Of a stretch of DNA of 64,000 bases, positions 1-64,000 are shown in pieces. Every line of letters starts with the position of its first letter. Within the stretch, counting starts at the first letter, position 1. Under the pieces are notes generated by a model, which saw nothing but the letters and a program-made list of their open reading frames with translations, did not search any database and was not told the DNA's origin. The position numbers and the translations under genes were made by a program. The stretch is from contig DATKUL010000002.1 in the NCBI GenBank assembly GCA_035530615.1, positions 62,001-126,000 on the forward strand. Reading direction: 5' to 3'. Source of the stretch: Candidatus Paceibacterota bacterium (GTDB lineage: Bacteria > Actinomycetota > Actinomycetes > Nanopelagicales > Nanopelagicaceae).

Positions 1-212
1 CCAAACTTGTTCTGGTGGCACCAGGTCGATGCATAGTCTCAATGTCGCAAGAGGGAAATAGTGAATTCCTAGCCGCACCAGTCAAAGTCATGATTATTAC
101 TGTTGCTGCCACTCCCAAAAAGATCACTATTTTGTGCGTCAAGGGAAAACTTGTGAAGAAAGTCACCGCAGTAAAGCCGGTCTGCCCAAGTGGGTATACC
201 AAGAAAAGGTGA
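1..212 (+). CDS. C-terminal end of a secreted Ig-like-domain protein (5' end outside window)
   Basis: The frame is open from the first bases of the window to a TGA at 210-212, so this is the tail of a longer protein. The residues APGRCIVSMSQEGNSEF resemble the last strands of bacterial Ig-like repeats found in surface proteins (pattern C.V..SQ.GN..F.AAP). After them comes a basic tail ending CVKGKLVKKVTAVKPVCP then SGYTKKR. I recall tails of this kind on secreted actinobacterial proteins, but that is from memory. An internal GTG at 15 is probably not the start. The stop lies one base before the tRNA-Arg gene on the other strand. Function unknown, probably envelope. Confidence 0.55.
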   Translation, partial: KLVLVAPGRCIVSMSQEGNSEFLAAPVKVMIITVAATPKKITILCVKGKLVKKVTAVKPVCPSGYTKKR

Positions 213-213
213 G

Positions 214-287
214 TGCGCCTGGCAGGAATCGAACCTGCGACAACCCGCTTAGAAGGCGGGTGCTCTATCCGACTGAGCTACAGGCGC
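214..287 (-). tRNA. tRNA-Arg (anticodon TCT)
   Basis: On the minus strand a 7-bp acceptor stem GCGCCTG/CAGGCGC closes the cloverleaf, with discriminator A at 214. The anticodon arm is CCCGC, loop CTTCTAA, GCGGG, giving anticodon TCT. The T arm carries GGTTCGAATCC. No CCA is encoded. It is divergent from ettA. Confidence 0.95.
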
Positions 288-342
288 TGGGGCTACCTCA
301 GGATACGGAGTCTAGCGACTCGAACCACTAAGGTTTATTCCC

Positions 343-2010
343 ATGGCTGAGTTTATTTACACAATGCGAAAGACGCGAAAAGCGCACGGCGACAAGGTTA
401 TTTTGGATGATGTGACCCTCTCTTTTCTCCCAGGGGCCAAGATTGGTGTTGTCGGACCCAACGGTGCAGGAAAATCCACTGTTTTGCAGATTATGGCTGG
501 CTTGCAGCAACCCTCAAATGGTGAAGCATTCCTGTCACCTGGATATTCGGTGGGAATTCTTCTGCAAGAACCGCCACTCAATGATGAGAAAAATGTTTTG
601 GAGAATGTGCAAGAGGGCGTTGCCGAGACAATGGCTCTCATGGCCCGTTTCAATGAAGTTAGTGAAGAGATGGCGAACCCAGATGCCGACTACGACAAAT
701 TACTTACTGAGATGGGAAACTTGCAAGAGCAACTGGATCACCGGAATGCTTGGGATCTCGACTCACAATTAGAGCAGGCAATGGATGCCCTTCGTTGTCC
801 ACCACCAGACGCCGATGTCAAAGTACTTTCCGGTGGAGAACGACGTCGCGTGGCACTGTGCAAGTTGCTACTTCAGCAACCCGATCTTCTTCTTCTGGAC
901 GAACCTACCAACCACCTTGATGCGGAATCAGTGCAGTGGCTCGAGCAGCATTTGAGCAAGTATCCAGGAACCGTTGTGGCAATTACCCACGATAGATACT
1001 TTCTCGACAACGTTGCGCAGTGGATTCTCGAATTAGACCGCGGTCGCGCATATCCATATGAAGGTAACTACTCAACGTATTTGGAAACAAAATCAACGCG
1101 TTTGAAGATCGAAGGACAGAAGGATGCCAAGCGCGTAAAACGCCTCACTGAAGAACTCGAATGGGTGCGGCAGAACTCGAAGGGCCGACAGGCCAAATCA
1201 AAGGCGCGTCTTGCTCGGTATGAAGAAATGGCATCCGAAGCCGACAAGATGCGCAAACTCGATTTTGAAGAGATCCAGATTCCACCCGGGCCGCGTCTTG
1301 GAAATATTGTGGTTGAGGTTGACCATCTCTCCAAGGGTTTTGGTGAAAGGCTTTTGGTCGACGATCTTTCCTTCTCACTTCCTCGCAACGGCATCGTCGG
1401 TGTCATCGGTCCAAACGGTGCGGGCAAGACAACTCTCTTTAAGATGATGTTGGGTGTTGAAGAGCCAGATTCGGGTTCTATTAAAATGGGCGAAACTGTG
1501 AAGATTTCCTATGTCGACCAGTCTCGTGCAGGTATCGATCCAAAGAAGACACTCTGGGAAGTTGTTTCCGACGGGTTGGATTACATCAAAGTGGGACTGG
1601 TTGAAATGCCCAGTCGTGCTTATGTCTCCGCATTTGGATTTAAAGGTCCAGATCAGCAGAAACAGGCCGGCGTTCTTTCCGGCGGCGAGCGAAATCGTTT
1701 GAACTTGGCGTTGACTTTGAAGATGGGCGGCAACTTGCTCCTTCTCGATGAGCCAACAAACGACCTGGATGTTGAAACGCTAGGGTCGCTTGAAAATGCA
1801 CTACTCGAATTTCCTGGTTGTGCAGTGGTTATTTCCCACGATCGTTGGTTCCTTGACCGGGTGGCCACGCATATCTTGGCTTACGAAGGCGATTCACAAT
1901 GGTTCTGGTTCGAAGGCAACTTTGAATCGTATGAGAAGAATAAGATCGAACGGCTCGGTGTTGATGCAGCTCGCCCACACCGCGTCACGTATAGAAAGCT
2001 GACGCGCTAA
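343..2010 (+). CDS. ettA: Energy-dependent translational throttle protein EttA (ABC-F ATPase)
   Basis: 555 aa, the usual length for EttA. There are two ABC ATPase domains in one chain and no membrane segment, as expected for an ABC-F protein that binds the ribosomal E site and couples translation to ATP level. Walker A motifs GPNGAGKST (about residue 38) and GPNGAGKTT (about 356), signatures LSGGERRR (about 162) and LSGGERNR (about 445), and Walker B motifs LLLLDEPTNHLD and LLLLDEPTNDLD are all visible. The charged linker between the domains is typical. ATG at 343 is preceded by AAGG. The stop overlaps the thioesterase start as TAATG, so the two are co-translated. Confidence 0.95.
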   Translation: MAEFIYTMRKTRKAHGDKVILDDVTLSFLPGAKIGVVGPNGAGKSTVLQIMAGLQQPSNGEAFLSPGYSVGILLQEPPLNDEKNVLENVQEGVAETMALMARFNEVSEEMANPDADYDKLLTEMGNLQEQLDHRNAWDLDSQLEQAMDALRCPPPDADVKVLSGGERRRVALCKLLLQQPDLLLLDEPTNHLDAESVQWLEQHLSKYPGTVVAITHDRYFLDNVAQWILELDRGRAYPYEGNYSTYLETKSTRLKIEGQKDAKRVKRLTEELEWVRQNSKGRQAKSKARLARYEEMASEADKMRKLDFEEIQIPPGPRLGNIVVEVDHLSKGFGERLLVDDLSFSLPRNGIVGVIGPNGAGKTTLFKMMLGVEEPDSGSIKMGETVKISYVDQSRAGIDPKKTLWEVVSDGLDYIKVGLVEMPSRAYVSAFGFKGPDQQKQAGVLSGGERNRLNLALTLKMGGNLLLLDEPTNDLDVETLGSLENALLEFPGCAVVISHDRWFLDRVATHILAYEGDSQWFWFEGNFESYEKNKIERLGVDAARPHRVTYRKLTR

Positions 2011-2426
2011 TGATTCACCATAGTTCAATTGAAGTTCGTTGGGATGACTTGGATGCATTTGGCCATGCAAATAACGCAGCGTACTTAACTTTTGTGCAAG
2101 AGGCCAGGAACGATTTCATATGGTACTCGCGCAAGGCTGCGGGGAAACGCGAGCTCTTAGGAGACATGGTCGTCGCACGAGCTGAAGTGGATTATTTGGA
2201 GCCGATCTACGATGGCGGAATCGAGATTGATGTAGCAATCACCGTTGGCCGTCTAGGGAATTCTTCATTCGAACTCAATTATGTAATTTCCCATCAAGGG
2301 ATGATTCACGCCCGCGCCAAGACAGTGCAAGTTGGCGTATCTATGGAGACAAAGAAGTCTCGCCCACTCACTGAAGAAGAGCGAAGCTTTTTGTCAGATT
2401 ACTTAGAGGTTTCCGCGGAAGGATAA
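2010..2426 (+). CDS. Acyl-CoA thioesterase, 4HBT hotdog family
   Basis: 138 aa. The N-terminal pattern VRWDDLDAFGHANNAAYL is the hallmark of 4-hydroxybenzoyl-CoA-type thioesterases, with the Asp of DAFGH as the likely catalytic residue. A single hotdog domain fills the protein, which probably acts as a cytosolic multimer hydrolysing acyl-CoA; the acyl group cannot be read from sequence. It overlaps ettA by one base (TAATG) and ends 2 bases before the glucosidase gene, so it is the middle gene of an ettA-thioesterase-glucosidase-globin unit. A thioesterase next to an ABC-F gene is, from memory, common in actinobacteria. Confidence 0.85.
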   Translation: MIHHSSIEVRWDDLDAFGHANNAAYLTFVQEARNDFIWYSRKAAGKRELLGDMVVARAEVDYLEPIYDGGIEIDVAITVGRLGNSSFELNYVISHQGMIHARAKTVQVGVSMETKKSRPLTEEERSFLSDYLEVSAEG

Positions 2427-2428
2427 TA

Positions 2429-4120
2429 ATGACAGACCAGAATTCACTCCCGGCACGTTCGGAGCGACCATGGTGGCGAGATGCAGTCACGTATCAGATT
2501 TATATCCGTTCTTTCGCTGACTCCAATGGCGATGGCAAAGGTGACGTAGATGGAATTCGTTCGCGACTTCCGTATCTCAAGGGATTGGGCATTGATGCAA
2601 TTTGGATTACTCCTTGGTATCCATCACCGCAGAAGGATCATGGATATGACGTTGCCGACTACATGGATATCGAACCTGATTATGGCACGCTGGCAAATGC
2701 GCAAGCACTTATCAAAGAGGCGCACGAACTCGGAATAAGAATCCTCGTCGACATTGTTCCAAATCATTCAAGTGATCTGCATGAGTGGTTTCAAGCAGCC
2801 CTTAAAGCAGCCCCAGGATCGAAAGAGCGAAATCGATATTGGTTTAAGGACGGTAAGGGCGAGTATGGCGAACTTCCGCCCAATAATTGGACCTCCGTTT
2901 TTGGTGGTCCCGCGTGGGAGCGAGTTATTGAGGCTGATGGAAAGCCGGGGCAGTGGTACTTACATCTTTTTGCAGTAGAGCAACCGGATTTCAATTGGGA
3001 GAACGAGGAAGTCCGAGCTTATTTCGAGGATGTCCTTAAATTTTGGCTCGATCGCGGAGTAGATGGATTCCGAATTGACGTGGCTCACGGAATGGTGAAA
3101 TTGGCTGGTCTGCCCGATATCGTGGCACCAGATCCAACATCGGAGATGCTTGCACCCGAGAACCGTCCATTCTGGGATCAGGAGGGCGTGCACGAGATCT
3201 ACCGTCAGTGGCGCAAGATTCTTGATTCGTACCCCGATCACCGCATGGCGGTGGCTGAAGCATGGGTCAGTCCGTCCTCACGCATTGCCCGCTATCTTCG
3301 CCCCGACGAATTGATGAATTCATTTAACTTTGATTTTCTCAGCTCTGCGTGGAAACCCGATGAGTTGAAGAAGATGATCAACCATTCTCTAGAAGCACTT
3401 GCAGAAGTTGGCGCACCTTCATCATGGGTCTTCAATAATCACGATGTTGTTCGCTCGGTTGACCGTTTCGATTTGGGACTCATTGCCGGGACCGGAAGTA
3501 CAACCCGTGAGCGCCACGGGGATGAAAAGCAATTCAACATTGTCCGCGGAACTCAAAGAGCCCGTGCCGGTGCACTTCTGATGCTGGCGCTTCCCGGTGG
3601 CGCATACATTTATCAAGGTGAAGAGTTGGCACTTCCGGAAGCCCGAGAAATTCCGGAAGCCCGCCTCACCGATCCACGCTGGTCACTCAGTGAGTACACC
3701 GATCGGGGCCGAGATGGTTGTCGCGTTCCTCTCCCATGGAAGAGGGATTCTTCGGGTGCTTTTGGATTCTCAAATAATTTTAATCTCACTCCCGACGAAG
3801 CATGGCTTCCACAGAGCGCATCCTGGGGATCGTTCTCCGTAGAAGTTCAAGATGGAGATCCTGCGTCTACTTTGACGATGTATCGCAAAGCCTTGTCCAT
3901 TCGTCACGAAGAAGAGGGTTTGGGCGATGGACCGATGACGTGGATAGAAGCAGGTCCTTCAGTGGTGGCATTTTCGCGTCCAGGTAATTTCGCTTGTTAT
4001 GTGAATTTCGGAGCACCATGTGATTTACCGTTGGGAGCTGACTTACTTCTGTCGAGTGGACCACTTGATGGAATTAAGTTGCCGACGGATACAGCAGTGT
4101 GGTTGCGACTCTCGAAATGA
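2429..4120 (+). CDS. GH13 alpha-glucosidase
   Basis: 563 aa glycoside hydrolase of family 13 (oligo-1,6-glucosidase/alpha-glucosidase type). The (beta/alpha)8 barrel signatures are visible in order: [10 protein letters not shown] (about residue 110), GFRIDVAHG with the nucleophile Asp (about 216), AVAEAW with the acid Glu (about 276), and FNNHDVVRS with the transition-state Asp (about 338). No signal peptide, so it probably acts in the cytosol on imported malto-oligosaccharides or sucrose-like sugars; linkage preference is not readable. ATG at 2429 follows GGAAGGAT. The stop overlaps the globin ATG at 4117. Confidence 0.9.
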
Positions 4121-4491
4121 GTACCTTCTTTGAAGAGGTCGGTGGAAGTGAGACTTTCGCGGATCTAGTTTCACACTTTTATGCTTGTGTAGCCGTCAAT
4201 CCAATTTTGAGACCAATGTACCCAGAATCAGATTTGAAAGGTGCGGCCTTGCGCCTCCAAATGTTTTTGGAGCAATACTGGGGAGGACCTACAACTTATT
4301 CGGACGAACGCGGACATCCGCGCTTACGTATGCGCCATGCCGGTTTTCACATTGCCATGCCGGAAAGGGATGCGTGGTTGGAGTGTATGAAATCGGCGAT
4401 TGCAGCGTTGGATATTGAAGATCATCTCAAAGTTGAATTCAATCAATATGTTGAGATGGCAGCCAACTCTTTGGTGAATCAACCCGACTGA
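4117..4491 (+). CDS. glbO: Group II truncated haemoglobin (trHbO-like)
   Basis: 124 aa. I placed the start at ATG 4117, which overlaps the glucosidase stop as ATGA; an upstream GTG at 4099 would add six residues unlike the family. A 2/2 globin fold is indicated by [17 protein letters not shown], the group II signature FLEQYWGGP and the proximal-His segment RMRHAGFHI. Such proteins bind haem and handle O2 or NO near the membrane. The gene closes the glucosidase operon and overlaps the convergent mechanosensitive channel gene by 13 bases. Confidence 0.88.
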
Positions 4492-5075
4492 GAGCGGTTG
4501 CCGACCTTAAGAATTTCGCCGTTTCGCAGATACCAGAGGGTGCCCGCCTCATCTCGCACCGTCGTAATCCGAAGTCCGACCCTTTCGACTTTTCCGGAAA
4601 TCTCTAGGACGTCAATGCGATCGCCCACTCCATACTGATCTTCAATGAGCATGAATAATCCGGCCAGTACATCGCGGACAATCGTCTGAGCGCCCAGGCC
4701 GAATGCGATGCCGATTACTCCTGCTGATGCGATGAGGGGACCGAGGTTGAGTCCGAATTCGCCAAGGATCATGCCTAGGGCGATCACCCAAATGACTGCA
4801 TTGAGAGTGCTTGTGAGCACCGTTCCAGTGGTTCTGGCTCGTTCCTTCTGGCGGTTGACGGTGGCGGCGAGTCCGTGGCTGAGATCCACTGCAGCCAGTC
4901 GATTCATCGCTCGCGTGATGGCACGGCTGCCCAGCCGCTGCGCGATGAGGGCAACGAGAATGATTTCGAGGATATGCAATGGGGAGCCGCTAAACCAGTC
5001 CCAGATTTCCTGAGTCCGATCTGTGAAGTTCAGAGCCGTATTGCGAGGCGAAAGTGAGAAGAATGCGCTCATCAT
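4479..5075 (-). CDS. Small mechanosensitive channel, MscS family
   Basis: 198 aa membrane protein. Hydrophobic segments lie near residues 30-50 and 85-105, followed by the conserved pore helix and beta-domain start [20 protein letters not shown], then [12 protein letters not shown]. It is shorter than E. coli MscS and lacks most of the C-terminal vestibule, as in YkuT-like channels. Probable role: pressure release under hypo-osmotic shock. ATG at 5075 overlaps the 5' region of the divergent HNH gene and its 3' end overlaps glbO. Confidence 0.8.
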
Positions 5076-5176
5076 GGGACGACTCTAACTTAATCTTCTT
5101 TAAATACTGCGTAGGTGAGTTCTCTTACGGCAAGATATGCGCATCGGCGCGAGCCACGCGCCTGATCGGAGCGATT

Positions 5177-5692
5177 ATGTCGCGCACTCTTGTGTTAAAC
5201 GCAACCTACGAGCCACTAGGGGTTGTTCCAGAGCGACGCGCACTCATTCTTGTCCTGAATTCACGGGCCACCATGATTGAAGATTCTGGGTCGGTATTTC
5301 ACTACGCAAGTGGTCAAATGGCGCTGCCGGCCGTTATCAAACTCAATCGATTTGTGCGTGTTCCCTACCGGCATAGCGTTCCACTTTCACGGCGGGCGAT
5401 TTTCGCACGCGATGGTGGGCGATGCGTTTACTGCACCGCACCGGCAACTTCGATTGACCACGTGGTCCCGCGAAGTCGAGGCGGCGGACACAGCTGGGAG
5501 AACGTCGTCTCTGCCTGCCATCGTTGCAACGCTGCCAAGGCCGACAAGCATCTCAAAGATTTAGGGTGGCGCTTGAAAGCCCTTCCGCGTGAACCAGTTG
5601 GGGCAGCCTGGCGCGTCCTAGGTGCTGGTCGCACCGAGATTCGTTGGCTGCCTTACTTAGAACCCTTTGGAGTGGAAGCGGCTACTGCTTAA
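5177..5692 (+). CDS. HNH endonuclease-domain protein
   Basis: 171 aa from ATG 5177, chosen because homologues begin MSRTLVLNATYEPLG; the frame is open further upstream but that part looks non-coding and would overlap mscS. The HNH domain spans about residues 75-120: CVYC, SIDHVVPRSRGG and ENVVSACHRCNAAK, with two CxxC-type zinc ligand pairs and the catalytic His in DHV. The family is widespread in actinobacteria as a single core gene of unclear role. Its 3' end overlaps pepN convergently by 11 bases. Confidence 0.85.
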   Translation: MSRTLVLNATYEPLGVVPERRALILVLNSRATMIEDSGSVFHYASGQMALPAVIKLNRFVRVPYRHSVPLSRRAIFARDGGRCVYCTAPATSIDHVVPRSRGGGHSWENVVSACHRCNAAKADKHLKDLGWRLKALPREPVGAAWRVLGAGRTEIRWLPYLEPFGVEAATA

Positions 5693-8234
5693 CCTGCGCA
5701 TCCTTAACTTGTGCTTTCAAGGCACGAGCCATCGCATCTCGGTTTTCCGAAACGATGCGTCGCAAACCGCCAGGGGCCTCTTTACCAATATGCGCCAGCC
5801 ATGCCTCTGTTGCATCCAGAGTCGATTGAGCCACAACATATGTTGGGTATAGACCAACCACGATATTGGAAGCCATCTCGTAGGTCTCTGAATTCCAAAC
5901 CTCAAGAATGATGTCGAAATAGCGCTCGACGTAAGGCACGAGGAGTTCGCGCTGCGAAGGACGTTGGAATCCGCGAATGGTCGAAAGTTGAATGTGGTTA
6001 CTCAACTTCTCTTTAGTTGCAGCTTCAAATGCACGTGCTTTTGCTTCCGCCGTTGGGAAAGCGGCGCGCGCTAGCGCGGCTGAACGAAGGCCATTTGCGG
6101 TGTTGTCCTGCGCAAGTTCTGCTTCGACATCTTCGATAGTTGCGAGGCCTCGCTCCACGAGGGCATTGAGGAAATGCCAACGAAGATCGGCATCCACAAC
6201 CAAGCCCTTGACCTCACCGTTGAGCATCCTGCGAATGCGAGCACCTTGTTCGGGAGTGCTTGCCGAACTTGCAAGTGCGCGGGAGTAGGAAAGCTGAAGA
6301 TCGCTTCCAGCTTCGGCTCTATTCAGAAGTGACTCAATGCCATTTGCGAGTTGAACGCGCAGTCCTTGGCGGTGTGATTCTGCGGCAAAAAGTTCTACCG
6401 CGGTCTCGAGTTGTGTCAGGGTCATTCCAACTACTGCCACATCTGGCTCACCAGCAAGTGCGTTGATCGCCATGGGGACATAATCGCTGGCAGCAAGTTC
6501 GCCATCGCGGAGCATGTCCCATGCAGCCGACCAACAGAGCGCGCGGCTTAAGGGATCCTGGATAACGCCGAGGTGGTTCTTGAGAGTCTCGACTGATCGC
6601 TCATCAAAGCGAATCTTTCCGTAGGAGAGATCTTGATCATTGATGAGTACGAGGTCGGCTAACTCCTCACCCGAAAGTTCGGGTACGGAAGTCGAGGCGC
6701 CGAAAACATCAAGTTCAACGGCCCTTCGACGAACAAGGGCGCCATCTCTTAGGTCATACAGACCAATAGCCATGCGGTGTGGACGAAGCTCGGTGGATCC
6801 CACTGGCATCAAGGGAGCTTCCTGGAGGATAGAGACCGAGGAGTAATTCTCTCCGGAAATTTCTAACGCAGGACGGAAGGTGTTTACTCCCGCGGTCTTG
6901 AGCCACGTCGCAATCCACGGGGTCATATCGCGACCGCTGGATGCCTCTAACTCGACGACTAGATCGTTGAGAGTTGTATTTCCCCACGCGTGCTTTGCGA
7001 AGTACTTGCGCAGTCCTTCAACGAATTCATTCTTTCCAACGTAGGAAACCATCTGCTGCAAGACGGATGCACCCTTTGCATAGGTAATTCCATCAAAGTT
7101 GGTTCGTACTGCTTCCATATCGTGCATATCAACAACAATGGGGTGCGTTGATGAAAGTTGGTCTTGACGGTAGGCCCAGTTCTTTCTTTCGGCATTGAAG
7201 ACGGTCCAAGAATTGGTAAAACGTGTCGCCTTCTCAAGCGTGTAGTACGAAGCCCACTCGGCGAATGACTCATTGAGCCAGAGGTCATCCCACCATGTCA
7301 TAGTGACGAGATCGCCGAACCACATGTGTGCCATTTCGTGAAGAATGACGTTGGCGCGCCAGTTGTAGTTCTTGTCGGTCACCTTGCTGCGGAAGACGAA
7401 GTAATCTTCTGCGAAAGTCACGCAACCAACATTCTCCATCGCGCCGGCATTGAATTCGGCGACCGCTAGTTGGTCGTATTTATCAAAGGGATATGCCAGG
7501 CCAAACTCCTTCTCGTAGAAGGCGAAGCCTTGCTTGGTGATCTTGAAGATTTCATCCGAGTCCATATGGGGAGCAAGTGACTTACGGCAGAAGAGGCCAA
7601 GCGGAACTGTCTTCTCTCCAACGTAAACATCATCAACCCGGTGGTACGAACCCGCGACTACGGCAGTCAGGTAAGTGGAAATCACGGGTGTGGTTGTAAA
7701 GACCCAGCGCTTTTTCTGGTCTCCGACCTCGGTTACCGATTCGATTGGGTTATTTGAAATTACTTCCCAGTGCGCCGGGACAAGAGTTGTAATTGAGAAG
7801 GTGGCTTTGAGGTCTGGTTGGTCAAAACATGGAAATGTTCGTCGCGCATCCGCCGTCTCGTGCTGGCTGTAGAGGTAGACCTCGCCATCGGCAGGGTCGA
7901 CGAAGCGATGTAGACCTTCTCCGGATTTTGAATAGATTGCCTCAACGCTCAAAACTAATTCGTTCTCAGCGGCAACTGCAGGAATAAGGATCGACTCTCC
8001 GTCGTAATCAGAAACATCAAGCAACTTGCCATTGAGAGTCGCGGATATGACACTCTTACCGACCGCATCAACAAAAGTCGGGGAGCCAGGCTTTAAGCCA
8101 GAGAACTTGATCACGGCATTTGATGTGAAAGTTTCAGTCCCCGAAGTCAGATCCAGATCGATGACATAACTATGGACCTTGATAACGCTGGCGCGCTCTT
8201 TGGCTTCGGCTCGGGTGAGGTTGACTCCTGGCAC
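5682..8234 (-). CDS. pepN: Aminopeptidase N (M1 zinc metallopeptidase)
   Basis: 850 aa, the usual length. The substrate-binding motif GAMEN is near residue 263 and the zinc motif HEMAHMWFGD near 299, with the third ligand Glu in LWLNESFAEW near 322. A C-terminal helical ERAP1-like domain follows. It removes N-terminal residues from peptides in the cytosol and probably finishes degradation after Clp. GTG at 8234 is supported by AAGGAG six bases upstream. The gene is convergent with the HNH gene and divergent from trmB. Confidence 0.95.
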   Translation of the reverse strand: MPGVNLTRAEAKERASVIKVHSYVIDLDLTSGTETFTSNAVIKFSGLKPGSPTFVDAVGKSVISATLNGKLLDVSDYDGESILIPAVAAENELVLSVEAIYSKSGEGLHRFVDPADGEVYLYSQHETADARRTFPCFDQPDLKATFSITTLVPAHWEVISNNPIESVTEVGDQKKRWVFTTTPVISTYLTAVVAGSYHRVDDVYVGEKTVPLGLFCRKSLAPHMDSDEIFKITKQGFAFYEKEFGLAYPFDKYDQLAVAEFNAGAMENVGCVTFAEDYFVFRSKVTDKNYNWRANVILHEMAHMWFGDLVTMTWWDDLWLNESFAEWASYYTLEKATRFTNSWTVFNAERKNWAYRQDQLSSTHPIVVDMHDMEAVRTNFDGITYAKGASVLQQMVSYVGKNEFVEGLRKYFAKHAWGNTTLNDLVVELEASSGRDMTPWIATWLKTAGVNTFRPALEISGENYSSVSILQEAPLMPVGSTELRPHRMAIGLYDLRDGALVRRRAVELDVFGASTSVPELSGEELADLVLINDQDLSYGKIRFDERSVETLKNHLGVIQDPLSRALCWSAAWDMLRDGELAASDYVPMAINALAGEPDVAVVGMTLTQLETAVELFAAESHRQGLRVQLANGIESLLNRAEAGSDLQLSYSRALASSASTPEQGARIRRMLNGEVKGLVVDADLRWHFLNALVERGLATIEDVEAELAQDNTANGLRSAALARAAFPTAEAKARAFEAATKEKLSNHIQLSTIRGFQRPSQRELLVPYVERYFDIILEVWNSETYEMASNIVVGLYPTYVVAQSTLDATEAWLAHIGKEAPGGLRRIVSENRDAMARALKAQVKDAQVKQ

Positions 8235-8299
8235 GTTGCACTCCTTATAGGCGTTGACGGTGATTACGTTGTTCTATCCAATCATGAAAGGCTGGGGTC

Positions 8300-8959
8300 G
8301 TGGACACCCCGACGATCAAGAGTTTCAAGCTCCGCGGAACTCGCATAACCGCTGCCCAAGAGGCGGCACGAGAGCGTTTGTGGGCGGTTTACGGCGTTGA
8401 TTTCATTCCAGAGAGGTTGACTCTCGCATCCCTCTTCCCTACCGCCCAAAAGGTCGTGGTCGAGATCGGATTTGGAATGGGCGAGGCGACTATTGAAGTC
8501 GCAAAAGGGTTTCCGGAGACCGGGTTCCTTGCGGTCGATGTGCACCAACCAGGCATTGGGAAATTATTGGCATTGATTGAAGAATCTGGACTAACCAATG
8601 TCCGTGTGATGGATGAGGATGCGCACCTGATTCTTGGATCCATGATTGATAATGAATCCCTAGACGGCATCCATCTCTTTTTCCCCGATCCTTGGCCCAA
8701 AACTCGCCATCACAAACGTCGGATCGTGAACGAGCAATTCATTTCTCTGATTCACTCCAAATTGCAACCAGGTGGAACATTTCACGTTGCCACTGATTGG
8801 CATCCCTACGCGGAGTGGATAAAGGATTGCTTGGCAAATTCAAATTTATTTGTTGGAGGAGAGGTAGACCGACCGGAATGGCGTCCGATCACTAGATTTG
8901 AAGGTCAAGGAATTCGCAAAGCACATCGGGTTGCGGATCTGATTTACAAAAAAATTTAG
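8300..8959 (+). CDS. trmB: tRNA (guanine-N7-)-methyltransferase TrmB
   Basis: 219 aa. The SAM-binding motif is VVEIGFGMGEATIEVA, and the family signature FFPDPWPKTRHHKRRIV is followed by FHVATDWHPYAEW. The enzyme makes m7G46 in tRNAs using S-adenosylmethionine. GTG at 8300 follows AAAGG. The last four bases overlap the convergent rpiB stop. Confidence 0.94.
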   Translation: MDTPTIKSFKLRGTRITAAQEAARERLWAVYGVDFIPERLTLASLFPTAQKVVVEIGFGMGEATIEVAKGFPETGFLAVDVHQPGIGKLLALIEESGLTNVRVMDEDAHLILGSMIDNESLDGIHLFFPDPWPKTRHHKRRIVNEQFISLIHSKLQPGGTFHVATDWHPYAEWIKDCLANSNLFVGGEVDRPEWRPITRFEGQGIRKAHRVADLIYKKI

Positions 8960-9411
8960 ACGATGCCTTCGTTTTCATAGTCAGCGATCTGACCAATGCG
9001 ACGCATATGTCGCTCATCTCCGCTAAAAGGTGTCGCAATGAAGGTGTCGATGAGTTCTTTGCAGACCTCAGGGGAGTGCATCCGTCCGCCGATGGAGATG
9101 ACATTTGCGTTGTTATGTTCGCGTGCGAGTTTGGCAATTTCATTGCTCCAGACAAGTGCTGCGCGAATTCCCTTGACCTTATTTGCGGCCATTTGTTCGC
9201 CATTACCGGAACCGCCAAGGACGATTCCGAGTGATTCAGGATCTGCTGCAGTCGCTTGAGCCGCTGGTATGCAGAAGACGGGGTAGTCATCCATCGGGTC
9301 ATATTCAAAGGGTCCATGATCGGTGACTTCGTGGCCACTGTCTTTCAAGTGGTCGATCAAGATTGCTTTTAATTCAAGCCCTGCATGGTCGCTACCGATG
9401 TGAATGCGCAT
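8956..9411 (-). CDS. rpiB: Ribose-5-phosphate isomerase B
   Basis: 151 aa. It interconverts ribose-5-phosphate and ribulose-5-phosphate in the pentose phosphate pathway. The N-terminal GSDHAG, the phosphate-binding GGSGNGEQMAANK and the HNNANVISIGGR segments are clear. The position that is the active-site Cys in E. coli RpiB is Gly here, and the GNGEQ Glu is present. This matches the mycobacterial enzymes, where that Glu is reported as the base. Translation probably starts at ATG 9411. Convergent with trmB. Confidence 0.93.
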   Translation of the reverse strand: MRIHIGSDHAGLELKAILIDHLKDSGHEVTDHGPFEYDPMDDYPVFCIPAAQATAADPESLGIVLGGSGNGEQMAANKVKGIRAALVWSNEIAKLAREHNNANVISIGGRMHSPEVCKELIDTFIATPFSGDERHMRRIGQIADYENEGIV

Positions 9412-9445
9412 GGCGGAAGTCTCTCATGAACCCTGCGGGGCAAAG

Positions 9446-9480
9446 CAAAAACCCGCCACTGCCAGGAGTGACGGGTTTTG
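9446..9480 (-). terminator. Rho-independent terminator
   Basis: Stem CCCGCCACT / AGTGACGGG (one mismatch) with loop GCCAGG, flanked by A and T runs so it can act in both directions. It lies just past the minus-strand gene ending at 9507 and before the rpiB start, so it ends the Met/Gly-rich gene's transcript. Confidence 0.8.
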
Positions 9481-9506
9481 CTGACCTTTATTCCGCTTTG
9501 GAAGTG

Positions 9507-10220
9507 CTAGTTACGAAAACCCATTCCGTGAGTTGAGAATCTAGTTCCCATTCCCATGCTCCGACCATCATTGTCGTTATCGCCGAATCCACGGCCCATA
9601 CCTATTCCGACACCGATCCCAGTATGCATTCCGCCATACATTCCGCTATGCATTCCACCAGTGCGATTTACCATCGCGGTGACGTTAGCGGTCAGATTGG
9701 TTTTAAAATCGGCTGCCTGAGCAGCAGTGATTTTCCCTGCAGTGACAGCGGCATCGATCCTTGCAGTCGCTTCAGCCACGAGAGCCGAAATGAGAGCACT
9801 GGTCTTTGCACCTGCGATTGTTGCGAGTGAATCACCGGCAGCTAAGCGTGTCTGCAAAGTAGCAACAGAGATACCAAGCGTGTCTGCGATCAGTTGCTGA
9901 TGCGTTGCACGATCTGAAACACCGTCATTTTGATTGGCGGCACGAGCAGCGGTGATCGCAGCGGTGATCGCGTCAACCTGTGCCTGCGTCAGAGTGCCCT
10001 TTGCCACAAGTCCCTTAAGTACGGTTGCAAGTTCATCGTTTGCGTAGCCACTTCCACGCATTCCGACGTTCATGCCACCTGGGAAACCGATGGAGTTGGA
10101 GATGGCGGATTTGACCTTGATTGAATTCCGATTTTGTGAGGCGGTAGCGAAACCTACAGTTCCCAGCGTTAGTGCTGCACTAGTTATCGCGACTGTGATT
10201 ACCTTCTTTTTTGATGACAT
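9507..10220 (-). CDS. Secreted Met/Gly/His-rich protein, function unknown
   Basis: 237 aa. A signal peptide is clear: basic MSSKKK, hydrophobic VITVAITSAALTLGTVGFA, probable cut near ATA. The middle (about 60-180) is helical and repeats a short motif: LVAKGTLTQAQVDAITAA and later VTAGKITAAQAADFKTN, with LAAGDSLATIAGAK between them. The last 50 residues are rich in Gly, Met and His (GGMHSGMYGGMHTG). Such Met/His tails can bind copper or other soft metals; this is inference. It has its own terminator and is divergent from the collagen-like gene. I do not recognise a named family. Confidence 0.75.
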   Translation of the reverse strand: MSSKKKVITVAITSAALTLGTVGFATASQNRNSIKVKSAISNSIGFPGGMNVGMRGSGYANDELATVLKGLVAKGTLTQAQVDAITAAITAARAANQNDGVSDRATHQQLIADTLGISVATLQTRLAAGDSLATIAGAKTSALISALVAEATARIDAAVTAGKITAAQAADFKTNLTANVTAMVNRTGGMHSGMYGGMHTGIGVGIGMGRGFGDNDNDGRSMGMGTRFSTHGMGFRN

Positions 10221-10500
10221 TTTCTTACCCTGCTTTCCGTCCCCTAGAGGATTTCTGCCAACGACCCTTCGTCATCGACTACCCCTAGATAACTCCCGCA
10301 TCCTGAAGAAGTTGGTCGGAAATCCTTAGAACCCCGTTAGAGTTTTCCAGCGTGAGAGCCAGCACCGAGTACTGCGTTCACGCTCAGATAGGGCAACCCT
10401 TACCCTTCCAGCGAGTCATGTCGGGGGATTCCTGATTGTTTGCTGATAACGCTGCGTTAAAACTTGGTGACCGTGTGTGAATCTTCCCGGAGAGCGGTAC

Positions 10501-11550
10501 ATGAGGAACTCTAGAAACATATTCGCACGCACTCTCATTCTGGTCATCCTTATCAACGCATTAACAATTCCGCCTACATATGCCGGACCACGACGCGAAC
10601 TTGTCCGTCTTTTCATGGCGGGACGAGTTTCAACAGCTGTCCCTAACACGATTTTGAACGGAATTACTCCGCCACGAAGTTCGATTGGAATCAACGGCGA
10701 CTTCTATATAGATATGAAAGCCCTTGTTTTGTATGGTCCAAAAAGTAAATCACGTTGGCTCAATCCCATTAGTTTGCGAGGACCGCAAGGAACCCCGGGA
10801 GCAAAAGGAGCTAATGGAACTAACGGCGTTGATGGAAAGAATTCAACGAGCGTAGGTCAGATTGGTCCGCAGGGGATCGCTGGACCAATCGGACCTCGCG
10901 GCGAGGCGGGAATCGCTGGTGCGGCGGGACCGGCTGGCGCAGGTGGTGCGATGGGACCGATGGGCCCAGCGGGTGCAGCAGGCTCTCCTGGTGCAAATGG
11001 AACAGTGGGTCCCGCGGGTCCTGCGGGCGCACAAGGATCACCTGGAGCAAATGGTGCACCTGGTTCTGCAGGAGCATCTGGCGGAATAGGCCTCGCTGGT
11101 GCAACTGGTGCAACTGGCGCAACGGGGGCAGCAGGACCATCGCGTGTTTATGTCATTTCTATTCCTGCATGGACCTTGTCAACGGCAACGGGGGGAACAA
11201 GCGCGGACTCTCTTTCATTTGGAACCTTGGCAGCGCAGAATTCTTACCATTACTCAATCATTTTGCATGGAGTAACTCCGGTGACAAATGCTTACTTCGG
11301 ACTATCAATGAAAGTTGGCCCACTTGCTACAACCACTTTGTATGAGTCCGCAATAACTGAAAACCGTGCTTACATCGGTGCTGCCTTTGTGCATCGATAT
11401 ACATTCATAATTCAAGGAACAATTGTTGTCGGCTCATCCGATACCTGGCTGAAAGTGAGTGTCACAGACGGTGCCGGCGTCACTTCAGGTGTTGACAGCA
11501 TGTCAATATCCGGCCAAGCGATTTTTCAGCAAGTCGGTCAAGTCAACTAA
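10501..11550 (+). CDS. Secreted protein with collagen-like Gly-X-Y repeats
   Basis: 349 aa from ATG 10501, chosen for GGAG eight bases upstream; an in-frame start 24 bases earlier lacks a ribosome site. A signal segment (ARTLILVILINALTIPPTYA) is followed by about 70 residues. Next comes a Gly-X-Y tract of roughly 40 triplets (for example GPQGIAGPIGPRGEAG) rich in Ala and Pro, and then a C-terminal domain of about 130 residues rich in beta strands. The layout, stalk plus globular tip, resembles bacterial collagen-like surface fibres. Neighbours suggest an envelope locus. No sorting signal is seen. Confidence 0.85.
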   Translation: MRNSRNIFARTLILVILINALTIPPTYAGPRRELVRLFMAGRVSTAVPNTILNGITPPRSSIGINGDFYIDMKALVLYGPKSKSRWLNPISLRGPQGTPGAKGANGTNGVDGKNSTSVGQIGPQGIAGPIGPRGEAGIAGAAGPAGAGGAMGPMGPAGAAGSPGANGTVGPAGPAGAQGSPGANGAPGSAGASGGIGLAGATGATGATGAAGPSRVYVISIPAWTLSTATGGTSADSLSFGTLAAQNSYHYSIILHGVTPVTNAYFGLSMKVGPLATTTLYESAITENRAYIGAAFVHRYTFIIQGTIVVGSSDTWLKVSVTDGAGVTSGVDSMSISGQAIFQQVGQVN

Positions 11551-11632
11551 CTGCATAGATTCAATTCAAAAGGACTCTCACCCATTCGTGGAGTACTATG
11601 GATTTGTACCCGCCACCCGAAAGGAGCGATAA

Positions 11633-11776
11633 GTGATCCGCTACATAATCGGAGCCGTAGTTGTCGCATTTATTGGCGTTCTGGCCTATGCCGGACTCAC
11701 CGGCAAGGTGAAAATGGATGATGGGTGCTGTGCCCCCAATGATCCGAGTAAAGATTTGAGGATGCGGGACTCCTAA
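11633..11776 (+). CDS. 47-aa single-pass membrane protein
   Basis: GTG 11633 to TAA 11774-11776. It has a strong ribosome site (AAAGGAG, six bases before GTG). The peptide starts MIRYIIGAVVVAFIGVLAYA, which is one membrane helix, continues GLTGKVKMDDGCCAPNDPSK and ends DLRMRDS. The CC pair next to acidic residues could bind metal or be acylated. The good ribosome site and sharp helix/acidic-tail division argue for a real gene. Function unknown. Confidence 0.65.
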   Translation: MIRYIIGAVVVAFIGVLAYAGLTGKVKMDDGCCAPNDPSKDLRMRDS

Positions 11777-11792
11777 ATGGACTTCTTCTCTT

Positions 11793-11993
11793 TTATGCTT
11801 CGTCGATGAATTCGTATTCAATATCAAAGGATTGCGGATCGGCTTCAAACCAGAAGGCAATTGCCTCGCGAGTCATTTCTTCGACGGTATCTCGAGAGAG
11901 AGCTTGACTGTAGAGCCCGCTAATTTCAGGAACTGATATTGCCCAATACGCGCCAGATTTCTGAACGAGTGCTCTGTATGTGGTCTTAATCAT
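11793..11993 (-). CDS. hicB: HicB-type antitoxin
   Basis: 66 aa from ATG 11993, which overlaps the hicA stop as ATGA. The sequence MIKTTYRALVQKSGAYWAIS then VPEISGLYSQALSRDTVEEM matches the compact HicB domain (RNase-H-like fold) that blocks HicA mRNA interferase. The short C-terminus has no separate DNA-binding domain. It lies downstream of a frameshifted hicA, so the module is probably a relic with only the antitoxin intact. Confidence 0.8.
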   Translation of the reverse strand: MIKTTYRALVQKSGAYWAISVPEISGLYSQALSRDTVEEMTREAIAFWFEADPQSFDIEYEFIDEA

Positions 11994-12204
11994 CTGCTCC
12001 ACCATTTCGCACCTAACTCTTTCTCTAAGTGTTTCATGATCGACTTGGCTGTCAACTCATCGATGTCGCGGTGTCTAGGAATTTGTACCTGGGTGTCACG
12101 GAGAGTGAATATGGAGTGGTTGCCACCCTCGCGAGTCATTACCCACGTAATCCAACGTCTGAGGCGGCCTGAGAGATCATCCTAAGGAGGTCAACGCGTT
12201 TCAT
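11990..12204 (-). pseudogene. hicA: hicA mRNA interferase, frameshifted
   Basis: From ATG 12204 the frame reads MKRVDLLRMISQAASDVGLRG and stops near codon 22. The next frame continues the family with WITWVMTREGGNHSIFTL, the QIPRHRDIDELTAKSIMKHL segment and the terminal LGAKWWSR, ending in a TGA that overlaps hicB. HicA normally reads GGNH with catalytic His in one frame, so a single-base shift near 12140-12150 has broken the toxin. A 10-bp palindrome ATTGCGCAAT overlaps the start codon at 12203-12212. A sequencing error is the main alternative. Confidence 0.75.
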
Positions 12205-12382
12205 TGCGCAATTAGAGGTGCGCTACCTGACAGAAATAAGTAGTCTAGAAAATCATGCGGACAAGACGTTGCGATGGAAAAACGAGAAGGATCAATGTCG
12301 CTGAATTGGAATTGGCGCACTCAAACCGCTTGTGAAACTGTCACCTGAATCGCGCTGGGAAAGTTGGAGAGTAAATCATGCC

Positions 12383-12455
12383 AAAACCGTGAAAAATGGT
12401 GTTTTTCCATGGATTTTCACGATTATGTTGACAAAACCGTGAAAAGAACTATGCT
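12383..12455 (+). promoter_or_regulatory. Promoter and operator sites of the fic gene
   Basis: Consensus-like promoter TTGACA (12428-12433), 16-bp spacer, TATGCT (12450-12455). The expected start point falls at about 12462, next to ATG 12464, so the mRNA is probably leaderless. The 13-mer AAAACCGTGAAAA occurs twice (12383-12395 and 12433-12445), and its core appears inverted as TTTTCACG at 12414-12421. One copy lies between the -35 and -10 boxes, as expected for a repressor site. Confidence 0.65.
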
Positions 12456-12463
12456 CATTGCAT

Positions 12464-13366
12464 ATGGCAAAGAAACTGGCTGTTTTTAATAAAATCAACG
12501 CCTTAAGAGAAAGATATTACAAGGCAGCTATCGGCAAAGATGCCCTGATCAGACTTATCTCTGAATCTGAGGTCGCCGAGCAGGTATATAACTCAAACGC
12601 TATTGAGAACAGCACGCTGTCCCTTGAAGAGACGGAGAAAATACTTCTTCAGATTGATCTTGACCGATTTATCAGCGAACGAGAAATATTTGAAGCGAAA
12701 AATCTTGCGCGAGTAGTGTCCTACATAGACAAGAGAGCCAAAGAACAAGAGTTGACGCTCGACGGCATACTATCGCTTCACAAAATGCTCATCTCCAATA
12801 TTCGCGACGATATCGCCGGAAGATTTAGAGTTGGCGATGAATATGTCCGCGTGGGGAGCCACATTGCTCCCGCGCCAAAGGAAATCTTGGAACGACTTGA
12901 AAAAATGCTCGCAGAATATAATGCCAGCAGTTACGAGAGTGTTATCAAGCGTATTGCAAGGTTGCATCTTGCGTTTGAATATACGCATCCATTTGTAGAC
13001 GGTAACGGCCGCATTGGGCGCGTACTTAATAATTACTTGCTCATACGGGAAGGTTTTGTGCCGATCAACATTAAATTTGTTGATAGAAAAAAATATTACG
13101 ATGCGTTCAAAGAATTCGATGAGCAAGGAGAAACTTCTATTATGGAAGAGATCGTCGGCAGAGCATTGACGAATAGTTATCATAAACGGCTGGCATATTT
13201 GGAAGGAAAGAAGATTATCACTCTTGCCGAGTATGGAAAGAGCAATAAGATTTCGCACTCAAACCTCATCAACAAGGCTACTCGACAGACGATTGAAGCT
13301 TTTTTAGAAAAAAATGTGTGGAAGATCGGGGAAGAGCCTTTGAATGGCCCTGAGAAACTAAAATGA
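12464..13366 (+). CDS. Fic-domain protein (AMP transferase family, autoinhibited class)
   Basis: 300 aa. The Fic motif HPFVDGNGRIGR is at about residues 175-186, with the catalytic His first. An N-terminal SNAIEN (about 44-49) fits the inhibitory [S/T]xxxE[G/N] helix of class II Fic proteins, whose Glu blocks ATP. Fic enzymes transfer AMP from ATP to target hydroxyls; the target is not readable. I chose ATG 12464 because the promoter predicts a start there; a TTG at 12458 is possible. The gene is AT-richer than its neighbours, has its own operators, and sits between two copies of hicAB sequence, so it is probably horizontally acquired. Confidence 0.88.
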   Translation: MAKKLAVFNKINALRERYYKAAIGKDALIRLISESEVAEQVYNSNAIENSTLSLEETEKILLQIDLDRFISEREIFEAKNLARVVSYIDKRAKEQELTLDGILSLHKMLISNIRDDIAGRFRVGDEYVRVGSHIAPAPKEILERLEKMLAEYNASSYESVIKRIARLHLAFEYTHPFVDGNGRIGRVLNNYLLIREGFVPINIKFVDRKKYYDAFKEFDEQGETSIMEEIVGRALTNSYHKRLAYLEGKKIITLAEYGKSNKISHSNLINKATRQTIEAFLEKNVWKIGEEPLNGPEKLK

Positions 13367-13385
13367 ATTATGAAAATAACCGGTA

Positions 13386-13543
13386 CCAGATTTCTGAATA
13401 ATTGCTCTGTATGCGGTCTTAATCATCTGCTCCACCATTTCGCACCTAACTCTTTCTCTAAGTGTTTCATGATCGCTTTTGCTGCCGACTCATCGATATC
13501 GCGGTGTCTAGGTATTTGAACCGGTGTGTCACGGAGAGTAATT
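13386..13543 (-). pseudogene. Second, doubly truncated hicA-hicB copy (repeat of 11953-12110)
   Basis: These 158 bases align without gaps, with only about 20 differences, to 11953-12110. They contain the 3' half of a hicA (TLRDTPVQIPRHRDIDES to LGAKWWSR) and the first 15 codons of hicB (MIKTAYRAIIQKSG). hicB is cut where the fic 3' flank begins, and hicA is cut where the TIR-like remnant begins. Here hicA keeps its frame within the retained part. The copy is too short to be functional. Confidence 0.8.
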
Positions 13544-13562
13544 ACGTTAGCCAAAGTGACGT

Positions 13563-13960
13563 TCCGCGCATCTCGTTGGAATAGGCGTTTTGGGGAGAAG
13601 AATTATTGCTCCAGTGGCAGAAGAGGACAATGAGTCCGCGCTTCGCGAGGCAGCCCTTGTGGCTCTGACTGAAAAGGAATTTCTTGAGAAATATGATGGT
13701 TCGCCCATCCCAGCCGAAAAAATTGCTCACAACGTTCTCGAGCAAATGGGCGTGCCGTTGGCGGCAACTAAGAGGATGAAACTCACATTGTGGCGGGACC
13801 GGTGGAGCGCAACCGGAAGAAAAAATGCAGGATGAAGGTGGAAATGAACACGGAATCTTGAACCAGCATGTTCTCATCGAAATCGGTGCGGCGATGGCCT
13901 TGTATGGCGACAATGAAAGTGCTGAAAGCTTTGAATCAATTCAAGGCAGGTGCCAAATAG
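13563..13960 (+). pseudogene. Remnant of a TIR-like nucleotide-binding protein
   Basis: Three pieces in different frames read as one decayed gene. The first (13563 to about 13780) contains RRIIAPVAEEDN and LTEKEFLEKYDGSPIPAEKI, like the N-terminal winged-helix part of predicted nucleotide-binding proteins. The second (about 13840-13905) reads HGILNQHVLIEIGAAMALYG, the conserved core of their TIR-like domain. The third reads ATMKVLKALNQFKAGAK before TAG at 13958-13960. About 40 codons between the second and third pieces are missing. Assignment is from memory of the family. Confidence 0.5.
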
Positions 13961-14017
13961 ACGTGATGTATGAATGGAAACAATTCGGATTTCTCATTAA
14001 GTTAAATCTTGGAATCG

Positions 14018-14545
14018 ATGGATTTAAGCGTTATGACACCTGATCCGCGACCGAAGCGTGGTCTCAAAAAGAAGCGAATGGTCAGCCATGAAGAAATTGA
14101 ACACCGCACCAAGCGCTCTTCTGAAGACATTCACGAAATTGCCTACTTTGAACGACACAAAGATGACGACCCTGATTGCCACATGCCAGCTAGAGATTTT
14201 TTGAGCAATGAATGTCCGCCTAACGTTCGAATCAAGCTCCAGAACATTCTTATTGCCGTCGCGAAAGCACCCCCAAAGAAGTTTGCTGGTGGTGGTGCTT
14301 GGGAGGCAATGAGCGGTGATATGAATGGCTGGTTTGAGGTGCGGGTGGATGGCCCACCAAGCCGGACTCATTTCCGATTATTTTGTCTTATCGATTATGA
14401 CGCTATTGGCGAGTCCGAACCGCTACTGGTCGTAGTGACGGGAATGAAGAAGAGATTTCGAACTACTTTCAATTCTTCGGATTATGCAAAAGTTAGGATT
14501 CTTGGAGACGAGTATTTGAAACGAAATCCCCGATCGACTGCCTAA
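14018..14545 (+). CDS. Probable toxin, Gp49-like/RelE superfamily (DUF891 type)
   Basis: About 175 aa. The C-terminal 110 residues (ARDFLSNECPPNVRIKLQNI, FAGGGAWEAMSGDMNGWFEV, RVDGPPSRTHFRLF and the end FRTTFNSSDYAKV) match phage-derived Gp49-like toxins that pair with XRE antitoxins (HigB-like RNases). The basic N-terminal 60 residues (MTPDPRPKRGLKKKR) are not part of the domain. ATG 14018, ATG 14033 and ATG 14183 are all possible; none has a good ribosome site. Its stop abuts the stop of the XRE gene on the other strand, so the two are tail to tail, unlike normal toxin-antitoxin operons. Confidence 0.65.
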   Translation: MDLSVMTPDPRPKRGLKKKRMVSHEEIEHRTKRSSEDIHEIAYFERHKDDDPDCHMPARDFLSNECPPNVRIKLQNILIAVAKAPPKKFAGGGAWEAMSGDMNGWFEVRVDGPPSRTHFRLFCLIDYDAIGESEPLLVVVTGMKKRFRTTFNSSDYAKVRILGDEYLKRNPRSTA

Positions 14546-14971
14546 CTAGATCGAGAGAGCTTGAGTTTCATCTTTTTGGTTAGTCTTCTTGATCTCTTTG
14601 GATGTTGAGATTTTTCTAGCAGAGATAATTTCATGCGAGAGTACTTTTGAAATCTGTGCGCGTTGCTCAGGAGACAATGGTTCTAGTGTGACGCGCATCC
14701 CCAAGGCTGCGGCCACTTCCGTCAAAGTACTTAACGTGGGATTTATCGGTCCTTTTGCGAAAAAACGCCTAACGTTTGAAGCTTCGGATCCAAGTTTCCG
14801 GGCTATTTCAGCCTTCGTAATGCCCTTTTCAAGTCTGGCCTCATCTAGTTGGTTAATCAGGGCGTCGACTGTAGAAATTCGAAGTGACTCTAAAAGGAAT
14901 GTGCGAAGGTATTCGGGATCCTCCAGATCCTTTGCCAAGTCATCCCAGAACACACTTTGCTTAGTCCTCAT
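14546..14971 (-). CDS. XRE-family antitoxin / transcriptional regulator
   Basis: 141 aa from ATG 14971, chosen for GAGAGG upstream and because earlier residues look non-coding. A helix-turn-helix spans about residues 45-100: EARLEKGITKAEIARKLG then SEASNVRRFFAKGPINPTLS and TLTEVAAALGMRV. The N-terminal FWDDLAKDLEDPEYLRTFLL is like antitoxins of HigA type. The C-terminal tail is basic. It probably neutralises the convergent Gp49-like toxin and represses its own promoter through the palindrome at 15005-15022. Confidence 0.75.
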   Translation of the reverse strand: MRTKQSVFWDDLAKDLEDPEYLRTFLLESLRISTVDALINQLDEARLEKGITKAEIARKLGSEASNVRRFFAKGPINPTLSTLTEVAAALGMRVTLEPLSPEQRAQISKVLSHEIISARKISTSKEIKKTNQKDETQALSI

Positions 14972-15004
14972 AGTGAGCCTCTCTCTTGCTCTACAGGCCG
15001 AAAC

Positions 15005-15022
15005 TGTATCAATTATGATACA
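15005..15022. promoter_or_regulatory. Palindromic operator upstream of the XRE antitoxin
   Basis: Perfect inverted repeat TGTATCA-ATTA-TGATACA, 34 bp upstream of the antitoxin ATG. A third half-site GTATCA lies at 15032-15037. Probably the autoregulatory site of the XRE protein. Confidence 0.6.
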
Positions 15023-15239
15023 CTTCCACAAGTATCATGGTTGGCTTGTGTAATGCGGTCAGTCTTAGGTGCTTATTCTGAAATTGGGTTTGGCATTTAA
15101 GGGCTCTGGATTGTCATATCTACGCCAGAAAATTCAAGCGAAAGTTTTGATTTCTTACGTTAACTAATTACAAGCCCTAGAGCCGTTAGATTCATCAAAC
15201 AAATTTTACATTTGAGCGAGCGCCAACTTGAAAGAGTGG

Positions 15240-15310
15240 AGCGGGTGACCGGGATCGAACCGGCATGGCCAGCTTGGAAGGCTGGGGCTCTACCATTGAG
15301 CTACACCCGC
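15240..15310 (-). tRNA. tRNA-Gly (anticodon TCC)
   Basis: Acceptor GCGGGTG/CACCCGC with discriminator T at 15240. The anticodon arm is CCAGC, loop CTTCCAA, GCTGG, giving TCC. The T arm reads CCGGTTCGATCCCGG. No CCA encoded. Its 3' end faces the accessory patch at 11.8-15.0 kb. Confidence 0.95.
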
Positions 15311-15404
15311 ATAATTGTCCAGAAGCCTGGTTGGCTCCCGTTCAGGGGATAACGATAACGGTAAGCGGAGGTCATTTTCTCCTCTAGACTTCCCACTTAC
15401 GCCA

Positions 15405-15480
15405 CGGGGCGTAGCGTAGTGGCTAGCGCGCCTGCTTTGGGAGCAGGAGACCGAGAGTTCGAATCTCTCCGCCCCGACCA
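15405..15480 (+). tRNA. tRNA-Pro (anticodon TGG)
   Basis: Acceptor CGGGGCG/CGCCCCG, discriminator A at 15477 and encoded CCA at 15478-15480. The anticodon arm CCTGC, loop TTTGGGA, GCAGG gives TGG. It lies 48 bases before tig. Confidence 0.95.
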
Positions 15481-15528
15481 GAAATTTCGGTCCATTCACC
15501 CATACTTGGCGAAAGCAAGGAGTTCCAC

Positions 15529-16830
15529 GTGAAAAGCACGGTCGAGGCCCTATCTCCTACCCGTGTAAGACTCACGATCGATCTGACCTTTGATGAACTA
15601 TCGGGTCATGTCACAGAGGCTTACAAGAAGATTTCATCCCAGGTCAATGTTCCTGGCTTTCGTAAGGGCAAAGTCCCGCCAGCCATGATTGATCAGCGCG
15701 TGGGTCGTGGAACTGTCTTGGATGAGGCCATCAACATGGCTCTTCCCGACTTCTACTCACAAGCCGCCCGCGAGCACGAAGTGCTGACGCTTGGTCGGCC
15801 AGAGGTTGATATCAAGGAATTCGTTGACAAAGAGAAGTTGTCATTCACCGTCGAAGTCAACGTTCGTCCAGAGATTAAATTGCCAGATTTTTCAACAATA
15901 ACAATTAACGTCGATGATGTTGAAGTAACAGATGCTGATATTGATGAGCAAGTTGAGTCACTTCGCACTCGTTTTGGAACACTCAACACTGTGGAGCGTT
16001 CTGCAGCGGTTGGCGATTTCGTAACCATTGATCTTGTTGCTCGCATCGGTGGCGAAGAAGTTGAAGGCGGATCTGCATCCGGAATGTCCTATGAAGTCGG
16101 CTCCAATCGAATGATTGACGGACTCGACGAAGCTCTCGTAGGTGTCAAAGCTGGGGATGGAAAAGTTTTTGAAACACAACTCGTGGGCCAAGAAGAGGGC
16201 GAAAAGGGAGAAGTTGAAGTCACTGTGCAGACGGTAAAAGAGCGCGAACTCCCACCTCTGGATGATGCCTTCGCTGCGCTCGCAAGCGAGTTCGATACCT
16301 TGGCGCAATTACGCGCAGATTTTGCAGAGCGCTTAGCCAAAGTCAAGAAGATGGAACAAGGTGCACAAGCACGCGATCGTCTCGTTGAGAAGTTGCTCGC
16401 TGAGATCGAGATTCCAGTTCCGGAAGAATTTGTAACTGCTGAAGTAAACGATCATCTCCAGAGCGAAAGCCGCACGGAAGACGAAGCCCATCGTGCCGAA
16501 GTTACGGAGCAAGTTATTTCTTCACTCAAGTCTGACTTCTTGTTGGACGCAGTCGTTAAAGCTGAAGCCGTAGAGGTAACTGAGATTGAATTGACGGAGT
16601 ACTTAGTCCGCGCTTCCCAACGCTATGGAATGGCCCCTGAGCAATTCGCTCAAGAACTCTCCAAGGCTGGTCAAATCAGCCAACTCGTTGCCGAGGTCGG
16701 TCGTGCGAAAGCCCTTGCCACTGTTTTGAGCCGCGTATTGGTGATTGATGCTTCTGGAAATGCTGTCGACTTAGAGGCGATGCGCCCACTAGCCGACGCC
16801 ACGGAATCTAACGCACCAGAATCTGAGTAA
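15529..16830 (+). CDS. tig: Trigger factor (ribosome-associated chaperone)
   Basis: 433 aa. The N-terminal ribosome-binding domain carries the signature GFRKGKVPPAMID (about 42-54). A FKBP-type PPIase domain follows (about 155-240; GDFVTIDLVARIGGEEVEGG, then SYEVGSNRMIDGLDEALVG), and a long helical C-terminal chaperone domain ends in an acidic tail. It shields nascent chains at the ribosome exit. GTG 15529 has AAGGAG six bases upstream. It precedes clpP1-clpP2-clpX, the common actinobacterial order. Confidence 0.95.
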   Translation: MKSTVEALSPTRVRLTIDLTFDELSGHVTEAYKKISSQVNVPGFRKGKVPPAMIDQRVGRGTVLDEAINMALPDFYSQAAREHEVLTLGRPEVDIKEFVDKEKLSFTVEVNVRPEIKLPDFSTITINVDDVEVTDADIDEQVESLRTRFGTLNTVERSAAVGDFVTIDLVARIGGEEVEGGSASGMSYEVGSNRMIDGLDEALVGVKAGDGKVFETQLVGQEEGEKGEVEVTVQTVKERELPPLDDAFAALASEFDTLAQLRADFAERLAKVKKMEQGAQARDRLVEKLLAEIEIPVPEEFVTAEVNDHLQSESRTEDEAHRAEVTEQVISSLKSDFLLDAVVKAEAVEVTEIELTEYLVRASQRYGMAPEQFAQELSKAGQISQLVAEVGRAKALATVLSRVLVIDASGNAVDLEAMRPLADATESNAPESE

Positions 16831-16949
16831 TCAGGGGAGTCACCACTCCGCTATAAGCGAACAAGCACGCTCAAAAGGTGGAATCGGGAAGTATTTGCTC
16901 ATCCATGTGGTTAGGGTCATTACAGGAAGATTCAACAAGGAGGATGTCC

Positions 16950-17588
16950 GTGGATTTAATTAGCACCCATTTGCCAGCGGCGGAGATTATTGCTCGCGCC
17001 CCTCAATCAGGCTCGGGTGGCCTCGATGACCAGGTCTATAACCGTTTGCTCAAGGAGCGCATTATTTTCCTTGGCTCTGTTGTAGAAGATTCCATGGCCA
17101 ACGCCATCTGCGCACAGATCCTTCTCCTTGCTGCCGAAGATCCAGAGAAAGACATCTACCTCTACATCAACTCACCTGGTGGTTCTGTCACCGCCGGTAT
17201 GGCGATCTACGACACCATGCAATATGTCAATAATGACGTCGCCACAGTAGGAATGGGTCTCGCTGCATCGATGGGTCAATTCTTGCTCTGTGCAGGCGCC
17301 GCCGGAAAGCGCTACGCGACACCACATGCGCGCATCATGATGCATCAACCTTCAAGTGGCATTGGCGGAACAGCAACCGATATCAAGATTCAGGCCGAAC
17401 AAATTGGTTTTACCAAAAGGAAGATGGCCGAGTTGATTGCCTTCCACACTGGCCAGAGCCTGGAGACAATCACCGCAGATTCGGATCGTGATCGTTGGTT
17501 TAATGCAGAAGAAGCGAAGGAATACGGATTTGTTGATCACGTTGTTCGTTCCGCTGTACAAGTTTCGGGTCGTGGAGGCACCGCATGA
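16950..17588 (+). CDS. clpP1: ATP-dependent Clp protease proteolytic subunit 1
   Basis: 212 aa. GTG 16950 is chosen because AAGGAGG ends exactly six bases before it; ATG 16944 touches that ribosome site and is unlikely. The Ser-His-Asp triad is present: Ser in [12 protein letters not shown], His in MMHQPSSG, and the Asp later in the protein. In actinobacteria ClpP1 and ClpP2 form a mixed two-ring barrel fed by ClpX or ClpC. The stop overlaps the clpP2 start as ATGA. Confidence 0.95.
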
Positions 17589-18223
17589 TGAGTCAATTTG
17601 ATCGAGTCAACGAAATCACCAACCGTTATGTTCTTCCTACCATTGAAGAGCGCACGAGTTACGGTTACAAGCGCCTTGACCCGTATACAAAGCTTTTTGA
17701 AGAGCGCATCATCTTTCTAGGCCAAGCAATTGATGACACGGTCGCAAACGATGTCATGGCGCAGCTTCTGACTCTTGAGTCAATGGATCCTGATCGCGAC
17801 ATCATGATCTACATCAACTCACCCGGAGGATCATTCACTGCGCTAACGGCGATATACGACACCATGCAGTTCGTACGCCCCGACATTATGACCATCTGTC
17901 TCGGTCAAGCAGCATCTGCTGCGGCAGTTCTGCTCGCAGGGGGATCCAAAGGCAAGCGAATGGCCCTTGAGCACTCGCGAATTTTGATTCACCAACCTTC
18001 TAGCGAAGGTGGGGGACAAGCGTCCGATATCGAGATTCAGGCGCGCGAAGTCATGCGGATGCGCGTTCTGCTTGAGGAATTGATCGTTCGCCATTCCACT
18101 CGTTCGGCAGAGCAGATCGCTCTAGATATCGAGCGTGACAAGATTCTCACGGCGAGTGAAGCGGTCGAATACGGGTTGATCGATCAAGTACTGGCTAGCC
18201 GTAAGGCAAAGCCCACTCACTAA
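17585..18223 (+). CDS. clpP2: ATP-dependent Clp protease proteolytic subunit 2
   Basis: 212 aa. Catalytic Ser in [16 protein letters not shown] and His in [12 protein letters not shown]. It is clearly a paralogue of clpP1 (shared YINSPGGS and IYDTMQ segments) and forms the second ring. ATG 17585 overlaps the clpP1 stop, so the two are translationally coupled. A 7-bp inverted repeat TAGCGAT/ATCGCTA at 18225-18241 follows, but without a T run; it may be a weak terminator. Confidence 0.95.
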
Positions 18224-18371
18224 TTAGCGATTTAATCGCTATAAAGGTTATGCAATCGTTATTTATAAGGAAACGTTTACATCCGGTATGTCTAGTCATG
18301 TCCTTGCTATTAACACGTGACTACCGCCACACTTAGCGTTTCCGATTTTTCTGAGGTAGGGGTAATTTTTT

Positions 18372-19622
18372 GTGGCTTTAATCACGCCTGGAAGCATATT
18401 TTCCTACGCGGGCTATAGAAATCTCTGGCTATCTAATTTATTCGTGACGATAGGTGCATCCGCTTTTCCTATTGCACTTGCGGTCACGGTTCTTGATGCC
18501 GGCGGAACCACAACGACACTTGGATTAATTTTGGCATCACGAGTTTTGTCCTCCGTCATTCTTGCGCCAGTTGGTGGAGTGTGGGCAGATCGTCTGCCAC
18601 GTAAGTTCGTGATGATTGGCGCGGATCTTTATCGCGCCGCTCTCATGATTGGTCTGGTTTTCATATCGACTCCCGATGTTCCGCCCTGGGCACTTGCTGC
18701 ACTCGTTTTTGCAATGGGCGCGGGCGAGGCTTTTGGTTTCCCCGCATCTGGTGCGATTCTTCCGAGCATTCTGCCATCGGAAAAACTTCCTGCGGGAAAT
18801 GTTTTGCGTAGTCTCGGAGTTCGTATCGCCCAAGTTGTTGGACCTGGCATTGGCGGATTCTCTGTCGCAGTTATTGGGGGTCGCATGACATTCGCCGTGA
18901 CGGCGGCCTTCTTCGTTATTGGAACTGTATTGCTCTTTAGGATCGACGAAAAACCACGGACCGTGGTTGATGTTCAACCCACCTTCCTTACTGATTTACG
19001 TGAAGGACTCAAGACTGTTTGGGATACGCCCTGGGTCGCTGCGTGCATTGCGATGTCTACGTTGCAACTGATGGTCGTACTTGCAAGCGAGAATGTTCTC
19101 TTGCCCGTCATTACACGGCGCGAGTTTCATACCAATACTGTTTTCGCTGTTGCCGCCGCGATGTTCAGCATTGGTGGTTCGATCTCTGCTCTCATCGCGA
19201 TGCGTTACAAAGCTAAACATCCTGGATTGATCGCTGTCGTTATCTGGGGATTTTTCGCATTTGCACCGCTCGTACTGGCATTTCCAGAGTCGAAGACTTT
19301 CGTGATTGTGGGTTACTTGATTGCGGGTATCTCGATTGGACCCTGGGAGGCGTATTGGAGTTCGGCGATTCAGCGGGAGATTCCACAAGAATTGCAGGGT
19401 CGGGTTTTTAGCGTGGATTACATGGGATCGGTCGGACTTATGCCCCTGGGAATGGCCCTGGTGGGTCCAGTGACTCACGTCTTTGGGGAGAGACCCTTTC
19501 TTATCGGGGCGATTGTTTTCCACTTGCTGGTCTGCGGTCTTGTTCTCCTCGTCCCAGGAGTAATCGATCTTCACACCCCAAAAAAGTCAGATTCTTCTCA
19601 GGGCGAACAGTTAAAGGCATAA
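18372..19622 (+). CDS. MFS transporter, EntS/TetA-like
   Basis: 416 aa with about twelve hydrophobic segments. The loop motif GGVWADRLPRKFVMIGADLY is the MFS motif A between helices 2 and 3. It belongs to the enterobactin-exporter-like MFS_3 group; the substrate is unknown. GTG 18372 has AGGGG nine bases upstream. It interrupts the clpP-clpX order and has its own 148-bp upstream region. The second MFS gene at 31621 is of the same group. Confidence 0.85.
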   Translation: MALITPGSIFSYAGYRNLWLSNLFVTIGASAFPIALAVTVLDAGGTTTTLGLILASRVLSSVILAPVGGVWADRLPRKFVMIGADLYRAALMIGLVFISTPDVPPWALAALVFAMGAGEAFGFPASGAILPSILPSEKLPAGNVLRSLGVRIAQVVGPGIGGFSVAVIGGRMTFAVTAAFFVIGTVLLFRIDEKPRTVVDVQPTFLTDLREGLKTVWDTPWVAACIAMSTLQLMVVLASENVLLPVITRREFHTNTVFAVAAAMFSIGGSISALIAMRYKAKHPGLIAVVIWGFFAFAPLVLAFPESKTFVIVGYLIAGISIGPWEAYWSSAIQREIPQELQGRVFSVDYMGSVGLMPLGMALVGPVTHVFGERPFLIGAIVFHLLVCGLVLLVPGVIDLHTPKKSDSSQGEQLKA

Positions 19623-19701
19623 TCAGCAAGCGAACTCAGCCCTCCTGAACCTACCCTTGGCTCGTGCCCAACTTCCCTGTTTGTGGGCATAGAGGAGTGT
19701 C

Positions 19702-20997
19702 ATGACCCGTATCGGTGAGACCAGCGATCTGCTTAAGTGTTCTTTCTGCGGCAAGACCCAGAAGCAGGTAAAGAAACTCATTGCCGGACCTGGCGTCTAC
19801 ATCTGCGATGAGTGCATAGACCTTTGTAATGAAATCATTGTTGAAGAATTATCCGAAGCCAACACGCTCGGTCTGCAGGATCTCCCAAAGCCTTTGGAAA
19901 TTTATGACTTCCTTGATCAGTATGTCATCGGTCAAGATCGCGCAAAGAAATCTCTCTCTGTCGCCGTTTACAACCATTACAAGCGAGTTCAAAGTGGTGA
20001 TACAAAACGCGAAGACTCAGTCGAATTATCCAAGAGCAATATTCTCCTCCTAGGTCCAACCGGATGCGGAAAGACACTGCTTGCCCAGACTCTTGCGCGG
20101 ATGCTTAATGTGCCCTTCGCAATTGCTGATGCGACCGCTCTTACCGAAGCTGGCTACGTAGGTGAGGATGTTGAGAACATTCTCCTCAAACTTATACAAG
20201 CCGCTGATTATGATGTGAAGAAAGCCGAAACCGGAATCATCTACATTGATGAAATCGACAAGGTCGCTCGCAAGGCAGAAAATCCTTCGATCACCCGTGA
20301 TGTTTCTGGCGAAGGTGTCCAGCAGGCGTTACTTAAGATTTTGGAAGGAACGGTCGCATCTGTTCCTCCTCAAGGGGGACGAAAGCACCCACATCAAGAA
20401 TTCATTCAGATCGATACCACCAACGTCCTCTTCATCGTTGGCGGCGCGTTCTCGGGACTTGAAAAGATCATCGAGGGTCGTAAGGGTGCCGCAGGGGTCG
20501 GTTTCAATGCCGTCTTGCAGACCGAAGCCGATCGCGATCGCCAGGACATCTTCGCCGACGTTATGCCGGAGGATCTCCTTAAGTTTGGAATGATCCCAGA
20601 ATTTATCGGCCGACTGCCGATTGTTACCAGTGTTGAAAAACTTGACAAATCCGCGCTCATGCAGATTTTGACTGAGCCGAAGAATGCACTGGTCAAGCAG
20701 TATGTGCGTCTCTTCGAACTAGATGATGTTGCACTTGAATTTACCCCGGAGGCTCTCGAAGCGATCGCCAAACTCGCCCTCAAGCGAGGCACCGGCGCCC
20801 GCGGACTGCGGGCAATCATGGAGTCGGTACTTCTTACGGTCATGTACGACGTTCCAAGCCGTACCGATGTTGCCAAAGTCATTGTCACTAAGGAAAGTAT
20901 TGATGAAGGCACTGCCCCAACATTCATTAACCGCACGGGCGATATCCCTAAGCGGATCAACCGAGCCCAAAAGGGTCAAGAGGAGAAGAGCGCATAA
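19702..20997 (+). CDS. clpX: ATP-dependent Clp protease ATP-binding subunit ClpX
   Basis: 431 aa AAA+ unfoldase. The N-terminal zinc-binding domain has Cys13, Cys16, Cys35 and Cys38 (CSFCGK, YICDEC). Walker A is GPTGCGKT (about 119), Walker [10 protein letters not shown] (about 178), and the sensor region [14 protein letters not shown] is near the C-terminus. It unfolds tagged substrates and feeds the ClpP1P2 barrel through the VGF-containing loop ([10 protein letters not shown]). ATG 19702 follows AGAGGAG. Confidence 0.96.
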
Positions 20998-21012
20998 TCT
21001 AGACTCTCCTCT

Positions 21013-23604
21013 ATGAGTCAGCGCGAATTGCCCTCGGTTTTTGCACCTTCTGAGATAGAAGGCCCGCTCTATCAAAAGTGGGTAGATGCGGGATATTTCA
21101 CTGCGGATGTAACTTCGGATAAGCCCGCTTACACGATTGTCATTCCGCCTCCCAACGTCACCGGCGTCTTGCACATTGGCACTGCCCTTGATCACACTCT
21201 GCAAGACATCCTCATCCGTATGAAGCGCATGAAGGGCTTTACCACCCTCTGGTTGCCTGGCACAGATCACGCCGGTATCGCAACCCAGAACGTCGTTGAG
21301 AAGCAGTTGGCCGCGGAGGGACTCTCACGCCACGATCTTGGCCGCGCGGAATTTGTTAAACGCGTGTGGGATTGGAAAGCAAAATCGAGTGGCGCAATCC
21401 TCGAACAGATGCGCCGCTTTGGCGACAGTGTCGATTGGAGTCGCGAACGGTTCACGATGGATGAGGGAATGTCACGCGCGGTTCTCACTATTTTCAAGCG
21501 GCTCTACGATGCCGGTCTCATCTACCGTGCCGAGCGCATCATTAACTGGTGTCCTCGCTGCATGACCGCGCTTTCAGATATAGAAGTTGAACATAATGAT
21601 GATGCTGGCGAACTAATCTCAATCCGGTACGGCGATGGTGAAAACTCCATTGTTGTAGCAACCACTCGCGCCGAGACGATGCTTGGCGATACCGCGATTG
21701 CGGTACATCCCGATGACGAGCGATATGCGCATCTCATTGGCAAGACGATTCTTTTACCATTGGTTGGACGTGAAATTCCTGTGGTTGCAGATGAACACGT
21801 TGATCCTGAATTCGGAACGGGTGCAGTCAAAGTAACTCCTGCACATGACCAGAATGACTTTGAGATTGCGCAACGCCACAATCTTGAAAGCATCGTCGTC
21901 TTGAATGCAGAAGGAGAAGTTGCTAATTCAGGAACGCGCTTTGATGGCTTAGATCGATTCGAAGCCCGCAAGGCTGTTGTGGAAGCCCTCAGGGCGGAAG
22001 GACGAATCGTTACCGAGAAGCGTCCATATATTCACGCAGTTGGACATTGCCAACGATGCGACACTGTTGTTGAGCCGCGTCTTTCCAAGCAGTGGTTTGT
22101 AAAAGTTGCTCCACTTGCCAAAGCTGCTGGCGACGCAGTTCGCAATGGGCAAGTGAAAATCGAACCTGAATCACTTGCGCCGCGTTATTTTGAGTGGGTA
22201 GACAATATGCATGACTGGTGCATATCGCGCCAACTCTGGTGGGGACACCGCATTCCAGTTTGGTACGGTCCCGAAGGAGATGTACTAGTACTCGGTCCTG
22301 ATGAGAATGCGCCCGAAGGGTATGTTCAAGATCCGGATGTTTTGGATACGTGGTTCTCATCGGCTCTCTGGCCATTTTCTACGCTCGGATGGCCCGATAC
22401 CACTGAAGATTTGAAGAAGTTCTATCCAACAAGCGTGTTGATCACTGGCTATGACATTCTCTTCTTCTGGGTAGTGCGAATGATGCTTTTTGGACTTTTT
22501 GCGATGGATGGGGTCCCACCATTTCGCGTGATCGCTCTTCACGGGCTCGTTCGCGATAAATTCGGCAAGAAGATGAGCCGCAGCAAGGGAAATGCAATTG
22601 ACCCCCTCGAACTGATGGATACCTATGGAGCCGATGCCATCCGTTTCACCCTTGCTCGCGGCGCAAACCCAGGTGCGGACCAAGCCTTGGCGGAGGAGTG
22701 GATTGCAGGCTCGCGAAACTTCGGCACAAAACTCTGGAACGCGACTCGCTTCGCAATGATGAACGGTGCGACTGTCGAAGGCGACTTGCCTGCTTTCGAT
22801 TCGCTCAACGTTTTCGATCGTTGGATCTTGAGCCGTCTCAACGAGACGATTACCGAGGTTGATGAACTACTGGAGACTTATGAATTCGCTCGCGCATGCG
22901 ATCAGATTTATCATTTTGCCTGGGATGACCTATGCGACTGGTACCTCGAACTCTCCAAGGAATCATTTGCCACAGGTACTGCACACGACTCAAAGCGAGT
23001 TTTGGGATACGTTCTCGACCAACTTCTTCGTCTCATGCACCCGATCATGCCTTTTCTTACTGAGGAATTGTGGACTGCACTCACTGGAGGTGAGTCGGTA
23101 GTCATAGCTGAATGGCCAAGGCCAATAGATGATCACGTCGATCTTGTCGGCGAAAAATTAATTATCCAGGTGCAAGAAATTATTACGGAGGTTCGACGCT
23201 TCCGAAATGATCAGGCAATCAAGACAAGCCAACGGATTCCTGGTCGCTTTATTGCTCCTCAGGAATTTGCTCGATACGACGCCGCCATGCGATTTGTCCT
23301 GCGAATTGACCACCCTGAAGAAGACACTCTTTTCGTTCCGAGCGCAACTCTGGAAATCGGTGAAATGAAAGTTGAACTAGATCTATCGGGTGCCGTTGAT
23401 GTTGGCGCGGAACGAAGTCGTCTTGCCAGGGATTTGGCTACTGCACAGAAGGATCGTGAGACGGCCAATGTCAAACTTTCCAATGAGAATTTCATGGCCA
23501 AGGCGCCAGCCAATGTTGTGGCGGAAATTCGAGAGCGATTGGTTAAGACGGATGCAGAGATTGATAGAATCAACGCCCAGCTCGCGAAACTTCCATCCGC
23601 ATGA
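21013..23604 (+). CDS. valS: Valyl-tRNA synthetase
   Basis: 863 aa class Ia synthetase. The HIGH motif is in [15 protein letters not shown] (about residue 45) and the KMSKS loop reads KKMSRSKGN (about 520). An editing domain with [17 protein letters not shown] lies between. The C-terminus is a coiled coil of charged residues (about 790-863), the tRNA-binding arm. ATG 21013 is 15 bases after clpX, so the genes may share a transcript. The stop overlaps folC as ATGA. Confidence 0.96.
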
Positions 23605-24944
23605 CGAGCGGCGACGACCAAGCCCGTATTCACGCTATTGAGGTGGCGTTAGAGGCGCGTTGGCCTGAGACACGGATTGAGCCGACCCTTGAGCGGATAT
23701 CAGCTCTGGTAGATCACCTTGGATCTCCACAACTGAGTTATCCGACAATCCACGTTGGCGGGACAAATGGGAAAACAACAACGGCCCGCATGATTGATTC
23801 CCTCATGGCCGCACATGGCCTTCGCACGGGTCGATTTACAAGTCCGCATTTGGAGAGTTTTCTGGAGCGGGTTGCCATCAACGGCGAACCAATCGAGCCC
23901 AAGGATTTCATTTTTGCCTACAATGATGTCGCGCCGTATATCGATTTGATGGATCAGAAATTTGAACACCCAATTTCTTTCTTTGAAGCGATGACCGCCA
24001 TTGCATTCGTGGCTTTTGCAGAATGGCCGGTCGATATTGGCGTTATTGAAGTTGGAATGGGCGGGGAATGGGATGCCACCAATGTGGTGGAAGCCGCTGT
24101 CTCGGTAATTACCCCGATTGGATTCGACCACACCGCATATCTTGGGAATACGCTCACTGAAATTGCCAAGACAAAAGGTGGAATCATCAAGCCTGGTTCA
24201 TCCGTCATTCTTGCCAGGCAAGAACCAGAGGCAGCAGTCGAATTGATGCGCCGAGTTGCTGAAGTTGAAGCCATCGTTGCCCGTGAAGGCGTGGAGTATT
24301 CCCTTGAGAGTCGGGCGATCGCCGTCGGAGGTCAATTAATCAGTATTAATGGCTTAGGTCGGCGGTATGACGATATTTTCCTGCCGTTGCATGGCAAGCA
24401 CCAAGGGGCCAATGCGGCCACTGCCCTGGCCGCAGTCGAGGCGTTCTTTGGCGGAGAAGAATTAGTTCTCGAATCAGTGCAGGAAGGATTCGCTGCCGTT
24501 ACTTCTCCAGGAAGATGCGAAATTGTTCATAGCGATCCGACAGTCATATTGGATGCGGCACATAATCCTCACGGAGCAAAGGCGATTGCCGAAACTCTCG
24601 AAACCGAATTTACCTTTGATGAAATTATTGGAATATTCGCGGCCTTCGCGGATAAAGACGTCGAAGGAATTCTCACCGAACTTGAACCTGTGTTGAGTTC
24701 AATTATTGTTACCGCGAGCGAGTCATCACGTGCAATGCCGGTGGGGGAAGTAGACAGAATCGCGACGAGAATTTTCGGAGCCGATCGAGTGGTGAAAGTC
24801 GATCACTTGGAGGAGGCAATCAAGCGCGCCATAACTGATGCACGTCGCCCACTTAGCGATGACTCAATTGGAATCGTCATTACCGGTTCTGTTGTAACAG
24901 TCGGACAGGCTCGGGCAATTCTCAAGCGGCTCTCAAGAGATTGA
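23601..24944 (+). CDS. folC: Folylpolyglutamate synthase / dihydrofolate synthase
   Basis: 447 aa Mur-ligase-like enzyme that adds glutamate to folates. The ATP loop [15 protein letters not shown] is near residue 50, followed by [20 protein letters not shown] and the GEWDATN segment; the C-terminal domain contains [13 protein letters not shown]. The N-terminus resembles the dual-function enzyme, so it probably performs both steps. ATG 23601 overlaps the valS stop. Confidence 0.94.
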
Positions 24945-24951
24945 TCCGGAT

Positions 24952-25299
24952 GTGAAAGTTTTAGGGTCTGCGGTACTCGCCATGGAAGTGATGGTGATGG
25001 GTTTTGCAGTTCTTCTCGCCTCGAAAAATGAGAGCGGCGGACTCTTGATCCTCGGGGGAGTCATTGCCTTTCTCCTTATTATCGCGGCGGGGATGCTCCG
25101 GAAGCGTTCGGGTTGGATTCTTGGGTCGATTCTTCAAGTAGCCATGATTGCCTACGGGTTCGTCGTGACCCCCCTATTTTTTCTGGGAGCACTTTTTGGT
25201 GGCCTCTGGGTCGCGGCGATTGTGGTCGGTCGCAAGGGGGAGGCGGCCCGAGCCGCCCTTTTGAAGGCGGGCGAGAGCGCGGGTCACAAGAGTCAATAG
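24952..25299 (+). CDS. DUF4233 membrane protein
   Basis: 115 aa with three or four hydrophobic segments (AVLAMEVMVMGFAVLLAS, LLILGGVIAFLLIIAAGMLR, ILQVAMIAYGFVVTPLFFLG, LFGGLWVAAIVVG). The position between folC and ndk is typical of the actinobacterial DUF4233 family. GTG 24952 lies seven bases after folC. Function unknown. The cytoplasmic tail is basic. Confidence 0.82.
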   Translation: MKVLGSAVLAMEVMVMGFAVLLASKNESGGLLILGGVIAFLLIIAAGMLRKRSGWILGSILQVAMIAYGFVVTPLFFLGALFGGLWVAAIVVGRKGEAARAALLKAGESAGHKSQ

Positions 25300-25317
25300 A
25301 CCGATTAGACTCTCGGG

Positions 25318-25776
25318 GTGAGCCCAGAGAGAGTGTTAGAGAGAACATTAGTATTGGTAAAGCCCGATGGCGTACGCCGTGGTCTGGTTGGCGAGGTCAT
25401 CGCACGGATCGAAACCAAAGGTTACTCAATTTCTGCTCTAAAGATGATGAATGCAGACCGCGCAACACTCGAACGTCATTATGCAGAGCACGCAAGCAAA
25501 CCATTTTTCGAACCACTTGTTGAATTCATGCTCTCGGGTCCGATCGTGGCAATGATTGCTGAAGGCAATCGCGTCATTGAGGGATTCAGATCTCTCGCGG
25601 GTGCGACTGATCCGACTGTTGCCGCTCCCGGAACAATCCGCGGAGACCTGGCTCGCGATCAGGGTACAAAAGTTGTTCAGAACCTTGTTCACGGATCTGA
25701 TTCGGTCGAGTCGGCCGAACGCGAAATAAAGATTTTCTTTGGTGGATTTACCGGAACAGCTGAGAGGAATACATGA
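25318..25776 (+). CDS. ndk: Nucleoside diphosphate kinase
   Basis: 152 aa. It moves the gamma phosphate from ATP to other NDPs through a phosphohistidine. The active His is in [16 protein letters not shown], and the N-terminal [20 protein letters not shown] is diagnostic. I chose GTG 25318; TTG or GTG alternatives a few codons inside are possible. The stop overlaps mreB as ATGA. Confidence 0.95.
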
Positions 25777-26804
25777 GCAACAGAATGTCATTTATTGGTC
25801 GCGATATGGCCATCGACTTGGGGACCGCAAATACCCTCGTTTATGTGCGTGGACGCGGCATTGTCCTCAACGAGCCAAGCGTTGTAGCCGTCAATCAAGA
25901 TACCGGCGCGATTCTTGCCGTTGGCCATGAAGCCAAGAAGATGATTGGTCGTACCCCAGGAAATATTGTGGCAATCCGCCCACTCAAGGATGGCGTTATT
26001 GCAGACTTCGATACAACAGAGCGGATGCTCCGTTACTTCATCCAGAAAGTACATCGCCGGCGCTACCTCGCCAAGCCGCGTATCGTCGTCTGTGTACCGT
26101 CGGGTATCACTGGCGTAGAGCAACGTGCGGTTAAGGATGCGGGTTATGCCGCAGGTGCTCGTAAGGTTTACATCATCGAAGAACCAATGGCAGCGGCAAT
26201 CGGTGCTGGCCTTCCTATTCACGAGCCAACCGGCAACATGGTCGTCGATATCGGAGGCGGTACGACTGAGGTCGCGGTCATCTCGTTGGGTGGAATTGTC
26301 ACGGCTCAGTCCATCCGAGTCGGTGGAGACGAGCTTGACCAAGCCATCATCAACTGGGTTAAACGCGAATTCTCACTTCTTTTGGGAGAGCGCACCGCCG
26401 AGGAAATAAAGATGGCTATTGGCTCGGCCTACCCAATTCAAGGCGAACCAGATGCAGAAATTCGTGGTCGCGATTTAGCGACTGGATTACCAAAAACCAT
26501 TGTCGTCACGGCTGCTGAAATCCGAAAAGCAATAGAAGAGCCGGTCAACGCAATCGTCAATGCAGTCAAGAGCACTCTCGATAAAACCCCACCTGAGTTA
26601 TCTAGCGATCTCATGGACCGCGGCATTGTTCTTACTGGCGGTGGGGCCCTTCTTCGCGGACTTGATGAGCGTCTACGACGCGAAACAGGAATGCCGATTC
26701 ACATCGCAGATCGTCCTCTTGATGCAGTTGTAGAGGGCACCGGGAAATGTATCGAAGAATTTGAGGCTTTAGAGAAAGTCTTGATTTCCGAACCTCGTCG
26801 ATAG
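25773..26804 (+). CDS. mreB: Rod shape-determining protein MreB
   Basis: 343 aa actin homologue. Phosphate loops [20 protein letters not shown] (start) and [19 protein letters not shown] (middle), plus the adenosine motif [18 protein letters not shown], mark the ATP site. It polymerises under the membrane and guides the elongation machinery encoded just downstream (mreC, mreD, mrdA, rodA). ATG 25773 overlaps the ndk stop, so the shape operon is coupled to ndk. Its presence predicts rod-shaped cells. Confidence 0.96.
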
Positions 26805-26814
26805 GTAATCTGTC

Positions 26815-27780
26815 ATGCGATATGGCGGCGACAATAGAAGTCGCCTGTTGCTGGTGACTTTGATTGTCACCTCCCTCTTTCTGATTACTCTGGATATGAG
26901 GGGTGTGCAACTCATATCCGGTCTGCGTCAAGGAACTCAGAGCGTTCTGGGTCCCTTCCAACGGGCCGCGAGCACAGCCCTAACTCCACTCGGTAATTTC
27001 TTCTCTGATGTCGCACACCTTGGTCGCACTCGTACGCAACTCGCGAGCCTTGTAGATCAGAATGCAAAACTTCGGAAAAGCCTGATCGATCTTAAAGGTA
27101 CTGATGCGCAGATAAAGCAACTCAAATCGATTCTTAATCTTGCCGGCACGGGCGGATACAAGATTGTGAGTGCGAAAGTCATCTCTCAAGGAACGAGTGT
27201 TTCGTTCAGTCAGTCGATCACAATTGATGTCGGTGCCAACGCTCATATAACGAGGGACATGACAGTTATTTGCGGTGATGGCCTCGTTGGTGTTGTCAAA
27301 GAGGTGTATGCATCGACTGCACTAGTTCTTCTTGAGTCCGACCCCGCTTTCCGAGTTGGCGTGCGTATCGCGGGAAGCCAAGAGATTGGAATTCTCAGCG
27401 GTCAAGGGACGGATCGGGCAATGCTGCAACTTCTCGATAGTCAGTCTTCTGTGAAAAAAGGAGATGTCCTCGTTGCGCGCGGGAGCGAAGGAGGTAAGCC
27501 ATTTGTTCCCGGAGTGCCCGTGGGCGTTGTGACTGCAGTTCCGAATTCTGCCGGCCTTATCTCACAGTTGGCCGAAGTCAAATTTTTCACTCATTTACAT
27601 TCACTTTCCGTTGTTGCGGTGGTTCTCAGGGCTCCGGTGATAGATCCCCGCGACGCACTCGTTCCTGCAAAACCGACACCCACACCGATTCCAACGGTCA
27701 CCATTTTTGTGACTCCGACGCCATCTGCTTCAGGTGTCCCCTCCGCAACTCCGTCCAACTCAACAGCCACGAAAAAATAG
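26815..27780 (+). CDS. mreC: Rod shape-determining protein MreC
   Basis: 321 aa. One N-terminal membrane helix (LLLVTLIVTSLFLITLD) is followed by a coiled coil (about 70-105; LASLVDQNAKLRKSLIDLKG) and the two beta-barrel domains typical of MreC. The C-terminal 50 residues are rich in Pro, Thr and Ser (PTPTPIPTVTIFVTPTPSAS), an extracellular extension. It links MreB inside to PBP2 outside. Starts 10 bases after mreB. Confidence 0.92.
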   Translation: MRYGGDNRSRLLLVTLIVTSLFLITLDMRGVQLISGLRQGTQSVLGPFQRAASTALTPLGNFFSDVAHLGRTRTQLASLVDQNAKLRKSLIDLKGTDAQIKQLKSILNLAGTGGYKIVSAKVISQGTSVSFSQSITIDVGANAHITRDMTVICGDGLVGVVKEVYASTALVLLESDPAFRVGVRIAGSQEIGILSGQGTDRAMLQLLDSQSSVKKGDVLVARGSEGGKPFVPGVPVGVVTAVPNSAGLISQLAEVKFFTHLHSLSVVAVVLRAPVIDPRDALVPAKPTPTPIPTVTIFVTPTPSASGVPSATPSNSTATKK

Positions 27781-27786
27781 AACCCC

Positions 27787-28308
27787 ATGTACACGAGAAG
27801 AGGTTCCTATACTGCTCTAATTTTCCTTCTCGTTTATGCGATGGAGTTCATGATCATCGACCAGGTTCATCTACCATTCGGCGGCTTCTCTCTCTTCCTT
27901 ATATTTGTTCTTTCGTGGTCTGCCCTGAGTTCGCCAGAGATCGGCGCAATTGGCGGTTTCTTCGGCGGCTTCTTATTGGACCTGGCTCCCTCGTCAAATG
28001 GGCCAATGGGCCAATGGGCACTTATATTGTCCGCCGTTGGATTTGGCATCGCATTCCTTCGCTACGGGGACGACAGCCTTCAGGGGAGTCCGCTGAGTCT
28101 GGTTGTTTTTGTGGCCGGCGCGGCAGTCATTTCGATATCAGTTTACGTACTTTTGAATTCACTTTTTGGTCTTGAAGTCGGAAATATGCGCCAACTTGTG
28201 CGTTCCATCGTTGGAAATGGTCTTTGGACATTGGCAATTGCTCCCTTTGTTCTTCCTGTGGCTTCCCGACTTCATCGAGCTATATTCGAAACGCGTGAGT
28301 TCCAGTGA
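27787..28308 (+). CDS. mreD: Rod shape-determining protein MreD
   Basis: 173 aa polytopic membrane protein with about five helices. Sequence conservation is low, as usual for MreD, so the call rests on size, topology and position between mreC and the PBP2 gene. ATG 27787 is six bases after mreC. The stop overlaps mrdA by four bases. Confidence 0.88.
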   Translation: MYTRRGSYTALIFLLVYAMEFMIIDQVHLPFGGFSLFLIFVLSWSALSSPEIGAIGGFFGGFLLDLAPSSNGPMGQWALILSAVGFGIAFLRYGDDSLQGSPLSLVVFVAGAAVISISVYVLLNSLFGLEVGNMRQLVRSIVGNGLWTLAIAPFVLPVASRLHRAIFETREFQ

Positions 28309-30389
28309 ACCAACGTTCGAGATTGAGTTTGATCGTTACCCAAACGTTAATTCTCTCGCTCATGCTCGCCTTGATGGGTCGTCTTTTTTATTTGCAGATC
28401 GGAGCCGGAGCAAAATATCGCGATGCGGCATTGAGTATTCAAAGTCGCGACATCGTTACGCCTGCAACTCGCGGACTCATAGTCGATTCATCGGGTGTGC
28501 CTTTGGCACTTAACAGAGTTGGACTCGCCGTCACCGTTGATAGAAGTGTTTTGGATCGTCAGAAAGACGGTGGCAAGGCAGTTCTGGCAAAAACAGCCAA
28601 ACTTCTCGGACTTAAATATGCCAACGTTTATTCACAGACTCGACTCTGTGGTGAAATTCCGAATTCGGTACAAGCGGGATGCTGGATAGGTACTCGCTAC
28701 CAGCCAATCCCAATCACCAAGGATGCAGACCCAAATAAGGCGCTCCAGATTGTGGAGAGAGCAGATCTCTATCCTGGTATCGACTCCAAACCGGTGGCCG
28801 TGCGGAATTATCCTGGCAAGGATGGAGTTAATGCAGCGCATATTCTTGGATACGTCGGCCCTCTGACCGAGTCGGACTTATCCGGTGCTGATGGTTTTCA
28901 CTTCTATCGGAGCGAGTCAATAGGAAAAGCGGGCTTGGAATATCAGTACGACAAGTACTTACGCGGAAAACCAGGCATTCGCACGGTGATCGTCGATCGA
29001 CAGGAGTCTGTCACCCGACAAGCGCAGAACATTCCGCCAATTCCCGGAGATCATCTCGTGACAAGCATCGACGTGCGATTACAGGCGGCAACCGAGAAGG
29101 CTCTGTCCGAAGCGATTACCCAAGCACGTGCCAACGGAAATCGTGGTGATTCGGGTGCGGCCGTCGTCATGGATGTGAAAACCGGTCGGGTTTTAGCGCT
29201 TGCCTCTTACCCAACCTATGATCCAAATATTTGGGAGAAAGGGTTGACCTTTAAGCAAGCGAAGGATCTCTTCAGCGAAGAGAATGGCGTGCCAGCACTC
29301 TCGCGAGCATTGCAAGGCCTCTTCGCTCCCGCCTCAACTTTTAAATCTGTCTCGGTTCTCGCTGCGGCAAATGCGGGTTACAGCATGAATGCGACATACA
29401 GTTGTCCATCGAGCGTGAAGGTTGGAAATATCGACTTTCAAAACTTTGAGAGCAAATCTCAAGGAACCATTACGATGAAGGAAGCTATTGCAATCTCCTG
29501 TGACACGATTTGGTACAAGATTGCTTATGATGAATGGCTACGTGATGGTGGTCTTTCTCCCAAGAAGAATGCCCATGATTACTTTTTCTCGGCAGCGCGT
29601 GGTTTCCAAATCGGAGAGAAGACCGGGATTGATCTTCCGGCGGAGTCTGCGGGTCGTCTGCCGGATCGCCAATGGCGTAAAGCTTGGTTTGCGGAGAATA
29701 AGAATTACTATTGCAATTACACTAAGCGTGCTCCCAAGAGCCAACAGACAACGTTTCTTGTGGCACTTGCCAAAGAAAACTGCATTGATGGAGACAAGAT
29801 ACGAGGCGGTGACGCCGTGAACTTTTCCATCGGTCAAGGCGATACCGTCATCACACCACTCAAACTGACACAGATGTATGCGGCAATCGCCAATGGCGGC
29901 AAAATTTGGCAACCCACGGTTGGTGAGGCAATTGTTACAACGGAAGGGAGAGTTATTACCCGCGTTACTCCGAAAGTTTTGGGCACGCTACCGGCTAAGA
30001 AATCCACCCTGAAATTCTTACAAGGCGCCCTTCGTGAGGTGGTCGTTAGCGGCACCGGCGGATTCGTCTTTGCAGGTTTCCCAATTGCGGTCAGCGGAAA
30101 AACAGGTACAGCAGAAGTTTTTGGCCTCAATGCCGATGGGACAAAGAAGGACAACACCTCCTGGTTCGCGTCTTTTGGGCCCACCGAGAAACCACGCTAC
30201 GCCGTCGTGATGATGGTGAGCCAAGGTGGGTTTGGTTCGGAAGTGAGCGGACTCGGCGTGCGTAAAATCTACAATGCCATTTTCGGAGTGGTCGGGAACA
30301 AAGTTATGCCAGGCAAGGCGCTCTTCCCGTCTGGTCCGCCAACCACACTTCCTCGGATATCACCAACTATGAAAGTCTCCTCCAAATGA
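28305..30389 (+). CDS. mrdA: Penicillin-binding protein 2 (class B, elongation transpeptidase)
   Basis: 694 aa. One N-terminal helix (LSLIVTQTLILSLMLALMG), a PBP dimerisation domain (about 55-230), then the transpeptidase: SxxK in PASTFKSV (about 345), SCD in AISCDTIWYK, and KTG in SGKTGTAEV (about 598). It cross-links lateral-wall peptidoglycan. GTG 28305 overlaps the mreD stop. Several Cys residues lie in the periplasmic part, possibly a disulfide. Paired with rodA just downstream. Confidence 0.93.
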   Translation: MNQRSRLSLIVTQTLILSLMLALMGRLFYLQIGAGAKYRDAALSIQSRDIVTPATRGLIVDSSGVPLALNRVGLAVTVDRSVLDRQKDGGKAVLAKTAKLLGLKYANVYSQTRLCGEIPNSVQAGCWIGTRYQPIPITKDADPNKALQIVERADLYPGIDSKPVAVRNYPGKDGVNAAHILGYVGPLTESDLSGADGFHFYRSESIGKAGLEYQYDKYLRGKPGIRTVIVDRQESVTRQAQNIPPIPGDHLVTSIDVRLQAATEKALSEAITQARANGNRGDSGAAVVMDVKTGRVLALASYPTYDPNIWEKGLTFKQAKDLFSEENGVPALSRALQGLFAPASTFKSVSVLAAANAGYSMNATYSCPSSVKVGNIDFQNFESKSQGTITMKEAIAISCDTIWYKIAYDEWLRDGGLSPKKNAHDYFFSAARGFQIGEKTGIDLPAESAGRLPDRQWRKAWFAENKNYYCNYTKRAPKSQQTTFLVALAKENCIDGDKIRGGDAVNFSIGQGDTVITPLKLTQMYAAIANGGKIWQPTVGEAIVTTEGRVITRVTPKVLGTLPAKKSTLKFLQGALREVVVSGTGGFVFAGFPIAVSGKTGTAEVFGLNADGTKKDNTSWFASFGPTEKPRYAVVMMVSQGGFGSEVSGLGVRKIYNAIFGVVGNKVMPGKALFPSGPPTTLPRISPTMKVSSK

Positions 30390-31540
30390 GCGCGACAATG
30401 ACTTTCAGACGGCGGACTCGGCGTGGTTCTTTGATGGCCGGCTCCGATCCGATCCTTACCGTCGCGGTTGCTGGTTTACTCATTATCGGAACCCTTCTCG
30501 TTTATTCGGCGACTCGTGCTTGGTATGCCGGGATGGGGCTAGATCCGCAGTATTACCTAAAGCGACACGTCATCAATATTCTTATTGGTGGTTTTCTTGC
30601 GGTGAGTGCGACCTTTGTTGATTACAGATTATTGCGCGCTTACACGCCGCTGTTTTATGGGGCGAGTGTTCTGGGATTAATTGCAGTCTTGATTCCCGGT
30701 ATCGGAAGTACCGTCAACGGCGCGCGGGCATGGATATCTCTTCCTGGTGGTTTTCAGATTCAACCTGCCGAACTCGCGAAGATATCCATCATCGTTGGAA
30801 TATCGATGGTTCTCTCAGAGCGGATTCATGATCGCGAATCACCCACGCACGAAGATGTAGTGAGAGCACTGCTTATTGCAGCATTGCCCATTCTGCTGAT
30901 TCTTATCCAGCCCGATATGGGTACCGTCATCATTATTAGTGCATCGGTAGTGACAATTGTCGCCGTCTCTGGAGCACCGTCGCGATGGGTTGCCGGTCTT
31001 CTCATTGTTGCGCTCATGGGTGGATTCACTGCAGTGAAGATTGGAGTCCTGAGTGAATATCAGGTGAAGAGATTGCAATCTTTTGTCAATCCTTCTGCCG
31101 ATCCCGAGGCAAGTGGTTATCAGTTGCGCCAATCCAGAATCACGGTTGGATCTGGCGGCCTTCTCGGTAAGGGACTATTCAATGGTCCGCAAACCAACGG
31201 ACGGTTTGTTCCCGAACAGCAGACCGATTTCATCTTCACAGTGGCAGGTGAGGAACTTGGCTTTGTGGGGAGCTCTTTTATCTTGCTCCTCTTCTTGGTG
31301 ATTCTTCTGCGAGCTTTCCGAATAGCTCGAAGATCGCAAGATCTTTTTGGCAGGCTAGTCTGTACCGGCGTCATTGCATGGTTTGCTTTTCAGGCATTTG
31401 AAAATATCGGCATGACCATGGGGTTGATGCCTATGACGGGTGTGCCGCTGCCCTTTATCTCCTATGGCGGATCAAGCATGTTCGCCAACCTCATTGGGAT
31501 CGGTCTGCTCCAAAATGTTTACGCACGTCAAAGAGGTTAG
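30386..31540 (+). CDS. rodA: RodA peptidoglycan glycosyltransferase (SEDS)
   Basis: 384 aa with about ten membrane helices. SEDS signatures include NGARAWISLPGGFQIQPAEL and, near the end, GLMPMTGVPLPFISYGGSSM. RodA polymerises glycan strands with PBP2 as its partner. ATG 30386 overlaps mrdA. A basic N-terminal stretch (FRRRTRRGSL) precedes the first helix. Last gene of the shape operon. Confidence 0.95.
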   Translation: MSATMTFRRRTRRGSLMAGSDPILTVAVAGLLIIGTLLVYSATRAWYAGMGLDPQYYLKRHVINILIGGFLAVSATFVDYRLLRAYTPLFYGASVLGLIAVLIPGIGSTVNGARAWISLPGGFQIQPAELAKISIIVGISMVLSERIHDRESPTHEDVVRALLIAALPILLILIQPDMGTVIIISASVVTIVAVSGAPSRWVAGLLIVALMGGFTAVKIGVLSEYQVKRLQSFVNPSADPEASGYQLRQSRITVGSGGLLGKGLFNGPQTNGRFVPEQQTDFIFTVAGEELGFVGSSFILLLFLVILLRAFRIARRSQDLFGRLVCTGVIAWFAFQAFENIGMTMGLMPMTGVPLPFISYGGSSMFANLIGIGLLQNVYARQRG

Positions 31541-31620
31541 TGAGGTTGGTCAACATGGTTGACCTCCAATAGCCGGGCTACCCCGTTGTGTTATTGCTTC
31601 TATCTCGGCAGGATGGGCGG

Positions 31621-32838
31621 ATGTCAAAGGCGCGCCCTGCAGGCTGGAATACGGTTCGTGTCATCGCTTCGGCGCGTGCGCTTTCGTTTCTCGGTGATGA
31701 ACTCGCGATCTTCGCTCTTCTGCTCCGCGAGAAACATCATGGCGGCGGAGCCTTCTCTATTGCTGTTATTTTGGCGGCAGGGCATCTACCTCTGATCTTG
31801 CTTTCGCCTTGGGCGGGAACTGTTGCTGACCGTGTGCCAGTGCGTCGCCTGGCTCCTTTCGTCAACATCGGGCAAGCGGTCTTTGCTGCCCTACTTGCAT
31901 TTAACACACCACTGTTTGTCTCACTCGGGCTCATAACTTTGATTGGAGCCGGCCAAGCGTTCACCGCTCCTGCGTGGTCTGCCACATTGCCAGAGATCGT
32001 TGGCAAGGATGCTCTACCGCAGGCTCTTTCGCTTATGCAGGCGTTGTATGCAATAGCCGGAATGGCCGGCCCGGCGATAGCCGGGCTCATGGTGAGCCAG
32101 TTCGGTTACGTAACGCCAATGCTCGCCAATGCTGCGACATTTGCGTTGCTTGCCATTGTTCCTGCATTTCTAACTCTGCCGTTTCATGCTCGTGAGAGAG
32201 GTCCGCGGCAGCGCGGAGATGTGTGGGCCGGATTGCAGATTGTGCAGCGCGAACCTGTCATTCGAGCTCTTGCCATTTTGATGTTCAGTCTCGTAGTTGC
32301 GCTGGGGGCGTACAACGTGGCTGAATTATTTTTCGCACTTGACGATCTTCATGCGTCAACATTCATTTATGGTCTTACTGCCTCAGTGTTTGCTGCCGGG
32401 CAGTTCATCGCTGCACTCATCAACGAACGGCGCGAAGTAGATCAGGCTCGGCTACCCGCAAACATCATTGTGGGAACTCTAATGCTTGGCCTTGCCGTAC
32501 TACTAACCGGCTGTGCTTGGCACTGGGCATTACTTCTGCCTACCGCTGCACTGGCAGGTGCAGGCGGCAGCACATTCACGGCTTACGGATTCGCACTAAT
32601 CGTTCATCGATCACCTGACGAGAGTCGTGCTCGTGTTATTTCAGTGGTTCAAGCCGCAATTTCTACTGGCAATCTCTCTGCGCTGGCAATAGCGGGTCTC
32701 GTCATTTCTCTCATCGGTCCGCGAACCACAATTTTGCTTAGTGGCGTTGCTTCCATTCTTGTAGTTGCCGTGTTCGCACCGGCACTACTCCGTTCTGTAG
32801 TTCAAAACCCAATCGGAGAAATCAATCCGCCTTTTTGA
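31621..32838 (+). CDS. MFS transporter
   Basis: 405 aa from ATG 31621, preceded by AGGATGGGCGG; an upstream in-frame start at 31588 would add residues unlike the family. About twelve hydrophobic segments and the motif GTVADRVPVRRLAP indicate the MFS_3 exporter group, as for the gene at 18372. Substrate unknown. It separates the shape operon from the inserted XRE/unknown pair. Confidence 0.83.
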   Translation: MSKARPAGWNTVRVIASARALSFLGDELAIFALLLREKHHGGGAFSIAVILAAGHLPLILLSPWAGTVADRVPVRRLAPFVNIGQAVFAALLAFNTPLFVSLGLITLIGAGQAFTAPAWSATLPEIVGKDALPQALSLMQALYAIAGMAGPAIAGLMVSQFGYVTPMLANAATFALLAIVPAFLTLPFHARERGPRQRGDVWAGLQIVQREPVIRALAILMFSLVVALGAYNVAELFFALDDLHASTFIYGLTASVFAAGQFIAALINERREVDQARLPANIIVGTLMLGLAVLLTGCAWHWALLLPTAALAGAGGSTFTAYGFALIVHRSPDESRARVISVVQAAISTGNLSALAIAGLVISLIGPRTTILLSGVASILVVAVFAPALLRSVVQNPIGEINPPF

Positions 32839-32900
32839 GTCTTAGCGCATCGATCTCATGTGCTTGTTGTTTAGTCAATCGAGAGCTTCCATTGTCTTCC

Positions 32901-33698
32901 TCATTTTGACTTTGCCACCCGTGTCTTTTTTCTAGTGGGTCCTTCCTGATCGGTACTCGTCGCAGGAAGTAGTACTTCCAAAGCTTTCCCGTTTTCTAAT
33001 ATGAGTCTTACGGTAGGGCTGGCCTTTCTAGGTGACTGTATGTCCGTTATTTTCTGTCCAATCGCCTCCGAGAAACTTGCATCTAACACTGGCACGCGAA
33101 GTGAATCCATCCTCGCGAGTGCGTAGCGCAACTGCATTCGAGCAATATCCGACAAACTAGTTAGTCGCTGAGTAAGGGTGAGGATATCAACTGTGGATCG
33201 GTAACTGAGGTCAACAACCGTTCGGCTTATTGCAAGGTTCGTCTCGTCTTGCAGAGGGAAATAACCTAGCATCGCACCGCGGAGGACATTGTTGGTGAAG
33301 TTCTGGTCTCCTCCATTAGGTATTTGGTCAACATCCACTAGTGGGGCGACGAGAACAAACCGATCTAGTTCAGGGTTCTTCTCTGCGATCTCAAAGGCTT
33401 CTTCCGAGGTGAGGCTCGGATCTGATTTCATTAGGTTTCTAGCAGACCTGTTGAGTTCTTTATCCAACTGGCAGTCGTGGCTAAGAACCATCACTAACGA
33501 TGAGCCCCCGATTGCTCCCAACCCAGAGTCTCCTGATTTGGACGTACTTAGTTGGCTCTGTATCGTGTCGATTCCCGCCCATGCTGGTGGTATGAAAATG
33601 TCTTGTAAGGCAGTCAGTCGGACAACGCCACTGCCGAGGACGATATCTCCCTGTTGTAGTGGCCGAGTGTCATCCGTTACATAGATACCGTTGGTCAC
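32901..33698 (-). CDS. Unknown protein with SHDC motif, paired with XRE regulator
   Basis: 265 aa, no signal peptide or membrane helix. The visible landmarks are LQQGDIVLG near the N-terminus, a central VMVLSHDCQLDKE, and a basic end (RKKTRVAKSK). The His-Asp-Cys cluster could be catalytic or metal-binding, but I cannot name the family. GTG 33698 lies 14 bases after the XRE gene, so the two form an operon controlled by the palindrome at 34171-34203. This arrangement resembles toxin-antitoxin or phage-related two-gene units, but function is unassigned. Confidence 0.7.
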   Translation of the reverse strand: MTNGIYVTDDTRPLQQGDIVLGSGVVRLTALQDIFIPPAWAGIDTIQSQLSTSKSGDSGLGAIGGSSLVMVLSHDCQLDKELNRSARNLMKSDPSLTSEEAFEIAEKNPELDRFVLVAPLVDVDQIPNGGDQNFTNNVLRGAMLGYFPLQDETNLAISRTVVDLSYRSTVDILTLTQRLTSLSDIARMQLRYALARMDSLRVPVLDASFSEAIGQKITDIQSPRKASPTVRLILENGKALEVLLPATSTDQEGPTRKKTRVAKSK

Positions 33699-33712
33699 TA
33701 TTGGGATGGTAC

Positions 33713-34159
33713 TTACTTTACTCGGGCCGACAATGGTCGGATCCGACGTCGCGTGGTAGCAGGCTCCTCTAGGTCCGCAAAGTTGACGGAATCGGTCATA
33801 TCCAAACTCTCCTCTTGGCGAAGCACGTGAGATCCCCGACTGGTCGGGACTTTATGGGTTCTGACTGTCCCCGCCTCTATGGCTGCGAGAACTCGTTCTA
33901 GTGGGGTTGGTGTGCTTTTAGTTACTGGTTCTACCTTGAATATCTCATCAGGGCCAACCTTAAACTCCGTGCACAGTTTTAGGAGTGTCTCATACCGAAT
34001 ACTTGAGGTTTCTCCCCGCTCGATCCTGCCCAAGTCATCCTGGCGCATGCCAACCCTGGCGGCGACCTCACTGAGTGTGCGAGCGCCCCGAAGTTCCCTC
34101 ACTCGGACCACCAAGCAGTTCTCTCCTGCAACTTCGGCTACTACCGTCTCGGTACCCAT
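33713..34159 (-). CDS. XRE-family transcriptional regulator
   Basis: 148 aa from ATG 34159, with AAGGAG five bases upstream. The helix-turn-helix is at about residues 20-75: VRELRGARTLSEVAARVGMR then QDDLGRIERGETSSIRYETL and LKLCTEFKVGPDEIFKVEPV. The C-terminal half is low-complexity and basic. It probably represses its own promoter by binding the long palindrome that overlaps the -10 box, and so controls the unknown protein gene downstream. The open frame extends to 34441 but looks non-coding there. Confidence 0.8.
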   Translation of the reverse strand: MGTETVVAEVAGENCLVVRVRELRGARTLSEVAARVGMRQDDLGRIERGETSSIRYETLLKLCTEFKVGPDEIFKVEPVTKSTPTPLERVLAAIEAGTVRTHKVPTSRGSHVLRQEESLDMTDSVNFADLEEPATTRRRIRPLSARVK

Positions 34160-34482
34160 GTCATCTCCTTCGCCTATAGCCGTTACAGTAACGGCTATAG
34201 GCGGTAAAGACAAGCATCTGAGAGGACTTCTTAGATGACACCTTCCGGGTCTCGGCTGCGGCTGGGTCACAACTATTGCTTGAACCGGATGTCTCCCCTC
34301 CTCCGAACTGGGGTTTTGGGCGTTGTGTTGGGCTTTGACCCGCCTTTCTGCCATACTTAGCCCAAAGTTCAGCGCGGCTCGCGATTTCATCGCGGTCACC
34401 GCCAGCGCGAACTCAACAAAGATTTGCTCGGAAGCGAGCATGAGCGCGTTTTTTTGAACGCATAGAGGATTTGGTACTAGAT
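34160..34482. other. Intergenic region between XRE gene and RNase E/G gene
   Basis: The first 55 bases hold the XRE promoter and palindrome (separate entry). From 34214 to 34482 I see no gene. A small inverted repeat GCGTT/AACGC with a T-rich loop lies at 34446-34461, 22 bases before the RNase gene, and may be the end of a transcript or a leader hairpin. Confidence 0.4.
34171..34213 (-). promoter_or_regulatory. Promoter with 33-bp perfect palindrome upstream of the XRE gene
   Basis: The 16-base arm CGCCTATAGCCGTTAC (34171-34186) is mirrored exactly by 34188-34203 around one central base. On the minus strand TTGTCT (34213-34208) and TACTGT (34190-34185) are 17 bp apart and form a promoter whose -10 box and start point lie inside the palindrome. 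This is an autorepressor layout. Confidence 0.75.
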
Positions 34483-36654
34483 ATGGCTATTGAGCCAAAA
34501 ACGCCGCGCAAGCGTGCGGCTAAGAAAGCTACCGCTGTAGTTTCAACCGATACGGGTGAAATAGCGACAAAAAAGACCCCCGTTAAGAAGAGCGCTGCGG
34601 CGATTCCCGTTCCCATGTTCCAGGCAGCCCCGGTGGCGCAGGCGAAACCGGCCCGTGTTTCCCGAGCCAAGGCTGCAACCGAGGAAAGCGCCCCAGAGAG
34701 CGTCGTCAAGAAGGCCACGTCACGGAAGAAAGCGGTTCCAGCCGTCATTCCCGTTGCAACTGAGCCGGAAGCGGCAAGTTCAGCCGACTCAGAAGGGCGC
34801 GGTCGCCGCCGTCGCAGAGGCGGCCGCGGTCGCCGCCGTCCAAACGAGTTAGATGTTGAGTCCACCGAATCTGATGTTGGAGATTCCGAGTCCGAAAAAA
34901 GCGCCACCCACCGACGACGTCGACGCCGTTCATCCACTGATGGAGTCACACCGGGTGAGACCGTAGAAGAAGATGGCGTCATCACAGTTGTAAAGGTGCG
35001 TGAACCGCGCGAGCCTCGTGAGGTTCGCGAACGTCCAGCCCGTGGTGCAGCCCGCGATCGAGCACCTCGTCGTACTCGTGAAGCGCGAAGTGAATATCGC
35101 GAGCCGTATCGCAAGCGCGGAACAATCATTACCGAAGGCGAATTCCTGGCACGTCGTGAGAATGTCGACCGTGAGATGTTGGTCCGTCAAATAGGAGATC
35201 GCACGCAGATCTGCGTCATCGAAGACAAGGTCATGGTTGAGCACTACGTCAACCGTCACACCAACGTTTCATACGTCGGCAATGTTTATTTGGGTCGCGT
35301 ACAGAATGTTCTTCCCAGCATGGAAGCGGCATTCGTCGATATTGGAAAGGGCCGCAACGCAGTTCTTTATGCAGCTGAAGTGAATTGGGATGCTGCTGGC
35401 ATTTCTGACTCACAACCGCGCAAAATTGAAATGGTTTTGAAGACCGGACAACCAGTGCTCGTCCAGGTGACGAAGGATCCGATCGGACAGAAAGGCGCTC
35501 GCCTAACAAGTCAGATCAGCCTTCCCGGTCGATATTTGGTCTACGTGCCAGGTGGTGGAATGAGCGGTATCAGCCGTCGACTTCCGGAACCAGAGCGCGC
35601 ACGATTAAAAACAATCCTCAAAGCCGTTGTTCCGGATGAAGCGGGCGTCATTGTCCGCACCGCGGCAGAAGGAACAAGCGATGCGGAAATCGAAGCAGAT
35701 GTAGCGCGACTGAAAACCCAGTGGGATGACATCGTTGCAAAATCTGAAAACCCAAATTTTCATGCACCAGCACTTCTTTATTCAGAGCCTGATCTCGCAG
35801 TCCGTGTTATTCGCGATATTTTCAATGAAGATTTCCGCAAGCTCACCATTCAAGGAAATGATGCATGGGAAGAGATCAACAACTATCTCGGCTTCATTGC
35901 ACCAGAGCTCACTTCAAAGATTGAGAAGTGGACGGGTTTGGGAGATCTCTTCACCGATTATCGAGTAGATGAGCAATTGGCCAAAGCATTTGATCGCAAG
36001 GTTTATCTACCTTCAGGTGGATCTCTGGTTATCGATCGCACGGAGGCAATGATTGTTATCGACGTCAACACCGGAAAATTTATCGGTAAGGGCGGAAGCC
36101 TGGAAGAGACGGTTACCAAGAACAACTTGGAAGCAGCCGAAGAAATTTCTCGACAACTGCGCCTGCGTGACCTCGGTGGCATTATCGTCATCGACTTCAT
36201 CGACATGATTCTCGAATCTAACCGCGAGTTGGTTCTGCGTCGCCTTGTCGAATGTCTCGGGCGTGATCGCACCAAGCATCAGGTTGCCGAAGTGACTTCG
36301 CTCGGTCTGGTTCAGATGACTCGCAAGCGAGTTGGGCAAGGTCTCATTGAAGCCTTCTCGACCCCGTGCGAAACTTGCGGCGGCCGCGGAATACATATTC
36401 AGACCGATCCCGTGAAGGCTCGTCCATCTCTTCCCTTTGGAGGACAGAATGGCCTGGGCGATGTTCATGATGCCATTGAGCATGAAGTTACTGAGATGGA
36501 AGAGGTCGAACTTGAGGTGGAGTCGGGTGAGGATTACGAAGCCTCCGGGGAGAGCGAAACTGCGGAAATGCCACATGTTGTGACTCCAGAACCAGCAAAG
36601 GGACGACGCCGTCGTCGCGCGGCAAGTTCGGGAGTAATCACACCAGGCGCCTAA
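34483..36654 (+). CDS. rne: Ribonuclease E/G
   Basis: 723 aa from ATG 34483; a TTG at 34471 is possible. The N-terminal 200 residues are disordered and basic, with Arg tracts (GRGRRRRRGGRGRRRP) as in actinobacterial RNase E. Then comes the S1 RNA-binding domain (VGNVYLGRVQNVLPSMEAAF) and the catalytic core with VIDVNTGKFIGKG and GGIIVIDFIDM holding the metal-binding Asp residues. The zinc-link is CETCGGRG. It matures rRNA and starts mRNA decay. The position before rplU-rpmA-obgE is typical. Confidence 0.92.
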   Translation: MAIEPKTPRKRAAKKATAVVSTDTGEIATKKTPVKKSAAAIPVPMFQAAPVAQAKPARVSRAKAATEESAPESVVKKATSRKKAVPAVIPVATEPEAASSADSEGRGRRRRRGGRGRRRPNELDVESTESDVGDSESEKSATHRRRRRRSSTDGVTPGETVEEDGVITVVKVREPREPREVRERPARGAARDRAPRRTREARSEYREPYRKRGTIITEGEFLARRENVDREMLVRQIGDRTQICVIEDKVMVEHYVNRHTNVSYVGNVYLGRVQNVLPSMEAAFVDIGKGRNAVLYAAEVNWDAAGISDSQPRKIEMVLKTGQPVLVQVTKDPIGQKGARLTSQISLPGRYLVYVPGGGMSGISRRLPEPERARLKTILKAVVPDEAGVIVRTAAEGTSDAEIEADVARLKTQWDDIVAKSENPNFHAPALLYSEPDLAVRVIRDIFNEDFRKLTIQGNDAWEEINNYLGFIAPELTSKIEKWTGLGDLFTDYRVDEQLAKAFDRKVYLPSGGSLVIDRTEAMIVIDVNTGKFIGKGGSLEETVTKNNLEAAEEISRQLRLRDLGGIIVIDFIDMILESNRELVLRRLVECLGRDRTKHQVAEVTSLGLVQMTRKRVGQGLIEAFSTPCETCGGRGIHIQTDPVKARPSLPFGGQNGLGDVHDAIEHEVTEMEEVELEVESGEDYEASGESETAEMPHVVTPEPAKGRRRRRAASSGVITPGA

Positions 36655-36809
36655 CTTTGGGAGCCTGGTCCAGGTCCAAAATGAGCCTATAAATGGGTCT
36701 CAGTTTGACCCAGGGGGTCAAACTTCCGTACCCTAAGCCTCTGCTTAGTGGTCTTTTTATCCTAGAAGTGCCGAATAAGCGTGAAAGCCAAAAGAACTGG
36801 AGTTGTTAC

Positions 36810-37124
36810 GTGTACGCAATCGTGAAGGCTGGCGGACGCCAAGAAAAGGTCGCCGTCGGAGACACCGTGACTGTCGATCGTATCGACGCCGCGGCAGGAT
36901 CCACCGTAACTTTCCCCGCAGTTCTCGTCGTTGACGGTGCAACCGTCACGACCGACCCAAAGGTCCTCTCCGGCGTAAAAGTTATGGCCGAGATCGTGGA
37001 TGAGACCAAGGGCAAGAAGATCGACATTCTTCGTTACAAGAACAAGACCGGCTACCGCCGTCGTCAGGGTTTCCGTTCGAAGAACACACGCGTACTTATC
37101 ACTGCCATCAACGGCATGAACTAA
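36810..37124 (+). CDS. rplU: 50S ribosomal protein L21
   Basis: 104 aa from GTG 36810, which has GGAG seven bases upstream and gives the family N-terminus [18 protein letters not shown]. The open frame extends to 36693 but those residues are unlike L21. The conserved end [18 protein letters not shown] is present. Followed 11 bases later by rpmA. Confidence 0.95.
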
Positions 37125-37135
37125 GGAGTTGAGAG

Positions 37136-37390
37136 ATGGCAAGTAAAAAAGGCGTTTCATCGACACGAAATGGTCGCGACTCAAACGCGCAATACCTCGG
37201 AATTAAGCGCTTCGGCGGACAGGTAGTCAAGAACGGCGAGATCCTCGTGCGTCAGCGTGGCACCCACTTCCACCCAGGCGCAAACGTAGGACGCGGCAAG
37301 GACGACACACTTTTTGCAATGGCAGCTGGCGCAGTTGAATTCGGTCGCGCGCGCGGACGTCGCGTTGTGAATGTGGTCCCCGTCGCCTAG
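37136..37390 (+). CDS. rpmA: 50S ribosomal protein L27
   Basis: 84 aa. The N-terminus [20 protein letters not shown] reaches the peptidyl-transferase centre; [20 protein letters not shown] is diagnostic. The ribosome site AGGAG precedes ATG 37136. A terminator follows. Confidence 0.97.
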
Positions 37391-37408
37391 TTCTCGGTAC
37401 TCATAAAT

Positions 37409-37445
37409 GAGCGGGCCGTGCATGCGGACCCGCTCTTTTATTTTT
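37409..37445 (+). terminator. Rho-independent terminator after rpmA
   Basis: Stem GAGCGGG (37409-37415) / CCCGCTC (37429-37435), followed by TTTTATTTTT. It ends the rplU-rpmA transcript before obgE. Confidence 0.9.
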
Positions 37446-37497
37446 ACGGAGCATTTAAAATTTAAGGACTACTTACCGACAATCGAAGGGAGCAGAG

Positions 37498-39033
37498 ATG
37501 ACAACATTCGTTGATCAAGTCACGCTCTTCGCCTCTGCCGGAAAGGGCGGCGATGGATGCGTCTCCGTGCACCGCGAGAAGTTCAAACCCCTCGGTGGTC
37601 CAGATGGTGGCAATGGAGGACGCGGCGGAGATATCAAACTCATTGTCGATCCAAACGTCACAACACTTCTTGATTACCACCACTCACCACATCGCAAGGC
37701 AACGTCCGGTCGCGCAGGATACGGCGATCGCAAAGATGGACCTGCAGGTGAAGATCTCACTCTTAAAGTTCCCAACGGCACTGTTGTCTTCGATGATAAA
37801 GGCAATCAACTTGCCGACTTGGTCGGCAACGGGACTGTCTTTATTGCAGCGCAGGGCGGACACGGTGGCCTGGGCAACTTGGCGTTGGCCTCCTCCAAAC
37901 GTCGCGCACCCGGCTTTGCGCTGCTTGGCGAGCCAGGCGAAGAACGCAAACTCATTCTCGAGCTCAAGAGTGTTGCCGATATCGCACTCGTGGGTTACCC
38001 AAGCGCTGGAAAGTCTTCTCTTATTGCAGCCATGTCGAAGGCTCGTCCCAAGATCGCGGATTATCCATTCACCACCCTTATTCCCAACCTCGGCGTAGTG
38101 GAGGCGGGGGAGACTCGCTTTACTGTCGCTGACGTTCCTGGACTTATTCCTGGTGCAAGCCAAGGTAAAGGCTTGGGACATGAATTTCTCCGTCACGTCG
38201 AACGTTGCGCCGCGCTCGTTCAGGTTCTGGATTGTGGCACGCTAGAAACAGATCGCAATCCGATCCAAGATTTAGAAATCATTGAAAACGAACTCGCCGA
38301 ATATGGCGGGCTCGAAGATCGCCCACGCATTATTGCTCTCAACAAAATCGATCTCCCTGATGGCGCAGCAATGGCCGACATGGTTGCACAGACACTTCGC
38401 GATCGCGGGTATGAGGTCTATCCAGTCTCCGCTGCATCGCATGCCGGATTGCGCGATCTAACTTTCGCCATGGCGCGCGTCATTCAGAAGAATCGAGCCG
38501 CCGCCGCGACGGAAGAACGGACACGAATTGTTCTGCGTCCAGTCTCCGTTGATGACTCCGGTTTCGTTGTCATTCCAAATGAAGACGGCTCTTTCTCCAT
38601 CACGGGCACGAAGATTCTTCGCTGGGTCCGTCAGACCAACTTTAAAAATGCTGAAGCCATTGGCTACCTTGCAGATCGCATGGCGATACTTGGTGTCGAG
38701 CGCGAACTTCTCAAGAAAGGCGCAGTCGCCGGAAGTGAAGTACGCGTTGGAGAAGGCGATGACGCTGTTATCTTTGACTGGGAACCAACGATTGAATCGG
38801 GCGCCGAACTCCTGGGTGCGCGAGGTCAAGATGAGCGATTTGATTCTGTGTGGCGCGGATATGAGAAGGTCCAAGACCAACTCAGCGATGAAGAACTCGC
38901 CCGTCAGTGGGAATTTGCCATTGACGATCCCCGCACTCCGGTATTGAAGTCGGAATTGGAAATGGACGCGGAAGATGTGGCCGAGGCGACTGCTGATTCA
39001 GAAGAAGATTCAGAGGTTGAGGAAAGCCGATGA
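37498..39033 (+). CDS. obgE: GTPase ObgE/CgtA
   Basis: 511 aa. The Gly-rich Obg fold ([20 protein letters not shown]) occupies about 1-160. The G domain has P-loop [10 protein letters not shown] (about 165), [10 protein letters not shown] and NKIDLPD. A C-terminal OCT domain (about 340-420) and an acidic tail follow. It helps late 50S assembly and stress responses. ATG 37498 has GGGAG upstream. The stop overlaps proB as ATGA. Confidence 0.95.
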
Positions 39034-40145
39034 GTCGCGGGCATATCTCCAAGGCTAAGAGAATTGTCATTAAGGTGGGTTCATCTTCGCTGACGGGAAA
39101 GGCTGGGTCAGAATTAGACCCAACTGCCGTAGATCGCCTGGTTGATCTCGTGGCAACTTGTCGCGAAAGAGGTGCCGAAGTTGTCCTAGTTTCATCTGGT
39201 GCCATTGCTACCGGACTTGCTCCACTGGGGCTCAAGGCCAGACCCAGAGACTTAGCAACGCAGCAGGCCGCCGCCGCGGTCGGACAGGGTCTGCTGCTGC
39301 ACCGCTATACGGAGAGTTTCGCACGCTACCAAACAACGGCTGCCCAAATCCTTCTGACCACCCAGGATGTCATCCATCGCTCTCATTACAAGAATGCCCA
39401 GCGCACTCTTTATCGTTTGCTCGCCCTCGGCGTTGTTCCAATCATCAATGAGAATGACACAGTTGGCACGCAGGAAATTCGCTTCGGAGACAATGATCGA
39501 CTTGCCGCTCTGGTTTCACTCGTCATTGGGGCCGATCTACTTGTTCTGATCTCCGACATTGACGCTCTCTATGACGCGCCTCCAACAAAAGTTGGAGCAC
39601 AACGGATCAGCGAGGTTGAGTCCGTCACCGATATTGACGACGCAACAATAGGCGGAGTCGGCGCCGCCGGAGTCGGAAGCGGGGGAATGGTCACCAAAGT
39701 CGAAGCCGCCCGTATTTCGACTAGTGCAGGTATCCCAATGCTCCTCACTTCTCTTGCGCAATCGAAGAGAGCACTCGATGGTGAAGATGTGGGCACTTAC
39801 TTCCATGCACAGCACTCCAAAACAAATTCACGTTTACTCTGGCTCGCACACGCCTCCACGCCCAATGGTCGCCTGACTGTCGATGCTGGAGCAGTCACGG
39901 CTCTAATCGAGCGGGGCGTCTCACTTCTTCCCGCTGGCGTTACTGGGGTCGAAGGGGAATTCAGTGCGGGTGATGCCGTGGAAATCGCAACCCAAGATGG
40001 ACGCGTTATTGCACGCGGCCTGGTCGCTTTTGATTCTGTGGAAATTCCTCAGATGCTGGGACGTTCAACGAAGGAACTTGCCAAGGAATTGGGCGCCGAA
40101 TACGAACGCGAACTCATTCATAGGGATGATCTAGTTCTTCTCTAG
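39030..40145 (+). CDS. proB: Glutamate 5-kinase
   Basis: 371 aa. Amino-acid kinase domain ([48 protein letters not shown]) plus a C-terminal PUA domain (about 280-371). It is the first step of proline synthesis, making gamma-glutamyl phosphate for ProA. ATG 39030 overlaps the obgE stop. proA lies 2.2 kb downstream, separated by a secreted-protein gene and a hydrolase gene. Confidence 0.95.
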
Positions 40146-40243
40146 CTTTTGCAAATGTGGGCTGCCACTCTCATTTTCTTCACTACTCAAATGCGCCTCT
40201 TACTAGACTTTTTGTCACGGCAAAGTCGTGTTGAGGAGTGGCA

Positions 40244-41113
40244 ATGGAAGGTTCGCGTCGCCGAAGGTTCTCCATATTCGCAATTGTTTTCGTGCTTATC
40301 GGCCTCAGCGGGGTTAATATCTCTGGCGCTGCTACTTCCAAATACTCGCTTCCTTCGGCCCCGACAAATGTCACCGCCGTAGGTGGATTGAATAGCGCGA
40401 CATTGAAGTGGAAAGCGCCTGCGACGAATGGCGGCAGGGCTATTACTTCGTACAGGATTACCTACAACCCCGGTAAGAAAGTTTACGTTTGTAAGAGTTC
40501 GGCCACGACATGCAAAGTTCCTATCGCAAATCCCAACAAGCCAAGCAGCAAACCGGCACCGGTCTGGTTCTATTTCACTGTGGCGGCGGTGAATTCAGTT
40601 GGAACCGGGCCCGATTCAATCGTGGGATTTGCGCGCGTACTTGTTCGTTTTCGGGCGACAAAATATATCGCGCCCAAGTATGCGAGCCCTACTCCTACAG
40701 CGACGACCGCGCCTTTGCCGACAGCGACCCCAACTCAGTTTCCACAGCGTCCTGGCATCACAGCATTCGATGGGAAGTACGTTGGCACTGCCATTGTGAC
40801 GGTGACTCAGAACGACAATGTAATCTCCTTACTTTCCTCAACGCTCAACACCTCTAACACTGTCCTCAATGGCGACATCATTGGAACCGCCGATATCTGG
40901 AAGATCAACGGCTATGTCACTGATGTGTCCGGTGTCGCCACAGTCACTGCTTCAAACTCGATATACGGAGCAATGACCTTTACAGTGACGTTTGTATCTG
41001 ATCCAGTGACGCATGTGGTGAAGGGAACTGGAAAGGGAACCAACACCGTCGAATATCCGGGTTTGGGCACCGTCAAAGTGGTCTTCGACTTCAGCATCTC
41101 CAACGCCGCCTAG
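40244..41113 (+). CDS. Secreted fibronectin type III-domain protein
   Basis: 289 aa from ATG 40244, with GAGGAG five bases upstream. A signal peptide (SIFAIVFVLIGLSGVNISGA) is followed by a FnIII domain (about 35-130; PSAPTNVTAVGGLNSATLKW, then APATNGGRAITSYRITYNPG). The FnIII domain contains a CKSSATTC pair that may form a disulfide. A Pro/Thr linker (PTPTATTAPLPTATPTQ) leads to a beta-rich C-terminal domain of unknown type. Probably exported and wall-associated. It is inserted between proB and proA and has no clear terminator. Confidence 0.8.
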   Translation: MEGSRRRRFSIFAIVFVLIGLSGVNISGAATSKYSLPSAPTNVTAVGGLNSATLKWKAPATNGGRAITSYRITYNPGKKVYVCKSSATTCKVPIANPNKPSSKPAPVWFYFTVAAVNSVGTGPDSIVGFARVLVRFRATKYIAPKYASPTPTATTAPLPTATPTQFPQRPGITAFDGKYVGTAIVTVTQNDNVISLLSSTLNTSNTVLNGDIIGTADIWKINGYVTDVSGVATVTASNSIYGAMTFTVTFVSDPVTHVVKGTGKGTNTVEYPGLGTVKVVFDFSISNAA

Positions 41114-41131
41114 GACCAAATGCAAATTTGG
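41114..41131. terminator. Possible weak terminator between convergent genes
   Basis: Inverted repeat CCAAAT-GCAA-ATTTGG between the stops of the FnIII gene and the convergent hydrolase gene. The stem is short and AT-rich with no long T run. Confidence 0.3.
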
Positions 41132-41133
41132 GC

Positions 41134-42303
41134 TTAGTACGCTGCCGTCGCGACATCGTGCAGAACCCCTGCAGTCAGTTCTTCATTATTTCCATTATCA
41201 GTTGGCTCATCACTTAGTTTCACAATTACCATGTGAGTACTGGGCTGAATGAAGATGTACTGGCCGTGTAGCCCCAAGAGCATCGACGATCCCGCAAAGG
41301 GATGCCACATCTGTGCGCCATATCCCCAGCCGTGATCTAGAGTTGTTGCGGCAGTAGTGAGGCGATTCATCCAAGCCGCATTGATCAAGTTGGCATTTCC
41401 CACTTTACCTGCGCCGTTATTGAGAACTAGCGCGCCAATACGTGCCCAGTCTCGTGCTGTGGCATTGAAACAGCAGAAAGTCTTCTCTAGACCTCCCACA
41501 TGGTCCACGTTCCAGAACGCACTCTGCTCGGCACCGATGGGCTGCCAGACATGTTGGCTGAAGTAATCGGAGACACTCATACCGGTGACTTTCTTGATGA
41601 TGAAACCGAGCATTTGCGTATCAACGCTTCGGTACTCGGATTGGGTTCCTGGATCCCAATTCATCTTTCGGTTGTGCTCCATAAAGAAATTGAGGTCGGT
41701 GGTCGCATACATCTGCGCAATGGCCACACCCCAGCCGGAGGGACCACTTGGATAATTGTCACTCACGCCGACACCGGATTGCATATCGAGAAGGCTCTGA
41801 ATAGTGACCGTGTCGAAACTTCCACCAGTTTTGAATTCGGGGAAGTACTGAACAAAGGTGTCAGATTCTTTGATCTTTCCTTCTGCGATAAGTTGGCCGA
41901 TCATGATGGAAGTCAAGGTCTTAGCCATTGAGTACGAAGGGAGCTTGCTCAGTGCGTTTATCGACTTGCCGTACCACTCATAGGTAATCACGCCATCGCG
42001 CACCACTAGAAAAGCAGTAGTTGAGGTAGTTGCCAGGAAATCCTTGAAAGAAATATTCACCCCATCCCAATTGACGCTTGCAGGCATAGACCCTTCTGCC
42101 GAACTCCACAGAACAGGCTTGGTCGCAGGATCGACAATATGAAATGGCATCAGAGTCGGCGTCTTGGAGGCCGGAGCAATTCCCAATCGAATAGCGGCGA
42201 TAGGTTCGGGGTAGTGGATTATCCGAGTCGCGCTGAAGAGAAGGATGTAGAAGGCAAGGAGTCCGATGACTAGATTTAGAACGAAGCGAAATAAGGTGCG
42301 CAC
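41134..42303 (-). CDS. Serine hydrolase, beta-lactamase class C family
   Basis: 389 aa. One N-terminal membrane helix (FRFVLNLVIGLLAFYILLFS) anchors an external domain. The SxxK motif is SMAK in KLPSYSMAKTLTS (about 128), with the YxS/N-type segment EYRSVDTQ and a C-terminal HGQYIF in place of KTG. Such proteins are esterases or D-aminopeptidases more often than true beta-lactamases. GTG 42303 has AGGA upstream. It is divergent from proA with only 33 bases between. Confidence 0.85.
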   Translation of the reverse strand: MRTLFRFVLNLVIGLLAFYILLFSATRIIHYPEPIAAIRLGIAPASKTPTLMPFHIVDPATKPVLWSSAEGSMPASVNWDGVNISFKDFLATTSTTAFLVVRDGVITYEWYGKSINALSKLPSYSMAKTLTSIMIGQLIAEGKIKESDTFVQYFPEFKTGGSFDTVTIQSLLDMQSGVGVSDNYPSGPSGWGVAIAQMYATTDLNFFMEHNRKMNWDPGTQSEYRSVDTQMLGFIIKKVTGMSVSDYFSQHVWQPIGAEQSAFWNVDHVGGLEKTFCCFNATARDWARIGALVLNNGAGKVGNANLINAAWMNRLTTAATTLDHGWGYGAQMWHPFAGSSMLLGLHGQYIFIQPSTHMVIVKLSDEPTDNGNNEELTAGVLHDVATAAY

Positions 42304-42336
42304 CTGTGAATCCTAAGCCCGTATAGGCTTGCCTTT

Positions 42337-43605
42337 ATGGATGCCGCAACGCTGATCTCCGACCTTGCCACTCGTGCCCGACTTGCTGCCCGCACTCTCA
42401 CAACTGCATCGGGATTAGAGCGAGAGGCAGCCCTACTCGCCATTGCCGATGAAATCGAGAGCAGAAGCGAAGAGATCCTTGCTGCTAATGAAGAAGATAT
42501 GGCTCGTGGTCGCGCCGAAGAGATGCACCCGCAACTTCTTGACCGGTTGCTCCTCACCCCACAAAGGATCCGCGATATTGCAAAGGGCGCACGCCAAGTC
42601 GCCAATCTTCCCGATCCACTCGGAATAACCCTGCGCGAATCCACCCTTCCCAATGGACTTCACCTCAAGCAGGTCACAGTTCCATTCGGGGTTGTCGGCA
42701 TGGTTTATGAAGCTCGCCCCAATGTCACAGTCGATGCCGCTGTCATCCTTCTCATGTCCGGCAACGCCGCACTTCTCCGTGGTTCATCCAGCGCATCCTC
42801 CAGCAATGAAGCACTCGTCAACATAATGCGCGATGCCCTTGCCAAGACAAATATCTCTCCTGATGTCATCCAACTTGTCCCTTCCTACGATCGCGAAACC
42901 GTCCACGCTCTCCTGCACGCCCGTGGCAAAGTAGATCTGGTCATCCCACGCGGAAGCGCGGGGCTTATCCGCATGGTTGTTGATGACTCCACGGTTCCAA
43001 CTATCGAAACTGGCGCCGGTGTCTGCCATGTTTACGTTGACGAATTCGCTGACCTCGAAAAAGCAATTCCAATCCTTCTCAATTCCAAAACCCATCGCCC
43101 AAGTGTCTGCAACGCTGCCGAGACCCTTCTCGTTCACAGTTCAATCGCCGACAAGTTCCTCCCGATGGCACTCATAGCGTTGTCTGAAGCGGGGGTTGTT
43201 CTTCACTCTGACGAGAAGGCACTAAAGATCGCAGACTCCATTCACATCGCCTCGTCATTAGCAACGGATGAGAATTGGCAGACCGAGTACGGCGTTCTTG
43301 AAATGAACATCGGCGTCGTTGATTCCGTCGATGAAGCCATCGACCACATTGCCAAGTACGGAACTCAGCACACCGAAGCAATCGTCACCGAATCAGAAGC
43401 CGCCGCGAACCGATTCATCGCGCTCTCCGATTGCGCTGCCGTCATGGTCAATACTTCAACGCGATTTACCGACGGCGAACAGATGGGCTTTGGCGCCGAA
43501 ATCGGCATCTCCAACCAGAAACTCCACGCTCGTGGTCCAATGGGTCTAGAAGCAATGACCACGACCACCTGGATCGTGAAGGGCGACGGCCAGATTCGAA
43601 GTTAG
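42337..43605 (+). CDS. proA: Gamma-glutamyl phosphate reductase
   Basis: 422 aa. Aldehyde-dehydrogenase-like enzyme that reduces gamma-glutamyl phosphate with NADPH, the second proline step. Signatures: VPFGVVGMVYEARPNVTVDA, the catalytic Cys in HRPSVCNAAETLL, and the C-terminal end MGFGAEIGISNQKLHARGPM, GLEAMTTTTWIVKGDG and QIRS. The TAG stop (43603-43605) overlaps the stop of the convergent abiEii gene within the four bases TTAG. Two partial copies of this 3' end occur downstream at 46692-46782 and 47720-47794. Confidence 0.96.
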   Translation: MDAATLISDLATRARLAARTLTTASGLEREAALLAIADEIESRSEEILAANEEDMARGRAEEMHPQLLDRLLLTPQRIRDIAKGARQVANLPDPLGITLRESTLPNGLHLKQVTVPFGVVGMVYEARPNVTVDAAVILLMSGNAALLRGSSSASSSNEALVNIMRDALAKTNISPDVIQLVPSYDRETVHALLHARGKVDLVIPRGSAGLIRMVVDDSTVPTIETGAGVCHVYVDEFADLEKAIPILLNSKTHRPSVCNAAETLLVHSSIADKFLPMALIALSEAGVVLHSDEKALKIADSIHIASSLATDENWQTEYGVLEMNIGVVDSVDEAIDHIAKYGTQHTEAIVTESEAAANRFIALSDCAAVMVNTSTRFTDGEQMGFGAEIGISNQKLHARGPMGLEAMTTTTWIVKGDGQIRS

Positions 43606-44216
43606 ATGTAAATGAGATTTACGCGATCCCTTTCGGATGTGATGTTAAAAGGGATCAGATCCCATTGAGGAGTACCAGAAAAGAAACCTTTGATGAATGA
43701 GCGACTGGCTTCGCTAAACCCAGTGATGATGTCGCGGCGCAGCGCCTCTCGGACTTGTACGAGTTCATCAATGATCTCCGCGGGATCAAGAAGCATTGCG
43801 GATACATCAATTGCGAAGATTTCTGATGACATTGGATTTAGTGAACGGAGTTTTGGCTCCAATACGGTTCCGCGAAACACAGTGTTAATCTCAATTTTTA
43901 CTTGAGTCGAACCGTTGGTGATTAACAACTGTGATTCATTGACGTCCTCCGCAATAGCACGGTGGACACGTAGCCCCATACCCTCCGAAGTTTGTGCGAT
44001 CTTGCTGACTTCATCGTTGATCGCGAGCAAAGCTTCATCACGTGTTATACCGATCGGAAGAAACACGGCATCAATGTCGACGGACAACCGCGGCATGTCA
44101 TCGAGATACAGATTGATTGCGGTGCCGCCCTTGAGTGCCAATTGGCCACTTTCGAAAACACTCGGCAGAACCTGTAAGAGTAGGCGGACCGCGTTAACGT
44201 ATTCGGTTTGCATCAT
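43602..44216 (-). CDS. AbiEii-family nucleotidyltransferase toxin
   Basis: 204 aa. The nucleotidyltransferase signature LKGGTAINLYLDDMPRLSVD continues with IDAVFLP (GG...RxSxDID), as in AbiEii toxins of type IV systems, which modify tRNA or other targets with nucleotides. ATG 44216 overlaps the antitoxin stop as ATGA. It is shorter than classic AbiEii (about 300 aa) but typical of the minimal DUF1814 domain. The gene ends exactly at the proA stop. Confidence 0.8.
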   Translation of the reverse strand: MMQTEYVNAVRLLLQVLPSVFESGQLALKGGTAINLYLDDMPRLSVDIDAVFLPIGITRDEALLAINDEVSKIAQTSEGMGLRVHRAIAEDVNESQLLITNGSTQVKIEINTVFRGTVLEPKLRSLNPMSSEIFAIDVSAMLLDPAEIIDELVQVREALRRDIITGFSEASRSFIKGFFSGTPQWDLIPFNITSERDRVNLIYI

Positions 44217-44971
44217 GCGGGAAGCACCAACTTCGTACCGTCAGCGAGTTTCCCTATCCATCGCGACGAACTTCCTGTTGGAAGTATGTATTTGGCACGT
44301 AATTGCTCGACATTTATATTGTCAGCTTCATGACCCCACATCAGGAATAGGCGGACTGTTCGCACATTCGTGCATCCTTCAAGCAATTCGCCAGCATGTT
44401 TTACTCGCATACCCTTCGTTGCGAAGAACAGGTGTCGAGCTTCTTCCAAATCCACTTCTGTTTTGATATCTCGCAGAAGTTCAAGCAGGGCACGCTCGCG
44501 CGCGGATACTTTCACGTGTGGTGTTAACTCTGGTGGCGTGAATAATCCTCGACCCGCTACCTTGTTGTTAAGAAGTGACCAAGACCGGTAGTTAGATGGA
44601 AACTGGCTTACAAACCAACTTGGCAATGTGGTTTTTTCCTCGCCCCATAAGGTTAAGGTTTCAACTGTCGATAGATAGTGGGTCACTCCCTGCCACGCTA
44701 AGGCAGTCTTCCCTCCCACGTGTAGCCCAATGATGCGTTCTTGCAGGAATAGTAGGCATTGGTCTCGATCAAGACGCCCGCCTGGAAATGCGTAAACTCC
44801 GGGTCCTAATCGAGTGAGCCACCCAGTACGCGAATAATGAGCGGCGAGGGCGCCCGAGACTCTGTGGTTGGCCAGGGTCTTGAGGTCCAGTGGTTGATCA
44901 TGGCGAACTGAGCGAAGAAGTCCGTTGATTAGAAAATTGCTCTCTATGTCAGCCACTTTCGAAAAATACAC
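44213..44971 (-). CDS. AbiEi-family antitoxin
   Basis: 252 aa. An N-terminal winged helix (LKTLANHRVSGALAAHYSRT then GWLTRLGPGVYAFPGG) and the AbiEi core (LHVGGKTALAWQGVTHYLST, PSWFVSQFPSNY, VSARERALLELLRD) fit type IV antitoxins that act opposite the toxin and repress the operon. I used GTG 44971 with AGGGT upstream; an internal GTG at 44953 is possible. It forms a translationally coupled pair with the toxin. Confidence 0.8.
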   Translation of the reverse strand: MYFSKVADIESNFLINGLLRSVRHDQPLDLKTLANHRVSGALAAHYSRTGWLTRLGPGVYAFPGGRLDRDQCLLFLQERIIGLHVGGKTALAWQGVTHYLSTVETLTLWGEEKTTLPSWFVSQFPSNYRSWSLLNNKVAGRGLFTPPELTPHVKVSARERALLELLRDIKTEVDLEEARHLFFATKGMRVKHAGELLEGCTNVRTVRLFLMWGHEADNINVEQLRAKYILPTGSSSRWIGKLADGTKLVLPA

Positions 44972-45086
44972 CCTTTTTTAATCATTTTCAACCTTTAGCC
45001 TGAGGCTTTTGAACTTACTGAGCGTGTTAGAAGACCTTGGCTGATTCCTTGCATACGGTGGCCGCAAGGGCAGCCCAGAGTAGGTT

Positions 45087-45111
45087 ACAGTTATTGCAGA
45101 TGACAGTTATT
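45087..45111 (+). promoter_or_regulatory. Direct repeat upstream of the HTH antitoxin
   Basis: ACAGTTATT occurs at 45087-45095 and 45103-45111, 16 bp apart, ending 16 bases before the ATG of the HTH gene. Likely operator sites for that gene's own product. Confidence 0.4.
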
Positions 45112-45126
45112 ACACTTGGAGATGCT

Positions 45127-45594
45127 ATGGCAAGTCCATCTGCCGTAACTCAGGTTACGGCCAATAAAAGTGAACGAGAGAATGCCACAGAAGTATTAGC
45201 TTTTTTCGCTTCGCATGGAACTAACGTAAAAATTGTCGCAAAGGATGGATCCTCGCTCAAATTAAGTCGTGCGCTGACAGAAGTATTGGAAAGTGCGGCA
45301 GATCTTGTCGAACGCACAGGCCAAGTACATCTTGATAATGCAGAGTCTCAGTGGCTCAGTCCAAACGATGCTGCTGCACTGCTCGGCATTAGTCGGCCCA
45401 CTGTTCTTAAAATGATCGACGAAGGTCTCATGCAAGCAGAGAATGTGCCGGGTAGCAGCGCCCATAGACGCTTACTTAGATCAAGTGTTGAGTCATTCAA
45501 GGTCGAACGCGATGTATTTCACGGACAAATGAATAAGGCGGCTGAACAGGCAATCAAGACAGGTCTCTTTTCTCGGGCTGCCAGGAAACATTGA
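45127..45594 (+). CDS. Excisionase-type HTH antitoxin, orphan
   Basis: 155 aa from ATG 45127, which has GGAG five bases upstream. The C-terminal half holds a MerR/excisionase-like helix-turn-helix: WLSPNDAAALLGISRPTVLK followed by MIDEGLMQAENVPGSSAHRR. The N-terminal half (VLAFFASHGTNVKIVAKDGS) matches antitoxins that usually precede a PIN-domain toxin. Here the stop is followed by TTGACGGCAATTGAGTCCAA, which reads MTAIESN and then stops after a few codons, like the first residues of a deleted PIN gene. So the toxin is probably lost. Confidence 0.7.
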   Translation: MASPSAVTQVTANKSERENATEVLAFFASHGTNVKIVAKDGSSLKLSRALTEVLESAADLVERTGQVHLDNAESQWLSPNDAAALLGISRPTVLKMIDEGLMQAENVPGSSAHRRLLRSSVESFKVERDVFHGQMNKAAEQAIKTGLFSRAARKH

Positions 45595-45694
45595 CGGCAA
45601 TTGAGTCCAATGAATTAACTAACTGAATTAATTAAGTAATAGTCAAAACTGTCCCTGTCATCCGTTCGCTTCTTTGGAACAGACAGTTAGGGGT

Positions 45695-45736
45695 TTGAAT
45701 CCCATCGTGTATCTGGTACAAAATCTCGTACCAGAT
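45695..45736 (+). promoter_or_regulatory. Promoter and palindromic operator of yefM-yoeB
   Basis: Possible promoter TTGAAT (45695-45700), 16-bp spacer, TACAAA (45717-45722). The perfect inverted repeat ATCTGGTAC (45711-45719) / GTACCAGAT (45728-45736) overlaps the -10 box, as expected for autoregulation by a YefM/YoeB complex. Confidence 0.6.
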
Positions 45737-45773
45737 GCTAGGGTTCTCTCTTGGGTAAGAAAAGGAGCACATC

Positions 45774-46118
45774 ATGGTCATAACTGCCTCGGAAGCTCGG
45801 GCACAACTCTTTCCACTAATCGAACAGGTTAACAACGACAGTATGCCAATTACCATCACATCAAAGAAGGGCAACGCCGTCTTGGTCTCGGAGAGCGAAT
45901 GGGAATCAATGATCGAGACAATGTATTTACTTAGAACCCCAACCAACCGAGAGCGCCTTGCCAGAAGTCGCGCTGATGTCGCAGCGGGAAGGTTGATTGA
46001 ATTTACGCTGCCACTTTCCAGCGCTTCTCGGGTAAAAAACAAAGTCACTAAAAGCAAGAAAGTGACGACCCCTACGAAAGCAACTAAGAAAGTAACAAAT
46101 AAAAAAGTTTCCTCTTAA
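45774..46118 (+). CDS. YefM/Phd-family antitoxin with lysine-rich tail
   Basis: 114 aa. The N-terminal Phd/YefM domain is typical: MVITASEARAQLFPLIEQVN then ITSKKGNAVLVSESEWESM. After about residue 80 the usual toxin-binding region is followed by an unusual Lys/Thr-rich end (KNKVTKSKKVTTPTKATKK). ATG 45774 has AAAAGGAG upstream. The stop overlaps yoeB as TAATG. Confidence 0.85.
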   Translation: MVITASEARAQLFPLIEQVNNDSMPITITSKKGNAVLVSESEWESMIETMYLLRTPTNRERLARSRADVAAGRLIEFTLPLSSASRVKNKVTKSKKVTTPTKATKKVTNKKVSS

Positions 46119-46393
46119 TGCCAAAGGAGCCATCACTCAGGAAACTTAAACTTTCAGAAGATGCCTGGGAAGACTTAAAGTTTTGGGAAAGTACCAGTCC
46201 AAAAACAGTTGAACGTATTAATGCGTTGGTTGATTCAATTATGAAAAGTCCAAGTACAGGAATCGGTAAACCAGAGAAACTTAAATATGAACTTTCAGGA
46301 ACGTGGTCTAGGCGCATTAACCACAAAGACCGAATTGTTTACCAAGTTGAGGATGAAACGCTAATTATTTTGCATCTTCGAGACCACTACTAG
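46118..46393 (+). CDS. YoeB/Txe-family mRNA interferase toxin
   Basis: 91 aa RelE-fold toxin. Family pattern: LSEDAWEDLKFWESTSPKTV, then KPEKLKYELSGTWSRRINHK and DRIVYQVEDETLIILHLRDHY. The conserved Glu, Arg and terminal HY region used in ribosome-dependent mRNA cleavage are present. ATG 46118 overlaps the antitoxin stop by one base. No frame damage is seen, so the pair may be active. Confidence 0.88.
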   Translation: MPKEPSLRKLKLSEDAWEDLKFWESTSPKTVERINALVDSIMKSPSTGIGKPEKLKYELSGTWSRRINHKDRIVYQVEDETLIILHLRDHY

Positions 46394-46424
46394 TTGAATG
46401 AGGTTCCCCGAAGATAAGGCGCAA

Positions 46425-46691
46425 TCACGATGGCTCTTTTTGGTTTATTGAAGTATTTACAAAAAGTCGCCAACGGCTGATTCTTTTCCCACTCTTAGTT
46501 TGCCCTGGGTCTAAATGGCTGACCAGATAGTCATGATCAAGAAACTTTATTTTGGATGCCCTAACTCGATTAGTTGTTTTCACCACAGTTGGTCTAAAGA
46601 CTTGCTCGGTGAGAGCCCAGTGCCTTGCTGCGGTCCACCCCGAGAAGTAACAGGGTGACCAAACTTCAGTAGCTACCACTAAGGCATCGTT
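46425..46691 (-). pseudogene. Fragment of an AbiEi-type antitoxin
   Basis: On the minus strand the frame from 46691 reads ALVVATEVWSPCYFSGWTAA then RHWALTEQVFRPTVVKTTNR, which resembles the core of AbiEi-like antitoxins (SPCYFSGW..A..HW.LTEQ.F). Similarity fades after about 46500, and the frame stops at 46425. The start is missing: the fragment is joined directly to the proA 3'-end copy at 46692. It is a different lineage from the intact AbiEi at 44213. Confidence 0.55.
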
Positions 46692-46782
46692 CGACCACAT
46701 CGCCAAGTACGGAACCCAACACACCGAAGCGATGACCACGACCACTTGGATTGTGAAGGGAACTGGTCAGATTAGAGGATAG
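46692..46782 (+). pseudogene. Partial copy 1 of the proA 3' end
   Basis: The sequence reads DHIAKYGTQHTEA followed in frame by MTTTTWIVKGTGQIRG and a TAG stop. The first part matches proA codons at 43341-43380 with only silent third-base changes; the second matches 43555-43605. The 58 codons between are deleted, at a short repeat GAAGCAAT that flanks the deletion in the intact gene. Four bases later comes the stop codon of convergent mazF, mirroring the proA/abiEii junction. Confidence 0.85.
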
Positions 46783-46786
46783 AGAA

Positions 46787-47113
46787 TTAGATTGAAAGCG
46801 CTGCTTTCAATCCTTCATTCAGATTCGACATGGCCCCTGGGCTTAGGGCACCAAGATCTCTGAGGATTTCATCTTCATACAGTTCAACGATGTCATCGCA
46901 GACAGCCCGACCGAGAAATACTTCTCCCTTACCCAATTCGACAATGCTGGGAATTCTTGGTTTTGACGAAGTCGTGAGCCGCACGGCGAGTACTTGCGGA
47001 AGCTGGGAATTGCGCTGATTGTTCGAAACGACAACAAAATACTTTTCATTCTTAAGGTTGGATAATTTTGCTGCATACACTCTGCCACGAAGAAGTGGCC
47101 AAGGGGAGTTCAT
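46787..47113 (-). CDS. mazF: MazF/PemK-type mRNA interferase
   Basis: 108 aa from ATG 47113, which overlaps the mazE stop as ATGA. The start WPLLRGRVYAAKL and the fold pattern KYFVVVSNNQRNSQLPQVLA then VRLTTSSK and VFLGRAVCDDIVEL match the PemK/MazF barrel, an RNase that cuts free mRNA. A few catalytic positions differ from E. coli MazF, so activity is not certain. Its 3' end abuts the proA copy. Confidence 0.75.
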   Translation of the reverse strand: MNSPWPLLRGRVYAAKLSNLKNEKYFVVVSNNQRNSQLPQVLAVRLTTSSKPRIPSIVELGKGEVFLGRAVCDDIVELYEDEILRDLGALSPGAMSNLNEGLKAALSI

Positions 47114-47433
47114 GCTTCTTCTGACCATGTAGGACGACGGCGACGGGCGCCTGTTTTTTGTTGTTTGGATTCAACTTTTGATAGTGAGGCGGCGATTTCG
47201 GCATATCCCTCGAGCTCGGCCCTCTGTCGAACCGCGGCGATTCCAGCTTTGAATATCGCGGTCAATAGGGCGGCCTCGCTCATTTTTGCGTTGAATACTT
47301 TCATCTCAGATAGTTGCTCAAGAGCAATCTGGTACGAGGACGATTCACGGATCTTGGAAAGATCGCGCTCATTCTGCTCAGTGAGCGGGAGAGATGTTCG
47401 GCGTACAACTGGGGCTTGAATGCGAGTTGTCAT
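47110..47433 (-). CDS. Antitoxin partner of MazF
   Basis: 107 aa. The N-terminus (VVRRTSLPLTEQNERDLSKI) and the helical middle part resemble actinobacterial MazF antitoxins rather than the AbrB-type MazE of E. coli. The C-terminus is basic (KTGARRRRPTWSEEA). ATG 47433 is preceded by a promoter whose predicted start coincides with the ATG, so the mRNA is probably leaderless. Confidence 0.65.
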   Translation of the reverse strand: MTTRIQAPVVRRTSLPLTEQNERDLSKIRESSSYQIALEQLSEMKVFNAKMSEAALLTAIFKAGIAAVRQRAELEGYAEIAASLSKVESKQQKTGARRRRPTWSEEA

Positions 47434-47440
47434 GCCTAAG

Positions 47441-47469
47441 ATAATGCCACAGTAAGTGATGCACTACAA
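47441..47469 (-). promoter_or_regulatory. Promoter of the mazE-like/mazF pair
   Basis: On the minus strand TTGTAG (47469-47464), 17-bp spacer, CATTAT (47446-47441). The start point would fall at the ATG (47433). The -35 box lies within the 9-mer TTGTAGTGC that recurs at 47844-47852 and 47903-47911. Confidence 0.5.
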
Positions 47470-47719
47470 CTCGCAGCCGGTGCCTGTTAGAGAGCCTCGG
47501 CGGTGGACTTGGCCACGGCGCTGGCACAGGAGGGCGAGAGTACGCCGAGGCCAGTGCGCTCGGACCCTGCTACTTACCCGATTTCTTGCTTTCACGTTCA
47601 TGCGAACGAATGAATTACCAGTGATGCAATCCCTTTAATCTTTGAGGGTGAGCGGTCCAGTTTTAGTCTTGAATATGAGTGCATAAATGTGGAATAACAA
47701 AGATAGTGCCGAAGGTTGA

Positions 47720-47794
47720 TGGAGGCAGATGAACCTTGAGGCTGCGACTACGACGACCGAGATTGTGAACGGGATGGGTCAGATTCGGAAATGA
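47720..47794 (+). pseudogene. Partial copy 2 of the proA 3' end, more diverged
   Basis: The frame reads WRQMNLEAATTTTEIVNG then MGQIRK and TGA, aligning with proA GPMGLEAMTTTTWIVKGDGQ and IRS. Several residues differ, so it comes from an older event or a different donor than copy 1. It is followed by the region leading to the KAP NTPase. Confidence 0.75.
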
Positions 47795-47843
47795 AAGGAA
47801 TGCCCTCGTGCCAGTGGTTTTCGCCTTCCTTATGGGCGAGTGA

Positions 47844-47935
47844 GCACTACAAACATGTCGACTCTGTGTTGGAATTGTCCAGTAAGAAATTTTTTTGTCG
47901 GATTGTAGTGCCCTACGAATCCAATTACCTGGACA
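47844..47935. repeat. Interleaved inverted repeats upstream of the KAP gene
   Basis: GCACTACAA (47844-47852) pairs with TTGTAGTGC (47903-47911); TTGTCCAG (47875-47882) pairs with CTGGACA (47929-47935). The order A-B-A'-B' is that of a pseudoknot if transcribed, or of paired protein sites. Confidence 0.4.
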
Positions 47936-48071
47936 CTGCGCTCTGAGTCATGAGATTCTGACCATCTGTATTCTGATGGTGGTTTGTTAAAGAATTCCGC
48001 TCGAGGGACCGTGCCGAAATCTCATAACGATTCCTTTCAGGAATACTTAGGTTCAAAGGGGAGATTTCACT

Positions 48072-51000
48072 ATGCACGAAGTCGAGAACCATCAATCAGT
48101 AGATTCTCAGAGTTCGCGAGCGGGTAGAGTGCAACTCTTGTCGGAGACGCCATCTCAAAAGGATCTTTTTGACGGGCAAGCGCATGAAAAAGTCGCATCG
48201 GCAATTACGAGTCTCCTAGAAGACCCGGACTTGGTATCCGGGAGAATCGTTGGCCTAGAAGGCGCCTGGGGCTCTGGAAAATCCACGATTGTCGGCTTAG
48301 TGGTCACTAAAGTGGATCCAGGTAAGACTGTGACCGTGATGTTTGATTCTTGGGCACACCAGGCAGATCCGTTGAGAAGAGCGTTTCTAGAAACTGTAAT
48401 AACCACCATGGCGAAACTCGGTCACCTTAGTGAGAACTTGGCGGATGGGTTCCGAAATCAGCTTTCCGGCAAGGCAACGAAGGTCATTACCAATTCTTCT
48501 GCCTTCTTGTCTAAAGAAGGGTTAATTGTTTCGTTATCATCACTCTTAATGCCATTAGGGGTACACCTGTCTTCTATCAAAACGACAACTTGGCAGGGGT
48601 CGTACCGTGTACTTGGAAATATTCTCTTAGTTGCGCCCCTGCTTGTAATCATCGCCATGTTGGGATTTCAAAAAGTGGGAAAGTATTTGGTCAAGAGGTC
48701 GGAAATTAACGAGAAAGGTCTAGAAAATTCGAGAGGAAGTGTTTGGCGAAAGAGGCTATCCGAACTCGAGCCTCTGAGTTTTTTCGCTAAAAGTCAGAAA
48801 ATCAATACTACTGCGCTTGGAGTCGAAAGAGGAGAGCCAACTTCTCTGGAATTCGAAAAGTTGTTCAAAGAGATCGTGGAGGCGTCGACGCTAGATTCTC
48901 GGCAGTTATTAATAATTTTAGATAATCTGGATCGCGTTGACGTGGAGGTAGCACGACAGTTATTTGCAACGATGCAAACATTTATTGAAATATCACGAAC
49001 TTGGAATCCCTCACATCACACGAAAATATGGTTGCTCATTCCCTATGATCCCCAGGGATTGGACTTGCTTTGGAATCCGGTTGAGTTAGGAAATGATACG
49101 AGTGATGAGAATACATTGCCACTTCCATTTACAACTCCCGTCTCCGTAGCATTTATTGAAAAGTTATTTAACGTGCGATTCGAAGCACCTCCTTTAGTTG
49201 TCTCAGACTGGCACAAGCGTCTTCGTGAACTTCTCGCGGAAGCTTTACCAGGACATGCTGAGGACGAGTTTGATGAAGTTCGCAAACTTCGGGTTCGGTA
49301 TGTGCAATTTCAATCCAGATCGGTCGTATCACGGGAAGCCCCAACTCCGCGTCAACTCAAAAATTTTGTGAATCAAATCGGCATAATCCGTAGATTGACA
49401 AATACTGTTCCCCTGCCTCAAGTCGCATATTATGTACTTCTTCGACAAGATAGAATCAATGTGGCGGAGATGCTTTTGGGATCTCCGCCTCGAAATTCGA
49501 AGGTTGAGGCCCCCCTTGGCCAGGATTTGGCGACAAATTTGCTGGCATTGCACTTTGGAACGGATCCAAAGCTAGCCCAACAACTCTTCATAAGTCCAAG
49601 GCTGATTGGGGCATTTGGCGAAGGATCTGTCGATGGAATCGTAAACCTAAAGACGATGCCTGGATTTATTGAAGTGGTTGAGAATCTCGATGTTGACGAC
49701 ATGATATTGGCTGGCGGAAGTGAACTAATGAGAAATCTCGGGACCCTTTACTCGGCGAAAGTTTTCGAAAGCCCAGAATTAGGTAAGTGGCTCGAGAAAG
49801 ATGTATCTCGGATTGCTCGCAAAGTGAGTTCTTGGACCCTAGACGGCAGCGCATCGGGGGTAGGTCTTGCCTTGATTTTTAGTAAGTTGAAACCAGATGG
49901 CCCAAGCCTTGCTGACTTAATTGCCAAGATTTCACCTATTTCTGTGAATCCGAATCCGGTCGAAAGCGAAGCATATTTTCTTGGTTTTGTGGGGTTCCTG
50001 AGCGCAATGACTCATGACTTCTTCCCGAATGATTTATTCGAAGTGCCAATTCAGTTTCCCACAGTGAATCTAGTGCTTCATGTTTCAAGGTTATTGGAAT
50101 TAGTTAGTGATACGACGGATTTGAGTAGAGTGCAGATCCAAAATACTCCTGAAGAGATCGCTCGTGCGCTAGTCGATTCATTGCAAGATGATCAAATTCA
50201 AGGGCTTGAAACTGCTCTTCGGTGGCTTCTAAATCTCGGAGGGAAGATTGACTTGGCTGTTCTGCAACTAGGTCTTACTCAAGCTTTGGATGCAAGAGCC
50301 ATAGATTCCAAGGATAAAATAGTTTCTTCCATTAAACTGATGGAAGAAGTATCTCTAGAAACAAATACCGACCAGTTCTTAAGACCTTTGGCCGAGAGTG
50401 GTGCCCTTTTGCATTTGACGTCGGTAACTTCCGGAAATGATTTTTTTGATTTGATGGCAAAGGTCACCCTGCTTCATTTGATAGCAACTCCCTCAATGAC
50501 AGAAACCGTTCTATGTGGAGACTCTCGGAGTGGAAAACAAATTTTAGAGCAAGTCCTTCTATATCCTGCCAACAACACTCAAGTGATCGCAGAGCAATCA
50601 CTATGGCTCTCAGAGCATTCCGACAAAGCATTCTTAATCCTCCAAAGCGTCAGACCGTATTTCCCCCTATGGGTTTCTTCGTTAATGCATGATCTTGCAA
50701 GATTATCTTCCCTTGTCATTAGTGCAGATCAATATTTGTCTCATTTGGAGTACTTGCGATCTGAATTCATTCCTTCGGAATTGGATTCAATTTCCCGACA
50801 CTTGTTCGTTATGCAGACGAGTCGTCTATACATCATGAGCAATTCTTCTGATATCGAATTAGCAATTTCAGCATTGAGAATTTCTCAATCAGAACCCGAC
50901 ATAGGGTTAGAAATACGCGAATGGGCCAAAGAAATAGTTTTAGGTTTAAAGGCAACGGATTGGGAAGTTGCCCTTTTGAATCCAGAGGGGGCCCCCCTTC

Positions 51001-51518
51001 TGACCTTGGCGGTATTGTTGGCGGACACCGATGAAAGTCCTTTGAACCCCACCGGGCTCCCTAGTGCGCTTCATTTGCATTTCGATAGGCTCGCAGAGGG
51101 ATCTGCGGTCTGGCATCCGGCTCCGGAGATTTTTGTAAAAATAACTTCTCTACTTCCCAGCGCATCAAGGCAAGTTATCGCTCAGGAATTGTGCTCGAAA
51201 TTGCAGCCACTTGATGGCGAGGTTCCTTCGGAGCTGCTCTTAACGTATCAAATTTTTCTGGGCTCTGAAAAGAAGTTTCGAACTCATTTAGCACTGCCAC
51301 ATTTAATCGAACGAGCCGTCTCTAAGCAACAATGGGGGACAGTGCAATGGATCGTCGAATTAGCGGATAGATACAAAGATACGCTTCAAACGAGCAGAGG
51401 GTCTGATGGTATGGAGCACCTCAAAGTGACGGTGAAAGAGAAATTGGGCGAATTCCAAGATCCTCAAGCAAGCCCACCCGAATGCCTTCTAGCTCTCGCT
51501 AAGAAACTTGGCTTATAA
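48072..51518 (+). CDS. Large KAP-family P-loop NTPase
   Basis: 1148 aa. Walker A GLEGAWGSGKST is at about 61-72 and Walker B LLIILDNLDRVD at about 279-290. Between them lie two hydrophobic segments (GLIVSLSSLLMPLGVHL, ILLVAPLLVIIAMLGF), the hallmark of KAP NTPases whose P-loop domain is split by membrane helices. The remaining 800 residues are largely helical, without a domain I can name. KAP proteins are linked to phage exclusion (PifA type). ATG 48072 has GGGGAG upstream. It stands alone at the end of the toxin-antitoxin cluster, before gatC, and is AT-richer than the core genes. Confidence 0.8.
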   Translation: MHEVENHQSVDSQSSRAGRVQLLSETPSQKDLFDGQAHEKVASAITSLLEDPDLVSGRIVGLEGAWGSGKSTIVGLVVTKVDPGKTVTVMFDSWAHQADPLRRAFLETVITTMAKLGHLSENLADGFRNQLSGKATKVITNSSAFLSKEGLIVSLSSLLMPLGVHLSSIKTTTWQGSYRVLGNILLVAPLLVIIAMLGFQKVGKYLVKRSEINEKGLENSRGSVWRKRLSELEPLSFFAKSQKINTTALGVERGEPTSLEFEKLFKEIVEASTLDSRQLLIILDNLDRVDVEVARQLFATMQTFIEISRTWNPSHHTKIWLLIPYDPQGLDLLWNPVELGNDTSDENTLPLPFTTPVSVAFIEKLFNVRFEAPPLVVSDWHKRLRELLAEALPGHAEDEFDEVRKLRVRYVQFQSRSVVSREAPTPRQLKNFVNQIGIIRRLTNTVPLPQVAYYVLLRQDRINVAEMLLGSPPRNSKVEAPLGQDLATNLLALHFGTDPKLAQQLFISPRLIGAFGEGSVDGIVNLKTMPGFIEVVENLDVDDMILAGGSELMRNLGTLYSAKVFESPELGKWLEKDVSRIARKVSSWTLDGSASGVGLALIFSKLKPDGPSLADLIAKISPISVNPNPVESEAYFLGFVGFLSAMTHDFFPNDLFEVPIQFPTVNLVLHVSRLLELVSDTTDLSRVQIQNTPEEIARALVDSLQDDQIQGLETALRWLLNLGGKIDLAVLQLGLTQALDARAIDSKDKIVSSIKLMEEVSLETNTDQFLRPLAESGALLHLTSVTSGNDFFDLMAKVTLLHLIATPSMTETVLCGDSRSGKQILEQVLLYPANNTQVIAEQSLWLSEHSDKAFLILQSVRPYFPLWVSSLMHDLARLSSLVISADQYLSHLEYLRSEFIPSELDSISRHLFVMQTSRLYIMSNSSDIELAISALRISQSEPDIGLEIREWAKEIVLGLKATDWEVALLNPEGAPLLTLAVLLADTDESPLNPTGLPSALHLHFDRLAEGSAVWHPAPEIFVKITSLLPSASRQVIAQELCSKLQPLDGEVPSELLLTYQIFLGSEKKFRTHLALPHLIERAVSKQQWGTVQWIVELADRYKDTLQTSRGSDGMEHLKVTVKEKLGEFQDPQASPPECLLALAKKLGL

Positions 51519-51597
51519 AGGCATTTACTAGCTGTTGCGACAATCATTTCTCCAGTGGCAAATTCGTAGTTAGAGGCTCTTCTAATAGACTCCACCC

Positions 51598-51897
51598 ATG
51601 AGCAACTTGTCGCCAAAAGACCTAGCGAATCTAGCCCGCCTGGCTCGAATCGAGATGACTGATCAGGAACTTGCCCATCTATCCACTGAGATGGATGTCA
51701 TTCTGAACGCGGTAGCCCGCGTGCAGGAGGTGGCAACGGCTGATATTCCGCCGACTTCACACCCTTTGCCTTTGCGCAATGTGACCCGTCCTGATGTAGT
51801 GGCTCCGAGCCTTACCCCAGAGCAGGCGCTCTCAGGGGCTCCGGCAAAAGAAGATGGCCGCTTCCGGGTGCCACAGATTTTGGGGGAGGAAGCATGA
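51598..51897 (+). CDS. gatC: Glu-tRNA(Gln)/Asp-tRNA(Asn) amidotransferase subunit C
   Basis: 99 aa. The start [20 protein letters not shown] and the end [14 protein letters not shown] are typical. GatC stabilises the GatA/GatB complex. The stop overlaps gatA as ATGA. Confidence 0.94.
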
Positions 51898-53390
51898 TTA
51901 CTCGCTCCGCACATGAGATGGCTGCGGCAATGGCGGCGGGGGAGATTACTTCTGAGAAATTAACCCAACAGCATTTTGATCGGATTGCTGAAGTTGATGC
52001 TGAGGTTCATGCCTTCCTGCATTTGGATCATGAGGGTGCTTTAGCACAGGCTCAATCGGTCGATGAGGCGCGCGGACGTGGCGAGAAAGTCGGGCCGTTG
52101 GCTGGGGTTCCACTGGCACTGAAAGACATCATCGTTCAGAAGGATGTTCCGACTACCGCTGGATCCAAGATTCTTGAAGGGTGGCGTCCGCCCTATGACG
52201 CAACCATCGTTACCAAGATGAAGAATGCTGGAATTGTCATTCTGGGCAAGACGAACTGCGACGAGTTTGCGATGGGTTCGTCGACTGAGAACTCTGCGTA
52301 CGGTCCAACACATAATCCGTGGGACCTATCTCGTATTCCTGGTGGATCTGGCGGTGGGTCATCCGCATCCCTTGCTGCCTTTGAAGCGCCTCTTGCTATT
52401 GGTACAGATACGGGTGGATCTATCCGTCAACCAGCGGCTGTAACCGGAACAGTGGGAGTGAAGCCAACCTATGGTGGAGTTTCGCGTTATGGATTGATCG
52501 CGTTCTCATCGAGTCTGGATCAGGCAGGTCCTTGTGCGCGTACCGTATTGGATGCGGCGTTGTTGCATGAGGTGATCGCTGGACATGATCCAATGGATGC
52601 AACGAGTGCCAATGTGCCAGTGCCACAAGTTGTGAATGCTGCCCGAAGTGGTGAAGTGAAGGGCATGAAGATCGGCGTTGTGAAAGAACTCAATGGCGAT
52701 GGGTACCAAGCGGGGGTTCGTTCTCGCTTTGAGGAGTCTTTGGAACTTCTTGCTAAGGCTGGCGCAGAAATCGTTGAAGTCTCCTGCCCTAATTTTGAAT
52801 ACGCGCTTGCTGCTTATTATTTAATTGCTCCGAGTGAATGTTCTTCCAACCTCGCACGTTTTGACGCCATGCGTTATGGAATGCGAAAGGGCGATGATGA
52901 CGGAGTTTCGGCAGAACTCGTTATGAATATCACCCGCGAGGTGGGCTTCGGCCGCGAAGTGAAACGCCGAATTATCCTTGGAACATATGCACTTTCCTCG
53001 GGTTATTACGATGCTTATTATGGCAGCGCGCAGAAGGTACGCACGTTGATTATGCAGGATTTCAACAATGCATTCGCCAAGGCGGATGTTCTCGTTTCTC
53101 CTACCGCACCAACAACCGCATTCAAGATCGGCGAGAAAGCTGATGACCCATTAGCCATGTATCTCAACGACATTGCGACGATTCCAGTGAACATGGCGGG
53201 AATCGCAGGAATGAGCCTGCCTTCCGGGCTGGCTCCAGAAGATGGGCTGCCCACGGGGTTTCAGATTATGGCTCCTGCAATGCAGGATCAGAAGTTGTAT
53301 TCGGTGGGTGCTGCGTTGGAGGCGGCACTGCTTGCTAAGTGGGGTGCGCCATTGCTCTCGCGTATTCCTGCATTGGGAGGTGCGAAGTGA
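51894..53390 (+). CDS. gatA: Glu-tRNA(Gln)/Asp-tRNA(Asn) amidotransferase subunit A
   Basis: 498 aa amidase. The Ser-cisSer-Lys triad is visible: Lys in [20 protein letters not shown], the serines in [15 protein letters not shown] and [13 protein letters not shown]. It releases ammonia from glutamine for GatB. It overlaps gatC and gatB by four bases each. Confidence 0.96.
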
Positions 53391-54889
53391 GTCTTTCCTA
53401 TGAGGACGTGATTGCTAAGTACGAACCTGTATTGGGTCTTGAAGTTCACGTCGAACTCAATACCAATTCAAAGATGTTCTGTGGGTGTGCGACAGTCTTT
53501 GGTGCGGAGCCAAATACTCAGACCTGCCCCGTCTGTCTCGGCATGCCTGGTGCGATGCCCGTGGTCAACGAGAAGGCGATTGAATCCTCCATTCTTATTG
53601 GTCTTGCTCTGCATTGTTCTATTGCGCCGTTTAGCCGCTTCTCGCGGAAGAACTATTTCTATCCAGATATGCCAAAGAACTACCAGATCTCGCAGTATGA
53701 CGAGCCGATCTGCATCAATGGTTTTGTGGATGTCGAGATTGATACGGATGAAGGTGTGAAGCAGTTCCGCGTTGAGATCGAGCGCGTGCATATGGAAGAG
53801 GACACGGGAAAATCATTGCACATGGGCGGGGCCACTGGACGAATCCACGGCGCTGACTACTCGTTGCTCGACTTCAACCGGGCAGGTATTCCTTTAGTGG
53901 AGATTGTGACCAAGATTGTTCCGGGCACAGGAAAGTACGCACCTGAGGTCGCCAAGGCTTATGTCGCAGAACTCCGTGACATTCTCCGCTCCCTCGGCGT
54001 GAGTGATGTTCGCATGGAGCAGGGCTCACTTCGTTGCGACGCCAACGTCTCATTGCGACTGATAGGTGAGACGGCACTTGGAACTCGTAGTGAGACAAAG
54101 AACGTCAACTCGCTTCGCTCAGTCGAGCGTGCGGTGCGCGGAGAGATGATCCGTCATGCAGAACTCTTAAACGCAGGCAAGAAAGTTGTTCAGGAGACTC
54201 GTCACTTCCAAGAGGAGAGCGGACTTACTCGCTCCGGTCGTTCCAAGGAGCAGGCCGAGGATTACCGTTATTTCCCTGAGCCAGATCTTGTCCCAGTAGA
54301 GCCAGATGCAGCCTGGATTGAGGAATTGCGAGCCACTTTGCCTGAAGAACCCACAACACGTCGAAAGAGATTGCAGGCTGAGTGGTCGGTGCCGGATAAA
54401 GAGATGGCCGCGATGATTAATGCTGAGGCTCTGAACATTGTCGAAGCCACAGTGAAACTCGGAGCAGATCCGACCCGTGCGCGCGGGTGGTGGCTTGGCG
54501 AGATTTCACGTGTTGCCAACGAGAAGGAAGTTTCAATCTTCGATCTGGCAATTACACCTAAGGATGTCGCCGACATTGTGGCTCTCGTTGCTGCCGGGGA
54601 GTTGACTGACAAGCTGGCTCGCCAAGTTGTAGAAGGCGTCATTAACTCAGAAGGCACGCCTGCACAAGTAATGGAATCTCGCGGCTTGAAAGTGGTCTCT
54701 GATGACTCTGCACTCATGGCTGCGATTGAGAAGGCCATTGCCTCTCAACCCGATACCGCTGAGAAAGTCCGAAACGGAAACATTCCTGCCGCCGGCGCAC
54801 TCATCGGCGCGGTCATGAAAGAGACAAAGGGCCAAGCAGATGCTGCTCGAGTTCGAGAGCTCCTACTCGGTCACTTAGGTCAGATGTAA
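53387..54889 (+). CDS. gatB: Glu-tRNA(Gln)/Asp-tRNA(Asn) amidotransferase subunit B
   Basis: 500 aa. GTG 53387 overlaps the gatA stop (GTGA); the open frame from 53339 is a shadow. The kinase core ([40 protein letters not shown] with its zinc cysteines, [20 protein letters not shown]) and the C-terminal YqeY domain are present. It activates and amidates mischarged tRNA. Confidence 0.96.
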
Positions 54890-54962
54890 ACGGCTAACCT
54901 TCCAGGGTAAGCGGGAGGCGGTCTCGTTAGAACTTCCCAGAAAAAGTTACACCGGAAACTTG

Positions 54963-54975
54963 TATAGTTGTTTAA
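54963..54975 (+). promoter_or_regulatory. Probable leaderless promoter of the PLP-enzyme gene
   Basis: A TATAGT -10 box (54963-54968) lies seven bases before ATG 54975, so transcription probably starts at the A of the start codon. No convincing -35 box and no ribosome site are seen. Confidence 0.45.
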
Positions 54976-56234
54976 TGCCCAACTTAGTATCAAACCTTCA
55001 AGCGTTTGGAAAAAGGACTCTCACTTCGACGTACAAAGGAATTCCGCTAGAGGCTGATGGCCAGCGCATCGAAGAGTTTCTCAAAACTAAACCAAACCTC
55101 TTCACATCTGGATTTCAATTTCCCATCGCAATTCTACGAAAATCTGCACTTGATAATAATCTAAAACGCATGGCGGAATATTGCACAGAAGTTGGTGCCT
55201 CTCTTGCTCCACATGTGAAAACGACCATGTCGCCACAGATCGCGCAGATGCAGTTGGAACATGGTGCTTGGGCCTTGACTGTTGCTAACTATTCTCAGGC
55301 CCGCGTGTTTCTTGACCTTGGATTTGAACGCATCATCATTGCAAATGAAATTGTTGATAGACACTCTATTCGTGCAATAGCGCTAAAGAATTTGGAACCG
55401 AATCATGAGGTAATCTTCTACGTAGATTCACTAGATGGACTTGAAATTATTCAAGACGCACTAAGTGGTCTGAGTGATGCCCGGATCCATCTTCTACTTG
55501 AAATTGGATTCATCGGCGGGCGTGGCGGTATTCGAGATAATGCCGATGCCCAAACACTCGCAGAGAAGGTTGCTGAAGATTCTCGGCTGATCCTGCGGGG
55601 CGTCTCTGGTTTTGAAGGAATAGTCGATGGAGCAGATCGTTCGAGCGATGGCATGGCAAAAGTTCGCGAGTTCTGTCAAAAGATAGTTGTCGCAGCGAAA
55701 TTGGTAGCGCCATATGTTGGTGCCGAAAAAATCATAATCACTGCGGGTGGAAGTGCTTTTTTTGATATTGTCGCCGAAGAATTCAATAAGTACGACGGTA
55801 GTGCGCACCTCATTTTACGCAGTGGTGGATACATTTCTCACGATAGCGGGTTCTATGAACGAATCTATCCTTTCGCCGATCAGCCGAGCGTTAAACAATT
55901 GTTGCCAGCCATTGAATTATGGGGTCAAGTACTCACCCAACCCGAACCTGGCCTAGCCATACTCAACCTCGGGAAACGAGATGTAGGCAATGATGTTGAT
56001 AATCCATCGCCCTTCAAGAAATATCGTGGAGAGATCTCAGCTATCAGTGGTGTGATTGATCATTTAAACGATCAACACGGGTACCTGCATTTTCAGGAAG
56101 AAGAAGATGTGAGAATCGCTGATGTGATCGGTATGGGTATATCGCATCCTTGTACAACGTTTGATAAGTGGAAACTCATGCCGCTGGTGGATGATAATTA
56201 TGATGTAGTAGAGTTCATTCATACCTTTTTCTAA
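54975..56234 (+). CDS. D-threonine aldolase / D-serine dehydratase-like PLP enzyme
   Basis: 419 aa, fold-type III (alanine racemase N-terminal barrel) with the PLP Lys in APHVKTTMSPQIAQMQLEHG (about 75). The C-terminal metal site is GMGISHPCTTFDKW (His and Cys ligands). It would cleave or dehydrate a beta-hydroxy-D-amino acid, giving an aldehyde plus amino acid, or a 2-enamine. ATG 54975 follows a -10 box directly. RidA, 28 bases downstream, would hydrolyse the enamine product, supporting the dehydratase reading. Confidence 0.8.
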   Translation: MPNLVSNLQAFGKRTLTSTYKGIPLEADGQRIEEFLKTKPNLFTSGFQFPIAILRKSALDNNLKRMAEYCTEVGASLAPHVKTTMSPQIAQMQLEHGAWALTVANYSQARVFLDLGFERIIIANEIVDRHSIRAIALKNLEPNHEVIFYVDSLDGLEIIQDALSGLSDARIHLLLEIGFIGGRGGIRDNADAQTLAEKVAEDSRLILRGVSGFEGIVDGADRSSDGMAKVREFCQKIVVAAKLVAPYVGAEKIIITAGGSAFFDIVAEEFNKYDGSAHLILRSGGYISHDSGFYERIYPFADQPSVKQLLPAIELWGQVLTQPEPGLAILNLGKRDVGNDVDNPSPFKKYRGEISAISGVIDHLNDQHGYLHFQEEEDVRIADVIGMGISHPCTTFDKWKLMPLVDDNYDVVEFIHTFF

Positions 56235-56262
56235 AACGAACCCCAAAACAAATGGAGACACG

Positions 56263-56640
56263 ATGACTGCCAATTTTTTTCAAGTAGAAAGCGCACCACT
56301 GCCAGGAGGTTCATATTCCCACGGAGTAGTCGCAAATGGATTTCTCTATACATGTGGCATGGGTCCTGTCGATCCAGCCACTGGGAAAATTGTCGAAGGT
56401 GGCGTGGCCGAGCAGACACGACAGACGCTAAAAAATCTTGAAAGCATTCTTGCTGAGCGTGGCGCGACCATGGCTAATGTCATTAAAGTGACCGCACACC
56501 TGCAAGAAGTTCATCGCGACTTTGCGGCTTACGATGTTGTTTATCGTGAATTTTTTAGCGAGCCTTTTCCTGTACGTACGACCGTTGGCTCGGATCTCAT
56601 AAATATCTTGGTCGAGATTGATTTGGTTGTTGCTCTGTAA
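56263..56640 (+). CDS. RidA-family enamine/imine deaminase
   Basis: 125 aa. The family pattern is clear: PGGSYSHGVVANGFLYTCGM, VAEQTRQTLKNLESILAERG and the active-site Arg in EPFPVRTTVGSDL. RidA proteins hydrolyse reactive enamine intermediates from PLP dehydratases. It probably shares a transcript with the gene upstream and is convergent with the enolase-like gene. Confidence 0.92.
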   Translation: MTANFFQVESAPLPGGSYSHGVVANGFLYTCGMGPVDPATGKIVEGGVAEQTRQTLKNLESILAERGATMANVIKVTAHLQEVHRDFAAYDVVYREFFSEPFPVRTTVGSDLINILVEIDLVVAL

Positions 56641-56670
56641 TTTATGAACTAACTCTCACGTTCCGGAATT

Positions 56671-57954
56671 TTAGATTTTTTGGAATGGATTGTTAAAAAC
56701 AGTTTCTTCAGTTGCCTCAAGTTCAAGAAGTCGGTTCCATTTAGCGGTTCGCTCTGATCCGTGAGTGGAACCGACTTTAATTTGACCGGCTCCCCAACCA
56801 GTTGCTAAATCTGCCAACCAACTATCTTCGGTCTCTCCCGAGCGTGCTGAAACAATCGTGGAGAAACCATGTTCCTGTGCGTGGCGAAGTACATGATGAG
56901 TCTGAGTGACTAGCCCATTCTGATTGGGCTTGATAAGAATCGAATTTGCGCTCTGAGTGTCGATGCCTTGGGAGAGTCGAGTCAGATTCGTTGTAAAAAG
57001 ATCATCACCCACTACTTGGATTGGCTTTGGCAGTTCGGTCATGAATCGATCCCAAGAACTCCAGTCATCTTCCGCGAAGGGATCCTCAATAGAGGCTATG
57101 GGGTGTGACGACAATAATGCAATGAGTTGTTCGCGCCATTGTTCTGGCGTGAAAACCATATTTGAACTTCGAGATATGTAATTTCCTTGATCGTAAAATT
57201 GGCTCGCTGCGATATCGAGTGCAATAGAAACTTCTTCTCCAGGTGTGAGTCCTACTGCCTCAATACATTGCTCCACAAATGTGCACGCTTCCGAGGAGCC
57301 CTCAAAAGGAATACCTAGTCCACCTTCATCTGCAACCAGATTTGTTATAAACCCTCGTGATGCTCCGATTCTTGCGGCGGTATCACGGATTGCAACGATC
57401 CAGGAGAGGGCTTGTTCGAATGTTGCTGCGCCATGTGGGATGACAAGAACATCTTGAATATCAATGGCCCCGTTGGCATGCGCACCACCTGAAAGGATAT
57501 TCACCATCGGCATGGGAATATTCAATACGCCCGTGGGTTGATAGAACCGGGCCATGGATAGTCCACGAGTACGCGCCGCTGCTTCGACTGTAACGAGCGA
57601 CACCGCCAAGGTTGCGTTTGCTCCTAAAATTTCGTGTCGCTCCGTTGCATCGATTTCGCAGAGCAGGTCATCAGTTAGTTGCGAATCAGCAACTGTGCCG
57701 ATAAGTCGTGGGCGGATTACGTTATTGATGTTGGCGACGGCTGTATATACGCTCTTACCGCCAAAAAAATTCTCCGCATGTGGTCCACCGCTGTCACGGA
57801 GTTCGAACGCCTCATGGACTCCGGTAGACGCACCGGACGGCACACTCACCTTATGGACACTGCCGTCGCTTAGAGTCATTCGGGCGCAGACGGTTGGTCG
57901 TCCGCGAGAGTCAAGAACCTGCAACCCCTGAAGATCTCGTATTGTGATGCTCAT
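56671..57954 (-). CDS. Enolase paralogue with altered active site
   Basis: 427 aa, full enolase fold. The metal ligands are kept (Asp247, Glu290, Asp317), as are the base Lys342 (LIKPNQNG), Lys393, Glu210 (VADEGG), His159 (GGAHAN), the mobile loop PSGASTGVHEA and the phosphate-binding Arg371-Ser372. Two residues that contact the leaving hydroxyl in enolase differ: the Glu of QEF is Asp168 (IQDV), and the His of SHRSGET is Ala370 (SARSGET). It probably acts on a 2-phospho acid other than 2-phosphoglycerate. ATG 57954 overlaps the kinase stop. It is not a clear glycolytic enolase. Confidence 0.85.
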   Translation of the reverse strand: MSITIRDLQGLQVLDSRGRPTVCARMTLSDGSVHKVSVPSGASTGVHEAFELRDSGGPHAENFFGGKSVYTAVANINNVIRPRLIGTVADSQLTDDLLCEIDATERHEILGANATLAVSLVTVEAAARTRGLSMARFYQPTGVLNIPMPMVNILSGGAHANGAIDIQDVLVIPHGAATFEQALSWIVAIRDTAARIGASRGFITNLVADEGGLGIPFEGSSEACTFVEQCIEAVGLTPGEEVSIALDIAASQFYDQGNYISRSSNMVFTPEQWREQLIALLSSHPIASIEDPFAEDDWSSWDRFMTELPKPIQVVGDDLFTTNLTRLSQGIDTQSANSILIKPNQNGLVTQTHHVLRHAQEHGFSTIVSARSGETEDSWLADLATGWGAGQIKVGSTHGSERTAKWNRLLELEATEETVFNNPFQKI

Positions 57955-58943
57955 GCTTGAGAGAATATCTCAGTTATCGTGGGAGGTGTCTCACTTTGTA
58001 AAATAGTCAAGGCACGACGGCGAAGACGATCTTGTGCAGCCGAGTCAAGATAACCTACGGGGGATTGTCCATCTACGCGGGCAAGCGCAATGGCGGCGAC
58101 GTGCCAAGGTAGTGAGGCAGATACTGGACTCTCGGATGATTTTTCATATGCTTGAACAAAAGCGTCAGCTGCTTGGGCAAGCAGAATTTTTTTGTCTTGT
58201 TCCTGAAAAAACTCATATTTGCACAGTAAGTGTGCCAACAAGAACCCCAAATCAAACACAGGATTGCCAGTATGCGCAACCTCGAAATCCAGCACGATGA
58301 CTTTTGATCGACCGTCAACGAGGATATTCTTAGGAGAGTAATCGCCGTGAACAAGGCAAGGTTTGTCTTCGAGAAGTTCGGTAATCAACGCCCCTATGCG
58401 TTTTGAGATACTTTCATGCTTAGTGGCTACGGTTCGATAAAATGGGCTGATTCGCAATTGTTCGAAAAGGGAATCCTCTTGAAATTCCTGAAGTATTGCT
58501 GGATCTTTGGCGGTATTTCTATGCCAGAGACCCAAGATTTGACCTAAGTGCGCTGCTATATCAGGTTGAATCGAACCTGATAGCAGATCTTCTTTCCAGA
58601 TCGTCATTGTCCGCGGTGCCCGTTCAATAATCAAAATGAATTGATCCGGATCGACATCGTAAAGTTTTGGAACATTTTCCGGTGTTAGTTTGTGCAAGAC
58701 TTCTATTGCGTGCGCTTCCACAATAGCTCTGCGCTGGTCAGCTATCCATTCTGACGCGACTTTCAATTCAGGTAACGCCTGCTTTAAAACTAAATCTTTT
58801 CCCTCTCCGGAAACAGCGAGAACAACATTAGAAACCCCTCCGGTGAGAATTTCAACGAGTGGACTCGATTCTGGTGAAAAGATTTCTCGATCTTTAAAGT
58901 ATGCCACAACCGTCCCCTGATCAAGAAGTTTAGGATTGAGCAT
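57951..58943 (-). CDS. Small-molecule kinase, APH / methylthioribose-kinase-like
   Basis: 330 aa. Protein-kinase-like fold: the N-terminal loop TGGVSNVVLAV, the ATP Lys in LVLKQALP, the catalytic CLVHGDYSPKNILVDG and the metal motif IVLDFEVAHTGNP. DFE in place of DxD resembles methylthioribose kinase. It phosphorylates a small hydroxyl compound; overlap with the enolase-like gene suggests it makes that enzyme's phosphorylated substrate. ATG 58943 has GAGAGG upstream. Divergent from the ABC-transporter gene. Confidence 0.82.
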   Translation of the reverse strand: MLNPKLLDQGTVVAYFKDREIFSPESSPLVEILTGGVSNVVLAVSGEGKDLVLKQALPELKVASEWIADQRRAIVEAHAIEVLHKLTPENVPKLYDVDPDQFILIIERAPRTMTIWKEDLLSGSIQPDIAAHLGQILGLWHRNTAKDPAILQEFQEDSLFEQLRISPFYRTVATKHESISKRIGALITELLEDKPCLVHGDYSPKNILVDGRSKVIVLDFEVAHTGNPVFDLGFLLAHLLCKYEFFQEQDKKILLAQAADAFVQAYEKSSESPVSASLPWHVAAIALARVDGQSPVGYLDSAAQDRLRRRALTILQSETPPTITEIFSQA

Positions 58944-59168
58944 GGGCGCCTCTCAAGTCACTCTTCAGACAGTTGGTCTCTGGAGGAATTCGCGATAGTA
59001 GATCCTTGGTATTGTTGGTCCGCGTAATTCTTACAGACGCAATTCTAATGAATCTACACCCTTGCGGAGTACCTGGCGCCGTCGGGTTTGGGAATCGAGG
59101 GCTGCCCGCCCCGGAGAAATCGCATGAGGGTTACAAGTCAGAGGGGTAGTCCTTTCCATACGGGACCG

Positions 59169-59207
59169 TTTGAGTCTAGATTACGCTCTACATAATCTAG
59201 ACTCAAA
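59169..59207. promoter_or_regulatory. Tandem operator and promoter of the ABC-transporter gene
   Basis: Perfect inverted repeat: TTTGAGTCTAGATTA (59169-59183), 9 bases, TAATCTAGACTCAAA (59193-59207). Each arm holds its own TCTAGA, with centres 21 bp apart, i.e. two helical turns, so two dimer sites fit. The same bases form TTGAGT (59170-59175), 17 bp, TAATCT (59193-59198), so a bound regulator would block the promoter. Confidence 0.75.
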
Positions 59208-59225
59208 TTTATTGGAGGTCCATCT

Positions 59226-60563
59226 GTGAAATCTCGCTACAAAACCTTAAAGGTATTTGGTGCAGCCGTTGCTGTACTTAGTTTGGTGCTCACGGGTTGC
59301 TCCAGCACATCAACTCCAAGCGCAACAGACGAGACGAAGGAAGTTACCCTCAACTGGTGGTGGTGGGGCACTGGAGATGTTCCCAAGATGAATACTTGGG
59401 TTGACTGGGTTGCGAAAGCATATGAAGACGCGCACCCGGGCGTCACCATCAAGTACGAAGAGAGAACAGATACTGATATTACAACCGCCTTTGAAGCGGC
59501 AGCCGCGGCAAAGTCAGGTCCTGACATTGCACCAGCTTGGGCAAGCAGTCCAGTACTCAGCCAGGTCTGGGCCGGGAACGTCTCTCCCATTTCCGATTAT
59601 GTAGATAAGACAGAAATGGATAATTGGTTAAATACGGCTGAAAATGCTTATGAAGGGAAGATTTGGGCAGCACCTACTTACATCGTTGGGTTGCCAATCG
59701 TGTACAACAAGACCCTCTTTAAGAAAGCCGGCATTGATACAGAGACTCCACCCGCAACGTGGAACGATTTCCTTGGACTTTGTACATCTCTCAACAAGGC
59801 TGGGATCACCCCAATTGTTGGAGGTAACCGCGGTGGGTTTGAAGGTTCATGGTGGTTTGCGCATCTCGGCAAGCAATATATGGATGCGCCATCAGACCTT
59901 CAAAAGGCGGCAGTTTCGGGAGACTTCACTCGAATTGCGCCATGGGCTAGCAAGTTCGATGAAATGTTTAAGAACAATTGCTTTAACAAAGACATTAACA
60001 GCCTTGAACTTCAAGAAAAATATGATGTGTTCAATAAAGGCGGGGCTGGAATGGTCCTTGCTATTGATGGAGCCGCTCTCGGTGCAGCAGATGCATTGGG
60101 TCAAAGCAACATCGGCATCATGACCCTTCCTGTCTTTGGAGATGGAGCCATGGCGAAGTACTACACCGCTACGCAATCTATCTCGCACTTCATTACTAGT
60201 TGGAGCCCAAATAAGGAAGTTTCTGCAGACTTCATCAAGTTTTGGCATTCGACCGAGTCACTTAACAAGTGGTTCGAATTAACTGGTGTTATGCCTGCCG
60301 ATAGTCGATTTGATCAGAGCACTGTTACTGACCCAGTCAAGCAAGCACTCTTTGCTCTTAACAAACTACCCAGCGTCTGGCTAAGCAACTTTGAACCAGG
60401 TTCTGTTTTCGAGCAAGCAGATCTTGCTGGTGGTCAGTTAATTAGTACCCGTAAAGGTGATGGTCCAGCAGACATCGCCCTCTGGAAGAAAGCATCCGAA
60501 AGCTGGGTAACGCAAAAGCCAGAAGAGGTCGCTAACTTCAAAAAGTGGGCAGGAATAAAGTAG
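59226..60563 (+). CDS. ABC transporter sugar-type substrate-binding lipoprotein
   Basis: 445 aa. A lipoprotein signal with lipobox LTGC (VLSLVLTGCSSTS) fixes it outside the membrane. It is a family 1 binding protein (WWWWGTGDVPKMNTWVDW, then AAPTYIVGLPIVYNKTLFKK). Such proteins bind sugars or polyols; substrate unknown. GTG 59226 has GGAGG seven bases upstream. Controlled by the tandem operator, and followed by a strong hairpin before the permease gene. Confidence 0.92.
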   Translation: MKSRYKTLKVFGAAVAVLSLVLTGCSSTSTPSATDETKEVTLNWWWWGTGDVPKMNTWVDWVAKAYEDAHPGVTIKYEERTDTDITTAFEAAAAAKSGPDIAPAWASSPVLSQVWAGNVSPISDYVDKTEMDNWLNTAENAYEGKIWAAPTYIVGLPIVYNKTLFKKAGIDTETPPATWNDFLGLCTSLNKAGITPIVGGNRGGFEGSWWFAHLGKQYMDAPSDLQKAAVSGDFTRIAPWASKFDEMFKNNCFNKDINSLELQEKYDVFNKGGAGMVLAIDGAALGAADALGQSNIGIMTLPVFGDGAMAKYYTATQSISHFITSWSPNKEVSADFIKFWHSTESLNKWFELTGVMPADSRFDQSTVTDPVKQALFALNKLPSVWLSNFEPGSVFEQADLAGGQLISTRKGDGPADIALWKKASESWVTQKPEEVANFKKWAGIK

Positions 60564-60579
60564 TAAACTGACGGAAGTC

Positions 60580-60629
60580 AAGAAACCCCCTCGTCTGGTT
60601 TTTGATAACCAGTTCGAGGGGGTTTCTTT
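60580..60629 (+). terminator. Long hairpin between binding-protein and permease genes
   Basis: AAGAAACCCCCTCG (60580-60593) pairs with CGAGGGGGTTTCTT (60615-60628), with an inner CTGGTT/AACCAG stem. Only a short T run follows. It probably ends part of the transcripts, so that more binding protein than permease is made, or protects the upstream mRNA. Confidence 0.75.
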
Positions 60630-60647
60630 AAGAAGGGATCTCCCTAA

Positions 60648-62471
60648 ATGAAGGTACCTATGGCCAGTAAAACAGGGTCAATACGGAAATCTACCGTCGC
60701 GTTTGGCTACACAGCGCCAGCCATCGCATTAATGCTATTGGTCTTTGCGTATCCACTTATTCAAATTGGGCTACTTGCTTTTCGTCGCTCAGGGAAATTT
60801 GTTGGATTAGCAAATTACAGAGCCTTGGAAAGTGACACTGTTTTTCGAACATCCCTTTTCAATAATCTAAAATTACTAGCACTCGTCCCCGTTATAATTT
60901 TGATTTCTCTCGTTCTCGCAGTAGTTATTAATGAGCGTCCTCGTGGATGGACCATTCATAGATTCGTAATTCTGATTCCCTTCATCTTACCTATCCCGGT
61001 GTCTGCAATTGCAATCGCAGCGATTGTTGCCTACAGGGGCGGACTAAACCAACTTCTCAATAGTGTTGGATTAGATTTTCTTGCCGTCGATTGGCTTGGG
61101 CAGGCGAACACGTCATTCTTTATTATTTGCGCAGCATTGATCTGGCGAGAAATTGGTTTCAGTTCGATCCTAATTTTCTCGCGTTTAGGAAATATTGATC
61201 AAGAAATTGTGGAGGCCGCAGAAATTGATGGGGCTGGTTGGTGGCGCCGATTAAGGTATGCAATATTGCCACAGATCGCTGGAGTGCTCATTACATTGAT
61301 TGTTCTCGAGGTTATTACAGTATTTTTCTATACCTTTGAGTGGGTCTACATGCTTACTCGTGGTGGCCCAGCGGGATCAACAATGGTTGTTGATCTCTAT
61401 ATTTTTCAACAAGCGGTGCAATTCCGGTCCATTGGAATTGCAACTGCAGCATCTAGTGTCGTCGTCATCCTGCTTCTAGTAATTCTCTTTAGCAGCAAAC
61501 TACTACAGGCATTCTCTGTATTGCGAAGAAGAAGACGCCTCGTCCCCAAAGCATTCAGCCCCCTTTCGGCCAATATAAAATCGTCGCCACGAACACCATC
61601 ACGAGCGAGTAAATTCAAGCGTTCAAGGATTGGCTATAAACTTAATTCCACTGTAAAACTGCTCGTGTCTTTAAGCCGACATCTACTGCTCTTGATATTT
61701 AGTACAATGTTTCTTATTCCTCTTTATTTCATAATTGTTAATGCATTTAAGACCACTCTAGATTACGGAGATTCACCGTGGTCTATTCCATTGAAACCCA
61801 CTCTAAGGGCATTTCATGAAGTATTCTCGCGTGGAGAGATTTTAACTTGGTTTAGAAACAGTGTTGTTGTAACTTTCGGAACCGTTTTATTGATCACGAT
61901 TACTGGCATTCTGGCTAGTTACTATGTCTCCACCTCAAGAAATTGGATAAATGGTGCCTTTCGAAAAATATTCTTACCTTTACTTGCGGTGCCACCAATT
62001 ATAATAATAGTTCCGCTTTTTGTACTATTTAGTAATCTTGGTTTGATAAATTCTTTTGTTGGCGCAATTATTGTTTTTACGGGTCTCCTGCTTCCATTTA
62101 GTTGTTATCTCTTGCTCGGATTTTTTGACACGTTTCCAAAAGAAATTCTGGAAGCAGCATCAATGGATGGGGCTGGGCGACTGTCGACCCTTTTCCGGGT
62201 AGTTTTGCCAACCGCTAAGGCCGCGATTGGAACGCAGCTAGTGCTTAATATGCTCTATGTTTGGAATTCGCTTTTGATTGTTCTCATCTTCTTGCAAGGA
62301 AACGATCGGCGTACACTCGCTGCGGGTATTAGCGTCTTTCAAGGACGTTTTTTCCGAGACACACCTCTTGTTATGGCAGCTTCATTGCTCGTAATTTTGC
62401 CAATGTTTGCTGTTTACTTATTCGCGCAGCGATATTTCCGTCGTGGCATTATGGCTGGTGCAGTGAAATGA
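60648..62471 (+). CDS. Fused ABC sugar permease (UgpA-like + UgpE-like halves)
   Basis: 607 aa. Two complete permease halves in one chain: residues 1 to about 285 (MalF/UgpA type; EAA loop EIVEAAEIDGAGWWRRLRYA) and about 330-607 (MalG/UgpE type; EAA loop EILEAASMDGAGRLSTLFRV). They are joined by a basic linker (VLRRRRRLVPKAFSP...SKFKRSRIG). These are normally separate genes. No frame interruption is seen. No ATPase gene lies nearby, so a shared MsiK-type ATPase is likely. ATG 60648 has AGGGA upstream; ATG 60660 is an alternative. Confidence 0.9.
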   Translation: MKVPMASKTGSIRKSTVAFGYTAPAIALMLLVFAYPLIQIGLLAFRRSGKFVGLANYRALESDTVFRTSLFNNLKLLALVPVIILISLVLAVVINERPRGWTIHRFVILIPFILPIPVSAIAIAAIVAYRGGLNQLLNSVGLDFLAVDWLGQANTSFFIICAALIWREIGFSSILIFSRLGNIDQEIVEAAEIDGAGWWRRLRYAILPQIAGVLITLIVLEVITVFFYTFEWVYMLTRGGPAGSTMVVDLYIFQQAVQFRSIGIATAASSVVVILLLVILFSSKLLQAFSVLRRRRRLVPKAFSPLSANIKSSPRTPSRASKFKRSRIGYKLNSTVKLLVSLSRHLLLLIFSTMFLIPLYFIIVNAFKTTLDYGDSPWSIPLKPTLRAFHEVFSRGEILTWFRNSVVVTFGTVLLITITGILASYYVSTSRNWINGAFRKIFLPLLAVPPIIIIVPLFVLFSNLGLINSFVGAIIVFTGLLLPFSCYLLLGFFDTFPKEILEAASMDGAGRLSTLFRVVLPTAKAAIGTQLVLNMLYVWNSLLIVLIFLQGNDRRTLAAGISVFQGRFFRDTPLVMAASLLVILPMFAVYLFAQRYFRRGIMAGAVK

Positions 62472-62475
62472 AAGA

Positions 62476-63564
62476 TCAAGACAGGGAATTGACTGCACGT
62501 TCAATTCCTGCAAGCACAAGGTCAATCTCGCCTTCGGATAGCATGTCTGGACTGATATAAAGACTTTCTGATAAATCAAGAACTATGGATGGATTCTCGT
62601 TTACCAACGATGTGTATACCCTCTGCGCAACATCTGTAGGCTGAGAGGGATCAAAGGAAATCTTTACTCGGGGAACCGGCTGTCCTGCTTGATTCACGTT
62701 CTCGGTAGTTCCGGCAACACCTGGGATCTTTTGTAAGCCAGAATTAATTGCTTGGCAGTCGCGGAGCCAACCTTTGAAATCTTCTTCGTGATCGTGAGCT
62801 ATATACATTTCTACAGCTTGGAGCAATCCAAATATTTCCTCTTTGCCTACTTTGAACGCTCTTGCTATCTCTTGGTTGGGAGCGGCAAGCGAGGCGGCAA
62901 CGTCCAAGATTTTAGATTTGCCCATCATCAGACCGCTGGCTTGGGGCCCTCTCAATGCCTTTCCTCCGCTAAATAAGACAACATCAGCTCCAGCATCTGC
63001 GGTGAAGAACCAAAGGTTTGAAACTGGTGGCAACTGAGCCGCTGCATCAACAATTACAGGGATTTTGTACTTTTTGGCAATCTTGACCGTAGAAATGATG
63101 TCGAGGGCGTCTGCTCCCACATAAGAACCGGCAACCCAGAAGATAGCTAAAGTGTTTTCATTGATTGCCTTTTCCAAATCTTCTTCTGTTCTCTTGCCAC
63201 TGGTGCCGTATTCCTTGATTTTGGCGCCGGCAAATGTAATCGCCTGGTCATAGGGGATCCGATGAGATTTATCAATGAGAACATCGGTCCGAGTGGGCGA
63301 GTCGGACAATCTACCTACCGCCAAGATGGAAAGAACAATTGCAGAGGCGCAGCCAGGGGTTATGTAGGCCGCCTCATTGCGAGTAATTTCAGCGAGCCTC
63401 CTTCCTGCTGCTGCATGCAAGCTTTGCATATCAACAAAAGATTCTGCGCCTCGGTTCATGGCTTCAATGACCTCAGGAAGCATTAAAGAACCTCCGAGTC
63501 GCGTGTACGTTGTCGCGCCATTTATCACGCGTTTTATACCAAGAGATTCATAAGATATTTTCAG
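62476..63564 (-). CDS. SelA/DgaE-like PLP enzyme, probable CTG start
   Basis: 362 aa if started at CTG 63564. That start gives MKISYESLGIKRVINGATTY, the expected family N-terminus, and has GGAG eight bases upstream. GTG 63528 would cut off the conserved YESLGIKR. The PLP Lys is in VVLFSGGKALRGPQASGLMM. The family includes selenocysteine synthase and D-glucosaminate-6-phosphate ammonia-lyase; without a selenium context a lyase or aldolase on an amino acid or amino-sugar acid is likely. It is convergent with the permease gene, four bases apart. Confidence 0.8.
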   Translation of the reverse strand: MKISYESLGIKRVINGATTYTRLGGSLMLPEVIEAMNRGAESFVDMQSLHAAAGRRLAEITRNEAAYITPGCASAIVLSILAVGRLSDSPTRTDVLIDKSHRIPYDQAITFAGAKIKEYGTSGKRTEEDLEKAINENTLAIFWVAGSYVGADALDIISTVKIAKKYKIPVIVDAAAQLPPVSNLWFFTADAGADVVLFSGGKALRGPQASGLMMGKSKILDVAASLAAPNQEIARAFKVGKEEIFGLLQAVEMYIAHDHEEDFKGWLRDCQAINSGLQKIPGVAGTTENVNQAGQPVPRVKISFDPSQPTDVAQRVYTSLVNENPSIVLDLSESLYISPDMLSEGEIDLVLAGIERAVNSLS

Positions 63565-63618
63565 TTGAGTGTCTCCAATTCTTCACCAATGATCATTACA
63601 AAACTAATCTTCGTGTAG

Positions 63619-64000
63619 TTATTTTTTTACGCTAAAACCACCGTCTACGAGCAAGGAGGCGCCTGTTATATATGACGCCGCATCCGAGGAGAGGAAACAG
63701 ACGGCTTCGGCTACTTCCTCAGGCATGCCCATTCTGTTGAGCGCGGTATTTCTGATTGCCTCTTCGAAGTCTTTCTCTGTCGCAGTGTCCCAGACTGGCG
63801 TTAAAATCGGACCCGGTAGTACGGAATTAACTCTAATTTTTGGTCCGTATTCAACGGCCAATTGATTGCTCAATGAAACAATGCCGCCCTTGGTTGCTGC
63901 ATAGACACCATGTCCGGGGAACCCCAAACGCGCATGTACTGATGCCGTATTAACCATACTTCCATGCGTTTCTTCGAGGTCGCCGAGAAAGACGATCACA
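63619..64000 (-). CDS. Short-chain dehydrogenase/reductase, partial
   Basis: The 126 C-terminal residues of an SDR; the N-terminal cofactor domain lies beyond the window. Catalytic Ser in VNTASVHARLG and Tyr-Lys in GVYAATKGGIVSL are visible, then RVNSVLPGPILTPVW and the terminal SYITGASLLVDGG. It oxidises or reduces a hydroxyl group with NAD(P). Same strand as the SelA-like gene and 54 bases from its start, so probably one operon. Confidence 0.88.
   Translation of the reverse strand, partial: VIVFLGDLEETHGSMVNTASVHARLGFPGHGVYAATKGGIVSLSNQLAVEYGPKIRVNSVLPGPILTPVWDTATEKDFEEAIRNTALNRMGMPEEVAEAVCFLSSDAASYITGASLLVDGGFSVKK

Follow-up and report, generated by a model that had tools for sequence, protein, structure and literature searches.

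An XRE-paired protein family with a predicted MazF/CcdB-type fold, standing alone or heading restriction-modification operons

A small insertion in the window, the whole stretch of 64,000 nucleotides of actinobacterial DNA analysed here, carries an XRE/Cro-type regulator gene followed by the gene of a 265-residue protein, SHDC, with the motif VLSHDCQLDKE (Ser-His-Asp-Cys). The predicted fold of SHDC is that of the MazF, Kid and CcdB toxins, and we lean slightly towards reading the pair as a self-contained, self-repressed defence module of the toxin-antitoxin kind, in which SHDC would be the putatively toxic effector of MazF/CcdB fold. In acidimicrobial relatives the pair, together with a TIGR04255 gene, heads type I or type III restriction-modification (R-M) operons. 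The analysis offers a predicted fold and a testable function for a family that is unnamed in Pfam, NCBIfam, PHROG and PADLOC; it would extend the MazF/CcdB toxin fold by a branch with an XRE partner and altered catalysis, and it ties the family to R-M operons in which the R-M part varies by locus while the front genes stay. The features concerned are the following.

31541-34318, no strand: insertion of about 2.8 kb (approximate extent) between rodA and rne, holding the MFS, SHDC and XRE genes
31588-32838, plus strand: MFS transporter gene (PF07690, 122.7 bits), in the insertion; at most a putative member of the module
32901-33698, minus strand: SHDC gene, 265 residues; predicted effector of MazF/CcdB fold (MazF-like span about 12-202, tail 203-265)
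33713-34159, minus strand: XRE/Cro-type helix-turn-helix (HTH) gene, 148 residues; probable repressor and antitoxin-like partner
34171-34203, no strand: perfect palindrome of 33 bp, probable XRE operator; core CCNNTACNGTANNGG at 34180-34194

The gene pair, its palindrome and its insertion site

Both reading frames lie on the minus strand where the initial annotation had placed a two-gene unit of an XRE regulator and a 265-residue partner with a His-Asp-Cys motif. XRE comes first and SHDC follows head to tail, with 14 nucleotides between them. The ATG of the XRE gene is preceded by AAGGAG, within a longer reading frame open to 34441, and SHDC starts with GTG, the first common start codon past the upstream stop. 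The naming of the regulator was confirmed by three HTH families in Pfam, all above their cut-offs (PF13560, 31.8 bits; PF13443, 30.8 bits; PF01381, 30.4 bits). The same protein weakly matched the PADLOC model of R-M controller proteins (E 3.6e-4, 18.9 bits).

The palindrome is as perfect as first described, with two 16-nucleotide arms that are 100% complementary around a 1-nucleotide centre, 11 nucleotides ahead of the XRE ATG. Its supposed overlap with a -10 box and start point was not confirmed, a sigma-70 consensus scan of 32600-34600 finding no promoter. No other inverted repeat with arms of at least 12 nucleotides was found over the 2.1 kb scanned, and a search of the genome for the 25-bp core of the palindrome, with up to three mismatches allowed, gave a single site.

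A paralogous SHDC gene (C2:748038-748775, 34% identity) stands directly behind another XRE gene, which it overlaps by 4 bases; over residues 4-94, the window's XRE protein is 41% identical to this second XRE protein (locus L023). The neighbours of the paralogue are a HipA-family gene and a PDC-S27-like ATPase gene (L023, 9503-12722). Upstream of the XRE gene, the window reads TATAGCCGTTACTGTAACGGCTATA and the paralogous locus TATAGCCCAGTACAGTATGGGGTATA. Common to both stretches is the core CCNNTACNGTANNGG, which has two sites in the 2,162,394-base genome, namely the XRE promoters of the two XRE-SHDC pairs; the control, the same pattern read backwards, has 10 matches per strand. Outside its own genome, the core was found among 120 sequence records only ahead of the XRE gene of L042, a two-gene locus (L032 is the same place). 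At L040, the sequence just ahead of the XRE ATG is GCACAGTGCAGGG, in which both sides of the dyad are altered, as judged by eye. The confinement of CCNNTACNGTANNGG to the XRE promoters of its own genome and of L042 supports a role of the palindrome as an operator, with putative binding by this group of XRE proteins.

The insertion is delimited by the nearest relative, L045, whose similarity to the window breaks off close to where rodA ends (31540) and restarts at about 34319. RNase E/G was looked for in 31 genomes and found in 30. rodA lies upstream of rne at 17 of the 18 same-genus loci besides the window, the last (L061) having too little upstream sequence, and at these 18 loci the MFS, SHDC and XRE proteins had no tblastn match (E ≤ 1e-3). 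The three genes lie in one insertion, between two genes, rodA and rne, that adjoin each other in same-genus genomes. An insertion next to RNase E/G had been proposed from the start, and that part stands; the MFS gene, however, had been taken for the outer flank and lies inside the same insertion, whose true flanks are rodA and rne. In genome G266, the rodA-rne spacer carries two other small minus-strand genes (L046, 369-1405), at least one of them MarR-like by eye, on which account insertions may recur in this spacer.

Predicted fold of SHDC

By sequence, SHDC had been thought to belong to no nameable family. The profile search agreed with this: no match, to a known metabolic enzyme family or otherwise, was found in Pfam, NCBIfam, PHROG or PADLOC at E ≤ 1. 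It can nevertheless be placed by its predicted fold among MazF, Kid and CcdB. The family profile had no match among PDB chain sequences at E ≤ 10, PF02452 (MazF/PemK/Kid mRNA interferases) had none among 7 SHDC members at E ≤ 10, and hhalign gave a probability of 0.1-0.3% for the 13-row SHDC alignment against 25 PF02452 proteins. The Pfam matches TraH_2 (E 0.0031), MalQ_N and DarA_N, each found in one of the 7 members, were set aside.

We built an AlphaFold2 model from 13 family members (pLDDT 75.6, pTM 0.66; one of the five models, 60.5). When it was compared with the PDB by Foldseek, all of the 50 best of 594 matches were MazF-type (top E 2.1e-4, probability 1.00); 8 of the 594 reached E ≤ 0.001, and TM-scores were about 0.3 on the query, that is, the whole model, and 0.5-0.7 on the target. 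VIA-align 2 gave a similar picture, in that the 50 PDB entries among the matches listed were all MazF/Kid/CcdB-type toxins (Z 9.1-11.8). The best was 9g2g (Z 11.8, 108 residues aligned, 3.0 Å), and Staphylococcus aureus MazF (4mzm; Z 11.7, 3.0 Å) was aligned over 115 of 115 residues, CcdB (2vub; Z 10.8) over 101 of 101 and Kid (1m1f; Z 9.3) over 106 of 107. The first four viral structure matches were PemK/MazF-like phage proteins. SHDC is thus predicted to have the MazF/Kid/CcdB barrel fold, enlarged and with a C-terminal tail, a relation that rests on modelled structure, not on sequence. CcdB, of the same fold group, differs in having about 100 residues and is 13% identical to SHDC. Its partner is CcdA and its target gyrase.

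The resemblance to MazF covers SHDC residues 12-202. In a register inferred from secondary structure, strand 19-30 (QGDI) would correspond to the first MazF strand, strand 60-71, with the SHDC motif behind it, to the MazF strand that ends in SND, strand 114-122 to the next MazF strand and helix 184-200 to the last MazF helix. By eye, QGDI is comparable to RGEI or RGDI of MazF, and SHD to the SND of many MazF proteins. The MazF-like span would exceed MazF by about 75 residues, most of them in the first two loops, and is followed by a 63-residue tail, which makes a protein of 265 residues as against some 100-130 in the matched chains.

The two also differ in the residues expected to matter for catalysis. 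The catalytic residues of MazF-mt3 are Arg25 and Thr49, according to an excerpt of PMC11394972. At the positions of this Arg and Thr, by the secondary-structure register and short of a residue-level superposition, all 13 SHDC sequences have S/G/A and V/L then D/L/R; in 2 of the 13, an Arg occurs one residue before the presumed catalytic position. The usual catalytic Arg and Thr therefore appear to be replaced in SHDC, and MazF-type chemistry may be absent because these positions seem to carry other residues. Among the invariant residues of the family are Q16-G17-D18, R27, W40, D44, H74-D75-C76, K80-E81 and N83, as well as L111-D112-R113, P119, D163-L164, Y166, T169, D171 and R187.

As in MazF systems, SHDC is encoded in a two-gene operon with a DNA-binding partner upstream. 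The partner is of another kind, an XRE protein and no AbrB-, RHH- or PHD-type antitoxin; in an excerpt of PMC2701414, the partners named for MazF are AbrB, RHH, MazF/ccd, XF1863 and PHD, not Xre. A literature search for MazF with Xre or with R-M likewise found no such pair described in titles or abstract openings.

Relatives and their defence neighbours

The initial annotation had suggested looking for the same pair elsewhere, and it does recur, both as the divergent copy in the same genome and in relatives. Including the window and the paralogue, we count 23 loci, with apparent duplicates counted once (L003=L035, L004=L036, L006=L037, L010=L038 and L012=L116). An XRE gene was detected by tblastn directly upstream of SHDC at 22 of them, and the 23rd, L021, has an apparent C-terminal XRE remnant, as judged by eye. 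The XRE partner is backed by an HTH profile in the window, L004 and L042, and elsewhere by tblastn.

At 17 of the 23 loci, a TIGR04255 gene lies ahead of XRE (tblastn with the L003 protein), the exceptions being the window, the paralogue, L040, L042, L043 and L021. In these three-gene loci the TIGR04255 protein heads the operon (L003, 1393-2190, for example), and the protein of L004 scored 132.3 bits against a profile cut-off of 30. The best PDB matches of a TIGR04255 model in VIA-align were guanidino-kinase domains, weakly (Z ≤ 8.2), Foldseek gave no match for it at E ≤ 0.001, and the literature search found no paper on TIGR04255. The three-gene class has an inverted repeat of its own: TTCCCA-N10-TGGGAA stands just before the first gene at 7 of 16 loci, the other 9 having no exact repeat, and has no further match in the 162,874 bases of those loci. 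The seventeenth locus, L041, was excluded from this count, as its first gene is broken.

The family is rare. Within the host's own family it was found in 1 of 296 genomes, the genome of the window itself; whole-genome draws gave 3 of 396 for the phylum, 12 of 298 for one order and 8 of 395 for one class, where the draws overlap and the phylum draw takes in the window's genome. A genome-contig scan with exact peptide patterns returned 11 matches, of which 10 were true relatives, on contigs of Actinomycetes or Acidimicrobiales. L013 (Verrucomicrobia) was rejected, only 40 residues being matched, within an unrelated-looking 144-residue reading frame. No relative was found outside Actinomycetota, other phyla being covered by this one exact-pattern scan. 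The window's SHDC had no match at E ≤ 0.1 in 72,556 plasmid and 50,697 phage records, the SHDC of L003 had none at E ≤ 1 in the plasmid records, and three viral-contig scans found no relative. Rare in the draws and with gene-free sites in relatives, the XRE-SHDC pair is mobile and sporadic in distribution. At L020, the SHDC cluster lies between a TrwC-type relaxase (777-3227) and a phage-type integrase (7665-8846), an arrangement like that of an integrative conjugative element.

The SHDC frame is open over the matched span at 17 of the 23 loci and interrupted by a stop or frame change at six (L005, L010, L011, L022, L043 and L117), through decay or assembly error; at L021 and L012 it is open yet shortened. 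In a tree of 17 SHDC proteins, the window and L002 fall on long branches (75/66), so we do not claim the two-gene class as one clade.

Examining what follows SHDC revealed HsdM (type I), Mod (type III) or a remnant of either directly downstream at 10 of the 23 loci. An hsdM gene stands behind SHDC at L003 and L006, both with hsdR, and hsdS is full-length at L003 and a short match at L006; hsdM remnants are found at L039 and L005. The one locus with intact mod and res is L022, where SHDC is frame-shifted; mod starts behind SHDC at L007 and L009 and runs to the contig end, and mod remnants follow it at L004, L010 and L012. Profile matches were obtained for HsdM, HsdS and HsdR at L003/L035 and for Mod and Res at L022. 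At L003, the overlap is 4 bases between XRE and SHDC and 1 base between SHDC and HsdM; an SHDC-Mod overlap implied by the reading-frame ends at L022 was set aside because of the frame shift. L011 and L117 end at a contig edge. The remaining 11 loci had no R-M gene behind SHDC with the five R-M queries, by which unrelated R-M types would be missed. L040, L042 and the window, where no R-M gene was found next to XRE-SHDC with the queries used, are among these loci.

Matches to the Schlafen/AlbA_2 protein of L004 (PF04326) were found past the R-M genes or their remnants at L003, L004, L006 and L039; three of these are incomplete or truncated where the locus sequence ends. Since they sit behind differing R-M genes or remnants, the R-M part may be exchanged between constant flanks. 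Two loci without an R-M match have other defence genes nearby: L114 borders Hma (HmaA, 1628.6 bits; HmaB, 569.7 bits, farther along), and L042 has DrmB-like and methyltransferase-like proteins upstream (DISARM-like) and a NACHT protein downstream.

Neither PF02384 (N6_Mtase) nor PF01555 (N6_N4_Mtase) has a match in the window's genome, whereas control genomes were positive in 13 and 11 of 14 cases, respectively. The R-M link therefore does not hold in this genome, and the pair stands there without such enzymes.

Proposed function and alternatives

The toxin-antitoxin-like reading draws on the order of regulator first and effector second, on the pair's own palindrome, on its mobility and recurrence, and on the predicted toxin fold; the features of a type II system (a two-gene unit, a DNA-binding partner and a palindrome in front) are present. 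Counting against it are the lack of a profile link to MazF, the apparently replaced catalytic residues, the middling confidence of the model with its few strong Foldseek matches, the SHDC genes that are interrupted or shortened, the three-gene loci without an exact inverted repeat, and the missing R-M link in the window's genome. A role in defence is suggested by the R-M and other defence genes in the neighbourhood of the relatives. In such a module, XRE would bind the palindrome and repress the operon, and would also bind and restrain SHDC. Loss or titration of XRE, for example upon phage attack or loss of the island, would free SHDC, which could then halt the cell. It might do so as an RNase with a rewired catalytic site or, in the manner of CcdB, by attaching to an essential target. 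A candidate for the rewired site is the conserved set of His-Asp-Cys, Lys-Glu-Asn and Asp-Arg in place of the Arg and Thr of MazF. In the R-M operons of the acidimicrobial relatives, the pair might act as regulator, guard or addiction element of a DNA-based defence. A broader proposal would make SHDC a new MazF/CcdB branch, XRE-paired and with a rewired His-Asp-Cys site. It would form an exchangeable front part for several methylation-based defences (type I, type III, Hma and DISARM-like) and act there as a guard, killing or arresting the cell once restriction is disabled; elsewhere it would live as a standalone toxin-antitoxin pair. Taken whole, we consider this proposal unlikely.

The strongest competitor to the toxin-antitoxin-like module, albeit a somewhat unlikely one, is that SHDC is a non-toxic co-regulator or sensor of MazF fold with lost or altered catalysis that, together with XRE and where present TIGR04255, times the expression of R-M or defence genes like an elaborate controller-protein system. 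The apparent replacement of the MazF catalytic residues, the tight coupling of genes at L003 and the weak match of XRE to the PADLOC controller model all point this way, and the interrupted SHDC genes at 6 of 23 loci shifted weight from the module towards it. Controller (C) proteins of R-M systems indeed resemble the arrangement in relatives, with an XRE-type HTH gene before R-M and, in some, an inverted repeat before the operon. They differ in that a protein of a new family stands behind XRE here, at every locus, as follows from how the loci were found, and in that the pair also occurs without R-M. Against a co-regulator speak these standalone pairs in the window, L040 and L042, the lack of both methyltransferase families in the window's genome, and the invariant H, D, C, K, E, N and R residues, which suggest an active site.

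Alternatively, the pair could be an R-M backup, or guard, that stays inactive as long as the R-M complex is whole and is freed by a phage anti-restriction protein, a reading that we regard as quite unlikely. Its model is PrrC, an anticodon nuclease with an ABC region. In an excerpt of PMC2610378, PrrC is silenced by the type I R-M enzyme to which it is linked, and a phage anti-restriction factor activates it. As in PrrC-EcoprrI and RloC, where PrrC is linked to type I R-M in the same excerpt (PMC2610378), SHDC is so linked at L003 and L006, though not in the window's genome. At these two loci it stands with an open frame directly before hsdM, as it does before the start of mod at L007 and L009; elsewhere it precedes R-M remnants. 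Unlike PrrC, it has no Pfam match at E ≤ 1, so none to PrrC-type NTPase or anticodon-nuclease domains, and it can stand alone. Counting against a guard are such standalone pairs in a genome without PF02384 or PF01555 methyltransferase matches, and L022, where SHDC is frame-shifted despite intact mod and res. If the reading were true, SHDC would meet the same challenge as PrrC, the response to a phage that disarms the restriction enzyme, as a second solution unrelated to the first.

Finally, SHDC might serve metabolism or housekeeping as an ordinary enzyme controlled by a local repressor, with its MazF match a false lead from a small barrel. This would fit the middling model confidence and the lack of sequence similarity to MazF profiles, but is very improbable given a fold match that spans nearly all of MazF, a single superfamily for the 50 entries among the matches listed, no family match in four libraries, and a sporadic distribution in a defence context.

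Besides its SHDC genes, the window's genome encodes one PF02452 (MazF/PemK) homologue, at G000:C2:782354-782686 (L100).

Follow-up and report, generated by a model that had tools for sequence, protein, structure and literature searches.

The window, that is, the whole stretch of 64,000 nucleotides that was analysed, contains on its plus strand an intact frame of 3447 bp (48072-51518) that begins with ATG, has no internal stop and encodes a protein of 1148 aa. A KAP NTPase of this length had been placed there by a first reading made from the letters only (the sequence-only reading), and Pfam confirmed it: KAP_NTPase (PF07693) matched residues 40-442 with 72.9 bits against a curated cut-off of 20 (E 3.5e-20), and it was the sole Pfam domain above cut-off in the protein. 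The frame is not a product of chance, since its best match, a protein of Acidithrix ferrooxidans, is homologous over the full length (31% identity over residues 11-1142, E 2e-147), and it has 72 full-length homologues of similar size. A Shine-Dalgarno-like sequence, aaggggag, was read at 48056-48063 (plus strand), its last base located 8 bases 5′ of the ATG. Promoter and terminator scans gave results no better than chance. The G+C content of the gene was 45%, compared with 53-55% in the flanking core genes, and it was the only KAP NTPase gene detected in its own genome of 2.16 Mb.

The KAP gene is the last one of an insert, about 8 kb long, that lies between proA (42337-43605, plus strand) and gatC (51598-51897, plus strand), which were recognised by synteny, for proA in same-genus genomes, as the left and right core flanks of the junction (43606-51597). 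Its position at the end of a toxin-antitoxin (TA) cluster, as proposed previously, was confirmed by the Pfam matches of the AbiE, YefM-YoeB and PemK neighbours. Abutting the proA stop there is an AbiEii-like toxin gene on the minus strand (43602-44216, 204 aa; Pfam 2.9e-18) which covers positions 1-134 of the 238 of the profile; it is probably truncated at the C-terminal end, and the pair that it forms with the AbiEi antitoxin (44213-44971, minus strand; Pfam 6.2e-24, PADLOC 7.2e-53) may be inactive. It is followed by an HTH_17 excisionase-type protein (45037-45594, plus strand; Pfam 6.2e-8, NCBIfam 2.2e-8) that has no obvious toxin partner and is possibly an orphan antitoxin, by a YefM/Phd antitoxin (45774-46118, plus strand; Pfam 3e-19) with its YoeB toxin (46118-46393, plus strand; Pfam 1.2e-30), and by a PemK/MazF-like toxin (46787-47128, minus strand; Pfam 1.5e-7) with a putative antitoxin (47110-47433, minus strand). 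No integrase and no qatBCD genes were recognised in the island, nor an adenosine deaminase RdrB near the KAP gene, whose Pfam-identified neighbours were the TA genes and downstream of which lie gatCAB; restriction-modification genes do not adjoin it either.

The same junction was surveyed in the same-genus genomes in which both flanks could be read. In 11 of them it was empty, with 16-32 bp between proA and gatC (L114-L119, L121, and L123-L126), and four carried differing inserts (L112, L113, L120, and L122). At this site genome G006 (L120) holds a PemK pair whose toxin is 80% identical and whose antitoxin is 60% identical to those of the window. The insert of G015 (L113) consists of two small ORFs that, by inspection, read like HicA and HicB, and that of G013 (L122) has approximately the same size. 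The near-sister genome G017, with a GatA 97% identical, encodes in this place a protein of 427 aa (L112:1625-2908) which had no Pfam or PADLOC match; an in-frame stop was observed in the end of proA beside this gene. The proA-gatC junction is a hotspot for small cargo of TA type.

The KAP/AAA+ NTPase domain, as delimited by Pfam and the AlphaFold model, comprises residues 20-442 (48129-49397; all features of the protein lie on the plus strand). Walker A is GAWGSGKST (residues 64-72, 48261-48287) and is conserved in the family alignment. Walker B is found within LIILDNLDR (residues 280-288, 48909-48935), where D284, N285, D287, and R288 are invariant, and a sensor-2-like motif, TPRQLKNFVN (residues 425-434, 49344-49373), contains the invariant P426, R427, and N434. 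The remaining invariant residues, W94, L106, F261, and K364, are also located in the NTPase. Between Walker A and Walker B, hydropathy predicts two transmembrane helices, formed by residues 151-169 (48522-48578) and 180-198 (48609-48665), and two such segments occur in 49 of the 54 aligned members; a P-loop domain split by two membrane helices is what the sequence-only reading had described. The significant matches to PADLOC, NCBIfam, and PHROGs were all confined to the N-terminal P-loop region, and the STAND-type profiles AAA_16 and NPHP3_N scored under their own Pfam cut-offs. With the AlphaFold model (mean pLDDT 84.3 over the whole protein) as query, the first match in Foldseek was RdrA of RADAR (E 1.4e-4, 976 columns). 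The Z values obtained with VIA-align for the core were 16.6 with archaeal ORC2, 15.8 with RdrA (299 residues), 12.9 with Avs3, and 12.8 with BrxC; the likeness to RdrA resides mainly in the NTPase core, the overall TM-scores being low, around 0.2.

Structure prediction was also suggested earlier as a check on the C-terminal part, which had been taken as about 800 helical residues. In the model this region is indeed all-helical, but shorter, of about 700 residues (448-1148, 49413-51515), and it is predicted as an alpha-solenoid with pLDDT 89.3 for residues 462-1148, HEAT/ARM-like matches only and no housekeeping domain. Taken alone, the tail resembled importin-beta, armadillo, AP2, and other repeat solenoids, a generic arrangement with Z of at most 8.1. 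The profile search of PDB sequences returned mainly Walker-A matches to ABC transporters and designed helical repeats. The model thus gives an RdrA/ORC-like AAA+ core followed by a putative HEAT/ARM-like solenoid. The core is 41% identical to that of the nearest homologue, from Acidithrix, and the tail 25%. When the 20 nearest relatives are compared, the tail has no polar residue conserved at 75% or more, whereas the core keeps about 30. An enzymatic effector in the C-terminus was considered and rejected, for the tail had no Pfam, PDB-sequence, or PHROG match beyond chance, no conserved polar or catalytic residues and only generic fold matches, even if a missing match would still be compatible with an enzyme of a new type. 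Of the sensor or effector proposed for this region, the first fits better: the tail has the look of a solenoid that evolves fast and would act as a sensor or scaffold rather than as an enzymatic effector.

Relatives were sought with a profile-led scan of 84,980 species genomes; 246 were confirmed, of which the best 80 were taken forward. Among these, 72 have a frame that is complete and no shorter than 850 aa, with a median of 1133 aa; they come from many phyla and form a coherent family. A tree built from the NTPase region places the window protein together with Acidithrix and a further sequence from Acidimicrobiia (support 100/99), in a clade that is actinobacterial. No homologue was found in the 20 same-genus genomes searched, and the search of other genomes of the class, at E 1e-20, found none either. 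Some relatives are encoded on plasmids and some adjoin transposases, resolvases, or an integrase-like gene; enterobacterial plasmid proteins of equal size matched the core at 99.9% and the tail at its start only. On a Rhizobium gallicum plasmid (L007:5989-9473) the KAP relative is broken into two frames (622 and 548 aa) that overlap. A phage origin of the gene was rejected, as a search of 50,697 phage records matched nothing. A single-sequence scan of viral contigs also gave no match, and an alignment scan of them gave 11 distant relatives, 6 with long matches.

Clustering of the neighbours of the relatives showed no partner gene common to all of them, and the recurrent groups were mainly restriction-modification (RM) genes. 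Type I genes flank 7 members (L026, L036, L043, L049, L052, L062, and L073), and in four of these (L036, L043, L049, and L052) the KAP gene lies between hsdS and hsdR, either next to them or separated from them by one or more small or single genes. Type IIG enzymes flank 5 members (L011, L017, L033, L039, and L081) and a type III methylase is upstream of KAP in another (L014). One type I locus also includes, together with KAP, an AAA_5 protein of 872 aa (L036:6360-8978). On an IMG/VR contig a full-length relative is directly adjoined by a SIR2-HerA defence pair (L133:3641-6413), and other neighbours match CBASS cyclase, Hhe, NsnA, recombinases, and Tn7-type TnsD/TniQ. To provide a control, HSDR_N matches were counted across 50 of the host genomes and numbered 62 in 217.5 Mb; for the flanks, which total 0.64 Mb, 0.18 genes were expected and 8 were observed, a comparison which treats the loci as independent and which, with four independent cases only, gives P ~4e-5. 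Considering that the RM-linked members are just 15-39% identical to each other, the link between KAP and RM is old or has arisen repeatedly. The survey of homologue context, which had been put forward as a check, found no core, non-defence setting, and the presence of relatives in RM operons suggests that the family is a second layer beside DNA restriction. Taken together, the TA hotspot, the sporadic distribution, and the linkage of homologues to RM genes support the earlier view of the protein as a candidate for phage defence, a role that is deduced from context.

Among the described systems, one relative is PifA of plasmid F, which is membrane-associated and tied to membrane damage (PMC9311878, PMC8594841). 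Its kinship had been noted beforehand and holds for the NTPase core (hhalign 98.7%, profile 22-438); it does not extend to the C-terminus (0.2%), so that membership in PifA was rejected. Both are encoded beside a TA pair; PifA, however, has 741 aa and no clear transmembrane pair. QatA of qatABCD likewise shares the KAP core (NCBIfam 1.5e-10), but with a score of 40.4 bits against an equivalog cut-off of 600 and a C-terminal hhalign of 0.1% membership was rejected, and the QatA compared (633 aa) has no transmembrane segment and an unrelated C-terminus. In RdrA, the best match in Foldseek, an insertion in the AAA+ core ahead of Walker B docks the effector RdrB, and a helical C-terminal lobe is proposed as sensor (PMC9994260). 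The window protein resembles it in having an insertion ahead of Walker B and a predicted alpha-helical C-terminal part, the latter, taken alone, giving generic solenoid matches only, and the position of the KAP hairpin seems comparable to that of the RdrA insertion, which differs in being a four-helix crown; the likeness is structural and mainly of the core. With the STAND proteins Avs there is also some likeness in the core, as seen above for Avs3.

The closest description is that of Tmn. This KAP NTPase has two transmembrane domains of an unusual kind and inhibits phages that include T2 and P1, through a mechanism as yet unexplored; the escape mutations map to the phage DNA-modification gene nmad5 (PMC11846954). 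According to this definition the window protein is similar, being a single-gene KAP NTPase with two predicted transmembrane segments. Tenacibaculum larymnensis LAR25 has one tmnA and one qatA by DefenseFinder (PMC10013915), and three proteins of this genome are clearly KAP: QatA (633 aa, no transmembrane segment), a protein of 752 aa with one transmembrane segment and no C-terminal match, and a member of the family (L072, 1094 aa), the only one with two such segments. Since the other two are eliminated, L072 is probably the reported tmnA, by elimination in a single genome. PADLOC 2.0.0 gave no TmnA match for any member, and this version may not contain a TmnA model. The window protein is nevertheless only 16% identical to L072, and 51 of the 81 non-redundant published Tmn homologues are gammaproteobacterial, in contrast to the actinobacterial clade of the window protein. 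We therefore regard it as a probable divergent Tmn-type NTPase, on the basis of elimination and description instead of direct sequence comparison, and the KAP architecture with two transmembrane helices has probably been described already, as Tmn (PMC11846954).

Taking all this into account, the reading that we favour, with somewhat better than even confidence, is that the gene product is a single-protein, membrane-anchored KAP NTPase of Tmn type with an anti-phage function. By analogy with RdrA and PifA and from the anatomy of the protein, the NTPase would assemble as an RdrA-like ring at the inner membrane, anchored by the hairpin, and the solenoid might sense either a product of the phage or a change that the phage induces. 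ATP turnover would then lead to a conformational change, membrane damage, and abortive infection, as reported for the related PifA. Among the alternatives, the one that survives best, still unlikely, is a defence in which the effector is a separate protein (for example a restriction enzyme, or a host enzyme encoded elsewhere) that the ring remodels or feeds, with the hairpin as a mere tether. The rank of RdrA in Foldseek, the docking of RdrB on a crown that also precedes Walker B (PMC9994260), and the members located between hsdS and hsdR agree with it; however, no partner gene is conserved in the whole family, and the RM genes that recur are absent at the window copy. It is quite improbable that the protein serves or stabilises mobile cargo, by maintenance or by exclusion of competing elements, instead of acting on phages: the TA-type hotspot and the plasmids, transposases, resolvases, and integrase-like gene around relatives fit such a role, but the linkage to RM and SIR2-HerA indicates defence and the island has no recognised integrase. 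That the gene is a non-functional or recently acquired passenger is very improbable, for its occurrence in this genome only, among the same-genus and class genomes searched, and the truncated look of the adjacent AbiEii are set against a frame of full length in which every invariant motif is intact and which is preceded by a good ribosome-binding-like site.

The probable divergent Tmn-type defence protein is thus ordinary in kind and useful in detail. Tmn is known to block phages by a mechanism that is unexplored (PMC11846954), and the present survey adds a broad alignment, a confident structural model, with a predicted membrane hairpin within an RdrA-like NTPase and a solenoid tail that evolves fast, and the repeated linkage to RM loci, which make the question of its trigger and effector specifically testable. 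In this lineage of small genomes the proA-gatC junction stands out as a hotspot of TA cargo and of probable defence cargo. A further idea, which we hold as rather doubtful, is that phylum-wide membrane KAP NTPases of about 1100 aa with a HEAT/ARM-like sensor tail are a dedicated back-up of RM, the window protein being a stand-alone offshoot; if true, this back-up family would be part of hsdMS-KAP-hsdR loci and of type IIG loci, and would fire on phages that evade restriction, for example those with modified DNA.
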